Part shown: one piece after another, positions 1 through 64,000 of the stretch
Layout of the letters: each line of letters opens with the position of its first letter
Position numbering within the stretch: the stretch's first letter is position 1
Notes under the pieces: model-generated
Database searches by the model: none
The model's input: only the letters and a program-made list of their open reading frames with translations
What the model was told of the DNA's origin: nothing
Position numbers and translations under genes: made by a program
Assembly (NCBI GenBank): GCA_009733575.1
Contig: ML769388.1
Span: 372,001 to 436,000 of the forward strand
From: Gymnopus androsaceus JB14
Lineage: Eukaryota > Basidiomycota > Agaricomycetes > Agaricales > Omphalotaceae
Direction of reading: 5' to 3'
Length of the DNA stretch: 64,000 nucleotides

Positions 1-2401
1 GAACTTTTTCCAAATCCACCTCCAGTTCCCCAATCGCTACCTCTCGGTTTTGAATTACACGTTCCAGCGCATCCACTTTTTCCGTAAGCGCTAGCTTTGC
101 GCCAGTAAGCTCAACAATCTTCGGACGCATCTCATCCAGCGAGTGCATCAGGTTCGTACCCTCTTCTTGAAGTTCCTTTTGGGCCCTTTCCGCATTCTCT
201 GCACGTCTATTCGCGATCTTTGCCTCGTTTTGGGCAGTCTGCAACTGTCGCGAATTGGCTGCTAGTTCAGTGGCTGCATCTGACAACTTTTCTTGTAGAA
301 GAGCCAATGCCTTCTGCGTGCTTTCCATCTCTGTCTGCAGCGAAAGCTTGTCTTGAGAGAGGGTCTCTTTCTCCGAGATCGTTTGTGTGAGCTGCGATTC
401 GACCAGCTTGTGCTGGACATGGAGGTCGGAATGTTTAGATTTCCATTCGTTTTCGCCTTCGCTATGTGTTCGTATGCGTGATTCGAGTTCGTCTCGTTCG
501 GATCTGAGAGAAGAATGTTCCTGAGGTAATGTAAGTACCATGTGCAGACTAAAAGTGAAGAAGCCTCACTTGTTTAAGTTTCGAGAGTTGGAATTCGATT
601 TCATCCGCACGATCCTGAGTGTTTTTGAGGGACTCCTCCAAGCGGTCAGCTCGGTCATCGCTTTGGATCTGTTCCTCAAGCTCACGAACCCGACGACGAT
701 GTTTCTCGGCCTCTTTGCGGGATGAAGTCAACGAGCCATTGGCTATCTGCAGTTGGCGTTCCTGTATTCACGCAGTCAGTATAATTTATCAAACAGGACA
801 ATCGAGTAGTAGCTACAACTCACCTGGTCTTTTGTTTTATCTGCTAATGTTTTTTCTGTAGCTTCCAAAGTCTGTATTCTTGTTGTAGAATCTTGGATTT
901 CGGCTCGAAGCTGCTGCAAATGCTCTTCCAGATTACTTGACTTCAGTTGCTCTTCAGCAAGCAGCCGTTCAGTCTCCTGGGAACCTGTTATGAGAGAGAT
1001 ATCAGACTCGTGCTTTTTTTGGTAGGGAAGAAGCCGTACGCGACTCTACATCTGACAAGCGTTCTAGGTCGGAAGTTAAGGCAGCCTTTTCCGAAACCAG
1101 TAAAGAAATCGTCTGTTGCTCGTTCCGGAGAGAAGCTTCTGTGTCAGCCTGAAGCTGCTGGAACTGCTGTTCGAGTTGACTCGAATGTCGACGGAGCTCC
1201 TCTAGAGCTTTCTCACTCTGTTGCAGTTCTGAGATGCGGGCTAAGAACAGAAACTTCGAAGACGTAGATAGTATTCACGTACTAGATGTAGCATCGTCCA
1301 ACTTTCCATTCAGGTCACTTTTTAGCTTCTCAATCTCAGTCTTCAAAGCATTCTCGGACTGCTGTAACCCTGAGTTCTAGTTAGACAGGTGAAACTCGGA
1401 TAGAGATGGAACCTACTAGCTTTTGCAGTCTCGAGCTCAGTCAAAGTGCTCTTCATATTCTTATTTTCGGCTCTCAAGTTGGTTTCGGTTCGCTGAAGAT
1501 CTGTAGGCGATTAGAACCTAATGCAGCCGAATATGGATTCGAGGCCGTACTAGATTTTGAAGCTTCCGCTTGTGCCAAATTAGCTCGTAATGCGTCCATC
1601 TCGGTCTTCAGTGAGGATTCACGCTTTACCCAGTCTGATGAACCATTAGTTGGGGTGACAGAGCCATCGAGAATAAACATACCGGATTTCGCAGTCTCCA
1701 GTGGTGTGAGCTTTGCTACGAGAGTTTCATTCTCGGATTTCACAGAGTTTGCAGCTTTCTGTGATTCTAAGGTTCCAACATGAATTGTTCATACTAGGGA
1801 TCCGTCGCGAAGAAGACATACCAGCTTTCTCCGACTCCAACCGCTCTATCTTTAGGTTCAACTCCTCATTCTCTTTCCTGAAATAATTGATCTCCTCTTG
1901 CAACTGCATTGCTTGACGGCCATTGATTAGAGTTGAAGTAAAATCCGCAGAAACTGGGGTACTGGGATCATTCACTGCAGCCGTGGGCGGAGGAGCTGGC
2001 GGAGGAGTGCCCACTCGCGTCAATGAGGATAACCACGACGTGTCATTGTTATCGTCTGCAATGAAGCTATTTCCAGAGAACCGAAACGACAGAGTCAGCT
2101 CAAGGTTGCCCAGAGCAATCCAGTATACACTCACACGTCGCTAAGATCTCGTTTCTCGGGTTCGAGTTCAGCAGGTGCAGGTGCAGGTTCCGGAGGCGCT
2201 GGAGAGAAGGCACGCTCGCTAATTGGTGAAGTTACTCCAGGAGTAGATCCTGAAGGGGTTCCGGCCTTCTTCGCCTGGCGCTTCTTGAGCTGAAAGAATG
2301 CAAATGTCCAATTAATTCTTGTCGTGTCAGTTACTGGAAGTAGTAAAAGCTACCATAGCCTTCGCTCGAGCAGCTTTAGCAGCACGATCATCTTCAGACA
2401 T
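1..2401 (-). CDS. Golgin-like coiled-coil protein (C-terminus outside the window)
   Basis: The start codon is at 2401-2399. Exon 1 (2401-2354) ends in a Met codon, and after an intron exon 2 begins at 2289, giving MSEDDRAAKAARAKAM followed by LKKRQAKKAGTPSG. A Pro/Ala-rich linker follows, and further exons down to base 1 encode long heptad-like stretches such as EEINYFRKENEELNLKIERL. The basic Ala/Lys N-terminus followed by a Pro-rich linker and an extended coiled coil resembles golgins (GM130/Rud3-like tethers on Golgi membranes). That family assignment is inference; a generic coiled-coil scaffold is possible. Many short introns interrupt the coiled coil, and the C-terminus, where a GRIP or GRAB domain would sit, is not in the window. 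Confidence 0.65.
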
Positions 2402-2884
2402 CTCAGCGAGGACTTGGGTCTAGGACTGAGCCACGTTGGGCCAGGTAGTAAAGTATAGGTAGATTTGAGGTAGAAAGTTGCGTCGAACGTGTGACTGACG
2501 CCCTATACAAGTTCACTAGCGCCCACGGATTAGAGTAATTTCCTTGTTCCAATAGTTAGAATATGAATTTATCGCTATATATGAGGCATCAGAAGCAAAC
2601 GAGAGAATAAAACAGAAAAATATGTAGCCAAAGAATATGTAAACCACAAGTTAGAACAAAAGCCATGTTTAGAGAAAGATAGAGAGGCAGAGCGAGAGAA
2701 AAACGGCGTGCAATAAGAATATTTAGCATGTAACGACAGACTCGGAGGCGCCCATTCCGAAAATACGACGAAAGGGCGCAGGTAAGATAGGCAAATGATC
2801 ATATAAGATGATGAAGAGCAAGTAGTGGGGTGCTCAAAGTGAGAAAGGTGTCCAGCAATGAAAAAATCGTAGCTCTATAATACA

Positions 2885-4153
2885 TCATGCCCACACCTAA
2901 TTGACAAAAAAAGTATTAATATAGCCCGAATAAGAAAGAGATGACTGCTTACCCTAAGAGTACTGTCCCAACTACCAGTACAAAGCGCCATGCCGTCGGT
3001 GCTGACACCCAAGCAACTGACGCGGTTTTCGTGTCCAGTTAATACACCAACACGTTCACCCTTGAGTGTATCCCAGACATTGCACGTCCAGTCATCGTAA
3101 CCACCGAACAAAATTCGTCCAGAGATCGAGAAGGCTACGGATGTGATACCGCAAAGGATGTTGTCATGAGTAAACGTGTTGAGCTCTCTGTCAGCCCGAA
3201 TGTCGAATAATCGACAGGAAGCATCGTCAGAGCCAGTAGCGAACGCATCGCCATTGGGGAAGAATCTAGGAACAGGATTTAGTTAAACATGCGTTTTGAT
3301 AAAGGAGTGAGGCACGCACTGTACGGCGTTGATATCAGATTCATGCCCAGTGAATGTTTGAGTCGCACGGCCACTTCTGATGTCCCAAAGCTTGGCAGTA
3401 GCATCACAAGCTCCCGAGACGAAAACATTCTGGTTGGGGCCCAGTGACAAGCTGTGCAATCGATTAAGTATTGAAGAAAAAATAAAGCAACGAATAGGAG
3501 CAAACCTCATAACATCACCAGTATGGTCACTAAATTCTACGACTCTCACACCAGCCTCGATATCCCACAACATGCAAGTCATGTCTCCAGAGCTGGTCAC
3601 GATTTGTCTGTCATTGAGGAAACGACAGCAACTCAGGTAACCGGAATGGGCGCTCAGTTCTCTTGCACCTCGCATGTTGGTGCCTTCCTTGCTGTTGAGA
3701 TTATATATGGAGCAGATGTTGTCAAGACCACCGCAAGCGACAAAGTTGCCTGAAGGAGAGTAGGCGCAGGTCATGACCCAGCTAGATCGTAAAGGAATAG
3801 CATGGACTTTGTTGGTGGTGTAGGCATCCCAGACGATGAGTTTACCGTCCTGAGAAGCCGAGACGAGATGTCTCCTATCGGCAGCCCAATGCATAGCGTA
3901 AATTTTGGCAAGATGACCTCGTAGGGCTCGTCTGGGCCGCATGACAATACGAGGAAGAGCGTCAACTTCAGCAGCCATTGCACGCACTAAAGGGGCAAGC
4001 TTTGAGTGAGCAAAACTTGGAGAACAATGAGAATTACTCACAGCTGGTATCCGCCGACGACTCCTTCTTTGCACGAATCTTCTCCTTTAGGCTCTCAGCC
4101 TCTCTGCGAGCAGCAGCGATACGCTCCTGAATATCACCTTGATTTTGAGACAT
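2885..4153 (-). CDS. Heterotrimeric G-protein beta subunit (seven WD40 repeats)
   Basis: Seven WD40 blades can be read across several exons: [68 protein letters not shown], the [14 protein letters not shown] blade, [12 protein letters not shown] and the final SWDSTLR-VW blade. The N-terminus [20 protein letters not shown] is the amphipathic helix that pairs with G-gamma. The last exon is only 12 nt (2896-2885) and encodes Val-Trp-Ala-stop. Order, length (about 350 residues) and the helix fit Gbeta of the STE4/SfaD/GPB1 type, which acts at the plasma membrane in pheromone and nutrient signalling. Divergent WD proteins such as RACK1 lack this N-terminal helix. The gene lies head-to-tail upstream of the golgin gene. 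Confidence 0.93.
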
Positions 4154-4409
4154 GTTTTTGAGTGTATGTGGTGAAAGACGAGCTGGAAATAACGGAAATG
4201 CAAGGAAATTGCTGCTGGCAACTGTGATTAATGAAGAGAATGAGGTAAGATGGAAAAAAGCAGCCTACAATGTTCAAAGGAAAGGGCAAGTGCCGAAATT
4301 TCGGTCAAAGGTGGAAGGATTATAGCAGGGATCCTTTCGAGCTAGTCTTGTTTACCTACGAGGCAGGACGACCAATGAAAGAAAACCCAGTCTCAGCGGC
4401 GACGAGTTG

Positions 4410-4725
4410 ATGCAAGTCGTGATGGAAGTAGGTGGGAAAATCGAACAATTATTGAGCTACATTAATAAGCAGTTCAGTAGGGGTCAATTTGTCATTATTT
4501 CCGAGGTATTTCTCCTAACTTTACGAGTCTATCCGGTCTCTCCTCTTTCCTTTGTCTTAGGAGCGCGCGCAGGGCGCGTCTTTCTACTTCGCAGTGCGCA
4601 TCATCGTACTTCCAGGCACGGAACGATCGGAGCTCCTCGCTTTCTGGCCAGCAGTCTCGCAGGCTCTGACAGATACAAAAGCTTTGGCACTGGCTGGCAG
4701 CTTTGCTCGTTCCGCCATTCTATAG
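4410..4725 (+). CDS. Possible small two-exon protein of unknown function
   Basis: An 86-residue product is read from ATG 4410 by splicing 4410-4505 to 4561-4725. The intron has GTATTT at the donor, CTAAC-like branch sequence and TTGTCTTAG at the acceptor, and the frame is kept. Exon 1 reads MQVVMEVGGKIEQLLSYINK and exon 2 contains FYFAVRIIVLPG and ELLAFWPAVSQALTDTKALA, so the composition looks protein-like. I recognise no family. Exon 1 stays open upstream to 4326 without a better ATG, so the true 5' end may be elsewhere or this may be a relic. Confidence 0.33.
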
Positions 4726-5997
4726 GACCATCATCGGTACACTAGCGATGGAAGCCCGGCTGATTGATCATTACTGCGTGCTTATCATTCACATTCCACA
4801 CAGATTTTTGTGAACGGTGCCCAATACTTTTGTTTCAGCCAGGTACAATCCGTCTCTGTTGACCAATACATCTGTTGGTTTGGAACACCGGCCCACTGAC
4901 AGTCACTGCACGTAGCTTCCATTTTGAAGTTGTAGAAGTCTCCCAAATTTTATGATTGAGATTTGGTTGATTTACCAACATCTGGAGCCACGGCGCGGTA
5001 AGGCCTATTTAATTATATTCTTCCGCCTACATGTTCCATCGTACGAGAAGCTTATTTTGTTCGATAGAAATTGGAGCTTCTTGGAACAGAAATAATAGTG
5101 GTTGTTACATGCGGGCATATTTCTGCGCAATTAATTCCCGTTTGTACTGTTTAGACTTTCAGCTCTTAGGCCCGCGGTTGGTCCTTGTTTCAAAGTGAGT
5201 TGAGCTCCATGATAGTAACGAGTAAACTACGGCTGGACACATTTCTTTCAGCAATCCAAGTTCTGATCACGATCAGTTCGGTTCTGCATTCCAGGAGGTG
5301 CACCACATGAACTGCTCGCAATCCCGTCCAGAATGAAATACCCGGCCTTTGTGGTGATCTCGTCTTCCAATTACTCCCACTTCATTATTTTCTGAATATC
5401 ATCTTCAGGCAATGCTAGCTTCGTTAACGAGAACCAGATACACCATTGAAACATTTCCTGGATCCGCGGCGCGCTTCTGGTTATCAGATCGCGGGAAGCA
5501 GGGTCAACTTTTAGAAAGTGGGAGAATCATCGTGGCTTGGATCGCTCTCAACCTATCAACGATAAGGGCTCAATAGCTACTTCGCGGAGCTTGAACTGAC
5601 CTCGACCACTGGCTGAGAACAGGACGGCTGATAGTGCAATAGCACTAGCGCTTATCCGGTGCTCGAAATTGACAATCACAGCTGAACCACAAAACTACGG
5701 TTGATGCAAGAAAATGGAGTCAGAGTAAATGTCAGTTTTGCTACTCCGCCATATTCATCGCATTATTCTTCTAGCGCTTGCGCTTCCGACATGTACGCTG
5801 TTTTTTAATCGAATAAACGCCCAACTTATCCCAAGCTCGCAGTTGTGTTTTTTATCGGTCTCCTCGTATACTCGAGCAATACACTGTGAGTCTGTAAGCG
5901 CTCATCTTCAACCACACACATACCCTGGTAAAATGCTTTGAATAATGACAGGAAAGTGCGTCGAATTTTACTAGCCTGAGAAACGAGCGTTTGATCC
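4726..5997. other. Intergenic stretch without recognisable gene
   Basis: About 1.27 kb with only short open frames. The longest plus-strand one (5729-5941) begins with hydrophobic residues but has no further support. I see no repeat, RNA gene or domain signature. Confidence 0.5.
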
Positions 5998-6289
5998 ATG
6001 CCTCGAGTTGTTACTTCAGGAAAAATGACTCTCAGACTCAGTTTTTTGATTTCTTTTATAAATTTTGGCGCTTTGATCCTTGGAATTTTTGTTTTCCCCG
6101 TAGGTCTTCGTCCATCCAACAAGCCTCTCGGAAACAAAATGACCCCTCAACTGAGAAAGGAATTCAAAACATTGCCTGCTATGCGGAATTTAGTAAGTTC
6201 GTCCATATGGACTGGTCTTCATTTCTAGTATGCTCACTGACACCTGGATTCAGTTTCTCTCAATACTCATAGCAATCAATGATGCTTAA
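5998..6289 (+). CDS. Small single-pass membrane or secreted protein, two exons
   Basis: Exon 1 (5998-6192) and exon 2 (6254-6289) join in frame across a consensus intron with GTAAGT donor, CTGAC branch and TTCAG acceptor. The second in-frame Met at 6025 gives a 67-residue product that starts with MTLRLSFLISFINFGALILG, a strongly hydrophobic segment fitting a signal anchor; starting at 5998 gives 76 residues. The rest is basic, for example KMTPQLRKEFKTLPAMRNL. I know no family for it. It lies about 130 bp upstream of the first dsRBD mini-gene on the same strand. Confidence 0.42.
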
Positions 6290-6420
6290 GCTGAATGGAA
6301 TTCAGAGCCCCGCCTTCGGAACTGCTAGATATTTGTAGGCAGGAGGAAGTCCTTTAAAACTGCGATGTCGCGAAAGCATAGAACCCACTACTATTCACCT
6401 TGTATAATTCCCAGAGCTAG

Positions 6421-6751
6421 ATGGCTGAACGTTAGTACTGTCTCAGTCGGGAATGTTTTGACTGACCACGATTGAACAGATCCTCGTACTGCGCTCAACA
6501 ACTGGTCTGCTCGGACGGGTAAAAACATTTTCTATCAGGAGCAGCGCTTTGGCCCCCAACATGCTGAAGTTTGGATTGTCAAAGTTTACGGTGCGTCGAA
6601 TTATGCTTCGGGTTTTGTAGAAGACTCAATGCCGATTCTAGTGGACGGAGAGCAGTATGGCGCCGGCCAAGCGACGCGTAAAGAAACCGCGAAAGAGGCC
6701 GCTGCTATTCAAGCTGTAAATGTCCTGAGGAATTACGGGCACCAAGTTTGA
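6421..6751 (+). CDS. dsRBD mini-protein A (single double-stranded RNA-binding domain)
   Basis: Exon 1 (6421-6430, ATGGCTGAAC) joins exon 2 (6480-6751) across a GTTAGT..AACAG intron, giving 93 residues. Almost the whole protein is one dsRBD: helix 1 TALNNWSARTGKNIFYQE, the loop-2 motif GPQHAEVW, a beta strand WIVKVYGAS, then GAGQATRKETAKEAAAIQAV, which covers the G.G.(S/T).K..AK..AA helix-2 signature. The insertion between beta 2 and beta 3 (about residues 48-60) is slightly longer than usual. The key dsRNA contacts of the family, the GP.H loop and the basic K..AK helix, are present. No catalytic, helicase or localisation domain is attached. It may bind dsRNA alone or dimerise with other dsRBD proteins; that role is inference. 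It is the first of three paralogs in tandem. Confidence 0.82.
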
Positions 6752-7657
6752 CCGGCCAGAAATATCCCGACCATTAACACCCAAACTACAGCAGCCCTTC
6801 CGATATGGAGATTAGACCGGGCTTAATATTTATTTCAACAGAATCTCTATTTAATTATCTAGTGCTTATATTAGTACTTATCCAACTCTAATATTATTAT
6901 CAGCACCCAGGTTCAACCAAGGTTCACCCCTATCGCGCGCCCACACTGTTTCTCACAGTCCATCAACTTTGTTTCTCTTTTCGAACCATTCAACCATTCA
7001 ACTAAGCTCAACGTTCAATGTTGCTTCGCTTGTGTTGGATCGCCGACGACACTCCTTCTTTACTTGTCTCGAATGCTACAGCTCCTCAGACCTTCATTTC
7101 CGTCTTGTGATTGATCACAATCGCTCGGAGGTAACGTTCCTCTCGAGATGGCTTTCCCCACTAGCAAATATAGTACAGGTAATTCGTCAACTCATCTATG
7201 CCAACTTCCTGATAATTGTCGTTTATGAAGCAACGCAGAATGGAACCCTGGAGCGGAAAGACCAGGCGGACTCGTCATGTTCATACAGCTCATATCGCGA
7301 TGGCCGAGACCTGAGAAGACCGCCCATGAGAATACGAACCCTCATCGATGAAAAGTTCCAATCCATTGAATCTCGAGGTTTGCTTGCTTGTTCTGCTTTG
7401 CTTGGAGGAAAATACATGATGTCTCATGCGTCGTCGACGATCTTCTCTTGCTATTTTCATGCTCTCTGTACTACTAGCAAACGGTGTCAATATCCAGCCA
7501 TGAATGAAACCGATCGTCATCTCCACATGAATATCCTCAAGACTCACTGTTGCTGGAGGGTTTTCATTCTACGCGGCGGCTCGGAGGCTTTGGACGAGGG
7601 TATAAAGTAGTGAGGAGCTCGAAAAAAAAGATATTCCACAACACACCAACCTTCTAA
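6752..7657. other. Intergenic stretch between dsRBD genes A and B
   Basis: Contains AT-rich sequence after gene A, then a 213-codon plus-strand open frame at 6969-7610. That frame has no recognisable domain, is not supported by codon pattern and begins at no convincing start. A short ATG at 7149 followed by a GTAATT donor could begin another tiny spliced gene, but I could not build a convincing product. The 3' end holds the presumptive promoter of gene B. Confidence 0.4.
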
Positions 7658-8071
7658 ATGGCAAATATCCGTACGTATCACTCGCTCTGGCTCTCATAGA
7701 AGCAGCGATATACTCATCTGAACTATTTTCACAGAAGGAACTATAGCACTAAACAACTGTGGGCATTCCTCTTTAACGATATATCCATTTCTGACTTCCC
7801 AACTTTCAGTCTTGCAAAAAAAAAATCGCCTTGATGCTCTAAGCTGGCTAGAGTCTACCTCTGGTCCGAGACATGCTCAAGAGTGGAAATGTGTTTGCAA
7901 GAGTGAGCTCGAAATGGTTTATTTTTCCTCCGGTTTCTAGCATTCTGATCGCCACTCACTGTAGTCGAAGGACAAATCAAAGGCACTGGAACTGCAGCAA
8001 ACAGACATGTTGCCAAGGACATCGCTGCAAATCAAGCTCTGAGGGATTTGGTAGATGCCGCCTGGTCTTGA
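7658..8071 (+). CDS. dsRBD mini-protein B (single double-stranded RNA-binding domain)
   Basis: Four exons, 7658-7670, 7735-7758, 7810-7902 and 7965-8071, splice in frame to a 78-residue protein that is only recognisable after splicing. It starts MANIQGTIALNNFLQKKNRL, followed by DALSWLESTSGPRHAQEW, then strand KCVCKIEGQIKGTGTAA and helix 2 NRHVAKDIAANQALRDLV. The helix 1 LNN.LQ, the GP.H loop and the AK..AA helix are all in place, so this is a complete minimal dsRBD. Helix 2 has NRHVAK where classical domains have KK.AK, so affinity may be lower. The first intron falls just after codon 4 in phase 1, as in gene A. A 158-bp tandem duplication begins inside the last exon. Confidence 0.8.
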
Positions 8072-8337
8072 TTGAATCGTTACACTTTGCTTTTTCTAAA
8101 ATAGTTCTCCTAATTTTGGGCGTCATATTTATTTTGTGTTAGTTTTACATTTTATTTATTTAGCAAGTGTTAGGGAATGTCGCTGCAAATCAAGCTCTGA
8201 GGGATTTGGTAGATGCCGCCTGGTCTCGATTGAATCGTTACACTTTGCTTTTTCTAAAATAGTTCTCCTAATTTTTGGCGTCATATCTATTTTGTGTTAG
8301 TTTTACATTTTATCTATTTAGCAAGTGTTAGGGAATG
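8023..8337 (+). repeat. 158-bp tandem direct repeat, two copies
   Basis: Copy 1 is 8023-8180 and copy 2 is 8181-8337. I count about four differences, so the copies are roughly 97% identical. The unit holds the last 16 codons and 3' flank of dsRBD gene B. In copy 2 the TGA that stops gene B is CGA. Such high identity in a non-conserved 3' flank points to a recent duplication. Confidence 0.93.
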
Positions 8338-8993
8338 AAGCAAACTCAACTACCTGTTGGAAAGATTCTCAAAGTTGGAATTGGGTCCCTCGTGTACTGG
8401 ATGCACTAATGAAAAAAAAAAACTTCGGATCGTTATTCAGTGATATGAGTGATGTAGTAGCCGCGATACAATGAGTTTGAAACGCAAGTCTTGTTACTAC
8501 TATGACACCACTTTGCGACGTATCATACTCCCTTTCGTCATGGAATGTAAAAGCTGATAAGATGCATCTAAAGATTCAAAGCTGCAAAAGCCGGTTACAC
8601 CGCGACAGTGGATCAAGAAACGACCTGAAGATAAACACTGTCGAAACATCGTTTTTCAATATCGTTATCTGAAGAAAGGAGTTAGTACTTCTACTTCAAG
8701 CAAGCGTCTCCGTCAGACTGACTACTGACATACTGAGATTCGGCGCTCGCACCTTTCCTTGCTCAGTTTGTTGTAGCGGTTAATTTTGGTAATAGCCTAC
8801 CCGGAGTGCACACATGGTAGGTATCGTATCTGGTATCCGAACGGTCTCCTTTCTGAAAGCCTTAACTGACCGCATCTCAGGGTACTCAGCCAGACCTCGG
8901 ATGATTAGGCACTTAGCAGTTTTGGTGCACATACATATCTCAAAGCTACAAAAGGACTCCCGACTTCATGGATTTCATACCATCCTCCTCGAC
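8338..8993. other. Intergenic stretch between dsRBD genes B and C
   Basis: No domain could be read in any frame. An 11-base A run lies at about 8410, and the 5' region of gene C makes up the end. A decayed fourth dsRBD copy was looked for and not seen. Confidence 0.45.
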
Positions 8994-9529
8994 ATGTCAA
9001 CTAGTAAGTGCCAATCCAACTGCAAGTGCGACGTCAGCTCATTATGATTTGTTTTCTCAGAATACACGACTCTGTCAACTAGTAAGTGCCAATCCAACTG
9101 CAAGTGCGACGTCAGCTCATTATGATTTGTTTTCTCAGAATACACGACTCAAATCAACAACTGCAAGTCTTGCTATTCGTCTCGCGTCTCTGGAAGCAGC
9201 TCACTATCTGGTGGTTATAGACTTCCAAGCTCAAGGTAGAGAGACGTCCGCGCTCACCTTTCAAGTGTCTTGCGAAGGAGCGTCCGACAAAGCTATGTGG
9301 ACTGTGGTCTGCAAGGGTACGGGCAGCACATTTTTCGTCTGATTTTTGTCTTGCTCACTGGCTCTCAAAGTTTCCGGGGAGCAGAAAGGCGTCGGAACTG
9401 CTTCAACAAAAGCTGTAGCGAAGGATTTGGCGTCCAAGGCAGCTCTTGAGGTATGTAGTTAGATAATAACTGAACGACTTCGATCCGGAGCTGAGGAACG
9501 TATAGGCTCTTGGCGTTGAAACCACCTGA
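8994..9529 (+). CDS. dsRBD mini-protein C (divergent double-stranded RNA-binding domain)
   Basis: Six exons, 8994-9003, 9061-9081, 9139-9162, 9221-9316, 9371-9450 and 9506-9529, splice in frame to 84 residues. The start is MSTKYTTLSTKYTTQINNYF, then QAQGRETSALTFQVSCEGAS, strand DKAMWTVVCKVSGEQKGVGT and helix 2 ASTKAVAKDLASKAALEALG. From INNYF to VVCK it has exactly the spacing of protein B, with introns at the same places and phases. The GP.H loop is replaced by EGASDK, so one of the usual dsRNA contacts is missing; TK.VAK in helix 2 is kept. Intron 3 (9163-9220) begins GCAAGT, the classic GC-AG donor, which is needed to keep the domain in frame. Exons 1-2 come from a 78-bp duplication. Confidence 0.72.
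8995..9150 (+). repeat. 78-bp tandem repeat duplicating an exon plus intron
   Basis: Bases 8995-9072 and 9073-9150 appear identical. The unit is one 57-nt intron plus 21 nt of coding sequence. Each copy keeps a GTAAGT donor and a TTTTCTCAG acceptor, so the duplication adds one in-frame exon encoding a seven-residue repeat (KYTTLST then KYTTQIN) at the N-terminus of dsRBD protein C. Confidence 0.92.
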
Positions 9530-9748
9530 CGGGCGCAGACGCCTAAGGGCCATCTCGTTCTTGAAGCTGCATAATTTTCCATGATGTCGCCTATGTACTA
9601 TATACATACACTACAATACACAGAATGAAGTCAATTTCGGATCGGTTCAATCAGATCTCGCTATTAGACGCGCTTTAGTTGAGCAGTGGCAGTGATAGCA
9701 ATTTCGCGGAGTTCGAATTTAACCGACGTTAACGTGTCACCAACGTCG

Positions 9749-10046
9749 ATGCAGAGTCGATTTGGACCATATATGGTGGCTGCTTTAGCAGGTGGGTTGA
9801 TTCAAAGGTAGTTTTGAGTTGAACACTAAAATCTAGTCCAGGAGTGGCAGCTTCAGTGTATGCATTCAAGCCTTATGCTTTTGGAGGTGCACAAATGTGA
9901 GTGGTTCCAAAATGCTTGGGTCAGAAATAAGTGTTCATTCTGTTGGCTCAAGGATGCAACCTGTGCTCGAACCTGATAAAACGGCTGCGAAGTCTGATAC
10001 GACTACATCGCAGCCAGACCTCAGTAAAAATGACAAAAAGGAATAA
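9749..10046 (+). CDS. Small single-pass membrane protein, probably mitochondrial
   Basis: Exons 9749-9791, 9842-9896 and 9953-10046 splice in frame to 63 residues. The product starts MQSRFGPYMVAALAGVAASV, continues YAFKPYAFGG, and ends in a hydrophilic Lys/Asp-rich tail, DLSKNDKKE. One N-terminal transmembrane helix with almost no acidic residues ahead of it, followed by a charged tail, fits small inner-membrane subunits or assembly factors. That localisation is inference and I recognise no named family. It is convergent with the SAD1 gene. Confidence 0.6.
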
Positions 10047-10397
10047 GTCCAAAACGAGTGCTATGATACAACTATGATATCACACCGAGACTTCTTCTGA
10101 TCTACCGCCGGTACTTAGCGGCCACCAATTCTGTGTTTAGACTACTGGGCTTCCTCTTCCCGCAGAGCAAATCAAATCAATTTTCTTGTTCAAAAATTTT
10201 TTGAAGGAAGATTTTCCTTTCTAGGACCTTTAAGTTTAATCGAAAGTCGCAAAATTCAGCTTGAACCAATACTCCATTAGTTATGTATGTAAATGCGTTA
10301 TATCACGCCGCAGGAACCCAATTCAGGAGAAGAATTCGAAGATGACATAGAAATGGATCATTTGTCGACGACATACGGGTTGCGTACGGGAGGGCTA

Positions 10398-12294
10398 TCA
10401 GCTTGAAGTAGGCTCGGGTCTCTTTTCCCAGATCTAGTAAGACAGACCTTTCAGAACAAACTCGGGACGAACAGAGATTTCTTACCTGCAAAATACTTTC
10501 TCCCAAAAAGATCATTTCTTTTCGGGTTTCTTCCACAATCAGGTCTTGGATGGTGTACCATTTTTCGTGTTCACCTTCTCCTGCTCGTAGATGCACTTTC
10601 CATATGGTGTTCTCCTTATCGCGGGTAGTCCCCGCTACTGACTCGTGGGTCACATTGGCGACCAGATCGTACAAGGACGATGACTGAGATGTCAAATCAA
10701 CGTCTACGAGTTTTGGCATTGAGATGAGTCGGTCTCTACAAATAACGCGAACGTACAGTCTTTGAAATCTAGGCCACGAAGCGGGAAGGTGACGATGGTG
10801 GGATTTTTCTCTTCTACGAAGATATTCTTGGTGAAGCGTTTGAAGTGTGATATAATGTAGGGAGGCAGGCGCTGACATTTGTATCGTCTTAACTGTCCGG
10901 AAGATTCCTTGGGCAAAAATTTGAGTCAATCTCTAATCAAGATCGTACAGTGATAAACGCTCACCTGCGTTGTCCGTCCATCATACTTGGATAGTACGGA
11001 CTGGATACTGACTTGAGGAACGATGTTCTTCTCGACGGAATCTTGGAAAAGAGGTGGGGGTGGCAAGTCCACGGCCAAGAATAAGAAGGGTGATATAACG
11101 GACTTAATATCTTGGAGGCACGGTGAGAACAGCGATTGAAAAGAGGGGACGGGCGTACCTCGAGCGATATCAAAGCGGGGCTTCTCATTTTCTCCGGAAT
11201 CTGGTCGCACAAGGACTTGTTGCGTTTCTACTCGGAGCTCTCCTTGAAAAGTGGAAAATATGATACCTACCTAAAACGTTAGTAAAACCCAGAGATTAAA
11301 GCCGAATTATTCGCACTGGAGTTTTTCTTCTTGGAACCACCCATGTCCTTATGCAGATGATTTAATAACCATCCTAAGAACTCAACAGGATCTCCTTGCT
11401 GTTCCAAACTGAATTTCCCGGCGCTTGCTCTGTTCACCTCTTGTAGAAACTCGTGTGGACTGACCTGGCTTTTGAATAGCCGTGGGTTCCAAACCTTCTT
11501 CGCTAACCCTGCGAAACGTTTTAGCAGCTCAGGCTCTTTGCCGTGGAAGTTGGACAGCAATAGATAGTCTCGCAGTGGAGCGACATGAAGAAGTGCGTGT
11601 ATCACCACGTTCATGTGGTCATTCCGTTTGATGTTGTTAAGTCCAACGTAGCCGGGCAGATATGGTTTCGATGCCAAATCGTATGACAACTTGGTAGGAT
11701 AAGATGCCGGAGGAGAGGGTAGACGTATATGATTTATTGAACGATGGAGCAAGCACAAAAGAGATATCTTCCAGAGAGGGGTCCGAGACTGGGTAGCCGT
11801 CTGGGAGCACGTAGACCTGAGCTTTGATTAGCTGTAGTCCCTGGAGTCTGAAGGAATCACACCTTGGTAGTCTCCAGATGAATGAAAACATGATGATCGT
11901 CGTGTATTGAGTGGGCATACGCATATGACTTGCGGCCACGACCTTGGAAATACTTTCCGCAGACTAGACAGCCATATGTGTTGATATTGGAAGTAGAGAC
12001 CGAACAGACTTTTTCAAAGTCAAAGTCAAGAACTGCACGGTTAATCTAAAGGCAAAAGAAATTAGAAGAAGAGCAGGACAATGCTGAGGGCCCTACCGTG
12101 TCCAGATACAGGTCGGAAGCCTTGACTTCCTCCATCGTATTTGGGACCTCATCGAACTCTTCATCTTCCTCCGCATTGCTTTCGCTCACCCCAGCCAAAG
12201 AAATGGGCGCGGGGGTTTCTTTTTCATTGCTGACTCTGGCGCGTTTGCTAGGCCTGTCGCCTTCCTCGACATTGTGGGTCCTGGTAGTGGCCAT
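10398..12294 (-). CDS. SAD1: Sad1/USP39-like tri-snRNP splicing factor (inactive ubiquitin-protease fold)
   Basis: The N-terminus MATTRTHNVEEGDRPSKRAR is acidic and basic low complexity. It is followed by a UBP-type zinc finger with SNINTYGCLVCGKYF and HSIHDDHHVFIHLET. The USP fold begins PYLPGYVGLNNIKRNDHMNV: the position of the catalytic Cys of active USPs is Asp here (KRND), as in USP39 (KAND), so the protein is expected to be non-catalytic. Later blocks are QQGDPVEFLGWLLNHLH and EKWYTIQDLIVEE, and the last exon ends IWEKRPEPTSS. The family is needed for assembly of U4/U6.U5 tri-snRNP in the nucleus. The exon boundary after SLEDISF is uncertain; the simplest splice gives a slightly short linker. 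Confidence 0.9.
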
Positions 12295-12367
12295 CTAATG
12301 AGCAATAGCCACGTGCCTCAACTACGCGCTTTTTCTCAGTCTCTTGCTCATCGTCTCTACTACTTTC
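12295..12367. promoter_or_regulatory. 73-bp divergent promoter between SAD1 and RSM22
   Basis: Only 73 bases separate the ATG of SAD1 (minus) from the ATG of RSM22 (plus), so both 5' UTRs and a shared promoter must be squeezed together or overlap the coding ends. A CACGTG E-box-like hexamer core (CCACGTGCC) lies at about 12309-12317. No TATA box is visible. The E-box role is inference. Confidence 0.5.
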
Positions 12368-14611
12368 ATGTCTCTTGTTGCCAGAGGCAATTGGAAAACT
12401 CTACTTCGAATTACTCATAAATATTGCGCGCATTCTACTACGGCACCTTCCTTTGGGCAGCTTAATCCTGCCCTGAACCTTGACCCAAGTCTTCAAGCTC
12501 TGCTCAAAGATGTCGATATATCCCTGACTCGTCACAAAGTAGCGTTCCCATCTCATCGGGAACTTGATGTCATTCCTCCAGAGCCCACTGAGGATAGTGC
12601 ATTAGTCGCCCGGGATTCCGAAGATTCCGTTTCAGACGAAGAATCTTTGCAAAGGAAATCTCCAGCGGCGATCTTTGGTAGTCAGGGAATTGGGGCCGTA
12701 GTCCTCCCGCTAGAGATGCAAAACACCATCAATCTCTTGATATCTGGTAAGGCTCATAACTTGAGCGGTATAATCCTCCAGATGACTGACTTTGGGGCAG
12801 AGACGGACAAGCGAGCGCTCCACAGCGATGCAAAACGGCTATTCCAAGGAGACGAAGTTGATAGCCAGGATGTGCAATGGAATTCCAACTTTGACAAGAA
12901 ATACCGTTCTCGACACCAAGCCTCAGCGCCATTCAGAGCGTGATGGGACCGCATTTGCTTCTATCGCTCTTCCGGCTCACTACTCCGCTATACGTGCGGT
13001 ATTAACTCATGTTAACCACCGTCTTGGTCCTGACTGGAGCGTATCAAAGGTGATTGATTGGGGAGCAGGTACTGGGAGTCGGACTCTGGTTGGTTCACCT
13101 TTTAGTCTGCTAGGTTCTGTCAAACTTAATTTGGGAAACAGGGCCTCGGTTCACACATTTCAACATGATGCAAATGCTTCACGAGACGAGGAAGGCCTGA
13201 AGGTTTCTGATACTACCCTTCAAACTTATATTGGGATTGATAAACGGGACGGACTCGTTACCATTGGCAAACGCCTTCTTCGGGGTTAGTGGCGTCCACA
13301 GTATATCAGCGATTCAACCTTTTAACCGCGCGCGCCTTTTCTAGATATTAGAAGTAACGACCTAAGTGTATCATGGCAAAAGGCTTTTCACGATGATGAT
13401 AAAATGCCCCGAGTACTTGGTCATGACACCGTTGCGTTATCAGCCTTCAATCTTACTTCTCTTCCGACCAATCTAGCTCGGAAATCTCTTGTCAAAGAAA
13501 TGTGGGAGAGCGGGGCTCATACTATGGTATGTATGCACGTATGAGGCAGTAACTGAACGTGTGCCCCTAACCAATAGCAGATTCTGATAGATCATAACAC
13601 TCCCACTGGTTTCGAACATATCGCGGAGGCAAGAGAGCTCCTTCTTAAAATGGGCAGGAAAGAAATGGCAGATCTTTCTGCAGAGGGCTCTATTCGGGGA
13701 TCACACGTTGTAGCTCCAGTCAGTTCTCTTTTTGATTATCGATGTATGTTTTTCTAACGTATCGCTCTAGTGCCCTCATGATGGTAAATGCCCCTTACAT
13801 CACCCGGGCTCAGTGCGACTGGTCTGCGGCTTCTCCCAGCGCTTGCAGAGGCCCTCATTCGTCCGCCTCACAAAACACTCCCCCACCGGCCATGAAGACA
13901 CAGGTTACTCATACGTTGTCATTCAACGAGGAGAAAGACCTGCCCGCCCCGAAAGTAAGCTGGGACGTGTTGGGGCTGTCGGGAAAAGGGAGCTCGACAA
14001 GGAATCAGAAACTCAACCAGTCATAAAAGAATTGAGTTTGCACAGTGAAGAGAGTGTACAACCTACGGACACCGTGCCACCGGAGGTCTCTGATGTCGTT
14101 GCTCTGGACTCCAATCCACTTCAGTTACCTCTTGACAGCGAACTCAAGGAAGAATTACGACAAGAAGCCTACAGCTGGCCACGTCTTATCTTCCCCCCGT
14201 TAAAAAAAAGTGGGCATATCATATTGGATGCTTGCACACCTGAAGGTATTTTTAAAAATATACATGGACTGTTCTCTTCGCTGACCAAACGACCAGGAAA
14301 AATCATGCGCTTAACTGTTCCGAAGTCACAGGGAAAGCAAGCCATATTACGACGCCCGAAAGTCAAACTGGGGCGATATTTTCCCTCATGAACCCAAGAA
14401 TCCGCCGCAGGAGCGTTACCAGCCTCGAGCAAAGCGAGCCGGTGGTGCTACGGCCGTCAAAGGGTCTGACATTGGAAAGCGGACGGGCAAAACCTTCAAG
14501 GAAGAGAAGCCCCCAAAGAGTCGTGTCAGCTACGAAGGGCTTTCGGAAAATCTCAAAGAGACCAGGAAAAAGTCGAAGAGAGATAGAGTAGCTACACAAT
14601 GGGTCGAATAA
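12368..14611 (+). CDS. RSM22: Rsm22/METTL17-like mitochondrial ribosome assembly methyltransferase-fold protein
   Basis: The start MSLVARGNWKTLLRITHKYC is an Arg/Lys-containing, acid-free mitochondrial presequence. Then come LDVIPPEP and GAVVLPLEMQNTINLLI, DGTAFASIALPAHYSAI, and the SAM-fold motif VIDWGAGTGS. Downstream are LARKSLVKEMWESGAHT, ILIDHNTPTGFEHI and the Cys-containing CPHDGKCPL region, which in METTL17/Rsm22 helps bind a metal cluster. The C-terminus is Lys-rich (KRTGKTFKEEKPPKSR) and ends VATQWVE. These blocks in this order are characteristic of Rsm22, which works in assembly of the mitochondrial small ribosomal subunit. Several short introns, for example after GAGTGS. It is convergent with the uL1m gene 161 bp away. 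Confidence 0.92.
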
Positions 14612-14772
14612 ATAACAGACATTTACTGTATAATAGTCGCTCTCTGCTCAATTGTATCCTTATTGGTAGATGTTCGTAAAGATTATATTTGTAGATTTAA
14701 AAGTCTGTTATCCGAATACCTGGGCCTCTAGTAGAACTAAGTAATACCTTGCTGATGAGCACTGGAAAGAGG

Positions 14773-15767
14773 TTATAACATATCTCGAGGAGAAGTAATT
14801 CCTTCCATACCTGGTTTTTTGGTTTCCTTTTGGCGATTGTCCTTGATGTTTCCCGTGGCCTGCTTGACGGAGGTCATGAAATGGCGGAAGTTTTTCACAA
14901 CCTCGTCCACTGAAAAATGCATCTAGCGAAAGGAAGTCAAGCAAGAGAAGCTGCTGAACAGGATGAAAAAGACCCACCGAGCCTATGGGCATATGTATAT
15001 TTCCGGTCTTGTCAGCCTTCCATTCGCTGGTGCCTTGGATACGTTCGATGTATCCTGCGATATCGTCGGTGACAGTACCTCGTCTTTCTGCAGGCATGAG
15101 ACCTTGTTGACCGAGGAAACGACCCAGTCGCGGTGTTATAGCGCGAATCAATGAAGTAGTGCAAAGGTACGTTGTAGCTCGAATCCGATTGTTGAGTATC
15201 TGGACCGCGACGAAATCAGAATTATGAAGAATGTCGAAAGAAAATCGACCACTTACACCTTCAATGAGCTCGATTCCACCGACAATATGGGCACCAGCTT
15301 TCTTTGCTTCATCTGCTTGTCTGCCCTCCGCAAACACCAGAATTGACTCTTCCGCTCGCGCCTTTGCTTCTTTGGGTAGCTTGAACCGACCCTTGGGTAC
15401 AGCTACACCGCTTCCCATCTCCGTCTTGATAAACAGCTCATACATGGCATTCGGAGAAGCTACTTCCACTGCCTAAAAAAATGGTCTCGTGAATTCACAA
15501 CGTAGAGCTGATATACAGGTCAGTACGCACGCGTAAAACTGAAATTGCATTCTGGAGAGGAAGTTGTTCGAGCTTGCTTACAGCAAATGCAGTTTTCGCG
15601 GCTCGTCTTTTGGCTTTTGCAGCGAGGGCTTTCTTTGATGGCTGTCTGATTTTGGTCTCGTTTTTGCGGGCCTGAGCTACGTGGCTTAGCGTGAAATTTC
15701 GGGTGAAAATCACGGAGCCTATGTTGCTGCGGCAGCAGTGTCTACTGAACGATAGAAATGTGGACAT
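14773..15767 (-). CDS. MRPL1: Mitochondrial large-subunit ribosomal protein uL1m
   Basis: The start MSTFLSFSRHCCRSNIGSVI with RNFTLSHVAQARKNETK is a mitochondrial presequence. The Lys/Ala-rich helix KKALAAKAKRRAAKTAF and the uL1 core follow: ELFIKTEMGSGVAVPKGRFK, ILVFAEGRQADEAKKAGAHI, VGGIELIEG, RLGRFLGQQGLMPAERRGTV and WKADKTGNIHMPIGSV, then DEVVKNFRHFMTSVKQA. The GR.LG..GLMP motif is diagnostic of uL1, which forms the L1 stalk that moves deacylated tRNA out of the E site. The final exon ends GMEGITSPRDML. Confidence 0.95.
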
Positions 15768-17104
15768 AATGTAGGCGACGGCGTAGTGAGAAAAGCAGAG
15801 TGCTTCGGCCCGGCATCGGCCGCAGTGGTGATTTCAGTCCCGAACTGGACAGGGGTTTCGACAGGGGTTTCGATATCGACCTCCAATATCACTAAACTAT
15901 GACACCAAGGGCGTTCATCTTTGAGGCATTAAAACTTAAAAGCTTTCGGAGGCCTTTTACTCGGCCTTTCAAAATTGCTACCTTGGCAAACCAAGGGCCC
16001 CAGCTACAAAACTTTCAAAAAATTCAGTGACGAGTAAAGGGCCATGAAACGATTTCCCCCAGTGTGAAGTTCTGCCTAGTTCTGCACAGCACTGCTAGGT
16101 TCTGGAAACCTTACGCAGGTAATTTTCACATGTACTTATAACTAAGGTTCAAGGAAATAGCAGAACGCCTCCGGATCCATGGGAGAATTACTTCACCCAT
16201 TTGGTGATACATACTTCAGTTAACAAAGAGAAAATTGGCACCATCGGATATAGGGAATGTGGAGGCTGTTCCAGTGAACTTAATTTTCTAAGCTATTTAC
16301 AGAAGGTTCATTCAAGGTAAAGCGATGACAGAGTTTCGGATCCTTTGAGAAGGCTCATCCTTAAATGGTGTTGCATATGCGCATCTTCCACAACAGAAAA
16401 TCCCGCGGACGTTAGAAAAAGGAAGGAAGGGGTAGGGTAGTTATGTGGCATGGTCCCTGGACAGAATGTACACTAGCCAAAGTCCACTTGCCGCAGATGT
16501 ACTACCAGCCTCCAGGTTATCAATCTGAAATCTGCCAGCTACATCCAGCAGTTTAATTTCAAACATAGGTCTAGCTCTTCTTAGGAGTCTACCAATGTTG
16601 TCCAGATCTTAGATTCTTGAGAACAGATTTGAATCCTGAACTATATTCATAGTGTGCGGAACGTTTGACAAAACCATCACTACTTGCGTTAAAATTGAAG
16701 GTGACGGTGCACTCAGAAAATAATGTAGCGCTTACTGTCAAGATACGGCTTGTTTGGATAAAGATGTATCCTTTGCGCACTTAACAAGGGTGCATTTGTG
16801 GCAAATTCGGAAAGATGAAAGATAGCAAAGGCACACGGGAGAATCTCCGAGTCTTGACAGCCCATGCTGTTCATCAGAGCCTGGAGGAGATCGTGAAGGA
16901 GTTGCGGTATTTGCTTAGTATACCTTTAACCCATTCAATCCGCTGAGGATTGAAAGGCCTTTGGTGTACTGACACAAGGAAGCTATATCGGTGCCAATAA
17001 ACGCGAGAAATCGATCTAATGACATGACCACTGAGGACTCGTGAGTTTTCCTAGTCCTTATCCTAGTCAACACCCTGGAATATTTTTTAGAAACCGAAGA
17101 ATAG
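15768..17104. other. Gene-poor stretch
   Basis: About 1.3 kb with no recognised gene. On the minus strand around 16790-16440 two neighbouring open stretches, one containing VTFNFNASSDGFVKRSAHYE and one ending GLWLVYILSRDHAT, could be exons of an unknown gene, but no start or convincing splice was found. A short direct repeat (GACAGGGGTTTCGA, twice at about 15849-15876) is present. Confidence 0.4.
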
Positions 17105-17129
17105 GTGAGTGAGAGAAACAGCGGATATC

Positions 17130-17799
17130 TTAACGCTTGGGAGCAGTGGACATGCGGTCAAGGAGGGAAGGGTTTCGTTGGGAAGACATGCGTTGGAGGA
17201 GGACGGGTTCGTCATCATTGTCACCATTGCCATTGTCTTCTCCTCCAGCAACGGCGACTCGTTCATGTTCAAGGCGAGCGACCAATGCTCGCACTTCTTC
17301 AAGTTCTTTCTCAACATCACGTTGCTGTTGCCCTCCGGGGTTGTTACCATGCTCTGGGTTCCCGGTTCCATTCTCTCGTGAACCCTGTCGCTCAGCCTCA
17401 CGTCTGGATTTGTTCAAAGTTGTCGAGCTGGGTGAAGAAAGGGTGTAGGAGTGAGGGATCGTATTGCTGGCGGTATCGGAGACAGAAATGGGCCAATGCT
17501 CCTGAAATGCAGCGCTCCGTGTCTTCTCGAGATACTTGGACTGCTGGAAGTCATCGACGAAGGCTTGCATGGAGTCACGGAGATCGGCAATGACTCGGTT
17601 GCGCTCTGCAATCTCATCGTGGTTGCGGGTGAGAGCCACCCGTTCCTGCGGGGTTCGAGGACTGCCCATTGGTGCTATTGCTCTGCGAACCACTGGGACC
17701 TGCCGAGCCTGTACCCAGCTGGCCAAATCTACCACTGGGTTCATTAGGTTGTGAGGATTGTGGTGCAGACCCTTGTGGCTGAAAGGTTCCATGGCTCAT
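17130..17799 (-). pseudogene. Frame-broken low-complexity coiled-coil ORF, possibly retroelement gag-like
   Basis: From ATG 17799 one frame reads MSHGTFQPQGSAPQSSQPNE, a Ser/Gly/Gln-rich leader that stops at 17614. A second frame, open from 17792, carries the more structured part: PRTPQERVALTRNHDEIAER, NRVIADLRDSMQAFVDDFQQ and DVEKELEEVRALVARLEHER, ending at 17130. Leader and coiled-coil region are in different frames with no plausible intron between them, so a frameshift around 17640-17690 is likely. The Ser/Pro leader plus short helical region resembles gag-type ORFs of fungal LTR elements, but no protease, reverse transcriptase or zinc knuckle is near. An orphan host gene is equally possible. 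Confidence 0.4.
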
Positions 17800-17867
17800 A
17801 GTAGATGATATGTAGATGGAAGCAATGAGATTGATTGTTAAAACGCAAAGAGGAGCGATACACGAGA

Positions 17868-17989
17868 CTGGTAGAGCGACGAGATGAGAGAAGAAAAGGT
17901 AAGTAAACTATACAAGGAAGAAGAGTCGAGTCCGTACCTGGTAGAGCGACGAGATGAGAGAAGAATTGAATCTCTCAATGCTCTACCAG
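17868..17989. repeat. 28-bp direct repeat with nested inverted repeat
   Basis: CTGGTAGAGCGACGAGATGA and the next eight bases occur at 17868-17895 and again at 17938-17965. The second copy is followed at 17980-17989 by GCTCTACCAG, the exact reverse complement of the first ten bases of the repeat, so a hairpin with 10-bp stem and about 32-nt loop can form. It sits 5' of the ORF at 17799 and could be a leader or terminal-repeat remnant. Confidence 0.75.
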
Positions 17990-18552
17990 GGAATATATAG
18001 TCGAGTCGACTGCTTTGACCAGTCAAAGCAGGAACAGGTCTGTGGCCGAACTGTGGTCAAGGCCGTCAGTTATTGTGTCGGGACAATAACGAATGAGAGG
18101 TGAGCAACTCACCGAACGATCATCCTCACCGAGGGAGATCAAGTTCGAGACATCTCTCACTTGGGACCCGAGGGTGGAGAGGAGCCCGCCCTTCCTGCTT
18201 GCGACCTGAGAGGTGAGGAAGGGCGTAAGCGCTAAAAGACTTACTCTCGGATTAAAATTCGTGTAAATATTAATTTAAACACAATAATTCGCATTGACGA
18301 TGGGCCATCGTTTACCTCGATTCCTTGAGGTTTAATGCAGATTTCAATGTAGATATTCAGGGATTTATGCGCAGACAAACCGAAGTGATCTCTTATTATT
18401 TCAGCTTTGTCGCATTAGCGCAACATTAGCGACAATGAAAGATTTTTCAGAATCATTGTCATCAACCGAACGACGAACGCGTCCTTAAAATACGTAAGCG
18501 CCCTAATAAGCGCTGCTAACTTCTCCCCAAACACCCTCTACTGTACACTGCA

Positions 18553-21500
18553 ATGTCCAGCAGATCCTCGGAGCGGTCAAATCTCATAGATGTGTACGCA
18601 AATTGAAGCTTTTTATGAATATCACGTTGACTTTCTCCTAGGACTTATACTCAGCTTCATTCAGTATTAAGCGGTCATGTTGAAGGGACAAGCCCAGAAC
18701 AAATTAGGGCCCATCTCTCTCTACGAATTCTCCAGTTAAAGGACATCGCGGATCCATTTGGAAAGCCCACTGATTCATCGCGTAAAAAAGTCAACAGTGG
18801 CTCGGTAACTCTCAGCGATAATGTCGTCCTACACATTGAAGACGCCGACAAGGATTTTATTTTTGCCATCAGCGAAGCTTTTCAGATTGACGAAATCTCA
18901 TCCCTCATTCTTCTCCGCTCCTTCCTATATAACGAAGGTCTTCCTACTGATAACACCGACAACAGTTTGCTCGTCCAAGAACTTGTCGAGGCTATAACTC
19001 CATTTTACTTTATTGAACGCCTTTCTCTTCTTCGCGTTCTCGTCCCACTTTTCCGCGCCAAGGAAAACCCTTCCGAACCATTCCACGAAGTTGCACTTTC
19101 AATCTTACCCCAAGTACTTCCTGATGGCCAGAAATTCGCGGACTCTCTCCTTACCGAGTATGAGCGTAAAACGAAGCAGAGACTTCCGGAAAGCGTGAAT
19201 CGCGATCCCAGGAGTGCTTCCAGATGGGCAAAGCAGAATAATAAAGAGCAATTGGTGCTTTTGGAGGTGCTGTTTTGGGCGTTATGGGGCTCAGTCGCAT
19301 GCGATGGTTCAACGGTAGAGAGAGTGTTAGCAACGGCGTACAATCTCAACCTGGGAATGGAGCAGCAGAATGCTACCTTGTTATTGGACGATGAAGGAAC
19401 ACAACTGCAACGGGATAAGGCGACAATATGGATCATTCTCACTATCGAAGTGTTAGAGCTCGAAACCATCGCCGACCCTTCCTCACTCGAAATTTCCAAC
19501 AATCCACAGCGTCGCGAATTTTACACGTCATCCCCAGACTCCCTGAAGCGTATCCACGAATTGATCTCTGCCCGAGGGACAGGCCAGTTTGCCTGCACAT
19601 ATCTGGCCTGGACATTCGTCCTTTCACGCCTTTGCTTGAAAGCAGCGGAAAGCAAAGAAGTCCCCGAATCTTATCGTGATTTTTTCGAGCTAGTTCTCCC
19701 ACAACTGAGCAGAGCGTATTCCAAGGACCGCGAAGCTGCTCACGTCCTCATGTCTCAAACTTGTCTCGACCCAAAATCCGGTCTGTTGAGTTTGATGCAG
19801 ACACTCTTGACAGACTCCCCTCTGTTCGTGACCTCTGTTGCTTGGAGGACGGGCTCTACCATCACTGATCCCAATGCGATTGCGTTTCGCTCTGTCTTCA
19901 AAGGTACGCATTTCAACATCTTTTATGCGCTCCAGACTCATTTGAACTAGGTCTCGTAATGTCGCTTGTGGAGCTTGTGCCCATAGAAGCCATTCCTGAG
20001 TTTAACCTCTTTGTTGAAGTGTGGGTGGCCCTCTTCGGACGTAGCGAAAGTCAGTCGATTACAGGAATCTGTAGCCAATACTGGCAAGTGGATTGGCAAA
20101 CAGGTCTTGCACGTCGGGCTATCTTTGACGTTTCAAGGACGAGGTTCCCAATACAGTGTGGGCTCCTCGTAAGCCTGCTGCGCTCCATGACTGCGTCTGG
20201 TTTTTTGGATACAGATCCGCTGTCAACTGCAGACCATTCTTCGGACGGTGATGGCCTTACAGAAGAGCGTGAACTTTGTGCCCGACATGTGTTCTACTTC
20301 TTCGATAAATTGCCTTCATATTCCCAGGTGATTCCGGCAAGTGCCTGTACTGGCACTCATGCGGTGTATGAAAAGCAGTTGGAATCGAGCTCTGCCATCG
20401 GCGTAACATACACTAATGTTCGGCCAATCAGTCTTCCCGGTGGTAGCATTTTACCGGCAGGTTCCAAGGGGCGCCTTCTCAATGGTGATAGCAGTGATCT
20501 TCTGGTTGTTGTCTGGCAACACGAGCATTCCGGATGGAAGCTACTGCTGGAAGTACTGACAGAATATGCGTTCAAACTGCGTTCGGGTTCAACCAGAGGC
20601 TTTAAACCGAGCTCATTTGGGCAACTTGGACGCGAGCTCGGGATTACTCTTGCATTGTCGGACATCGGCTACGAGATGGATGGTGACACCGATGAGTCTT
20701 TGGTGACCAATATACTGGATCTTGTACGGAGCGTCATTCAGGATAATCCTGCTCAGGGCGAGCGACTGATGCGCTCGCTGGAAATAGAACCTTCAAGTAG
20801 TTCGTCTACGTCTACTTCAACTCCTCCTGACCTGGTTCAACTCACAACGATCATACTGGAAGAAGCGCTTACACGTTACAATGCTCATCCTAGAGCATCC
20901 CCTCCTTCCCAACTCATCACCTCTGCTATAAGTGTGTTATCCGCCATACTTGCCATTCCCAGCTACTCCATCCGAGTGTGGATATATATTCGATCTACTA
21001 CTGCGTTATTCGGCTCTGAAAAAAATCCTGGATTCACTTCCGCTGCCCTTGCTGCCGAGCGAGTGACTGGTCATTACACAATGACTTTGGCTCTCCTAAA
21101 ATTCGTCGAGCAGCTTTGCGAAGAAGCTTCAATTCTTCTCGTTCCGGAGGATGTACAGGTTCGCAGACTTAAAGATGAAGTTTTGTTGCGTGCAGCCAGA
21201 TTTGTTCATACAGAAGTTTGGCTCGAGCACCTGGGTTGGAAATATGCTCAACTCGGAGATCGGTTTGAGATTGGGAGGCGAATCTCCTCCTTCTACTTGA
21301 AGGTCTTGCAATATACACCTTCCGTCGCTGCCGATGCGCCGTTCGCAAAATTAAGCCAGGCCATCCTTGATCTACTGTTGTTCAAGGCTTCGGTTTTGGC
21401 TATTAATCCTATAATGTCCGCGATCTCTGCCGGTACTCAGGTACTCCAAGCATTATATAGCTCCAGACGCTTTGGTGATGCTCGGCGTCTTATTTTCCTC

Positions 21501-24500
21501 CTCGAATCTCATCTCCAGCTGATTCGACTCGTGCTCCAACGAAAATGTGTCTCTGAACTCGCTCAACAACCCTGTCTTTTAGAGCAGGCACTCTGTGCAC
21601 AGATCACCGGCGGTGCTGCCTCCCATGATCCCTATCGCTCGAAGGTCAATCCTATCGATGCGCTGGCATTCTACGTGAAGGAACGAGACGCAGGACAAGT
21701 TGTACCACTTGAAGCTGTTAGGGTTCTTACCATCCTCTGCTCTTCTCTTTCCATGTCGCGTCCGAACTCTTCAACTCTTGTTGCACATTTGTCGGATCCT
21801 GAGGGTGTCGTAGCCTCGTTTGTGCGTGTTGTGCAGCACCCATACGATGAGCTTTCTCTTCGTTATTCGACATGGAGCTTCGTTACCACTGCAATGGATA
21901 AAGAACCCGCACTCGCCAGTCTATTCGTTTCTGGGCAATTTCGGGCTCTCACACCTCCTACGGTGGTAAAGGATCTGAAAGGAAAAGGGAAGGAAACCAG
22001 CACTCTTGATGTGGCCTCTACATCAAGGATCATCAATGCGGTCGACGTCGCCCGCGACGCTCTGGATAACTGGGAGCAACTCTGGGAGTCGAATCCGCAA
22101 CTCCTGGCCTGTGTTTTGCGCTTTTTGACGGTTGTCTGGCGCCATGGCCTCGAGCACAAGTCCGTGCTTGAAATTTACCGCCAAGACTCCAAAGTCTGGG
22201 AACAGCTTGCATCACTAGCTTGCTCAGAGCTCGGGCCCATTCCTGATTTTGAAACGGAGAGTTACATGTTTGTAGATGGAAAACGGAGATCGAACTTGCA
22301 CGATGCTGTCGCGGAACATTGCTATCGTACAGATGCTAAATCCTGCGCGCTTCATGTCATTGGCCTGGATATTGGGATTCATCATCAAACTCGTAAACCC
22401 ACCGACGCAAAACCTCTCAGTTTCCAGAAAATAGAATCTCGATTCAGGTCCCTAGAGGAACTGATGGACCTGATATCCGAGGCCACTCCTAGTTCTTATA
22501 TTCCTGGCCTCTACGACGCCTTGTCAGACACCTTGCAAACTTCATTCCCGACTCTGTCAACCACTCAACTCGAAACACAGACTCCTATGGAAGAGCGTGA
22601 GTTTGGCGATGACTTTACGTTTTCTGCTGCACTTCTACGAAGTCGGTTGCGAGGCCATCGCGCGGATGATGGAATGCTTCAAAGCGTGGACCTCGCCGAA
22701 AGGCAACTGTCATCTATCAACTTGAATCTCTCTCTTACGCGTGCACAAACCGCCCTTGTTGATGCATGGCGCTTCGTATTACACCAGGTCATTCCATATC
22801 TATCAATCGATGCTGTCCAACGTCCAATCCTCCTTTCTTTGGGAGCATCCGTGTCGTTTGATATCATGAAGGAAAACCGGCCTGGGGATATGGCCGCCAC
22901 CATCCACGGAACACGAATATCCCTTCTAGTATCGCTCTTGGAATTGGCCTGGTTCAGCAGCTCGGAGCAGCCGTCTGAAGTCCAGCCATTCGTCGAATTG
23001 GTGGAAAACCTTCGAGGGATCATGCTTAATGAGCAGCAACCACCTCTAAAATCGATCCAAGGTTCCTTTAGCGTGCCTTTCCATCGCCCCCTTCTACAGC
23101 TTCTTTACTTCTGTGTGAAGAATGCACGATCATTAACCAGAAGATCCAAGGCCCTGAACGCTGAACAGAGGTTAAAAGTGTCTTTCATGGTCGAAGCCGC
23201 TCTCAGTTTCGTAATTGATGCTTTGCGCTTGACCTTTATGGCTGCTCGTGCAAAGGTTGATGTGGATTTGGACAAGGATCTGGAGCTGCTCATCGCCGTG
23301 TTTGAGCAATGCACTCGGCCTGATATCAATCCTTCCTCGACGGTGTGGTTAACGCGGTGTCAAGAGACGGACATTATCAAGGCGAGTCTTGAGCTTTACG
23401 CACATATCGACCTTGTTGGCATATCGGACTTGCCATTTCTACTTTCGGCCAAGCGACCCTTGTACGCCCCTCATCTCCTCACGTTCCATATGGCCCTCGC
23501 CAGTATCCCTTCTGCGGCCGAGCGGTTTGCTAGTGAAGGTGTGCTGTCAGCATACTGCAATAATTCTATCAGCAAGGCTGCCGGCGCAGGACTCATTGAC
23601 GAAGTCCTACCGGAGCTTCCTGGTCAACGCAGTCCTGCTCACTATGTCTATTGTTCAATGCTCTCAATCATCTCTGCGATAATTGTTGCTATGGGCCGAA
23701 ATAGCCACTACTTTGATGCAGAGGCGTGTGGATTTGTTCAGCTTTACGGTGACCAGATTGCACGGGCACTTTCTTGGACTATAGGCGACACTCTCACTCT
23801 GCCTTTACTGGAAGAGATGGATCAAGTGGTTAATGTCTTTAGCGCCATTGCACGGAATACACCGCCCTCTCTCAATACAAAGTCAGTGGTCGAGAACGTC
23901 CTACGTGTGTTTTCTCCACTTGCACTTCGTCTCCTTCAGCAGTTGAACTATGCAATTACGCATCCGAATCATCTCACTAGTCTTTTTGAGCCTGTGACAA
24001 TGGAGGAACGGGCACTGGTCGAGAAGGATTCTTCTGTCGCTGATCTTTGGAAACGACCCCTCACCGCACATTTACTACATCGTCTATTCCAACTATCGAG
24101 CAATATCATCTTCACATTAACATGCATCAGTAAGGCGGACGCAGTTCTCATCGGTGAACCAAGCGACTGGCCAGTTCATGAAGCATTGGTGGTTCCTGTA
24201 AGTCATATATGCCTTTTTCCGTCGTATTAGTTTTAAAATTCTGTATTTTCTCAGCATTCAAAGGTGGTGGTTGGCGAACCAGCCTCTATCGGGACGTTGC
24301 TGGAGTTGGCAAATGGGACGCTGGACATGCTCCGGAACCTTACGAACATGCCCTCTGGCCAGAGCCTTGTCCAAGCAGATGTTGCTTCGTCTGGAAAGCT
24401 CGGAGCGTTGAATGTTCGACAAGGTGTTGCGACTGCACGCCGCAATCTCGAAGAAATCTTGGTGTATATGGTCACTCAGCTCGCTATGTGGCTATCGAAG

Positions 24501-24785
24501 CCCGAGTTTGAAGTACCATCTGCTGAAACTGAGGGTGAAGACCAAACTATGGCAGATCCTCAAAAGGCTGAACCCAAAGAACGCCGAGGACCGAGAATGT
24601 CGCTGGGTACTCGACTTCGCAGAGGTATGACGGGGGAGATGGCGGCGGACGTTCAGACACTTTTGAACAAAGCAAAACCGGTCATAGTGAAAACCGACTC
24701 AATCTTGGGTAAAGGACAAATTGATATTTCAACAGTTCTTTCTACTTTCTTGCAAAATCATATAATTTTACCCTCTGCCTCATGA
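18553..24785 (+). CDS. NUP192: Nup192/Nup205 inner-ring scaffold nucleoporin, complete
   Basis: Exons 18553-18593, 18642-19903, 19951-24197 and 24255-24785 total 6081 nt, giving 2026 residues with the frame kept at each junction. Family length is about 1700 to 2100. The N-terminus reads MSSRSSERSNLIDVTYTQLH. Recognisable blocks are ALWGSVACDGSTVERVL in the N-terminal D1 head, LVEWHHEHSGWKLLLEVL-like sequence near residue 610 (here VWQHEHSGWKLLLEVLTEYA), and long alpha-solenoid sequence to the C-terminal HIILPSAS. The family forms the inner ring of the nuclear pore complex together with Nup188, Nic96 and Nup53. A 4.2-kb exon is unusual in this intron-rich window. No transmembrane segment is expected. 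Confidence 0.92.
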
Positions 24786-24991
24786 GTGGTAAGTTGGCTT
24801 TTCGTTTGCTGTTACTGTGTGCTCAAAGTTTCTCTTTAGATCCTGTATGTATTTCTATAGTGAACTTTTTACTTCAAAAAAATGTATGTAGTTGCCTGCT
24901 ACTTAATAGCTATAATATCGGCTACGTGTGAGCTTAACAGCGAAGGCGCCACAAAGCGCCCTACACCTAACCATCGGATACGACATTCACT

Positions 24992-26238
24992 ATGAGTGAA
25001 GTAAACGACCGCTGTTTCCCAAACGAAATATTTACTATCATCATCAACTTCCTTGACGATGACCAATTCTCGCTCCGGAATACGGCGTTGGTGTGCAAGG
25101 ACTTTAAGATCTTGTCCCAGCCACACCTCTTCCGAAATGTCGATCTTAGAGGTCAATCCCACGAACAACCTCTTCTATGGATTCGATTCGCCGCCCTTTT
25201 GCAGGATCCAGGAGCGTTATTCGGAAATCTTGTTCAAAACCTCCAGTACAGCTATTTACAATTACATGAACTACAGGAGGACCTGGAAGCCGCTATTATT
25301 TTCATATTGCAAAGCTTGCCATCTCTAACGGAGCTCAGGATAGAAATCCCGCTCCCTGCGCATTTTCCGACGATTGCGACGTCTTTGGGGGCAAAATTGG
25401 AAGAGCTGTGGCTTGAGACACTTCGTCTCGACCAAGACCAATTTGAGCTTTTCCAAAGAATGCTATCATCTCTGGCTGTTTTGAAGTCCCTTGCGATGCG
25501 TCGCATAGTTTGGTGGTCGGCAGGGGAAGAACCGACACTCATTCTTCCAAGCTCTTTAAGAGCTGCTTCTTTTACGCTTATTACCAGCCGACATATTATA
25601 CAAGCTATTGGACGAGGAATGGAGAGATCACCAACTCCTAAGTTGGACACTCTTTTCGTCGATACTACAATCAGCGATAATATCTCACTATGGAGAGCAC
25701 TTGGGCTCAACACTCGAGTTGTTCTAGATATTGGGACAGGTCTGGCGCATTGTAAGCAGTCTATTCTCGTTTACGATCTTGTTTTAATGTATGCATTTCA
25801 GTTGAGAATAGCGTCAAAAGTGGCTTGAGAATGCGACAACTTATTGTGACCTGCCTCCAGAGGACCAGTGTGGTCGGATTCTTCGTTCATTTTATACCCC
25901 TCCTTCCCGACTCCATTTGCGAAATTTGCATTGACTTCCTGCCTACAGGCGGAGGTCGTAGCAGTAGTAGCGCATTCAAATATTGGGAGCGCACCCAAAA
26001 CAAGTGGATTGAGTTGGATAAAGTGCTTATGCACAGGCATGAAGTAGGGCTGTTGAAACGCGTCTGCTTCAGATGCACAAGCCGTGCAAATGTAAAATTG
26101 GGCTACAATTCACGGTACTCTGTGGGCAGGGCTGACCGAACAATCTTGACTCGCCTAGAGAGCTTTTTGCCTGGATCGCAGAGTATAGGATTGATCGAGG
26201 TTGACCATCATAGAAAGTTTTTCGAGGCTACGATGTAA
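24992..26238 (+). CDS. F-box protein, two exons
   Basis: Exons 24992-25751 and 25802-26238 splice in frame (…GLAHF-ENSVKSG) to 398 residues. The N-terminus has an F-box: CFPNEIFTIIINFLDDDQFS followed by LRNTALVCKDFKILSQPHLF. The rest holds LRR-like pieces such as LPSLTELRIEIPLPAHF and LEELWLETLRL. F-box proteins of this layout bind Skp1 and bring targets to SCF ubiquitin ligases; mushrooms have very large families. The substrate cannot be told from the sequence. Confidence 0.82.
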
Positions 26239-26368
26239 CAATTATTTAGGCTCATGCATGTCTTTTATTAATAACCTGTTTGATTTCGTGGATGAGTCGA
26301 GTGACAAGGATAAGTGAGCTGAGCGCTTATACTCTCGCGCGTCGAAAAAAAATTTCTTCCTCACCCAC

Positions 26369-26932
26369 ATGTCGACTTCATTCCTTGCACCAAGCTCTAG
26401 GAAGCTGGTCGCACCTCGCATTCTTCATTCTCAAATACGATGCTATGCTCGAAAAGAGTCCGGAATGGACCCCAAAAAAGAGATAATTCGACGTTCTCTG
26501 TATCCCGGAAACATTCGTAACAAGCCGACGCCCACTGGAACCTGGCGGCCAGACGTAGAAAAGGCTCTTCAGCACGCGATTCCTTCAGTTCAAGCGCACG
26601 ATACCATTGAACGTGCTTGGCTGCTACATCAACGGCATATCCGGAAGAGAAGAGAGGCGGAAACAGAGAAGAAGTTTGAGTGTATGAGGAAAGCGATGGA
26701 AGAGCTAGCAAGCATCGACAATCACTTGTATATGGAGGCTAATAAGCCAGAAAATCCTCGAGCTCGTAGTGCTGAGGAAGCTAGCATTATGAGGACCTTG
26801 AAGGCCTCGGAAGCTAGGGCTCTTGATGCTCGTGTTCGCGGTCTGTTCCCTCGCGAATTGCGCGTACCCACCGATACCCCGTCGCGAAATGGCTGGAAAT
26901 ACGAGTGGAAGCCATTCCACAGGCCGTTATGA
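26369..26932 (+). CDS. MRPL28: Mitochondrial large-subunit ribosomal protein mL40 (MRPL28-type)
   Basis: A single-exon, 187-residue protein. The start MSTSFLAPSSRKLVAPRILH is a mitochondrial presequence. The core IIRRSLYPGNIRNKPTPTGT, WRPDVEKALQHAIPSVQAHD and TIERAWLLHQRHIRKRREAE matches mL40, a structural protein of the mitochondrial 54S subunit. The C-terminus (NGWKYEWKPFHRPL) is a typical end. It is convergent with the RNA-binding protein gene downstream. Confidence 0.9.
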   Translation: MSTSFLAPSSRKLVAPRILHSQIRCYARKESGMDPKKEIIRRSLYPGNIRNKPTPTGTWRPDVEKALQHAIPSVQAHDTIERAWLLHQRHIRKRREAETEKKFECMRKAMEELASIDNHLYMEANKPENPRARSAEEASIMRTLKASEARALDARVRGLFPRELRVPTDTPSRNGWKYEWKPFHRPL

Positions 26933-27183
26933 TACACTTGTGCGTATTTTTTAATTATTCGTGTCACTTTGAACTGAATGAACTGTCCTTGTAGGTTATC
27001 GTCTCTGCAGAATTACATTACGTTGGAGTCCTCACTTTTTTAATGTAGTATGAAATAAGGGAAACAATGAAGTGTTCGTTTATCAAAAGGTATACGAAAA
27101 GAAAAAGTAGTAATAAAAACATCAACGCCAGATACTAAAGTACGAATTTTATCCCAGAGGGTTGAAATAGCTCCTCAGCTCCC

Positions 27184-29941
27184 TTATCCGAAACGTGTCC
27201 ATTCAAGGACGTTTTGCTGTTTGCTAAAGACGAAGACGGGTTTAGACGGGTTAGATTTCAGCAAAAAAAAAAAAAAAAAAACAAAAAAGGACGAACCAAG
27301 TAAGACATCAGTTGCTGATAGTTTGCAGGACCACCTGGCGCATTAGGCGGGGGAGAGCCCATCATGGGAGGCTGCGGCGGCATTGCATACGAAGGGGCTC
27401 CAGCGGGCGGAGCTCCTGGCATGGCAGGTGGAGGTTGTTGGGCAGACTGCAGGAGGGCTAGAATGTTTGGAGGTAATCCACTCAAGGCAGCTGCAGGCGG
27501 AGATGGTCCAGTTGCAGATGGAGGCTGGGGAGTTGAGGAAGATGGAGGAGGAACACCATAAGGTGGCATCATCCCTGGGAAAGGAGTTTGTCCCATTACG
27601 GCTGGAGGCGGGGGATAAAAGCCTGGTCCTCCTGCAGGAAGCGGAGGCATTCCCGGTATAGGTCCGTTATTAGGTACAGGTCCAGCAGGCTGTTTGAGAG
27701 CTGCAAGTAACTAGATGCGGAAAGCGAAATCCATTCACTATAATCCTAGATTTATTTGAGAACGACTTACTTGTTGAACTTTACGAGCTTGTTCTAAACG
27801 GTCGTCATTGGACTAGAGAAAAAAATGAATAGATTGCGCTAAGAATTGTTGCTGAAGACTCACAATAGGTGCAGCAGCTTGGGATTGGAGCTGGAGGAGG
27901 CGGAGGCGGTTGGCTGAAGGTAGGAACCGAGTATCCTCCGGCGTCAGCTGCAGGTCCATATCCTCCAGCCCGACTATCATACCGATCACTGTAGCCGTTT
28001 GGTGGTCCTCCATTACGCCGCCCTCCGCCGTAGTCCTCGTCATACCGTCCTCGGCCGCGTGGTTCCCGGTCTCGACTATAATTTCCTCCTCCGCCTCCGC
28101 CCCCGCCTCGGTCAAAGTCATCATCGTAGCTTCCACGACCTCTGCCGCGACCTCGTCCACCCCTAGTACGTCCTCTTCTTCCGCCATCGTCCCAGTCGTT
28201 GTAATCGCCGTCTCCACCTCCGCTCCACCTCCGCCTCTGTTGCCTCGTCTACTACTGCACATGCGTTAAAACAGTATCGGACAAGAACGAAGAAAAAGAC
28301 AAACCTTTGCGAGCCTTGAGCTCCGCCCTCATTAGGGTCCCATGCAAACGCAATATCCATTACACCATCTTGCAATCCTTGATGCCGTAGACGGTCATGG
28401 GCATCATCGCAAGCCTGAAAACTAATTAACGGAGAGAAACAGTGCAGGAATGACGCTAGCTTACTCTTGTGTCGTAATATTCGACATACCGAGAACTGTA
28501 GGCGGGGTCAGCAAAAGCCAATTTGGAAATAAAGAGGTCAGCGCGTACTCCATTCGATCTCCCACAGGCTGAATAGATTTTACATCACCGAATTGCTGGA
28601 ATTTTCGGCGGACTTCGTTGTCGTCAATGGGTTGTCCAGAGGGAGAGTTTTTTAATGTTACTTGCAGGCACCCTTGCAGTTGCTGTACAACGAATTGTCA
28701 AGTTCTGAATTACGCTTGGCTTTGTTGAACACACCATATTTTTGTCGTTATCTCGGTCATCGCGAGGTAAAGAATAGTGAACATCGATCTGATAGACTAA
28801 AATGAGCTCAACAAAACACAGAGTAGGGAGATGTAGTCCTTACAGGACGGCCACTGATTTCTGAGCCTTGAAGACGCTCTCGGGCACGCTCTGCTGCACG
28901 CAAGTCAAACTAAAAACGCAACTCTTACGGCGTTGTTCTTTCTGGATGCAGTTCGGGTTGACTCACGTATGTAACAAATACCATTCCTCGTGTTGAAATG
29001 AGATCGAAAAAAGTCTTGATATCACCATGCTCTTCAAACTGATGGCGTACATCACTGCTGTTGGTCTCATACTAAAACATATACTCCAGTCAGCTCAGAG
29101 ATCCGAAATATTCAATAAGGGCGCGTGCACACGCATCGAAATGAAGGCTATAAGGTACTCGCCTTAATATTGCGAATGAAAAGCGTACGACAGGGACGCT
29201 CTCGGTTGATGCGCTCCTCGATAATTGAATCGTGTACTTTGTCTTCTCGATCCTTACGGCCTTGCTTTTTTACGCGACCAAAGTTGTCTTCACCAGGACC
29301 TGATCCGTCTGTACAAGATATGAGAACGAGCCGGGAGAATACGAGCAAGCAAGAATAATCATGGGGAGCAGACGTAGCACAAACAGGCGCAAGCACGCGG
29401 ATATGAGCGCTTAGTGAGGGTGTGCTTTCCACAAGTATTCACTTTTGGTAATCTCCAGTTGGCCTCACGGTCTCGTTAAGGAAGGACCTCAGTAGACTGA
29501 AAGTCTCAGTGACTGGTTTCCGCGTGCCTTACGCCTGATGGCTCTAAAGTTGTTTTTAGTCTCAATTTCTTGCGCACCTTCAAATTTACCATAGCCCTGA
29601 TTGTATCCCCCACCATATTGCGATGAAGAAGGGCTACCATAGCCGTTATTATTGAAGTAAGAGGTTGGAGTTTGCTGATCATTGCCGTTGTAAGGAGCAA
29701 TTTGGTCTGGAGCTTGGTCATAAGCACCGTAGCTCATATTTCCATCATAACCTCCACTTGCTGTACTAGATGCATAGTACCCGCCAGCATTTGCAGCTCC
29801 GCCGCCTCCACCTCTGCCACGAGCGTAGCCGCGGCCACGATTTCCTCCTCCGCCGCCTCTGTGAGATCTGTCTGGCCCAGGGCCTCCCTGAGAGCCTCCC
29901 CGGTGATTTTCATAGCCTCCATACGGATGATGACGGTTCAT
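27184..29941 (-). CDS. Two-RRM, RGG-rich RNA-binding protein (Mei2-like)
   Basis: The N-terminus is Gly/Tyr/Asn-rich (MNRHHPYGGYENHRGGSQGG). RRM1 contains RPCRTLFIRNIK (RNP2), SSDVRHQFEEHGDIKTFFDL and RGMVFVTYFDLRAAERARER (RNP1-like). A second RRM contains NEVRRKFQQFGDVKSIQPV and SRYVEYYDTRACDDAHDRL. An RGG/Asp-Tyr-rich segment follows (GRRGRTRGGRGRGRGRGSYD), then LEQARKVQQ and a Pro/Met-rich tail. The RRM pair with a 'self-repressing' second strand resembles Mei2-type regulators of mRNA in meiosis and growth; the exact orthology is inference. The frame of the RGG segment requires the acceptor at CAACAGAG near 28243, and the junction at about 27865 is still off by one base, so the model there is uncertain. 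The final exon end (27184 or 27203) depends on the acceptor. Confidence 0.75.
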
Positions 29942-30258
29942 GCTGCCTTGGAAAGGCTGGAACTTTCAGAGTGCTTAGTGACGTGTCCGATATGGAGAGC
30001 GATTAAGCACAAGAAGAAAGCACTTAATGAAGCGCCTGTGAAGTGAACGAGTTGAAGAGACCACCAGCTCAACTCAAAAGACTAAGGCTAGAAGATGTAA
30101 TGTCGTTCGTTGTGGTGGTTGGATGTAGAAGAAAAAAAGACAACGCGGCAGCATCCGGACCGGGAACGACAGTGGATGCTGCTCCGGCCGAGTCCGGCAA
30201 CATCTCCGAAAGCCGGAACTCAAACTCCACGCTTCAAGCTTGCACTCATTCGACCATC

Positions 30259-31243
30259 ATGTCTAAACAATTTCAGTTCAAGCTGGTCCTGCTAGGTGCG
30301 TATTATTATTCTATTCACAAATTAAATTCTCATTCAACTTCTAGGCGAATCTGCAGTCGGGAAATCCAGGTTGGAGACATACTTCCACTGATGAAACCCA
30401 ATTCTCAGCTCAATATCTCACAGTCTCGTTCTTCGCTTCGTAAAGGATCAATTCGATGATTACCGGGAGAGCACTATTGGCGGTGAGACTTTGTTTCTTG
30501 CTTCTCAAATCTTGACTTGGTCTTATTGGTCCGCAGCTGCTTTCCTAACGCAGACGGTTACCCTCGAGGACCAGACGACAGTCAAGTTCGAAATATGGTC
30601 CGTCTATTTCCTTCCCAATTTCCATTATCTTATCAGCGCTCTATAGGGATACCGCTGGCCAGGAACGATACAAGGTATGTCTCTCGCGTTTATTGTCGTA
30701 CGACTTGGTTACTGACACTTTCATAGTCGCTGGTATGTCGTCAAATACATCTCATGACTGACCATTTCCTAAACCAGTCTCAAGGCTCCAATGTATTACC
30801 GGAATGCCAACTGCGCTGTCGTGGTATACGACATCACCCAGACGGCTTCATTAGAGAAAGCTCGCAACTGGATTCGTGAACTCCAACGTCAAGCAGACCC
30901 TTCAATAGTCATCGCTCTCTGTGGAAACAAGTCAGATTTGTCTGCCCGTCGCCAAGTATCAGAGGAGGAAGCCAAGAAATATGCTGAAGAGGAGGGTTTG
31001 ATGTGGGGAGAAACCAGTGCAAAGACTGGCGAGGGTGTATCAGACATCTTTACTGCTATTGGTATGCGCTCCCTGCATCCAGAATTTCCATTTGCTGAAT
31101 ACTCTGTAGCCAAGAAATTACCTCTAACTGCTCCTCCATCAGCTAGAGCCGGTGCAGCTCGTGGTACGACAGGTGCCAGAGCCGGCGTGGACCTTAACAA
31201 ACAGGCGGCGGGTCAGAACCAGAACGAAGCATGTAATTGCTGA
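30259..31243 (+). CDS. Rab5-family small GTPase
   Basis: Eight exons (30259-30295, 30345-30369, 30424-30482, 30537-30597, 30647-30674, 30727-30732, 30785-31061, 31110-31243) give 208 residues. G motifs are all present: P-loop GESAVGKSS, switch [30 protein letters not shown] and ETSAKTG. The C-terminus EACNC carries two cysteines in a C-X-C arrangement for geranylgeranylation. The AFLTQ switch and the YYRNA sequence place it in Rab5/Ypt51/Vps21, which governs early-endosome fusion. Exon 6 is only 6 nt (Ser-Leu). An in-frame extension upstream from ATG 30100 would add about 53 low-complexity residues; [13 protein letters not shown] is the likelier start. Confidence 0.95.
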
Positions 31244-31662
31244 TCTTCTAGTTATATTTCTCTTGCGCCTCGCGCTCCCCTTTTATACATACGTTTTGTT
31301 TCGTTCCTACTTTCATTTGTAATATAATCTTTATCTCAGTTACAATTATACACATATCGGACGTTGGTTGTCTGTCTTGGTACCAGAATGAATGCATGCA
31401 AATCGTTATCATAGATCATAAACATCACTACATACGTCGCATAAGCAAATGAGATGGAAAATAAAACCAAAAGAAACGAGCAGTAAGAGCTTCAACCTGA
31501 AAGCTACAATGCATACCAAGACTAGAATTACAAGTTCAACCTTACTAGTTCAACAAAATTCTATAGAGATCCCAAAAAGATAAAATGCTTAGCCTTAAAA
31601 CCCGGCCCTTTCTGCAGAAAATCATTCAGAATTGTCATACAAAACCGCTGCAGAGAAATAAA
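31244..31662. other. Convergent intergenic region between Rab5 and RasGEF genes
   Basis: About 420 bases of AT-rich 3' flank. No coding potential or repeat recognised. Confidence 0.5.
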
Positions 31663-33956
31663 CTAACCTAAACCCTTCCGGATATCAGTATGCGCCACCT
31701 CTGAGCGCTGAACCTCCTGACTCTTTGACCAAAACTTGGCCTGCCACTCTTTCGTCGTAGTGATCCCACGCAGATTATTCTGAATGAAATTCATCGTGAC
31801 CTCGTTCTCCGCAAAGTTGTAGGGCTTGGATTGCGAGCGAAGCATGATTAGCACAACCTCGTACCATCGCTGTCGTTGCAGGATGGACACACGACCATCC
31901 TCATCTGCGTATTGGTCCTTGATATGCACCAGGTCTGTCATGTACATTCCGATAAAGGGCACACAGGACCCTTCCGCGTGTAGATGTAGACGTCGGTAGC
32001 CAGAAAAGCCCCCACTAGGCTCGTTAAACTTGAGAAGCGTCTCAAGTGTGTTCTTCCGTCCAACGTGAAGCCAGGTGAGATTGAGGCGAGAGATAACAGT
32101 ACTTGATAACGCATTGATGATGGCGCTCATCGACGCAAAATTGTTCAGGTTCCGACATTTCTTTGAAAAGATAATCATAGTTAGGAACAGGGAAAAAAAC
32201 CAAATAGATTTTCTTCGCTCACTTCTGCTACTTTGATCCAAAAATCGACGGTGTTTGACCTTCCCGATAGTTGTTGGCTGCTTAGTATGGTATCGGTGAC
32301 CCATACCGCTAGTTTATCGTGCGTCGCGCAGAAAGCCGAGAGACTCTCCCTTGCTTTGGGACATCCAGGTTTAGGCGACTGTGTTGCCTGGGCAATACAG
32401 TCTTGGGGAGTGATCTTGCTGTACAGCTTAAACTCGTGCAACGATAGCTGTTCAGCAAGGTCGGAAGGCTGAAAACTAGAAAGATCGTTCTTCGGTGCTC
32501 TTCTCTTCCGACGGCTGTGCGGGGAGGTTGTTGTTGTGGTATTGGTTGCAAATGTCTGTTGTAAAAGGTTGGCATTGAGAATGAGGGAGAATGAAGATGA
32601 GTTACTTACTAGACGTGTTATTGACTGAATGATGGATTGCGCTGTGACAGTCAGAGGACTCGGTGGCTTAATAAGCGCGAGAAACTCGATGAGTCTCCGG
32701 GAAATGTGCGGCTCCTCCTCCAAAAGCCTATGCTCTTCTAGCCACATGGTGAAAACAGTGAGAACCATACACTGAGTGGGGTGAAGACATCTTTCTCTCC
32801 ACTCGACAAACTCGGATTCGGTCAGATTTTCGGGGTACGACATTCGATACATTTCGACCAGCATGTCGAACAGCTCGTCTGGTGACATAAATGTGCGAAA
32901 TGTCATTAAAAACATACGCCGATAAGCAGTGTCTTGCGCAGCTTCTAATGGAATCGTTGTCAGTGCCAGCCAGCTTGCAAGCAGAGGGACAAACTCACTT
33001 CGTGTGTCTTTCTGGGAAGGAATGGTATCCCACACGAGTCGCTCGACAAGCGCTATTCGGGTACCTGAGATGAGCTTTCCATCGGTGTCCGTCCGAATGT
33101 CTTCGGCGTGCCTGGGTTTGAGGTACCAAGGAGGATTGGCTTGGACAAGGACAGCGTTATGGAATAGGAGAGCTTCAACGCTCCCTGTCAGCTTTCTGAT
33201 TTTCTCATCTCGACGCTTCGCATCTGGAGAGATGGAAGAGTCGTTCCCTGAAGAGCTTTCTGACAAGGTGGTTATGGGAGGTAGTGGCCGCCGTATTATC
33301 GAGGAAGGAGTCCCACGATCCTGTGGACTGATCGATGTGTCCTCCGTTGGTGTAGGAGGTGTGGGCTTATTAGTGGAATACGGCGGAGGAGGCTGGGGCA
33401 TAGGTGTTGCAGGAGATGGAGGAGGATACGGACGATGTTGGTCAGGACTGATCTCGTCATTCTTCCAAACTTTTGGGTAAGAGATTTCCTGCCGGGGATC
33501 CCGGGGCTTTGAAGGAGAAGATTCTGGTTCCTCGTAGGGACCAGAGCAGAGCTGCTCGGCTTCGTATTCGTAAACACGAAGTTCCTCTCGTACGTTCCAT
33601 AATCTCTCCGTCATTTCCTCTGTAAGAGGCTTGACAAACGCCTGAGGGATCCAGCCAACAATATCTGCACCTCTTCGCATTGCTGCCCACCAACCTGAGC
33701 CTTCCTGCTTTATAACATCAAGAATTTCGTTCTTGGAGAAGGAAAGATGTATCGGGTCGTCGGATAGAAAGTCGTGCATACACAGCACTGAATAGATTAA
33801 GCTTTCTGACCCACTGCTTGAAGGGCTAGTAGTAGCCGTTTCTGAGCTCGGCCGAGCTGAGGAAGAGGAAGTATAAGGTGAATCTGGTGAGATAAGTGAG
33901 GCATTTGGCTGGTAAGGTGAGGGATCGATGGAGAGAGTGAGCTCGATGGGGCGCAT
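31663..33956 (-). CDS. SH3-RasGEF protein (Cdc25-type Ras guanine nucleotide exchange factor)
   Basis: From MRPIELTLSIDPSPYQPNAS a Ser-rich leader leads to an SH3 domain (YSVLCMHDFLSDDPIHLSFS, then GSGWWAAMRRGADIVGWIPQ). A Pro-rich linker follows, then the RasGEF_N domain (RMFLMTFRTFMSPDELFDML) and the catalytic RasGEF domain with LSLHEFKLYSKITPQDCIAQ, VDFWIKVAE, RNLNNFASMSAIINALSS and FIGMYMTDLVHIKDQ. This order is that of yeast Cdc25/Ste6-like activators that load Ras with GTP at the plasma membrane. It ends TDIRKGLG. Introns separate the two halves of the catalytic domain at about 32160-32200. Confidence 0.93.
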
Positions 33957-34447
33957 TGCTACCAGTAGTCAAAGGTTTATAGAGCACAAGTAGAGAGAGA
34001 AAAGAGAAGGTACATAAGGCGCTTAACTTGTCCCACTACCTACATCTCCAAGTTACGATCATGCATCAAAATAATATGTCAACTTATCCCATTATTTTTA
34101 CTACGCAGCTGCGTTCGAGTTCATTTCGAGTCCAAACCTTCCGGACCTTCGGCTGATGCTCGTAGGATAATCGCAATTGGTTGATAAAATCTACTGCAGC
34201 GTGTTGATTTTGTAGCCAATAATCATAGTGACTGTTTCCAACAAAATCTACAGCTGAAGTAGCTGAGCGCAGTGATTTGAGCGATCACAGTAAAAGGCTC
34301 TGAGAGGTTTGTCAGTTATTGATCATACCAGATCAATGCGTTGGCGTGGGCGCTCGTCCGATATCTCTCTTCTGACTCCTACTACCTCGACTCTAGAGGT
34401 ATAGATTCTGCTTTGAGAGACAACAATCTCTCTTGATATCAGTTCAC
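33957..34447. promoter_or_regulatory. Divergent promoter region, RasGEF and IST1
   Basis: A 491-bp region between two start codons on opposite strands. CT-rich tracts lie near both genes. I recognise no specific operator. Confidence 0.4.
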
Positions 34448-35710
34448 ATGCCAAGTCCAGGATGGAATTCGGCCAAAGCGAGGGTACTTGGGTTATCTTG
34501 CAGCTTTGGAATCTATGCTAACTAATCCTCTTTCACAAGGTTCAGTTGCGGTAAATTGCCCTACAAGTACGGTTATCTTCTTCCCTTACACTAGCATCCT
34601 TTTCCCATAGCCTTGCGGTACAGCGTCTGAGAACTCTTCAGGAGAAGAAGCAAGCTCAGGCGAAATCAGCTCGGAGAGATATTTCCATTCTTGTTGAACG
34701 CAACAAGATAGAAACTGCCAGAATCAAAGTCGAAGGCATCATTAGCGAAGATATACACGTAGAACTGCTTGAACTGCTTGAACTCTATTGTGAGCTATTG
34801 CTAGCCCGTTTTGGTGTTCTTGATCAAACGGTGTGAGTCGTGCATTTTTTGCTTTCGATCTCAGCTTATGATCTAGCAGTACACGAGAACCAGACCCCGC
34901 TGTATTTGAAGGCGTCTGTTCGTAAGCAAAAAAGTAAACTGTGGTCTGAATCCTTCTAATCTCCTTCGTGGCGCATTCGTCAGCATCATATATGCTGCAC
35001 CGCGGACGGAATTGAAAGGTGAGCTCCTTCCCAGTCCAAGCTACCCGTAAACAACGGCGGTGAACGACGTCTTCTCTTCTATCATCTGTAGAACTGCACG
35101 TTCTGCGGGATATCCTCATGCACAAATACGGTCGGGAGTTTTCCGTGGCGGTCATGGAGAACCGCGATGGCTGCGTCACCGATCGCGTAAGTTTTTCCAG
35201 GCCATCTACATAGAGCATCTATTGAAGCTATTGTTGTTCCCAAGGTGGTTCGCAAGTTGATTGTAGCTACACCGTCAGCGGAACTGGTCGATGCTTACCT
35301 GGCAGAGATTACGAAAGCATATGGCGTGCCTTGGACCCCGCCTTCATCTAAAGACGGCGGAGATGGGGAGGGAGGTATCAAGGTTTGTTCAACACCCCGT
35401 GCTTTATCATTTTTCACTAGTGTACCCGCTATGTTCTCCCAGTCCTTTGATGTCTTCCTGTCCGACTCTCCGACGGGACTAACTCAATTCGTCTTTATGA
35501 TTATAGGATGCCCCCGCCCAGTCCGACCTGCCAGTCTACGTCAAAGAGGATGCATCTCCTACCCCCAAGCTCCCCGATATTCCGCCGACAGAAGAAGAGA
35601 GCAAGAAAGGGGACAAGGGAAGCTCAGATAGCCCCGTTTCCAGATCGGGACCACCTGAAGACGAGTTTGACCTATTGTCAAAGCGATTTGCTGCATTGAA
35701 GAAACGATGA
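34448..35710 (+). CDS. IST1: IST1 homolog, ESCRT-III-associated protein
   Basis: The product begins MPSPGWNSAKARVQLRLAVQ and continues RLRTLQEKKQAQAKSARRDI, NKIETARIKVEGIISEDIHV and ELLELLELYCELLLARFGVL, the highly conserved Ist1 (DUF292) helix pair. Further on are SIIYAAPRTELKELHVLRDI, KYGREFSVAVMENRDGCV and TPSAELVDAYLAEITKAYGV. The C-terminus DEFDLLSKRFAALKKR is a MIT-interacting motif. Ist1 regulates Vps4 and Did2 at endosomes in multivesicular body sorting. Exon 1 is 34448-34483, exon 2 is an 11-nt microexon (34540-34550) and exon 3 starts at 34611. Confidence 0.94.
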
Positions 35711-37205
35711 GGCCTCGGGAAGGGCAATTAATGGTGAACATGAATCTGACTTGGATAAGGTGAATGAAAAGGGGTTATCTGTCCAACAGTAGTGCTAATC
35801 GAATAAGTATAAATGCAGTATTGACGTCTGTGTAGCGCATCAAATGTATCTTTAGCGCAGGCTCGCGCAGGGTAAAACATACAAAGTATCTCAAAACTCT
35901 CCTACTTATCTGATACCGATTAAAAATTTTATATCCTACTGCCAATTGACTGCCAAGCCAAATTCAGGCCCTGTTCTCTGTTAATTTGATGGTCCATTCA
36001 TCTCGTAAGACATGCAGCGCGCTGGGAGAGCTCACAAGGATTGCGAAGTCGCGACCAGCATGTGAAAGGACTTCTACAGACGCAATAAATCGGCGGCGAA
36101 ATAACAAGTGGCCGTCTTCTCGAGCCCAGCAATCTTCCCTGGTCCACTGCCTCCCACTGCTTGCATCCACCGGTATAGTGAACTGCTTCACCTGCTGACA
36201 TCTATCTGTGGTATGATATCATGATATTAACGGGTGATATAACGCGGGTGACGGTGGATCATTTAAGTCCTCCTCCGCGTCCTCCGCTTTCCCGTTCATC
36301 GCAGGATGCAGTTAACTAACCAGTTTAACCGGACTCGGAGTACAGAATTCTGGGCTCGATATAAGTAGCTACAGTATCCTTCATTGGAATTTCTATCGTG
36401 CTGTGAATGCAACTCCGTGTTTACTTATATACGCATGCAGTCATTCAAACAGCCAGGGTTCTCTTATGCTCCACCGCCGACGTTGTAACGCTTCTTAGTT
36501 AGGGGTATGCATATACTGTATATATATATATGAGCATATTACTATCGGAGTTTCAACATAGGTGGTCAGAATGGAGAACAAATGGGGAAGTTTATGTTCT
36601 CGAGGTAGGAAAAGCTTGTTAGGTACATGCCCATTCATCATGAGTGACATTTATAGCGAGACTCCTTAGGGTCGCATTAGGTTTCCATGTTTTTTGTGAG
36701 AGGTCGTTTGAATTTCGCAGCATCATGCGTGTATGATATTTCATATCATGGAACCACATATCTAACTCTTAAGCCACAATCAGAACTACATGACTGACCA
36801 TGCTATCCAGAACTCAGAATACATGTATTGAACGGAGTAATTCTCCAGTGCGGTGGATGCAAGATGCCACAAAGGTCAGAAACTCCTGGCTTCGAATCCG
36901 ATGTCCCAGGCTATCAGGCTTCAAAGCTTTCCCCAGAGCCTTGCTTTTTCGTTTTTGAAGCATTCAGCACCAGTATCCCATCGGACATCGCCTACAATTC
37001 CGGAATCCGAGAGTAAGGCTCAAGCCTCAAGGCAAGAGACTGTTCGTAGTAATAATGTCAAAAGTATTCCCTTTAGTCCTCGCCATATTTCACGCATTAA
37101 TTGGAGGACATTAAGACTGTATACCCGTCCACGTTTTGTTTTGTACCGTTGGCGTTTGGCCATAATTAGGTGTTTCCGTGCTCGACATTATTTTATGTAT
37201 TCCTC
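35711..37205. other. Intergenic stretch
   Basis: About 1.5 kb without a recognised gene. An AT dinucleotide run (about 36515-36530) and scattered short open frames are all I see. Confidence 0.5.
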
Positions 37206-38480
37206 TCAGGATTGAATCAGATTCAAGTTGAGCCCTTTAACTGTACATACTTTTCTATCCGCCCTCCGGTGCCTCTTCCCTGTATACTTATAATATTTGG
37301 TAGTAAGGGTTTCTAGGAAGATACTCATCACTTTGAACAGCTCGACGAGCGGCACCAACATGAGAAAGGAATGTGAGTAACCGCAGAAGCCCTCTGATGC
37401 CGCGGAATCCTTCGGAACTGAGCCGATGAAGACGAGGATAGATGTCGTGTACATCTTTGTACATGGATGGCGGATGACGAGCGATCAAGAGCAAGTCATC
37501 GGAGTCTTCTAGTCCGAAAAGGAAACATGCCTATACTTGTTGGATCCGAGTAAAATATTCTATCCTTTTTTGTTCGAGAGCGCCTGCGGAGCAACGATTT
37601 TATTATCACCGAGAACATATAACTTGGAATTTAAATACTTTACTTACTCGGAAAGACAAGCGACGTGAATGAATGATGCAATTGATTTCCAAAACAAGGA
37701 CTGGAGAATTGGGTAACTTGAAGAAGTACCGAAGGTCAGTACGCGCAAGTTTCTCGCTGAAAACAAGTACGAGTAAAGAAAGGAGCCAATAGCCTTGATC
37801 ATCGCTCAGAGGACGATGATGTTGGAAACGCTGGATTGATTTAACACAAACCTGAAATCCTCCACCGAAAAGGATACCATCGTCGGAGAAGGTGAAGAAC
37901 CTACCAAGTACAAGCACAAGCAATCGTACGGGCAGCGCGGTTTGAGAGATGATGGACGGGAAAGAAAGTACCCCGAAGGAAGACCTTCATCAGACTTGGG
38001 AAGTAACTTCTCAGGACAAAGGACAAAGGTGGTAAGAAGAGAACTGCGGTATGGTCGTCGTGACATATGCATCGCCTTGTATTATGAGCCACCCGGACAT
38101 CCTTTAGGGCTCGAAGCTGAAAAGAAACTCAGGGAGGGTAACTCCGAGCCAACCCCAACCTCTTTTCGAGAATCATCATATCAGCAGCCTGAGCTATGGA
38201 TACGCCTATTTGATTTTCGGCGGACGTAAGGGAGAGAGAAACTTGACAAGGAAAAGTCGACAAGATTTTACCTCTATTTCGACACGGCATCCATTTAACA
38301 AGAGAGCTCGAAGCTTTCCAGGCAGGGGAGGGTCTTGAGTAAGCCTAATACTCTGAGCAAGTACCATTCTGATTTTTCTCAGTCGTGTATTGTTGTCAAT
38401 GATTTTTCCGCCGATTTCGAGCAAGTACTCGAGGGGACATGAAACTGAGACGGTTTGTCTTGAGCTTTAGAGGGGCACTA
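37206..38480 (-). pseudogene. Possible relic of an unknown minus-strand gene
   Basis: Three protein-like stretches lie in order on the minus strand: PLEYLLEIGGKIIDNNTRLR with KIRMVLAQSIRLTQDPPLPG and KLRALLLNGCRVEIE near 38420-38260; LPVRLLVLVLGRFFTFSDDG near 37920; and RHPPSMYKDVHDIYPRLHRL near 37470. They sit in different frames. I could not join them by convincing introns or find a start, and I recognise no family. It may be an intact but intron-rich gene I failed to assemble. Confidence 0.25.
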
Positions 38481-39152
38481 TCATACATGTTCCTCCGTCT
38501 CTCTCCGTAAGTAACTCCGATGCAGCTTCCCCAAAGCTTCCCCAAAGCTGAGAAGACAATAGCACCAGTGAGATTTCAGGATCCCCTCCAAAGGAAAACG
38601 ATGAACATTCTAGTTCAACTCGTAGGCTCAGTGACCTCGGAGCGTTAAAGGCTTCCGACCGACCCTCCGACTCTCCGACGCAATTTTGGACTTTTTGGGG
38701 TCATCAATTGATAGCCGAGAATTGGACAAATCTAACCCTGATGGCGTCAGATGCCTCTGCATCCAAATCTGAGGGTCGAGGAAACACAGATCTCTTGTCG
38801 CTACTTGAGATTCCCGCCTTTTTCTTTGTTTCTTTTATTGGTGCTATGTGCAGGAGAACTGAGGGTTCTCTCAGATAAAGACGATCTTGTCGTGAAGACA
38901 AATAAAAAGAAAAGGTGGGAGAAAGAAAGTGCGCGCCGAAGAGCACAAAAATCAATAACCTTAAAGGAGAATCAGATCTGGCATCTCGTGCCACGTTTTC
39001 TAATTTTTTGCAGTGTTTCTAATGTCCATAGTCCGCCGACTTCCTCACACGATTTTACCGGAATCCGCAACCGCGATCCTTGAGGATGTATAAGTAGGAG
39101 TGCTCTAAGACTCTTGACAAGTTTCTCTTAAAATCCTTCAACTAATTGCTTC
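38481..39152. other. Intergenic stretch upstream of the methyltransferase gene
   Basis: No recognised gene. A short direct repeat AGCTTCCCCAA occurs twice in tandem at about 38524-38547. The last 100 bases hold the likely promoter of the gene at 39153. Confidence 0.4.
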
Positions 39153-40617
39153 ATGGTTACCTATTCCGCCCCTTCGAATTCTTGCATATACGGTCCCTCT
39201 TTTGACCGCGCCCCTTCCACCATGGATTTCGCGAGCGATACGGAGGACGAAAGTGATGCCTGTTCGCTCCTTTCATCTCATCTTTTCAGTCCCCCGCCCA
39301 GTGTTGGTAGCTCTAGGACTTCCCATGACCAATCTATGCGCTCTGCATCTCCTACCCCTTCGGTTTGGTCTGTGACCAGTTCATTACGAGCCCAAGCCTT
39401 CAAGCACGAATACGGCCGGGGTCTTAATAATTATTCGGAGGTGTATCGTCTTCCTGCAGACGATGAGGAGCGACAACGTCTCGGTGCGTTATTTGGCGCG
39501 TTTTCCGTTAATATCGCTTTCTAACTCACGTTCAGATGCACAACATATCATGTTCATGGAAATAATGGGAAAATACCCGCCCGGTATGGATGAGGTCATG
39601 GCGGATGATGTTCCTGGAGAGACCAAGGCCGTGCTAGACCTCGGGTGTGGAAGCGGGAGTTGGTACGTTGCTCTAACTCTGCTGAGTTTGTGTATTCCTC
39701 ACTTTGGCTTTAGGATTATGGAGGCTGCACGAGACTTTTCTCATTGTACTGCAGTCGCTGTAGACCTCGTTCCCATGCAATCAATGTATGTCAAGTCCCA
39801 ATCCCAGACGATTGAAACGACTGATCCTCGCCCCAGCTACATGCCTCCTAATCTTAGGTATTTGTCCCTACATTCCTTCTTTCTCCTTGCTCACCCGTGG
39901 ATTTAGGAGTGAGGTCGATGATATAAATCTAGGATTGGAACACTTTTACGGGGACTTCAATGTAGTGCACGCAAGATTGATATCTTCCGGGGTGAGTTCG
40001 GATCGTCGGTTTTATCCTGGACGTTGACGCGAGACTAGCTCATTTTCAGATCAAGGATTATGAAGGGCTCGTTAACCACATTAGCATGGTATTACGACCT
40101 GGAGGTCTTATAGATCTTATGGAGTTCGACTTCCATGCATACGATGAGCATTATCAACGGATTGAACTGGAAACTTCCAGGATTGCGGGACCGTGGTGGC
40201 CCCGGTGGCTGGCTTTCGCAAATCTTGCAGCTCGGAATAGAGGCGGGGATGTCGATGCTGCTACCTACATTCACTCTTGGGTAGCGAATCATCGTGCGTT
40301 TGATAACGTACACTACCGAGAGTTCTGGATACCTACTTCCCCTTGGAAAACCGACTCGAGTTTTGACATGCGAATGGGTGCTAGTATGCGCGATGACATC
40401 CTGGTAAGTCCTACATTATAGAATCTTTCATACCACCATGTCTGACTGCTCTTCCAGGCCTTTATGAAGTCTGGTCGACCTTTGCTTCTCGGGAGCGGTG
40501 TACCTGAGGACCTAGTAAATGAAATCCAATCCAACGCTGAACAAGAGTTGCTAGCAGGAAAGGCTCGCTTTTACATTCGGGTGCAATGTGTGCATGCACG
40601 CAAGAGACAACACTGAG
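39153..40617 (+). CDS. LaeA-like SAM-dependent methyltransferase
   Basis: A Ser-rich N-terminus (TPSVWSVTSSLRAQAFKHEY) leads to GRGLNNYSEVYRLPADDEER and the class I methyltransferase fold: motif I AVLDLGCGSGSW, IMEAARDFSHCTAVAVDLVP, PPNLRSEVDDINLGLEHFYG and the VLRPGGLIDLMEFDF strand. The C-terminal SGVPEDLVNEIQSNAEQELL is the usual end. Basidiomycete genomes hold many TAM/LaeA-type enzymes; LaeA itself is a nuclear regulator of secondary metabolism, but the substrate here is unknown. Introns follow RQRL, GSGSW and others. MDFASDTEDES at 39222 is an alternative start. Confidence 0.85.
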
Positions 40618-40944
40618 TATTCGAATTGCACTTTTAAATTTTATTTTACATTATTGCATTCTTATTTTACAGATAACATCTAATACTGGCATTTACACAA
40701 CGGTATCTCTTAGTTGCTCTCATTTTCTTGGTTGTACATATTCATTATTTGCATCGTTCGCTATATCTGTAGCACTAATTCCGAATCTTCTCAAATAATT
40801 GACAATCTCACTTGTACATGTACATTACATTACATTATTATCATCTTTGTTCAATGCAATCTATAATCTGCTTTTTTTGCACTACGCAAGCACTAATTCC
40901 ACACAAAATGGGCGCTTTATCATGTGGCGGTGCTCACCGCGCTC

Positions 40945-43900
40945 ATGGACGAACACATCGACCAAATTCTAAATTCGAAATCCAACAATGTAGAACTGCT
41001 CCTAGAGCAGCTGGGACTTGCTCATATTCCTTCAAGAGAGAAAGTACATCAGGAAATCGAAGAAAGACTACTGCTACCGCGAGAGAAGCTCCCTGATCAC
41101 TGGCTGGCAAAATACCAAATGTATGGCACTGGAGAATGATCGAAATTTCTTTGCTGATAGCGTGCAATAGACATTGGGAACGCGCAGTTTCCATTCCCGA
41201 TCTTCTACCTTTGAGACCCTCGCCACCTCCTACGACCCTCTCCTTCGTTCGCGCCGGTCTTGAAGGGCGCGTCACTGGCTATGTTGAGGTGCTATCGTAG
41301 CTTCTCAACACATTCAACAACTCATCTTTTGTCCTAGACGCCGCAATCGCACTTCTCTAACGGTCTCACATCGACATCGCTAGATCGTGCACCAGGACCG
41401 AGCAAAAACTTTGTTCGGGGAAAGTCTGGTTATGTTCCTTTTTGGCCTGGAGGATTAGATGTCCTAACCGATCCGGCTATCTCTCTCGAGCTGAATGATG
41501 GACAGAAGCGACTACGAAAAATTCCTCCTGGTTTCAGCAGAGGCTTACATCTTCCTGGTGACGAGCCAGAAGATGACGACCTGCTTGCTCTAGATGGCTT
41601 GCTACACGCACCTAGCCCAGGAAGTAGTGTTGAAGATGACACAGTGAGCACCTGCATGTTCCAGCTCCCTTGGTCGTTGATTTTGACTCAAATCGTTCAG
41701 AGCTCAACTGCAGTTGCTCTTGATGAAGAGCATCTTTTGGTACCACCGAATAATAGCCTAGAAATAGATGAGTTACTTCCGACGTCGGTATGTATACTGC
41801 TTGCGAAGATTACGCTGAAAAGTACTAAGTGTTCTCCATGCTGTAGAGATCAAATTTAAACCTCGTCAATACTCATAAACGGTCAAAACGCCCGAACATT
41901 CAGAAACGAGATTGGGCCCATGTAATTGATGTTCGGACACCTTTGACCAACTTTCACGAGCTCGTGCCTAACATGGCTCACAAGGTTCGGACTCTTTATA
42001 CAGTGACTTCTTTATTGCCGACTACGTTTTCATTAGTACCCTTTCGAGCTCGATGTTTTCCAGAAGCACGCCGTTTACCATTTAGAAATGGGAGATTCTG
42101 TTTTTGTGGCCGCTCATACTTCTGCCGGAAAAACAGTGGTCGCTGAGTATGCGATTGCACTCGCTGAGAAACATATGACTCGGTATCAATGTTCTTCGTC
42201 GCTTGTTCCTTCGTTTTGACTGATTTTCACAGAGCAATTTACACCTCCCCAATCAAGGCCCTCTCCAACCAGAAATTCCGCGATTTTAAACAGACTTTTT
42301 CTTCTGCTTCAGTTGGTATATTAACGGGCGATGTTCAAATCAATCCAGAAGCCAGCTGTCTGATTATGACCACTGAAATTCTTCGAAGCATGTTGTACAA
42401 AGGCGCAGATTTAATAAGGGATGTCGAATTTGTAATTTTCGACGAAGTCCATTATGTCAACGATGCGGAGGTAAGTGAGTTTTCTGCTTCATTTGTCGTT
42501 TCAGGCATGAATTGGTACTTGTTAGAGAGGTGTGGTTTGGGAAGAAGTGATCATCATGCTTCCTGACCATGTCAATATCATCTTGTTGTCGGCGACAGTC
42601 CCCAACACAAAGGAGTTTGCCGAGTGGGTGGGGTATGTGACTGTTCATTCAAAAATAAATGTTCTGATAGCCCAAACATTACTTTTTAGGCGCACAAAGA
42701 AGAAGAACATCTATGTTATATCCACCGCTCAACGGCCTGTTCCTCTAGAACATTACCTCTATGCCGGCCGTGAGATGTACAAAATAGTAGACGCACAGAG
42801 AAGGTTTCTTGCAACAGGGTGCATTTTTCTGTTCCCATTCTCCTGTTTGGCATTCGTTAACGTACTTCTCCTTTAGGTACAAGGATGCAGGGGATGCTTT
42901 ACGGCGGAAACAAGACAAAGAGCGAGAAGCAGCCGGCTTACCTGCAGTTCAGCGAGTGGGCGCCCGAGGTGCCGCCCCTCAAAGAGGTCAACAACGCGGT
43001 GGTCGAGGTGCCGGTCCACCTGCACGAGGTCGAGGCGGCTCTGGCCCTTCCTCCTCCTCCCGAACGATTCACACAGGAACTGACAAAAATCTCTATGTTC
43101 ATCTATTGACGCTTTTGAAGAAGAAGAACCTCATGCCCGTTGTGGTCTTCACATTTTCGAAAAAGCGCTGCGAAGAAAATGCTTCAACGTTAACGAATCA
43201 GGACTTGTGCACGTCTGTCGAGAAAAGCGAGGTTCATGTCGCCGTTGAAAAGGCGCTTTCTCGCCTGAAAGGTAGCTTATGATCATCTCCGAATCACCGC
43301 GGTTATTTAACATGGGCAACCCTGTAGGGACGGACAAGAAATTGCCTCAGATCGCACGAATGCGAGACCTACTTAGCCGGGGGATCGGCGTGCATCACGG
43401 AGGTCTACTCCCCATCGTTAAAGAGGTTCGGATGCATTAATTTAGGTACCAATTGACTTACTTCTGGTCTAGCTTGTTGAAATCCTCTTCGCTCGGGGTC
43501 TTGTCAAAATTCTGTTCGCTACAGAGACGTTCGCTATGGTATGTCCATCGTTCAAGGAAGAGTTCCATATGCACTAAATGATTGAAGGGTGTTAATATGC
43601 CGGCACGATGCGTCGTTTTCTCTGGCATACGAAAGCACGATGGACGTAGCTTCCGAGATATTCTTCCTGGAGAATACACTCAGATGGCGGGCCGTGCTGG
43701 ACGGAGAGGGCTTGACCCAACCGGCACAGTTATCATTGTCGCAAATGACAATATACCGGAGGTACATATGACTACCCTCATTTCACCTTACTGAGGCGAC
43801 CCTTATAGCAAACGACGTTGAACACCATGATCCTAGGAACTCCAGGGAAACTGTCATCACAATTCAGGCTTACCTACAACATGATTCTTAATTTGTTGCG

Positions 43901-45759
43901 TGTTGAAGCGTTAAAAGTGGAAGAGATGATCAAACGCAGTTTCTCTGAAAACGCTTCACAGCAACTTTTACCTGATCAACAAAAAAAAGTCTTCGAGGTG
44001 AGGTTCAATATCAACTGTGGCGGGCATAGAACAAGATGACATGATGTTTATAGGGGGAGAAAGAACTACTTACGCTACAAAAATTGCAGTGTGACGTCTG
44101 CAGTCCTGATATTGAGAAATGTTACGACCATTCGGCAGAAGTCGTATCTCTCAATCACAGACTTCTAGGCCTGGCTACGCGACATCCCCGAGGAAGCAAG
44201 TTTTTTGATGCAGGTCGAGTTGTCATTTTGCGTGACGGAGTAAGGATACTATAGTTTATATCTCAGCGTATGCTAATACTGTATACAGCATTTCCAACAC
44301 AATAACATCGGCGTTCTTCTGAAGCTAGCACCTGCGCAGGTCACGGAAGGCCTCAAGGAGAAAATCAAGTCCTACTTTGTTTTAGCCCTGGTTGACGAGG
44401 ATTTTAAAAACGGAAAGCGAGGTGAGTCCCGTTTCAGTCAATGAATGCATAGCCCGCTCAACCTTTGCAGATGTTGATAATCAAGCGATCACTCCTCGCT
44501 GGCCTCCTACGCCTAGTTCCCTAGTAGTAGGCAAACCAACCTACCAGTTGACAACAGTCTCTCTGTCAAGCATTTCCATGGTCACTGACCGCACGATAAA
44601 GGTCCAAACGCATCTTCTATGTTGATACGTTCTTGTACTTACTATTGAAGCAGGTTGATGTGAGGGCAATCGTAGACCGGCATCTCATTTCTCGTATGCG
44701 CGAAGCTGTATCTGCTCTCCAGGACATTTCCGATGAATGGCGAAATAACGCCACCATTCCTGAGATTGACTGGAATCGCATGCGCATGATGGAGTTTCAA
44801 GAACTGCTTCAATCTCGAAACAGCCTGCTGACGCGGCTAGAGGATAAGGGATGCGTGCTATGCAGCGATTTCGAGAATCATGTGCGGCGCTTTTTTTTTG
44901 GAACATTGACGGCAACTCAACTATTCCTTTCTAGTATTCTGTTATACATGCCGAAAAGGTCCTGCGAACAAAGATAGCCATGCTCAAGGAGGCAATATCG
45001 GATCAAAATCTTGAGCTCATACCTGATTATGAGCAGCGGATCGAGGTTCTGAAAGAGCTCAAATTTATCGATGAAAATTCAACGGTCCTATTGAAGGGTC
45101 GTGTTGCATGCGAGGTTCTTATTACTTGCTTAAAAATGTATCATAAAATGTATCATCTAATTATGGAACAGATCAACAGCGCAAATGAACTCATATTGAC
45201 TGAGCTTATCCTCGAAAACACACTTGCGGGTTACGAACCAGAAGAGGTTGTCGCTTTACTTTCATGCTTTGTCTTCCAGGAAAAAACCGACGTCGAGCCT
45301 GCCATACCACCGAAATTAGAACAGGGACGCGATGCGATATTAGCCATCAGCGACCGCGTGGGACGTATACAGGACTCTCACAAAGTAGCTTCAGAAGATT
45401 TTCGAACAAAACTCAAGTTTGGTCTGGTAGAGGTCGTCTACGAATGGGCCAAAGGGATGGTAAGTATCCATCGCATTGATACAAACACATTGATATAACC
45501 ACCAATTATCAGCCATTCGAACAGATCACTTCTCTTACTGATGTCGCGGAAGGAACCATTGTCAGAGTGATAACTAGATTGGATGAAACATGCCGGGAAG
45601 TGAGAGATGCAGCACGAGTGATTGGAGACGCCGATCTCTTTAAGAAAATGGAGGAGTCACAGATAAAAATCAAAAGAGATAGTAAGTTATTCCAGCTTAT
45701 TCAATTTCTTCCCTAACTTTGTCTCTCAAGTCGTATTCGCCGCAAGTCTGTATTTTTGA
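40945..45759 (+). CDS. SKI2: Ski2-type superfamily 2 RNA helicase (cytoplasmic exosome cofactor)
   Basis: The start [20 protein letters not shown] leads into [20 protein letters not shown] and GYVPFWPGG. The helicase core is complete: motif [31 protein letters not shown], the DEVH box [12 protein letters not shown], motif [15 protein letters not shown], then [37 protein letters not shown] and motif [18 protein letters not shown] Gly/Arg-rich loop ([20 protein letters not shown]) is inserted between the two RecA domains. The arch/insertion and DSHCT domain follow, ending [14 protein letters not shown], as in Ski2 orthologs. With Ski3 and Ski8, Ski2 feeds mRNA and dsRNA-like viral transcripts to the cytoplasmic exosome. 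The GRN insertion distinguishes it less from Mtr4 than the end FAASLYF does. At least 15 introns. Confidence 0.93.
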
Positions 45760-46491
45760 TGTCACACGATCACTGCAGGTCAAAGCTGTACATATCAAAA
45801 CACGTGGTTGGGCGTTGAATTTAATCTTGAACTCTTTGCTTCCTCTTGCCTATCTAAATCAATGAATGGTCGACGGATTCAAACCATTATGCATCTTTCT
45901 GCATCATTGCATGTGCGGGTGTTGTGCCGGGTAGCCCATCTCTACGTCAGGCCTAACCCAAAATGGACTGGACTAGATTTGATTCTTGGAATTATCATGG
46001 CCTCTTGCATACTTTAACTGTGCCTATTTTGAGCAAGATTGCGCTCATAAACTTGTCACTGCTCATCGTTTATATCTTCCTAGCGTCCCGTACAAGTACC
46101 TCATAGTTTCATCTCGTACCGTCTCTTCTTTCTTCCGGATTTTTTCTATATTGCCATCCACCGCCATCCCGAATTAACCTGTGTTAGTCTGATTTAGAGC
46201 CGCAAACCAACGATATCAGAGCATGACCATAATGCATTGGGAAAATTATTTATCATATACAGTTGACTACACGCTACTACTATGTAAGTTCATATATACA
46301 GGTTAATATATGTGATACAGATCGATGCAGGTTCTATGAAGTAGAGAGCAATTTAGTCTTTGGAGCAAAGCAAAGGAGGCCGTATGATATGAGGATGAGA
46401 TTGAGCAAGATACCGTATGAATGCAAGTCCGTTACACAACCCCAATCCAAACGGATCGATAACGGAAGATCGTAAACAAGCAAAAAAGAGG
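45760..46491. other. Intergenic stretch between Ski2 and the Ser/Tyr-rich gene
   Basis: About 730 bases, 3' ends of two convergent genes. One 69-codon open frame (45808-46017) lacks any domain. Nothing else recognised. Confidence 0.5.
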
Positions 46492-47577
46492 TCAGTCTTT
46501 CGACGCCTCAGATGCGACCAGCAGACGTTCGAAAAAGGCAGAGTCTATCGTACGAGTTGGTCGTGGCGCATGTATGATGGGTTCTGGCAGGATTGATGAG
46601 GATGTCACTGCAGGGAGCGAACCTACAGGGATAGCAGGAGATACGTCGGGCTGCCATTTTTCAAACTCCAAAGGGGATAGTGGAGACTCGGAGGATGTAA
46701 AATCGGATGGTGTATTACGCGTGTGAGCGGACAGATATGTTGGATAGTAAGAGCTATCGCCAGCTCCGACCGGGTAGGAAGGATAATAGCCACTCGGGTC
46801 CTGAGTGCTGATACCTTCGAACCAATGCTGAAAGAAGGCTTCGTCGGGCGGCCGTTGTGCGTAAGCGTATTGCATTTCTTTTGTCCAGATTCCAAATTCC
46901 TGGGCTCTCGTGGCGGCAGGGTTACCAGGCCAGCCAAAATGCTCTGCGGAAGTATTAAACCCATTTAATGGGATATGCTGGTTCTGGTACTGGTTAATCT
47001 CGGGCAACCAAACACTACCCGGAGAGCCACCGTCGTCATAAAATATCTCCTCATCGTTTGTGATCATATCGTCGCATGAATCATCTGTGAAAACCATGTT
47101 GGAGTCTTCATCCTCGACACGAGGATAAGACAAAGGGTCATCATGGTGATATGATTGGCCAGCCGTATGCGCGAAAGACAAAGGATTGTCATAGACGGAG
47201 GAAGAGGAAGATGCGACTCGCTGCATCGCGTGTTGTGGCACAGATTGTGGGTAGGTCGTAATGGAAGTTGCTGGATGAAAGGAATTTTGGACGTTTGGGT
47301 AATAAGCCGCGTCGTTATATCCTTCGCGGTAATCACCGGATATGCTCTCGACCGATGTTTGCGCAGTTTCGGGGTAAATGTAAGACTCGTCCCCCTCCGA
47401 GCCCGACCAACCACAATCCTGTGCACCATAGGAAAAATCAATAACTGTATGTCCATCGACTGTGTTGAATCATTCCTGGGGAATAACAGCATGCATGTCA
47501 AAAGACGTGTCCTGGGATTGAGTGGAGTGCTTCTGGTATGGAGGGTCGATATTATATGCGAAAACGCGAGAAGACAT
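46492..47577 (-). pseudogene. Ser/Tyr/Asp-rich protein interrupted by an in-frame TGA
   Basis: From ATG 47577 the frame reads MSSRVFAYNIDPPYQKHSTQ up to VIPQE, then TGA at 47472-47470, and the same frame continues open for 326 codons to 46492. After the TGA come FNTVDGHTVIDFSYGAQDC, ESYIYPETAQTSVESISG and later DPLSYPRVEDEDSNMVFTDD, EEIFYDDGGSPGSVWLPE and RTIDSAFFERLLVASEASKD. Composition is the same on both sides of the stop, and no ATG occurs for about 80 codons after it. I found no intron removing the TGA. It may be a null allele, a base error, or stop-codon readthrough. No family is recognised; a disordered regulator is possible. The C-terminal FERLLVASEAS looks helical. Confidence 0.5.
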
Positions 47578-48717
47578 GAGGAAAGGGACAAAGGCAAGGG
47601 AAAGCTGAGGAAAGCTGATGGGGGTGGCGAAAGGACCGCAGATCACAAGCACGCCTTTTTAGCTGGTTGGTTGCGGACCATCGACAATAGCAACCTCGTT
47701 TATACCCTTCGGTGACAGAGGTGGTCGAAGCGATACTATTGCAAGAACAATGGAAACCGAGAATGACACGTTGTTAATATACATGAACGCGAAAGAAGAT
47801 CAATAGAATAGCTTCGATCATGATAATAGAAAAAAACCATCGTCCAAGCGCCGCAACAGTCTCTGTCCATCGCGATATTGAGATGCTATCGTCCAAACTG
47901 CAGAGAATCCCATATCAGGTTCAATCAGCAGCAGTCAGTTGGAAGATGAGCACTGCAGAGGAGCACTAAATCCACAGATATACACCCATTTAGGATTGCC
48001 AGGAACCGCTGTATCTTCGATATCAGAAGCCCTAAATTATATTATATAGTGGATGGCCACAACATACCCTGAAATGATGGATATGGGACAATAGTCCGAG
48101 GCTCTGCTGTGGTTCTTGTTCCCTTATTTGACTTGGCCGAACTGGCCTTGAGGCTCTGAAGGCCTCATTCTTGCGATGTTTGGTGAGATGGCTGAACGAA
48201 TGCAGGCGGTCCCGGTGGCGCTTGCCGACAGGCGCTTCCTTTCTTCAGAGCTGGTCTTCATACTTAGGTTGACAGCAGGTGCGAGGCTTCCAAAAACAAT
48301 CCATCGATTTCAAGACAAATATCTGAAAGAAAACTTTCACTCAATTGCAAGTTCAACAGCATCAGTCAGTGCGGGGCCGTCTCTGCCAGTATTTTGAACC
48401 CTAGGAGCCCGTCATGCACGCTGCATGTCAAAGCGGAAGGAACATAAACGATGGATGGATTGGAGGATGAGTATACAGTATGCGTCAATAAAAAAGGATG
48501 GATCGAGGAACAGAGGTAACAGCGAATGGCCGCAAATGAATGTTATGTTATTTCTGTCGACTAGAGTTAAGAAAGGAAGAATATAGAACAAAGGAGAAGG
48601 AAACGAAGCCGCATAACAGAGTGTATAGATACCACTGATTGATATTCCATCCTCCTTCACCAGGCAGCGCTGTTATAAACTTACAATATAGAAGAAGAAG
48701 AAACCAGATCCGGCCAA
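47578..48717. other. Intergenic stretch
   Basis: About 1.1 kb without recognised gene. A 73-codon frame at 48176-48397 has no domain. An ATTATATTATATAG-like AT-rich box lies near 48035. Confidence 0.45.
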
Positions 48718-49585
48718 TCATTCGGCGACGACCAGTCCACCCATAGCCCTCTGTACGGCGTTCATGGCTTGGTCGACACCGCCAGGTGCACCATTTCCAT
48801 TAACTGCTCGAGATCCTAGGGAGGGATGTCTCACGCCCAGCGCGGCACCCAGCATCCTTTTTCCCGGGTCACCGATTCTAGGACCACCTGCTAGAGAACT
48901 GTAGTCTGCATTGAGACTAGTGGCCAAAATAGCAGGGTCCGAAGGAGGACTGGGGTTGGAGACAGCTTCTCCGAGAGAGGAGCTGATGAGGGAGTTGAGT
49001 GTGGGATGAGAAGGAATGCTAGGCAGTGTCGGGGAAGGCTCCCGACCGGAGGGTTGATATTCTGGAATAGCGACATGCTGCGCTATACTAGCGGTACCGT
49101 TGTGACGGAGACCATTAGTAGGCATCGGGCCAGAAACCGAGCGGTTGGTAGGAAAAACGGAGATGGAGGCGGAACGATTGGTGTGACGAGAAGGATTCGG
49201 GTTGTGCTGACCCCGAGAATTTACTGTCTGAATGACAGTCTGAGCGTCTTCGCCGTCATACGGCCTAATAGAAGCTGTATTTCCAGTGGACGCAGAAGTT
49301 AGGATAGGCGGAGGATAAGCCAAAGTTTGCAGATAGGCTCGTTTAGCTGTAATATCTTGAGTTTTTTGCTCGGAGACATTGGGAAAGCAGTGACTCACCG
49401 ACCGACGCATCCTGAAATACAATTAATAAAGAAGTGTCGTCCCTCCACTTGATCTTGAAGCCTCCGCTCACATTCTCCCATTCTGAGAATGCAGACTGGA
49501 TATCTTTAGTCTTTAATTCCTTTGGGAATCCAGTCAAAAAGAGAATACGCGTGACGGACGCTGAGAGGCCTGCGAGTGAAGCCAT
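48718..49585 (-). CDS. RRM-like domain protein (R3H/Encore-PARN-type RNA-binding fold)
   Basis: The start MASLAGLSASVTRILFLTGF leads to PKELKTKDIQSAFSEWENV and GGFKIKWRDDTSLLIVFQD. Across an intron it continues ASVAKRAYLQTLAYPPP. This compact beta-alpha-beta fold with F..EWE and WRDD.S.L..F resembles the RRM-like domain next to R3H domains in R3HCC1L/SamA-type fungal proteins. A disordered Ser/Pro/Asn-rich tail follows, and the C-terminus KRMLGAALGVRHPSLGSRAV..MNAVQRAMGGLVVAE is conserved-looking. The R3H domain itself is not seen; either the model lacks 5' exons or this is the short form. Confidence 0.6.
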
Positions 49586-50517
49586 TTGCGAAAAGAGGTG
49601 CAAATATAGAAGAGTTGGACGGAAAGCCGGGATGGAGAAGGGTCCTCTGCCAAATTTATTCCACAGACGAGCAGAATTTCAGGAGGAAGTGATGGTAATT
49701 GGAGGTGCCGATATGGGAAAGCTCTGGGAAGAATATTTTAAAACAAGGATATGTATAGAAGGCAAGCGATCCAAAAAGCGAGTGGATTTTGAGAGAAGAT
49801 TATGGTGGTTATTGGCAGAACGAGAAAGAGTCAAAACTCACGTGGGAAGACCAGGTACATCATACGGAAAAATGCACCACATATTATTATGTTCAAGTGC
49901 TAAGTACTACAGGAATAAATGCTTTTAATTTGTACCTTGGACGTACTAGACAGCGAGGCATCAAATCACAGAGTGGACGATAAACTTTTTATCGTACGAA
50001 ACACATAGGGCATCACAACTACATGAAGAGACTACTCGGGCCCACTGGCACGATGAACGAACTAAGCCGCGCACGACCACCTAGCGCCGTCCAATATCCA
50101 GTCGCCATGACATTATTACGCATCAAAGGATCACAGCTGCAGCCTGTCGTTGTCAATGTAACTACTCGCCTGTAGTTCGTGACCGCCATTGACCGTCCAT
50201 CGACTTGAATTTTGGAGAGACCGGTCTCTTGATACGATCCTTGCAACAGCGTAAGTCAAAACCAAGAGTATACTGCTTGAGGGGATATCGATCTTGGCAT
50301 CGGAGAAGGAAAGCTTTCGCAACGAATTTTACATAACTCGGTGAATGGAAAACAGCACCGAATTGCGAGCCTTACCGGGAGTCGGTACTCAATCATCCAA
50401 TGAAAGAGAACCTCATTGGAATGAAAGCGCAACAAAAACTGCGAAGGCGCACAGCTTCTGCATGCGGACAAGTACGATATCGGTATCTATCCGAAGAGTG
50501 CTGGAAAGCTATACTAG
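49586..50517. other. Intergenic stretch
   Basis: Includes a purine-rich segment opposite a shadow open frame (49434-49928) and otherwise no supported coding sequence. Confidence 0.4.
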
Positions 50518-50730
50518 CTAGTGGCGCATGAACGGGCTACGGGCACCACTGATCTGTGAAGCGAGCGTCAAGATGGTAGAGGAAAGATACAGCTCACTAC
50601 ATGCTGCTCGCACGAGGCGTCGAACAATGCCCGTACATCGAACAAATCGTTTGACGATGTCCGTCTCTCTGTAGCCCGGATGCAAGATTGTAACCGCCAC
50701 GGCGGCTTGATCTTTGAAAGTTTGATTCAA
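50518..50730 (-). pseudogene. Short-chain dehydrogenase C-terminal fragment (relic)
   Basis: The frame reads QAAVAVTILHPGYRETDIVK and RFVRCTGIVRRLVRAACSEL. V..LHPGY..TD is the usual SDR sequence after the last Rossmann strand. No upstream catalytic YxxxK or glycine-rich motif is found, so this is at best a fragment. A decayed copy of the same stretch lies at about 53480-53575. Confidence 0.35.
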
Positions 50731-50920
50731 GGGATTTCAGTTGGCTGTTGGTTGATTATCATGGGACTGCGCTGTGGCTCGATCCGCTGAATAAATACGG
50801 TTAATGGGTAGCTAGGCGGAGACTAAGAAGAACATTTACATTGAATTAATGCCAGTCTACTGGTCGATCTTGATTTTCAGAACGTCCAATCGAGGGGGAG
50901 AAACAAACAGAAACCAAGAA
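50580..50920. repeat. Imperfect duplicate of the segment at 53465-53670
   Basis: Two blocks recur in the same order and orientation. AGCTCACTACATGCTGCTC at about 50591 matches AGCTCACGACATGCTGCTC at 53484, and CCCGGATGCAAGATTGTAAC at about 50677 matches CCCGAATGCGAGATTGTAAC at 53539. Further on, GGTCGATCTTGATTTTCAG with CGTCCAATCGAGG at about 50861 matches GGTCGATCTTGATTCTTACA with CGTCCAATCGAGG at 53622. The segment holds the SDR fragment and its flank. Confidence 0.7.
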
Positions 50921-51239
50921 AATATAGATGAAATTAATACCAGTGCAGGGAGGACAGTCAGAATTCCGATAATTTGATGGTTGTGGTCATGGTGGTGCAG
51001 AGAGAAGACGCAATCTTTCAGTTTGCGAGCGTCAAAACACGCGTTTTCAGAGCTCTTTCGGAACTACCACAGTCTTCAGCTATGAAAAATGATAATTCCC
51101 CTAGCAGAAACTCCCGGATTTCGGCATTTCCTCACAATTCTAATTTCTCGCAGGACACATCTGAAAACAGTTGGTTGAACAGGACTCTGTTGTACTTATT
51201 TTTCACGTTCCCTATCTTTGGCCCTTCTTCGCCTCGTAT

Positions 51240-51648
51240 TAGAACTGACTGTAATGCATTTCTTTCAGAGTCAAGTATAGAAAAAGACACTGTTTTGCAA
51301 GCTGTAATTTTTACATACCCTCGAAGCGATTTTGCTGTGGACTTCACTGATATTCCTCTCTTCGTTGAGGACTCTATCACCCTCACCGCTACCGTCTCCA
51401 CACCAACATCTGGTACTTTGGTCATCACCAATAACAGTCAGAATGTCACGGTCTCGATGGATGCCTCCTCCAACTCCAACAGCCTATTGTTGAAGACTTT
51501 GGCTACGACTCGGAATTACCCAGGGAACAGTCACCTAGTGCTTTTGAACGGCATTCAGGTTACACCTGATGACGGCGATATCGATTATTCTGCTCTCTCC
51601 CGATTTCACGGAGTTATGACCATCTCATGGAGACACTGTCGTTACTAA
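51240..51648 (+). pseudogene. Eqolisin (G1 glutamic peptidase) 3' fragment, frameshifted
   Basis: The frame reads YPRSDFAVDFTDIPLFVEDS and TLTATVSTPTSGTLVITNNS, which is the C-terminal half of eqolisins. The catalytic-Glu motif is found only in another frame, as PIVEDFGYDSELP at about 51483, so a frameshift separates the two. No 5' half with signal peptide or the catalytic Gln region is visible upstream. It resembles the second copy at 52419 closely enough to be a duplicate. Confidence 0.65.
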
Positions 51649-51660
51649 ATACTCGCCTGC

Positions 51661-52418
51661 GCTAACCTCCTATTTTACTTACTCATTGGAGCTCCTAGTA
51701 CTTATCCATCGTTACCTAGGCACTCGATTTCAATCAATTCTATCTTTGGTTCGATGCTCTGCATTTCGCTCGATACCGTGCCCATGCTTCATTTCTACGT
51801 CAGCCCAAGAACTACCACCAATAACATAAAAAACTTGCAGCTTCAGTCCCGATCTGATATCTATCGGAAAACATGCCGAATAAATGGAGGGGACATTTCG
51901 GGTGTGGTGGGCAAGAAGTAACTGAGAACCAGCGAAGAACCAGCGAAGTACTTAACAAGGGGACTTAGCGCTCAGCTGCTCAAGCAAGCTTGAGTACATC
52001 AATTTACATTTCAGTGACAAATTTCTTAGTCAACCTTGCATCGGAAAAATACACATTTTATTTTCAATCTAGGTCGAGAATGCACCTGGTCCATTACACT
52101 TTGTTAGTGCTCGGCAATCTAGAAAATTCGATACTTCCTGAAGCAATAGACCTTGTATATTAAAACCCTTGAACCCAATATGCCTGAGTGACGCTGCAAT
52201 TTCGCACCTTGATGAACCACAACAACCAGCAACGAGAAGACGAGACGTAGGTGCTTTGGGTATACGTGGACTCCAGAGATCGAAACTGAAGCCAACCGCT
52301 CTATTTGACTGTCATCGACGGGCCGAGTCTACTTGGATGTTTTACGGAGAAGTTGAAGCCAAATGACCTGAGCTCGAGATATAAGAGCTACGGCTTTGCT
52401 CTAACGTATCTGCCCGCG
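51661..52418. other. Intergenic stretch between the two eqolisin copies
   Basis: No gene recognised. A 65-codon frame at 52169-52366 overlaps the promoter side of the second copy. A short repeat AACCAGCGAAG occurs twice at about 51931-51950. Confidence 0.4.
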
Positions 52419-53314
52419 ATGTTCTCTGTTAGTTTCCTCGTCCAGGCTCTCCTTGCTACCGCTGCCTTCGCCATCCCCACCAACAAGGAGCGCATGGCTG
52501 CCCGCAGAGCACGTCGCGGTCTGGGCCGCCAAAACCAGCCCATGAGCCCCATCACCTCGCAGAAGGCGACCACAAACTTCGCCGTTGAGAAAGAGCTCAC
52601 CTTGAATTGGGCCAGTGCTGTTTTCCAAGTTGCGGATGCTGTAAGTAGTCGAGAATTTTCCATCCTCTGCAGTAACTCACAAATACGCATCGCTTACTGG
52701 CACATTCACCATACCTGTGATCACGAACGACGGCAACGACGTCATGGAATGTGCTGCCGTCTGGGTTGGTATCGACGGTGCCACTTGTCCAACTGCTATC
52801 CTGCAGACTGGTATGGACCTGTGTATTGCCAGTGACGATAAGACAATTTCCCTTGAAGGTAAGCAGATACTTACTTGCCTTTCATGATAAAAAACTCCGA
52901 ACCCGAACACTGAATCTGTTTCTCTCTCTCTCCTTTTCAGCTTGATATGAATTCCTTCTGTAAGTTTTACTTTTTTCAAGCTGCTAGCGATTATATTCAT
53001 TCATCGTATACCCTTGGATCGCCAGCGCTTTTCTTGAGTACATGAATGATTTCCCTCTCTCCGTTGGAGACTCTATCACCCTCACCGTTACCATCTCCAC
53101 TCCGACATCTGGTATTGTGGTCATTACCAATAACAGTCAGAATGTCACGGTCTCGACCAAGGTCTCCTCGAGCTTCTCTGATGCTGAATGGATTGTTGAA
53201 GACTATGGCTATGAATCACCCAAGTGGGGAACATTAACCTTCACTGATGCTTCAGCAACAACTTTGAACGGCACTCGGGTTACACCTGGTGACAGCGGAT
53301 GCGACGGTTGTTGA
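52419..53314 (+). pseudogene. Eqolisin (G1 glutamic peptidase) gene with nonsense codon
   Basis: The start MFSVSFLVQALLATAAFAIP is a signal peptide, followed by a basic propeptide (RMAARRARRGLGRQ) and ATTNFAVEKELTLNWASAVF. After an intron the mature domain has LTGTFTIPVITNDGNDVMEC, AAVWVGIDGATCPTAILQTG, then LE-A-TGA-YEFL, where family members have AWYEW: the Trp codon is TGA at 52943-52945. Downstream are FPLSVGDSITLTVTISTPTS and the catalytic-Glu motif AEWIVEDYGYESPKWGTL. The phase at the first intron also does not match as I read it. Eqolisins are secreted acid peptidases with a Gln/Glu catalytic pair; this copy should be inactive. Confidence 0.75.
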
Positions 53315-53831
53315 TATTGAACTGTTGTCTCGGAGAAAGAAGTGATGACTGCCTCAACTTTCGATGGAGACACTGTCTCTATTAAATACGCTCCGGCGTT
53401 CGGGGGATTTTGAGCAAAGTAACACAATTGATATGTAGACTATATAGAGAGTTAATGAGCATTGAGATGGCAAATGGAAGATAAGCTCACGACATGCTGC
53501 TCAACAACGAACAAATGCTCTTCCTGGTCTCCTCGCAGCCCGAATGCGAGATTGTAACCACATGGTGGCTTAAAAGGTACAACGATTATCGTGGACCAAA
53601 AGTTAAATTAATGTCAGCGTACAGGTCGATCTTGATTCTTACAGCGTCCAATCGAGGCGGAGAAACAAAAAAAGTTCGCTATGTCCAAGCCAGTATAATA
53701 GATTGAACATTGGGCAGTATTAGAAGGAAGCATACGCGAAATAGTTAGAGAACATGGTGGTTCAGAAAGAATCGACGCGAGACCGTGACGCGTTTTTCCC
53801 ACAGCAATTTCTTTCTCTTCTTCCGCTTTCT
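53315..53831. other. Stretch downstream of the eqolisin pseudogene
   Basis: Contains the decayed duplicate (53465-53670) of the segment at 50580-50920 and the 5' flank of the SIKE-family gene. No intact gene. Confidence 0.5.
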
Positions 53832-55254
53832 ATGCATAGTAATAACAACGTAGTGGACACGGAACTCCTCCGAGTATGGCATCTCATCAGCGAACTCAGC
53901 GACCAGCTCGCTCATAACCAGAAAATAACCAAAACTCTACTGGGACAAACGAATGTCTTGAAAGTTGGCCTGCTTTTCTGTTTAAAGATGTAAAAGGTTA
54001 CTGACAAAACCTTCCAGTCGGAGGCCGTGGAATCCAACTCTGGTTTTGCATTGAGAAGAGTAAATGTTGACCTTTCGCAAGGTATGTCGTATCCAGTCTG
54101 CGGTCTCTCAAAACTAACCATTCTTTCAAGAAACTTTTGAATCCGAGCTTGAACGAACGAATGCTCAGATAATTATCGAGAACCAATCTCTAAAGCACGA
54201 AAATAAGCAGCTCAGTATGCTACTCAAGGAATACGAAGGAACTCTGGAGACTATCATGACCAAATTCCGGAACCACTCCGTATGCTACAGATTTTCTGGT
54301 CTTTTCTGGCTTTTAACAGTCTGTTTCTAGCTAGCTGCCCAGCAGCACGAATTAACCTTGACACGACATTATGAAGCCCTCATCCTCGCACGCGAAACGC
54401 AAGATCTCTCCTCAGAACTGGCGTCCTCTGCGAATATGACCGAGTCTCTGCAGCGTATTTCCCGGTATCTGCGTGACTTGTTACTTGCAATGGCTGGAGA
54501 AGACGTTGATCCCGATTCGGCGGACCGTGAGGGCTTTGTAGACCCCGCAGAGCTGTCGGCTATGATTGACGCACTAGCTGGTCCGAGCCAGAGCAACGAG
54601 CAGGACAAGGACAAGGACTCACACTACCCGCAACTCCAGGTCCGAGCCGATTGGGCATTGGAGAGGGAGTGCGAGATAACTAGACTGGAAAAGGAGAATG
54701 AGGAACTGCGAAAGATATTAGGGATTGACCCAGAAAGTATCGCAGCGTCAGGAATGGACATGGAAGCGGAGATACAGCGCATGGACCGCGGTCGACATCC
54801 TCTGCTCAAAGATCGGAGGCGGGAAGGCTCCGGGCATATGTCGACAGGGAGTGGCGAACAGTGGGAGAGGCTTAACAATGTGAACGCCAATAACAATAAT
54901 AACAACCAGATGCATATGTGGGATGCTTCAAAGAATCCGGGAATCAACTTTGGAAACCAGCCACCCCCGCAGTACACCCAGGAGATGACTATGTCTGGCG
55001 GAGCACCCCTCCAGCGCTCGATGGAGCTCCCGACCCTTAGAACGGCTCAAGGAGCAGGCCCGAGGGTGGGGCAACGGTTCGTGCAGCCGCAGCAGCAGCA
55101 GCCGAGGGGCACTTGGGTTTCCGGTGCGGGGAGAGCAGGTCCTCCTTCCTCACAGGGCTCGACTTTGTGGACGAATCAGCCGCACTCTCCTTCGCCTCAG
55201 GTCATAAATGACCGTCCGTGGCCTATTCAGGGCGGGATGGACATAGGTCGATGA
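53832..55254 (+). CDS. SIKE/FGFR1OP2-family coiled-coil protein (STRIPAK component)
   Basis: The start [20 protein letters not shown] leads to [39 protein letters not shown] and [20 protein letters not shown], the conserved N-terminal coiled coil, then [20 protein letters not shown] and KFR. The second coiled coil [20 protein letters not shown] with ILGID is the signature of the SIKE family. The tail is Gln/Pro/Asn-rich ([20 protein letters not shown]). In fungi this family (SCI1 in Sordaria) belongs to STRIPAK, which controls hyphal fusion and fruiting. Upstream in-frame ATG 53754 would add 26 residues. Confidence 0.85.
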
Positions 55255-55458
55255 AAACGCATTCATGTATTCTACGCTGTATTATCTAGATGACACAATG
55301 CTCTCAGTTGGATTCAAAAATACTACTGGTTAGACAAAGGAAACTCTTCGATTTGTTGAGTTCAAGACAGCAGTTAGCAAACTAGTTTTGAAGACACGAA
55401 CTTACCGCTGTCAGTGTCATTTGAAAGGACCGCAAGTAGAACAATTACATTCAAGTTC

Positions 55459-56858
55459 CTACACACATAATTTTAGGTTAGAGGAGTGGCCAGCAGTGCT
55501 CTGCCCATCATTGAGAGTCCATCCATTGAAGGAATCCTGTTGTATGAAGAATGCCTCAACAGTAGGGATCTGCTTCATCATGCGAGATGCGTGCACAATT
55601 ATACTGGCTCCAAGATCTGCTACGGTAGTGGACTTGGAGAAGTCTACTTCCCATGACTTTCCTAGTTCCTCCAAACTCACTACACGGAGTGAAGAAAAAC
55701 GGCAGAGAGATATGAAGAGTTCCTTCGCATCCTGGAAGATCATGAGTAGTTAACTTGACAAGGAAAGTGAAGGCATACAATTTGTACATTTTCACTGCGA
55801 ATAGTCAGCACTGATACATCAGGGAGCAAGGAATGAGCGGCGTGCAGGACTCGCCCAGCTGACCACTGTGAAAAGCAGAGAAAAATTCCACTGACGTGCC
55901 AGTCGCGGAAAGGATCTCTAGCTGATGGTTGTGAACTTGGGCCGCTGCGAGTAATAGCATACATCGTTAATCGGATAGTGTCGGAAAGTCCGTCGCTATT
56001 AATCTTAACAAGAAATTGAGACATAAAAGGGACAGTGGAAGCAGTTAAGAGTTTTGTGGCATGATGGTTGAAAAAGGTGATTTTCTTCAGAGATGGGTGT
56101 ATCTGTACAAAGTCGACCAGCCAAGGTAAAACACTAGGGGAGTCATTATACAGCTGCAGATCAAGTTCGCACAGCCCATTGAACTTTTGGCGTCCAAAAT
56201 ACAGGTTTAGGGGAAAGAGTTCCGAAAAGTACCCGCGTCACCTCCATTCCCCGGGAAAGATATGAATTAAGACTTTGAATAGAGGTGTTGAGATCAAATA
56301 ACGCTCCTTTCAGGACAACTTTAGACAAATCCAATGGGGCGGATTGACTTGGTAGCTCCAGAAACCCCCGGCCGTAGGATGCATTAAGCAACACAGTCGT
56401 GAGGGTCGGATGGCTATTGATAGCAGTGAGCAAGGCCAGGTCAATTTTATTCCCTTCCAGATGGAACTGGGAGAGGTTTATCAAATGGGGAAGAAGGCTG
56501 TATATCATGTTGATTGAGCTCAACGAAAAGTATTCGAGAACAAGTGTTCTGCCAGGTCGTCAGTCAGCCTTTTTTGCATAATTATTCACGCGAGTACATA
56601 CCTGATAGATGTTGCAAAACCATTGTTAGTGGTGCAGTCAGCTATAAGCTTCTTTATCTCGTCTCGTATCATACTGACACGGACATATGCAAAGAGAAAC
56701 GGAATGCATATTCGCCGCCATTGGTGATTAGCCATGGAAAGGGATATGAGCCCATTCCTGGCGTATTTCCATCGAATCCTATCCAGCCCACGTTCGATGA
56801 ACTGCGGTTTAGCAAGGTGCTCTACCACTGCTTGAAGAAGCTCTTCTGGCAACATCAT
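55459..56858 (-). CDS. F-box/LRR-like protein
   Basis: The start MMLPEELLQAVVEHLAKPQF is the F-box (LP.EL...V.EHL), followed by NGLISLSMANHQWRRICIPF. After an intron near 56600 leucine-rich segments run on: NMIYSLLPHLINLSQFHLEG, IDLALLTAINSHPTLTTVLL, LCELDLQLYNDSPSVLPWLV and DFVQIHPSLKKITFFNHHAT. Later exons contain HAAHSLLPDVSVLTIRSENV and DAKELFISLCRFSSLRVVSL. Likely an SCF substrate receptor of the expanded mushroom F-box family. Exon junctions in the C-terminal third are uncertain, as is the exact end. Confidence 0.72.
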
Positions 56859-57433
56859 GGTAGGGAAGAATGTAGAACCATTTAGCGCCCAATGTCAAAG
56901 CTGTGTTTATCATCACTGTCGCCCACGAGTTGGCACGACCTGGAAGCGTTCGATGATAATCAGTGACTGAAGTATTTATATGCAGACGACGTAGACAGCG
57001 CAAAGAACGACCACTACACAAGATATTATACCTCCGCATCTCCACTGGCAGGTACGAGTGCATGGCGTTCGATGACAATCTTTAATAAAGATCTACTTAC
57101 GATTTACAGTGGCCGCCGCGCTTGCATATACCTGGATTCTCCTTGCTTTGATCCCATCTTATCTTCAGCCATCCTCAACTATTCAACGTCCATCCATCTC
57201 TTCAAGCTTCAAGTCTCCTCGCACATGTCCATAAGAAGCTCACAGCTTGGCAGAAACGCATATAATGGCATGTCCGGTTCATGATTAATATCTCTCATAC
57301 TCTCGTACCGGTTGTATCACATTCTGCCATACTAAGAAAACAGGGTGTAGGTTTTCGGTGGAAAATATTAACTAGTAATCATCAATTTGCTTTTCTTTTT
57401 CCCCTCATATAGGGCTTGCCAGCATCAGCGCGA

Positions 57434-59941
57434 TCATAAAATTAATTGCATCCACTCGATAGTTGTCCAGGAAAGACTCAACGGAATCAACCCATCATTG
57501 AACTGTAGCATGTTGGGCGTTGCGGCCGTGTATTCTGGCCACTCAATAATCGTAGGACCGTTGGGGTTAAGGTTCACAGCGAAGTTGATTACACAATCGG
57601 CCACTGTACTCGTTATCAACGACAAAAAGGCAGAGAAAAAGAATTATGAATTACTGTCACCTCCGCCGTAAACGTTCAAAATATCAGTTCCATGTGCCTA
57701 GGGTAATCTTGAATCAAGAGTCGGAGGCTAGAATGTAGTATCTTACTGATCCTAAAACAGGCAGTGACTTCAATCGTTTACTGACTATGGTAATCTGTTA
57801 GAGAGTTGAAATATATAAATCAGATAGTACTCACTGAACGACCAGATTGGCTGCTTTCCACTCAAGCTCCGCAGGAAGAATCGACGAGGAGCTTGGAATA
57901 CAGCATCACCTGTGAATGCAGCAATTCTCTTAAATTCTGGCGTAATAGCGTTCAAAATTCCCGTGTCAAATGGCGAGCCATCCAAAATATTCTCGGGATA
58001 TTGAATTAACGTTTCTGCCAGCTCTGCAGCGGAGATATCCTCAAGGAGCTCGGCCTGGATGTATGTCGCGACTTCGGCATCGGTCCTAGTGCGTTCAACG
58101 CCTTGTTAGACTCTTGAATTAGAGGAAGAAACTTACGTGACATTTATGCTGGAAAGAGAAAATAAAGTTCCCTCATCATCGCAATCGCCTATTCACAGAT
58201 AATCAATATAAGAAACCCCCATGAAATACAAGGGAGATACTTGCCACTAACGATAGGGATAGCTGCTACTTGGCCCTCTCGTACCAATACTTGAGGATCG
58301 GCGGTCAGGAAGACGCCGTCTACACGAGGGAGCCAGGCAAGTTTCAAAGACTAGGCATATAAGCAATTATCTAGAGATATGATACGATTCTTTACCTGAT
58401 ATGCGAAAATACCAGGAGTCTGATTAATCGCATCCACTGTATTCGGAGATTATTACACGGTCGGTCTCCAGTTTCTAGGTTTACCTAGAGTATCATAGGG
58501 AGCATCTATGTAACGAGAATGGTAAGTGCTAGTTGTTGAGAGAGATGAATATACGCACTTCGCAGGCACTCCAAGGTATCACCCGAGTCGCTGCAGCCAC
58601 AAAATTCTACGATGTCATCGTAATCTACGATCAGCAGGTTAACAAGTGGACTTGGTTTAAAATAATGTTACATACACACTTGGCCATCTGTTATGGACCC
58701 CACAGGGATTGGAGAACCTGATTCCATAAAACCTGCACGGAAGAGCCCTTCTGTATCTCCCCCATTAGTCACCATTTGCAAAGCGACAGAAATGGCTCCT
58801 GCGGACTCTCCCCAACTGTATAAAGGTCAAGAACATTCCAAGCAGAGGCGTGGAGTTGAAATAATACACACATAGTGACTTTTTTTGGGTCTCCCCCGAA
58901 ATTTCCGATGTATTTCTGGACCCATCTGAGTGCCTCCCGTTCTGAGAGCAGTCTGTCATGTCACATTCCTTTTAAGAACCCATAGCAATATACTTACGAT
59001 CTTGAAGACCGAGATTCCCAACTCCGGCGTCTGCGACTTCTTGACTGGCCAAGAATCCGAACCCTGTATGCTCAGAATAGTATCAGAGGCGCACCATAGA
59101 AGATTCAGTCAACAGACCTGCGACTCGATAATTCATTGAAACGTAGATCACTGGCTCACCGAGCTCAATGGAACGCTCAACAATACCGCTTCCATCGTAC
59201 CTATTAGTAGGCGTAAATAACATTTAACAGTCACTTTCAATGAAAATATACAGCGAAAACTTACATCGCTGTACCACCAATCTCAAACCCACCTTGAAAA
59301 GTTTTAGCAGAGGGCAATGACATCCTTCAAACATACTTTACCTCCAAATATCCACTAGAAGTAAAGATAATTAATTCCCCTGGACGGAGGTGAGTGAAGT
59401 CTGTTACATACCATTAGAACAGGGAGATTTGAGGTGCTCGTGGCGGTCGATGGCTTGATAACATTGATAGTAAGGCCTACAACAAAATCAGTGAGACTCC
59501 AAACTGATTCGAAAGAAACTCACAATCTTCGGCACTGGTGAATATAAAACCGTACACACTGTTCAGGATGAAGTCAACAGTTTCTGCCGCAAGCCCTGAA
59601 AGATCGGGAAGACCGATGGCTTGTTGGGGGCATGAAGGTCCCATCTCCGTGGCCGAAAATGAGGTATTGTAGGGAGCAATCGGTTGAGGTAGATTGAATC
59701 TAAGACTTCCGGTCCTACAAGTCATGCTCATAATTCAGTACATTCAACGAGGAGAGAGCTTTGTGACATACGGAGGTTCAGCAAAGGGTATGCCCAAAAA
59801 CTCATCGACAGAACCCGACGTTACGCCAGTAACTACAGCAGAATCAAGGGTGACGGTGGGACCGGCTCGCGGAATAAGAGCATTCGGAGAGGCCAGAACG
59901 ATACACGCCTGAAAAGCAATGGCAAGTCCGAGAGCCAGCAT
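57434..59941 (-). CDS. Secreted type-B carboxylesterase/lipase
   Basis: The start MLALGLAIAFQACIVLASPN is a signal peptide. Then come EFLGIPFAEPP, TGSLRFNLPQPIAPYNTS, SEDCLTINV-like (TSAEDC-LTINVIKPSTA), GGFEIGGTAM for the oxyanion loop, and NYRVAGFGFLASQEVADAG with NLGLQDQREALRWVQKYIGN. FGGDPKKVTMWGESAGAISV carries the nucleophile Ser in GESAG. Acid and His residues lie downstream across many small exons (TYHGSDI-type region). The C-terminus WPEYTAATPNMLQFNDGLIP is standard. About a dozen introns. The family hydrolyses esters or lipids outside the cell; the substrate is unknown. Confidence 0.88.
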
Positions 59942-60671
59942 TGTCCTAAGAGGGGGCTACCTGGAAAAAAGATGAAAGATAAAGACACGTAGTAAAGTAA
60001 CCTTGTATGATCGCGAGCTCAACGGAATTAAAGTCTTCCGAATCAGAGCCTATGTGACTCAGATGGAGCGTTCTCTGTGCATCCTGTCGAGTCGCCAAAG
60101 GTCGATTAAAAAACGGAGTCGAGAAACTCTAGTCTTAGTCTCAGAGTAAGTACTAGTTACTGAGCCTGTCCGACTCGGACGTGTCAAGAGTTTCCCTTTT
60201 CGTTGTATTTTCGTAGACGGGCCAAGTTCACAGAATAATGGTAGATACTGGTCGAGGCAAGGAGCGGTTAATTACCAGCGCTCAAGTTGATGCCAATATG
60301 CAGGCCGCATTGCGGAACGGATTTGGGGAAAAGAGGAAGTAACCAGCTACCTGGGAAGGACTAATTTTTGGGGCCAGATCAGATCAGTCATTCCGTCGAG
60401 ACTGCAGTAGGACTGTACGATCTAGGAAAGGGATCAAGCAGTGATCAAGCGATAAGAAAGCCAGAACGGTTCTCTGGATGGTCCACGTCCTTCTGAAGGG
60501 ATCTCTGGCTTTTGAACCACTTGGATCCGTAGCTACCTCGCAGTCACGGTCTTGTGACGCGACTCACTATGATCCTGTTATTACTAAAAACGTCTTCATA
60601 TAACACAAGAAGCTACATTCTTATAGTTCATCCAGAAAAATCGTGTGTGGATCATACAGTATTGTACAAAA
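59942..60671. other. Promoter side of the carboxylesterase gene and intergenic DNA
   Basis: About 730 bases without coding potential. Several ACTAGT- and GACTC-containing short motifs occur, none recognised as an operator. Confidence 0.4.
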
Positions 60672-60787
60672 CATATAGTATACTATGAAAAAGGTATAGT
60701 AAGGTTGTTCATCCTGGAAGCATATAGTAGAGAAAGCAAAAGCATATAGTAGACTATGAAAAAGGGAGAGTAAAGTTGTTCATTCTG
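60672..60787. repeat. Imperfect 71-bp-spaced direct repeat, 3' flank of membrane-protein gene
   Basis: CATATAGTATACTATGAAAA and 25 further bases (60672-60716) recur at 60743-60787 with about five changes, and a partial third CATATAGTAG lies at 60721. Confidence 0.8.
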
Positions 60788-60828
60788 AAAAAAATACATG
60801 GAGAGTTATCACACGTTCATTCCAATCC

Positions 60829-62484
60829 TTATCCAGTTTTTCCCTTGGTCGATGCTGCCCTCCCCAAACTACTCCAGGCAGACGAAATTAGATTTGTCAA
60901 AGGAGCCGTGCCAGCGTTCGACGTCTCGTTTTCGGACGTACTGTTCGCTGGGGGCTTGTCAGAATCAGTGACAGACGGTCCACCTGCGGATTTTTCTGCA
61001 GAGACACTAGCAGCACGTCCAACCTGAGTAGGTGTCTTCTGAGCATCAACAGCAACAATGTCCCTCGGACGGCCATGGATTTGGTAATCCCAAGTCGCAG
61101 GAAGAATGGCAATAGGCAATAGCCATGTAGCCGTCAAAACCACACCCTGTCCCTGATCCTTCGCCTGTACTCGGCCCCAGGACCAAGCAACAAATGCACC
61201 AATATAGCCAAGAAAAGGCGTCATTCGTTTCAGCATCATAAGTCCGGGCCTTAGCTGAAAGAATAAACATTAATTTGTGAAAAAATGGGAGGCAAGGCAA
61301 CTTACTTGCGGAGGGACTACCATTATCGGTACTTGATCCACAAGCCATTTGAGTGCAGCAGTGATCATCGCTCCACGCTTCGCAGCAGCTATGTGCGTGG
61401 AAGACAGCTGGGCAATAACGGGAGGAGGAAGGAAAAGTCGGTAACCCCACCAGGTAACTTCGAGGGAGAGTTGAGTAGAAGACGGGTAAAAGACTCGCTT
61501 GGGTTTAGGCGCAGATTTTGGTGCAGGTTTTTTCTCGGCAACAGGCGTAGATTCAACGGGTTTAGACTGTGGCGTCTCTGTGGAGGGCGCAGCTACTGGC
61601 TCGTCATCATCAGCGTATTCCAGTTCCGAATCGGCAATTTCTGGTTCGAGATCCTTCGTAGGCTGCAAGGGGGTGTACATCATAATGCCTTCCTCTTCGT
61701 GGCCCGGATGTTCATCAGTTTGGTTCTGGTCAGTCGCCTTTCCTTTGCCCTTGTCGACCGTCACTCCATTGCCACTGGCGCCAGCCATGGCTCCCAGCTT
61801 GTCCAGCATAGTCCATACACTTTCACGTCCCTTCTCCAGACCTTTACCGACTTCACCGTTCATAATAGCCTCGGATGAGAGCAAACGAGCAAGCGTTGCA
61901 TCGAGACCGCCGAATATCGAACTAGAAGAGGTAGAGCCAGCGTGAGGAGTGCCAGGGGCGGAAGGATTAGTGCTACGCGTTCCAGTGGGAGTAGCGGAAG
62001 AGGAAGCAGGGGCTGGAGTAGAAGGAGCGCTCTGATGGCTCTTTCCTCCTGCAAAAGTGAACTTTTCATCGATCAGAGCTTGAATCCTCATTGCTAGAGT
62101 GCGAGTATCAGGCGCATCCTGCGTATCTGGTTCAGCTTCTGCATTTTCAGCAGAATCGCCGGTCTTGTTCTTCTGTTCGGCTTGGGTGAGCGCCTTTACT
62201 TCCTCTCTCCACTTTTCCAAACCAGCCTTGTATTGCTTCGACTTTTGTTCCCAGTCAGAGGCTCCAGTGCCACTTTGTGGGGATCCTGATAGATCCCAGG
62301 TGGTCGGAGGAAATGGGGGCTCTGGAGCAGATTGTAATCCACTTGTAGCGTAGCTTTTAAAGCGAGCGAATGCAGAAAGTTTCGCTTTGGGCAATGTAGG
62401 AGGATTGCTAGTGGAATCCGATGGGGGATCAGTTGTCTTTTGGTCGGTTTCCATTGGTTTAGAGGGAGGTTCAGAGGAGGACAT
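60829..62484 (-). CDS. Conserved-looking membrane protein with long disordered N-terminus
   Basis: The start MSSSEPPSKPMETDQKTTDP opens a disordered, Ser/Pro/Glu-rich half that includes TTWDLSGSPQSGTGASDWEQ, KSKQYKAGLEKWREEVKALT and LDATLARLLSSEAIMNGEVG. The C-terminal half has RVFYPSSTQLSLEVTWWGYR with LFLPPPVIAQLS, and across an intron LRPGLMMLKRMTPFLGYIGA and FVAWSWGRV, then VVLTATWLLPIAILPATWDY, at least two probable transmembrane helices. I know no named family. Two exons, joined VVPPQ-LRPG near 61310/61255. Confidence 0.7.
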
Positions 62485-62880
62485 GACGGTTTACAGAGAA
62501 AAGGCGATGAACGAGCTATGATATCATCAACATGATCAAGACAAATAGCAAAGTCAAAGAGATAAGATAACATCCTTGCCGATCTCGGAGTCGATCGGAT
62601 CCATCTTTCTTGATCTTTTCTCTTTCAACTTTCATCACTAACCATCCAGGGATTCATGCCCAACCTATAGCATATTCCAGGCTATTGATACTCCTTTGTG
62701 GTACATTCTAATCCTCCACGAAAAACCCCTGATCTTCGTGACGACCAAGTACAAAATCAAAATCTACTCTGTAGCGGCGCGCCCTGCAACGAACGAGACT
62801 GCGGTTTTGGGACAGGAAGAAAATAAATATAATCCTTCAGCGCAGTCCAATCAATTCTCTTCTCTCATTCAATTACTGCT
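62485..62880. promoter_or_regulatory. Divergent promoter region, membrane protein and GT15 gene
   Basis: A 396-bp region between opposite start codons. TCTTTTCTCTTTCAAC-type CT-rich tracts are visible near 62610. No specific site recognised. Confidence 0.4.
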
Positions 62881-64000
62881 ATGGCCATCTGTAATGCTTT
62901 CGCCGTTGGTGTCAGAATACGTCTTGTCGTCTTTTCCATCTGTTTAGTGAGTTTGTTGTACAGTATGTCATGGATATATTTCTTACTAATGATCTACAGA
63001 ATATTTTGCTTATGGGGTTTTTGGTCTTGCATGAAGACGTTCGAGCACTGGTTGCCCATCATCTGTATCCAAACACGAAATATAATTCCATCGCTGAAGT
63101 GCTCATACCGGAGCCTCCTTACGAGCCCCAGGGAAAAGAAAACGCCACATTCGTTTTTCTAGCACGAAATTCTGATCTCAATGGAGTCTTAAAAAGTATG
63201 CAAAGTATAGAACAACATTTCAATGAGCGGTTTGGTTATCCTTGGATTTTCTTGAATGAAGAAGAATTCACAGAAGAGTTCAAGGAGTGAGTGCTGCGCA
63301 TTGCTTGTTCATGCATTAATTAATATATGCTGGCTGGTAGGAGGGTGACGGCCGAGACCCTTGCACCAGTGCAGTTTGGAGTGATACCCGCTAGCCATTG
63401 GTATCAACCAGAATGGATAGACGAAGCCAGAGCGGAACGTGCCCGAAATATAATGAAAGAATTGGGCGTAATATATGCTGGTACGTATTCCTTGAATGTA
63501 CGTAGAGGCCTCGTACTCATTCTCTGCTAGATAGTGTGGTACGTCTTCCTTGAATGTAGAAGTTCCTCGCGCTCATTCAGCACTTATTCATCGCAGCCGT
63601 ATCGCAACATGTGCAGGTTTAACTCTGGGGTGAGTGAGAATGAGAAACCTTTGAAACACACGTCAAATGACTGACTATCCCTTAGTACTTCTTTCACCAT
63701 CCAACTCGTTCAACCATACCGGTACTACTGGCGTATTGAGTATGATCTTCCTGGTCATTGAGAGCCGTATGACTGACCTTTATTTTTAGACCTGACGTTG
63801 AATACTCCTGCGAAATTCAATACGATCCTTTCGAGTATCTCAAGCTGAACAACATAACATACGGTGAATTCTTTTACATGCGCACTCATAATCTGGTACT
63901 CATCCAAGAACAGGGTTTACTATTTCCCTAAGAGAGTTGGGACACACAGTAACGACGCTATGGGACAACGTGAAATGTTCGGGTTTTACACGTGTCTAGC
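62881..64000 (+). CDS. GT15 family alpha-1,2-mannosyltransferase (KRE2/MNT1-like), runs off the window, frame disturbed
   Basis: Exon 1 (62881-62946) joins exon 2 at 63000: MAICNAFAVGVRIRLVVFSI then CLNILLMGFLVL, a type II signal anchor. The GT15 domain reads ATFVFLARNSDLNGVLKSMQ, FNERFGYPWIFLNEEEFTEE, PVQFGVIPASHWYQPEWIDE and RNIMKELGVIYA. An 8-nt microexon (63531-63538) gives Asp-Ser-Val, then PYRNMCRFNSG (from 63597). The next exon (from 63686) reads YFFHHP, but LVQPYRYYWRIE follows only after a shift of one base near 63703. Then come PDVEYSCEIQYDPFEYL and FTISLRELGHTVTTLWDNVK. GT15 enzymes add mannose to N- and O-glycans in the Golgi. The one-base disturbance may be a base error or a null allele. 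Confidence 0.8.

Follow-up and report, generated by a model that had tools for sequence, protein, structure and literature searches.

Three neighbouring spliced genes of Gymnopus androsaceus JB14, each predicted to encode a single double-stranded RNA-binding domain

Results

Gene structures and domain content

We found that three adjacent genes of Gymnopus androsaceus JB14, here A, B and C (6421-9529), look like real, spliced genes, each of which encodes one double-stranded RNA-binding domain (dsRBD); the initial annotation of this DNA is thus confirmed with one correction. Our preferred reading, to which we give a probability of roughly 0.45, is that these are three old minimal-dsRBD paralogues, of which B would be a conserved accessory factor of dsRNA metabolism, with RNAi as the best guess, while A and C have diverged. 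The genes are located on an 836-kb contig, between a G-protein beta subunit gene and a ubiquitin carboxyl-terminal hydrolase gene. Positions refer to the window, the whole 64-kb stretch of DNA that was analysed, and its features are as follows.

2885-4153, minus strand: left neighbour, heterotrimeric G-protein beta subunit gene (PF25391, 287 bits, one piece; ends set by eye)
4513-9362, plus strand: duplicated 4.8-kb stretch, with a copy on contig C88 (102094-105142, minus strand) in six pieces of 71-88% identity
6421-6751, plus strand: gene A, three exons (6421-6430, 6480-6590, 6642-6751), 76-aa single dsRBD
6591-6641, plus strand: intron of A overlooked in the initial annotation, 51 nt, phase 1, starting GTGCGT and ending CTAG
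7658-8071, plus strand: gene B, four exons (7658-7670, 7735-7758, 7810-7902, 7965-8071), 78-aa single dsRBD
8022-8337, plus strand: 158-nt tandem duplication, two copies, 97% identity, reaching from the final part of the last exon of B into the 3' flank
8994-9529, plus strand: gene C, six exons (8994-9003, 9061-9081, 9139-9162, 9221-9316, 9371-9450, 9506-9529), 84-aa single dsRBD
8995-9150, plus strand: 78-nt perfect tandem duplication, through which C has its first exon and intron twice and its protein gains seven residues
11279-11827, minus strand: right neighbour, open frame of the ubiquitin carboxyl-terminal hydrolase gene (PF00443, 54.3 bits, one piece)

The predicted gene structures are shown to agree with splicing signals and deposited models. 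When the window was spliced in silico, the introns of B and C measured 51-64 nt with GT/GC..AG ends, including one GC donor, at 9163 in C. As had been proposed, B and C become visible only after splicing, from four and six exons, respectively, and the 84-aa form of C is identical to the deposited protein BT96DRAFT_586201. Gene A had been read as encoding 93 residues, a length that does not hold: it retained the 51-nt intron at 6591-6641. Removal of this intron raised the Pfam dsrm score of A from 28.8 to 43 bits, and the resulting 76-aa protein is identical to the deposited BT96DRAFT_913406. B was not recovered as itself in any of three protein searches whose query set included it. Exons in the cluster are as short as 10-24 nt, and B may serve as an example of how such genes escape annotation.

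All three proteins scored above the curated cut-off of Pfam dsrm (PF00035; 23 bits), with 43 bits for A, 40.7 for B and 31.7 for C; the lack of such a match for B and C had been named beforehand as a refuting outcome. A spliced-profile scan built without Gymnopus sequences gave 121.9 bits for B (four of four exons recovered), 69.5 for C and 67.3 for A; its 36 profile proteins had been found via A, B and C, and so are independent in sequence but not in discovery. The next best score in the 64 kb was 21.2 bits, six Markov shuffles gave 17.6-20.7 and the reversed window 18.8, which excludes chance for the three genes. We also looked for a fourth family member in the 64-kb window and found none, the next best candidates (21.9 and 21.2 bits) being at null level. 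Together, these results uphold the proposal of three plus-strand genes that each encode essentially one dsRBD.

Common origin of A, B and C

Common ancestry of the three genes, argued from shared intron positions in the initial annotation, is supported. A phase-1 intron follows codon 3-4 in A, B and C; a second follows the LNN motif in B and C; and a third follows the CK strand in B and C and, through the overlooked intron, also in A. Since A carries this intron after its VCK/VYK strand as well, the argument from shared architecture is strengthened. At 30-37% identity to one another, A, B and C are not recent tandem copies; we consider them to be probably old paralogues that lie side by side.

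In a tree resting on 79 columns, with 21 of 43 inner branches open and a bootstrap that had not settled, C forms a pair with a protein from Marasmius fiardii (97/97), A clusters with three further, dispersed Gymnopus copies (100/99), and B has no fixed place within the main group. The notion of an expanding tandem family therefore survives in part: the genome does hold several relatives, but their dispersal and the low identity among A, B and C speak against simple tandem expansion.

B belongs to a family of small Agaricomycete proteins

Protein searches placed B in a family of proteins of about 77 residues that occurs in at least 23 Agaricomycete genera besides Gymnopus. The searches considered candidates near the query length that shared short words with it (53 rows returned in one search, 18 in another), such that genus counts are lower bounds and domain occurrences inside large proteins fall outside their length-limited scope. 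The family corresponds to unnamed mushroom entries labelled "DRBM domain-containing protein" (Lentinula, Armillaria, Lactarius, Trametes and others), of which B is a member and A and C, each 29-37% identical to B, are diverged relatives; the species-named relatives of all three are, we take it, Agaricomycetes throughout. Because the B family reaches so many other genera, genes of this minimal dsRBD type are, as far as annotation goes, nothing unusual in mushrooms. Stand-alone dsRBD proteins are a known kind, and this family is apparently uncharacterised: we found no description of it in the open-licence PMC literature searched.

Among 42 named proteins of the family, 31 are 69-102 aa long (two of these marked partial), and the dsRBD makes up nearly the whole protein. 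Their signature comprises LNNxLQ, a W, GPxHAPxWT, CKIDG and K(H)xA(R); B carries it with few substitutions, A and C in part only. B is 45-70% identical to 28 of 29 aligned members and 36% identical to the remaining one, from Cantharellus. All 38 aligned database proteins, from 56 collected, matched dsrm at E <= 0.01. For the phase-1 introns after LNN and after the CK strand, the signs in other species come from two deposited proteins, P0031 and P0038, which appear to retain introns, judged from the proteins rather than from genomic DNA.

A and B retain most of the presumed RNA-contact residues

The predicted structures of A (pLDDT 87) and C (pLDDT 80) show the alpha-beta-beta-beta-alpha fold. 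Foldseek matched the A model to dsRBDs of PKR, Staufen1, TRBP and RNase III and to the DRB7.2:DRB4 complex, several of them RNA-bound; the best solved relative of A is the dsRBD region of PKR by sequence and PKR dsRBD1 by fold.

The residues of the domain expected to contact RNA lie in the GPxH loop and among the basic positions that open helix 2. In A and B, GPxH and the two outer basic positions are retained and the middle lysine is exchanged; in C, GASDKA stands where the loop would be, and the two outer basic positions are retained. We counted these positions in 31 of 46 aligned rows, chosen by hand, a choice that raises the conservation seen: W25 and W38 are present in 31/31, H34 in 26/31, and K or R at position 57 in 31/31 and at position 61 in 29/31. 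Excluded were 15 rows: the three genes themselves, five further Gymnopus copies and seven rows that have diverged (meta_P0033, Jaapia_2, two Suillus, two Russula and Marasmius fiardii). Where KKxAK is usual, the second lysine has given way to H in 20 of the 31 B-type sequences, to E in A and to A in C. As A and B largely keep the RNA-contact positions, we infer that both are likely to bind dsRNA; with the second lysine replaced and the GPxH loop absent from C, binding may be weak, above all in C.

The A subfamily has been copied elsewhere in the genome

Exon-by-exon searches of the genome, whose copy counts are lower bounds, located further copies of the A subfamily at three or more other sites; the copying observed is dispersed, not in tandem. 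Comparison of C88 (96500-110000) with the window (1-16000) revealed a copy of the 4.8-kb stretch in which A is intact, the segment 7448-8837 containing gene B is absent, and C is broken. The intron of A at 6591-6641 is identical to that of the C88 copy at 51 of 51 positions. We rejected the idea that C88 carries an allele from the other nucleus of the dikaryon: because the match is confined to 4513-9362, and the stretch to the right (9700-14500) occurs once in DNA comparisons, the C88 stretch is a segmental duplicate.

Other candidates for close copies were set aside: C94 is a degraded relative that has lost an acceptor AG (by eye) and whose frame reads on, C4 and C31 are distant and have different introns, and C10 is, in our own reading, an 869-aa helicase-like frame that bears a dsRBD.

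Is the A subfamily under selection? Its copies show dN/dS values of 0.30-1.08, which fit relaxed constraint as well as diversification. We do not claim positive selection in A: relative to C88, exons differ at 29/213 and introns at 5/99 sites (Fisher p 0.03), and with introns plus flanks p is 0.16; for nonsynonymous sites, the values are 0.08 against introns and 0.39 against introns plus flanks.

These data bear on the explanation that B alone is functional, with the copies of the A subfamily and C in decay or neutral drift, which we consider unlikely. The upper dN/dS value of 1.08 is in line with decay, as are the broken C on C88, the C94 relative and the distribution of the start exon, which we could locate in A and in the C88 copy but not in C92 or C51. 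On the other side, no stop interrupts the dsRBD-coding frame in A, C88, C92 or C51, a weak point since a neutral frame would stay free of stops with a probability of 0.32 to 0.08 at 29 to 110 changes. Furthermore, complete proteins have been deposited for A, C and the C88 copy, and C pairs with the Marasmius protein.

Discussion

If our preferred reading is correct, each protein would act as one dsRBD whose grip on A-form dsRNA involves helix 1, the GPxH loop and the basic residues at the beginning of helix 2. B, the conserved family member, would assist dsRNA metabolism as a small accessory protein, most readily placed in the RNAi pathway, and A and C would be its diverged relatives, the A subfamily having been copied elsewhere with amino acids that change quickly.

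The genome contains three Dicer-like loci, and neither our own scan nor a genome-wide dsrm search detected a dsRBD above noise in any of them; one carries, downstream of the second of its RNase III domains, a weak piece resembling helix 2 (20.1 bits, at noise level). The Dicers may thus possess dsRBDs in diverged form, a view that a 2025 survey also allows; there, 62.7% of fungal Dicers fall in a class without PAZ and dsRBD, and 9.4%, mainly from Basidiomycota, in one without helicase and dsRBD (PMC12663654). The funRNA study reports that Agaricomycotina have more Argonaute, Dicer and RdRP genes than the other subphyla of fungi (PMC4290597). B might hold dsRNA for, or hand it over to, Dicers in which no dsRBD was detected, although its partnership with Dicer is a guess. 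That the proteins tune RNAi or sense mycoviruses, as was proposed, is an inference too. We regard as a long shot the fuller scenario in which a protein of about 77 residues supplies in trans the dsRNA binding that is lacking or diverged in the Dicers, with A-type copies diversifying against mycoviral or transposon dsRNA.

The proteins could instead compete with Dicer, coating dsRNA and thereby damping RNAi or shielding structured cellular RNAs. A protein made of a single dsRBD and no further domain would be the simplest masker of dsRNA, B-type proteins keep the RNA-contact positions, and a viral dsRNA-binding suppressor of RNAi is known (PMC4231766). However, a nearly fixed length across many genera fits a housekeeping protein better than an occasional suppressor, and we judge this explanation, like that of decay, unlikely. 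A role outside RNAi, for example as a ribonucleoprotein part or in ribosome assembly or mRNA decay, seems less probable still: many ribonucleoprotein proteins carry dsRBDs and some Foldseek matches of A are mitochondrial ribosomal proteins, but these rank below the PKR, Staufen and TRBP dsRBDs, and B-type proteins have, by eye, too few residues before the domain for a mitochondrial signal.

Under the reading of B as an accessory factor, the B-type family could show how fungal Dicers without an obvious dsRBD meet their substrate. A tiny, conserved protein predicted to bind dsRNA, from fungi whose RNAi gene sets are enlarged, also makes an easy target for knockout and binding experiments.

Comparison with known systems places these proteins among familiar relatives. 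PKR, Staufen, TRBP, Loquacious, ADAR and RNase III share the domain (PF00035) and the predicted fold, but carry their dsRBDs, often two or more, within larger proteins, whereas in A, B and C the domain is nearly the whole protein. Dicer partners of the TRBP, Loquacious and DRB4 type have two or three dsRBDs; A, B and C have one each. Arabidopsis DRB7.2, a single-dsRBD partner of the Dicer-pathway protein DRB4, resembles them in having one dsRBD, which in DRB7.2 is used as a partner module, and the DRB7.2:DRB4 structure (8igd) matches the fold of A (E 5.8e-4); DRB7.2 is, however, a longer plant protein whose specific sequence kinship to A, B and C is not shown. Finally, the RNAi suppressor of iridovirus IIV-6 is a dsRNA binder that acts on RNAi (PMC4231766), as the mushroom proteins may be; such suppressors are of viral origin, in contrast to a family that is spliced, chromosomal and spread over the Agaricomycetes.

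Gene models of A, B and C

Three small genes, each encoding essentially one double-stranded RNA-binding domain (dsRBD), are real features of the window, slightly mis-modelled in the initial annotation.

Gene models after splicing in the window (contig C6, positions 372001-436000, of the 83.3-Mb assembly)
6421..6751, plus strand: gene A, 3 exons, 76 aa
7658..8071, plus strand: gene B, 4 exons, 78 aa
8994..9529, plus strand: gene C, 6 exons, 84 aa

The introns measure 49-64 nt and are of phase 1 throughout, the sole exception being the last intron of C. Gene A had been read as 93 residues because a 51-nt intron (6591-6641), whose position matches an intron in B and in C, was retained; splicing it out raised the Pfam dsrm score (PF00035) from 28.8 to 43 bits and gave 76 residues identical to the deposited protein P0001 (BT96DRAFT_913406) of Gymnopus androsaceus JB14, the source of the window. 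The 78 and 84 residues proposed for B and C were recovered on splicing, with C identical to deposited P0002 (BT96DRAFT_586201), and both genes matched dsrm (40.7 and 31.7 bits; cut-off 23). B was not returned as itself by three protein database searches that each had B in the query alignment, and thus probably lacks annotation. We also found a 158-nt duplication at the end of B (copies 97% identical) and a perfect 78-nt duplication at the start of C.

The spliced-profile scan was run again with a profile of 36 proteins, none labelled Gymnopus (P0014, P0015 and P0018 carry no species label) and all drawn from searches begun with A, B and C; in the 64-kb window B scored 121.9 bits with all four exons recovered, C 69.5 and A 67.3 bits. 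The next-best site scored 21.2 bits, and the null maxima were 17.6-20.7 bits for six Markov shuffles of the window and 18.8 bits for the reversed window.

Two further features lie nearby. Between A and B runs a 251-codon open frame (6855-7610), for a 213-aa part of which Pfam gave no match; 234 bp of it are absent from the related copy on contig C88, so the frame may be chance or non-coding. Just behind C, on the plus strand at about 9773-10046, the sequence by eye resembles another small spliced gene (...YAFKPYAFGGAQM...).

A family across mushrooms

A, B and C belong to a family that many genera of mushrooms share. Searching the protein database with alignments gave 6, 53 and 18 rows; the second and third yielded 42 different named rows from species other than G. 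androsaceus, a count that leaves out ten rows for which no species is given (nine from the second search and P0056 from the third; P0051 and P0052 among the ten are labelled ribonuclease III). These represent 23 genera, including Lentinula, Collybiopsis, Armillaria, Marasmius, Trametes, Fibroporia, Lactarius, Russula, Suillus, Jaapia and Cantharellus, all of which we take to be Agaricomycetes. The named relatives have 69-102 aa in 31 cases (two marked partial) and 112-147 aa in the other 11. B shares 60-70% identity with its Lentinula and Collybiopsis counterparts, 36% with the Cantharellus member and 45-55% with the other aligned members. Among 31 hand-chosen sequences of the B type (the family of about 77 residues that includes gene B), N11, Q15, W25, W38 and K/R57 occur in every one, K/R61 in 29 and H34 in 26, and in 20 an H stands where helix 2 usually has its second lysine.

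AlphaFold2 predicted an alpha-beta-beta-beta-alpha fold for A (pLDDT 87, pTM 0.70) and for C (pLDDT 80, pTM 0.64). The model of A gave 44 structure matches at E <= 0.001, with PKR, TRBP, Staufen1, RNase III and DRB7.2:DRB4 among the structures matched; a sequence search with the family profile found 43 distinct PDB sequences, PKR being the top match.

Kinship and copies elsewhere in the genome

The initial annotation had described a tandem cluster of paralogues. Common ancestry is argued for by the shared phase-1 introns, and two deposited relatives, judged by eye, appear to retain introns at the corresponding positions, P0031 after LNN and P0038 after the CK strand. Recent tandem duplication did not hold up: in a tree of 46 rows with few columns (79) and unsettled bootstrap, A grouped with three other Gymnopus copies (100/99), C paired with P0055 of Marasmius fiardii (97/97), and B's place within the main group was not settled. 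The cluster is thus made up of old lineages rather than fresh tandem copies.

When A, B and C were searched against the genome, copies of the A type turned up on C88, C92 and C51. C74 carries a weaker relative, C94 a relative of the C type and C88 a broken one of that type; B matched only the window. The dsRBD frames of the three A-type copies are open, and a start exon was seen only in the C88 copy, whose protein is deposited as P0003. Window 4513-9362 corresponds to C88 102094-105142 in six pieces (71-88% identity), with 7448-8837 (gene B) and 7107-7340 missing from C88. Between A and its C88 copy dN is 0.131 and dS 0.22, and the introns are identical at 43/48 and 51/51 positions. Over six A-type pairs dN/dS was 0.30-1.08, which suggests fast amino-acid change in this type, the tests being not significant with flanks included. 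The C92 and C51 copies share a 2.7-kb upstream flank (78% identity; stretches L027 3988-6617 and L028 787-3378) that has no match to A's flank in the window; they were therefore copied along with other DNA.

A genome dsrm search gave further matches on C4, C31 and C10. The C4 and C31 genes resemble one another, have introns other than those of A, B and C, and belong to a distant second set of short dsRBD proteins (GHLALFNQHxQK...; P0030, P0033, P0049 and stretches L031/L032); its three Gymnopus members are C4, C31 and, on a contig of 4.9 kb, P0030, with other relatives besides. DNA neighbouring the C4 gene and the C-type relative on C94 is alike (68-70%; L029 3882-4991, L031 5231-6414); Pfam gave no match for one translated piece of it.

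Possible role

Proteins of this family are predicted to bind dsRNA because they have the domain, whose contact positions A and B largely retain. Dicer_dimer matches lie at three genome loci, C38, C102 and C3, each with RNase III matches over cut-off (one more, on C80, is below it). No dsRBD rose above noise in the roughly 8 kb scanned at each of the three, with profiles biased to the A/B/C family that a diverged Dicer dsRBD could escape. The best piece (20.1 bits; L051 3407-3472, minus strand) is helix-2-like, follows the second of the RNase III domains in the C102 Dicer-like gene and is possibly a diverged dsRBD. PMC12663654 places a majority of fungal Dicers in classes without a detectable dsRBD, its authors warning that divergence may account for part of the missing domains, and PMC4290597 reports high numbers of RNAi genes in Agaricomycotina. 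On the strength of these reports and of Dicer loci without a dsRBD above noise, our best guess is that the small dsRBD proteins would act as helpers of Dicer; the main rival is that they serve as a dsRNA buffer or competitor. The family of A, B and C appears undescribed in the literature searched, and stand-alone dsRBD proteins are a known kind.
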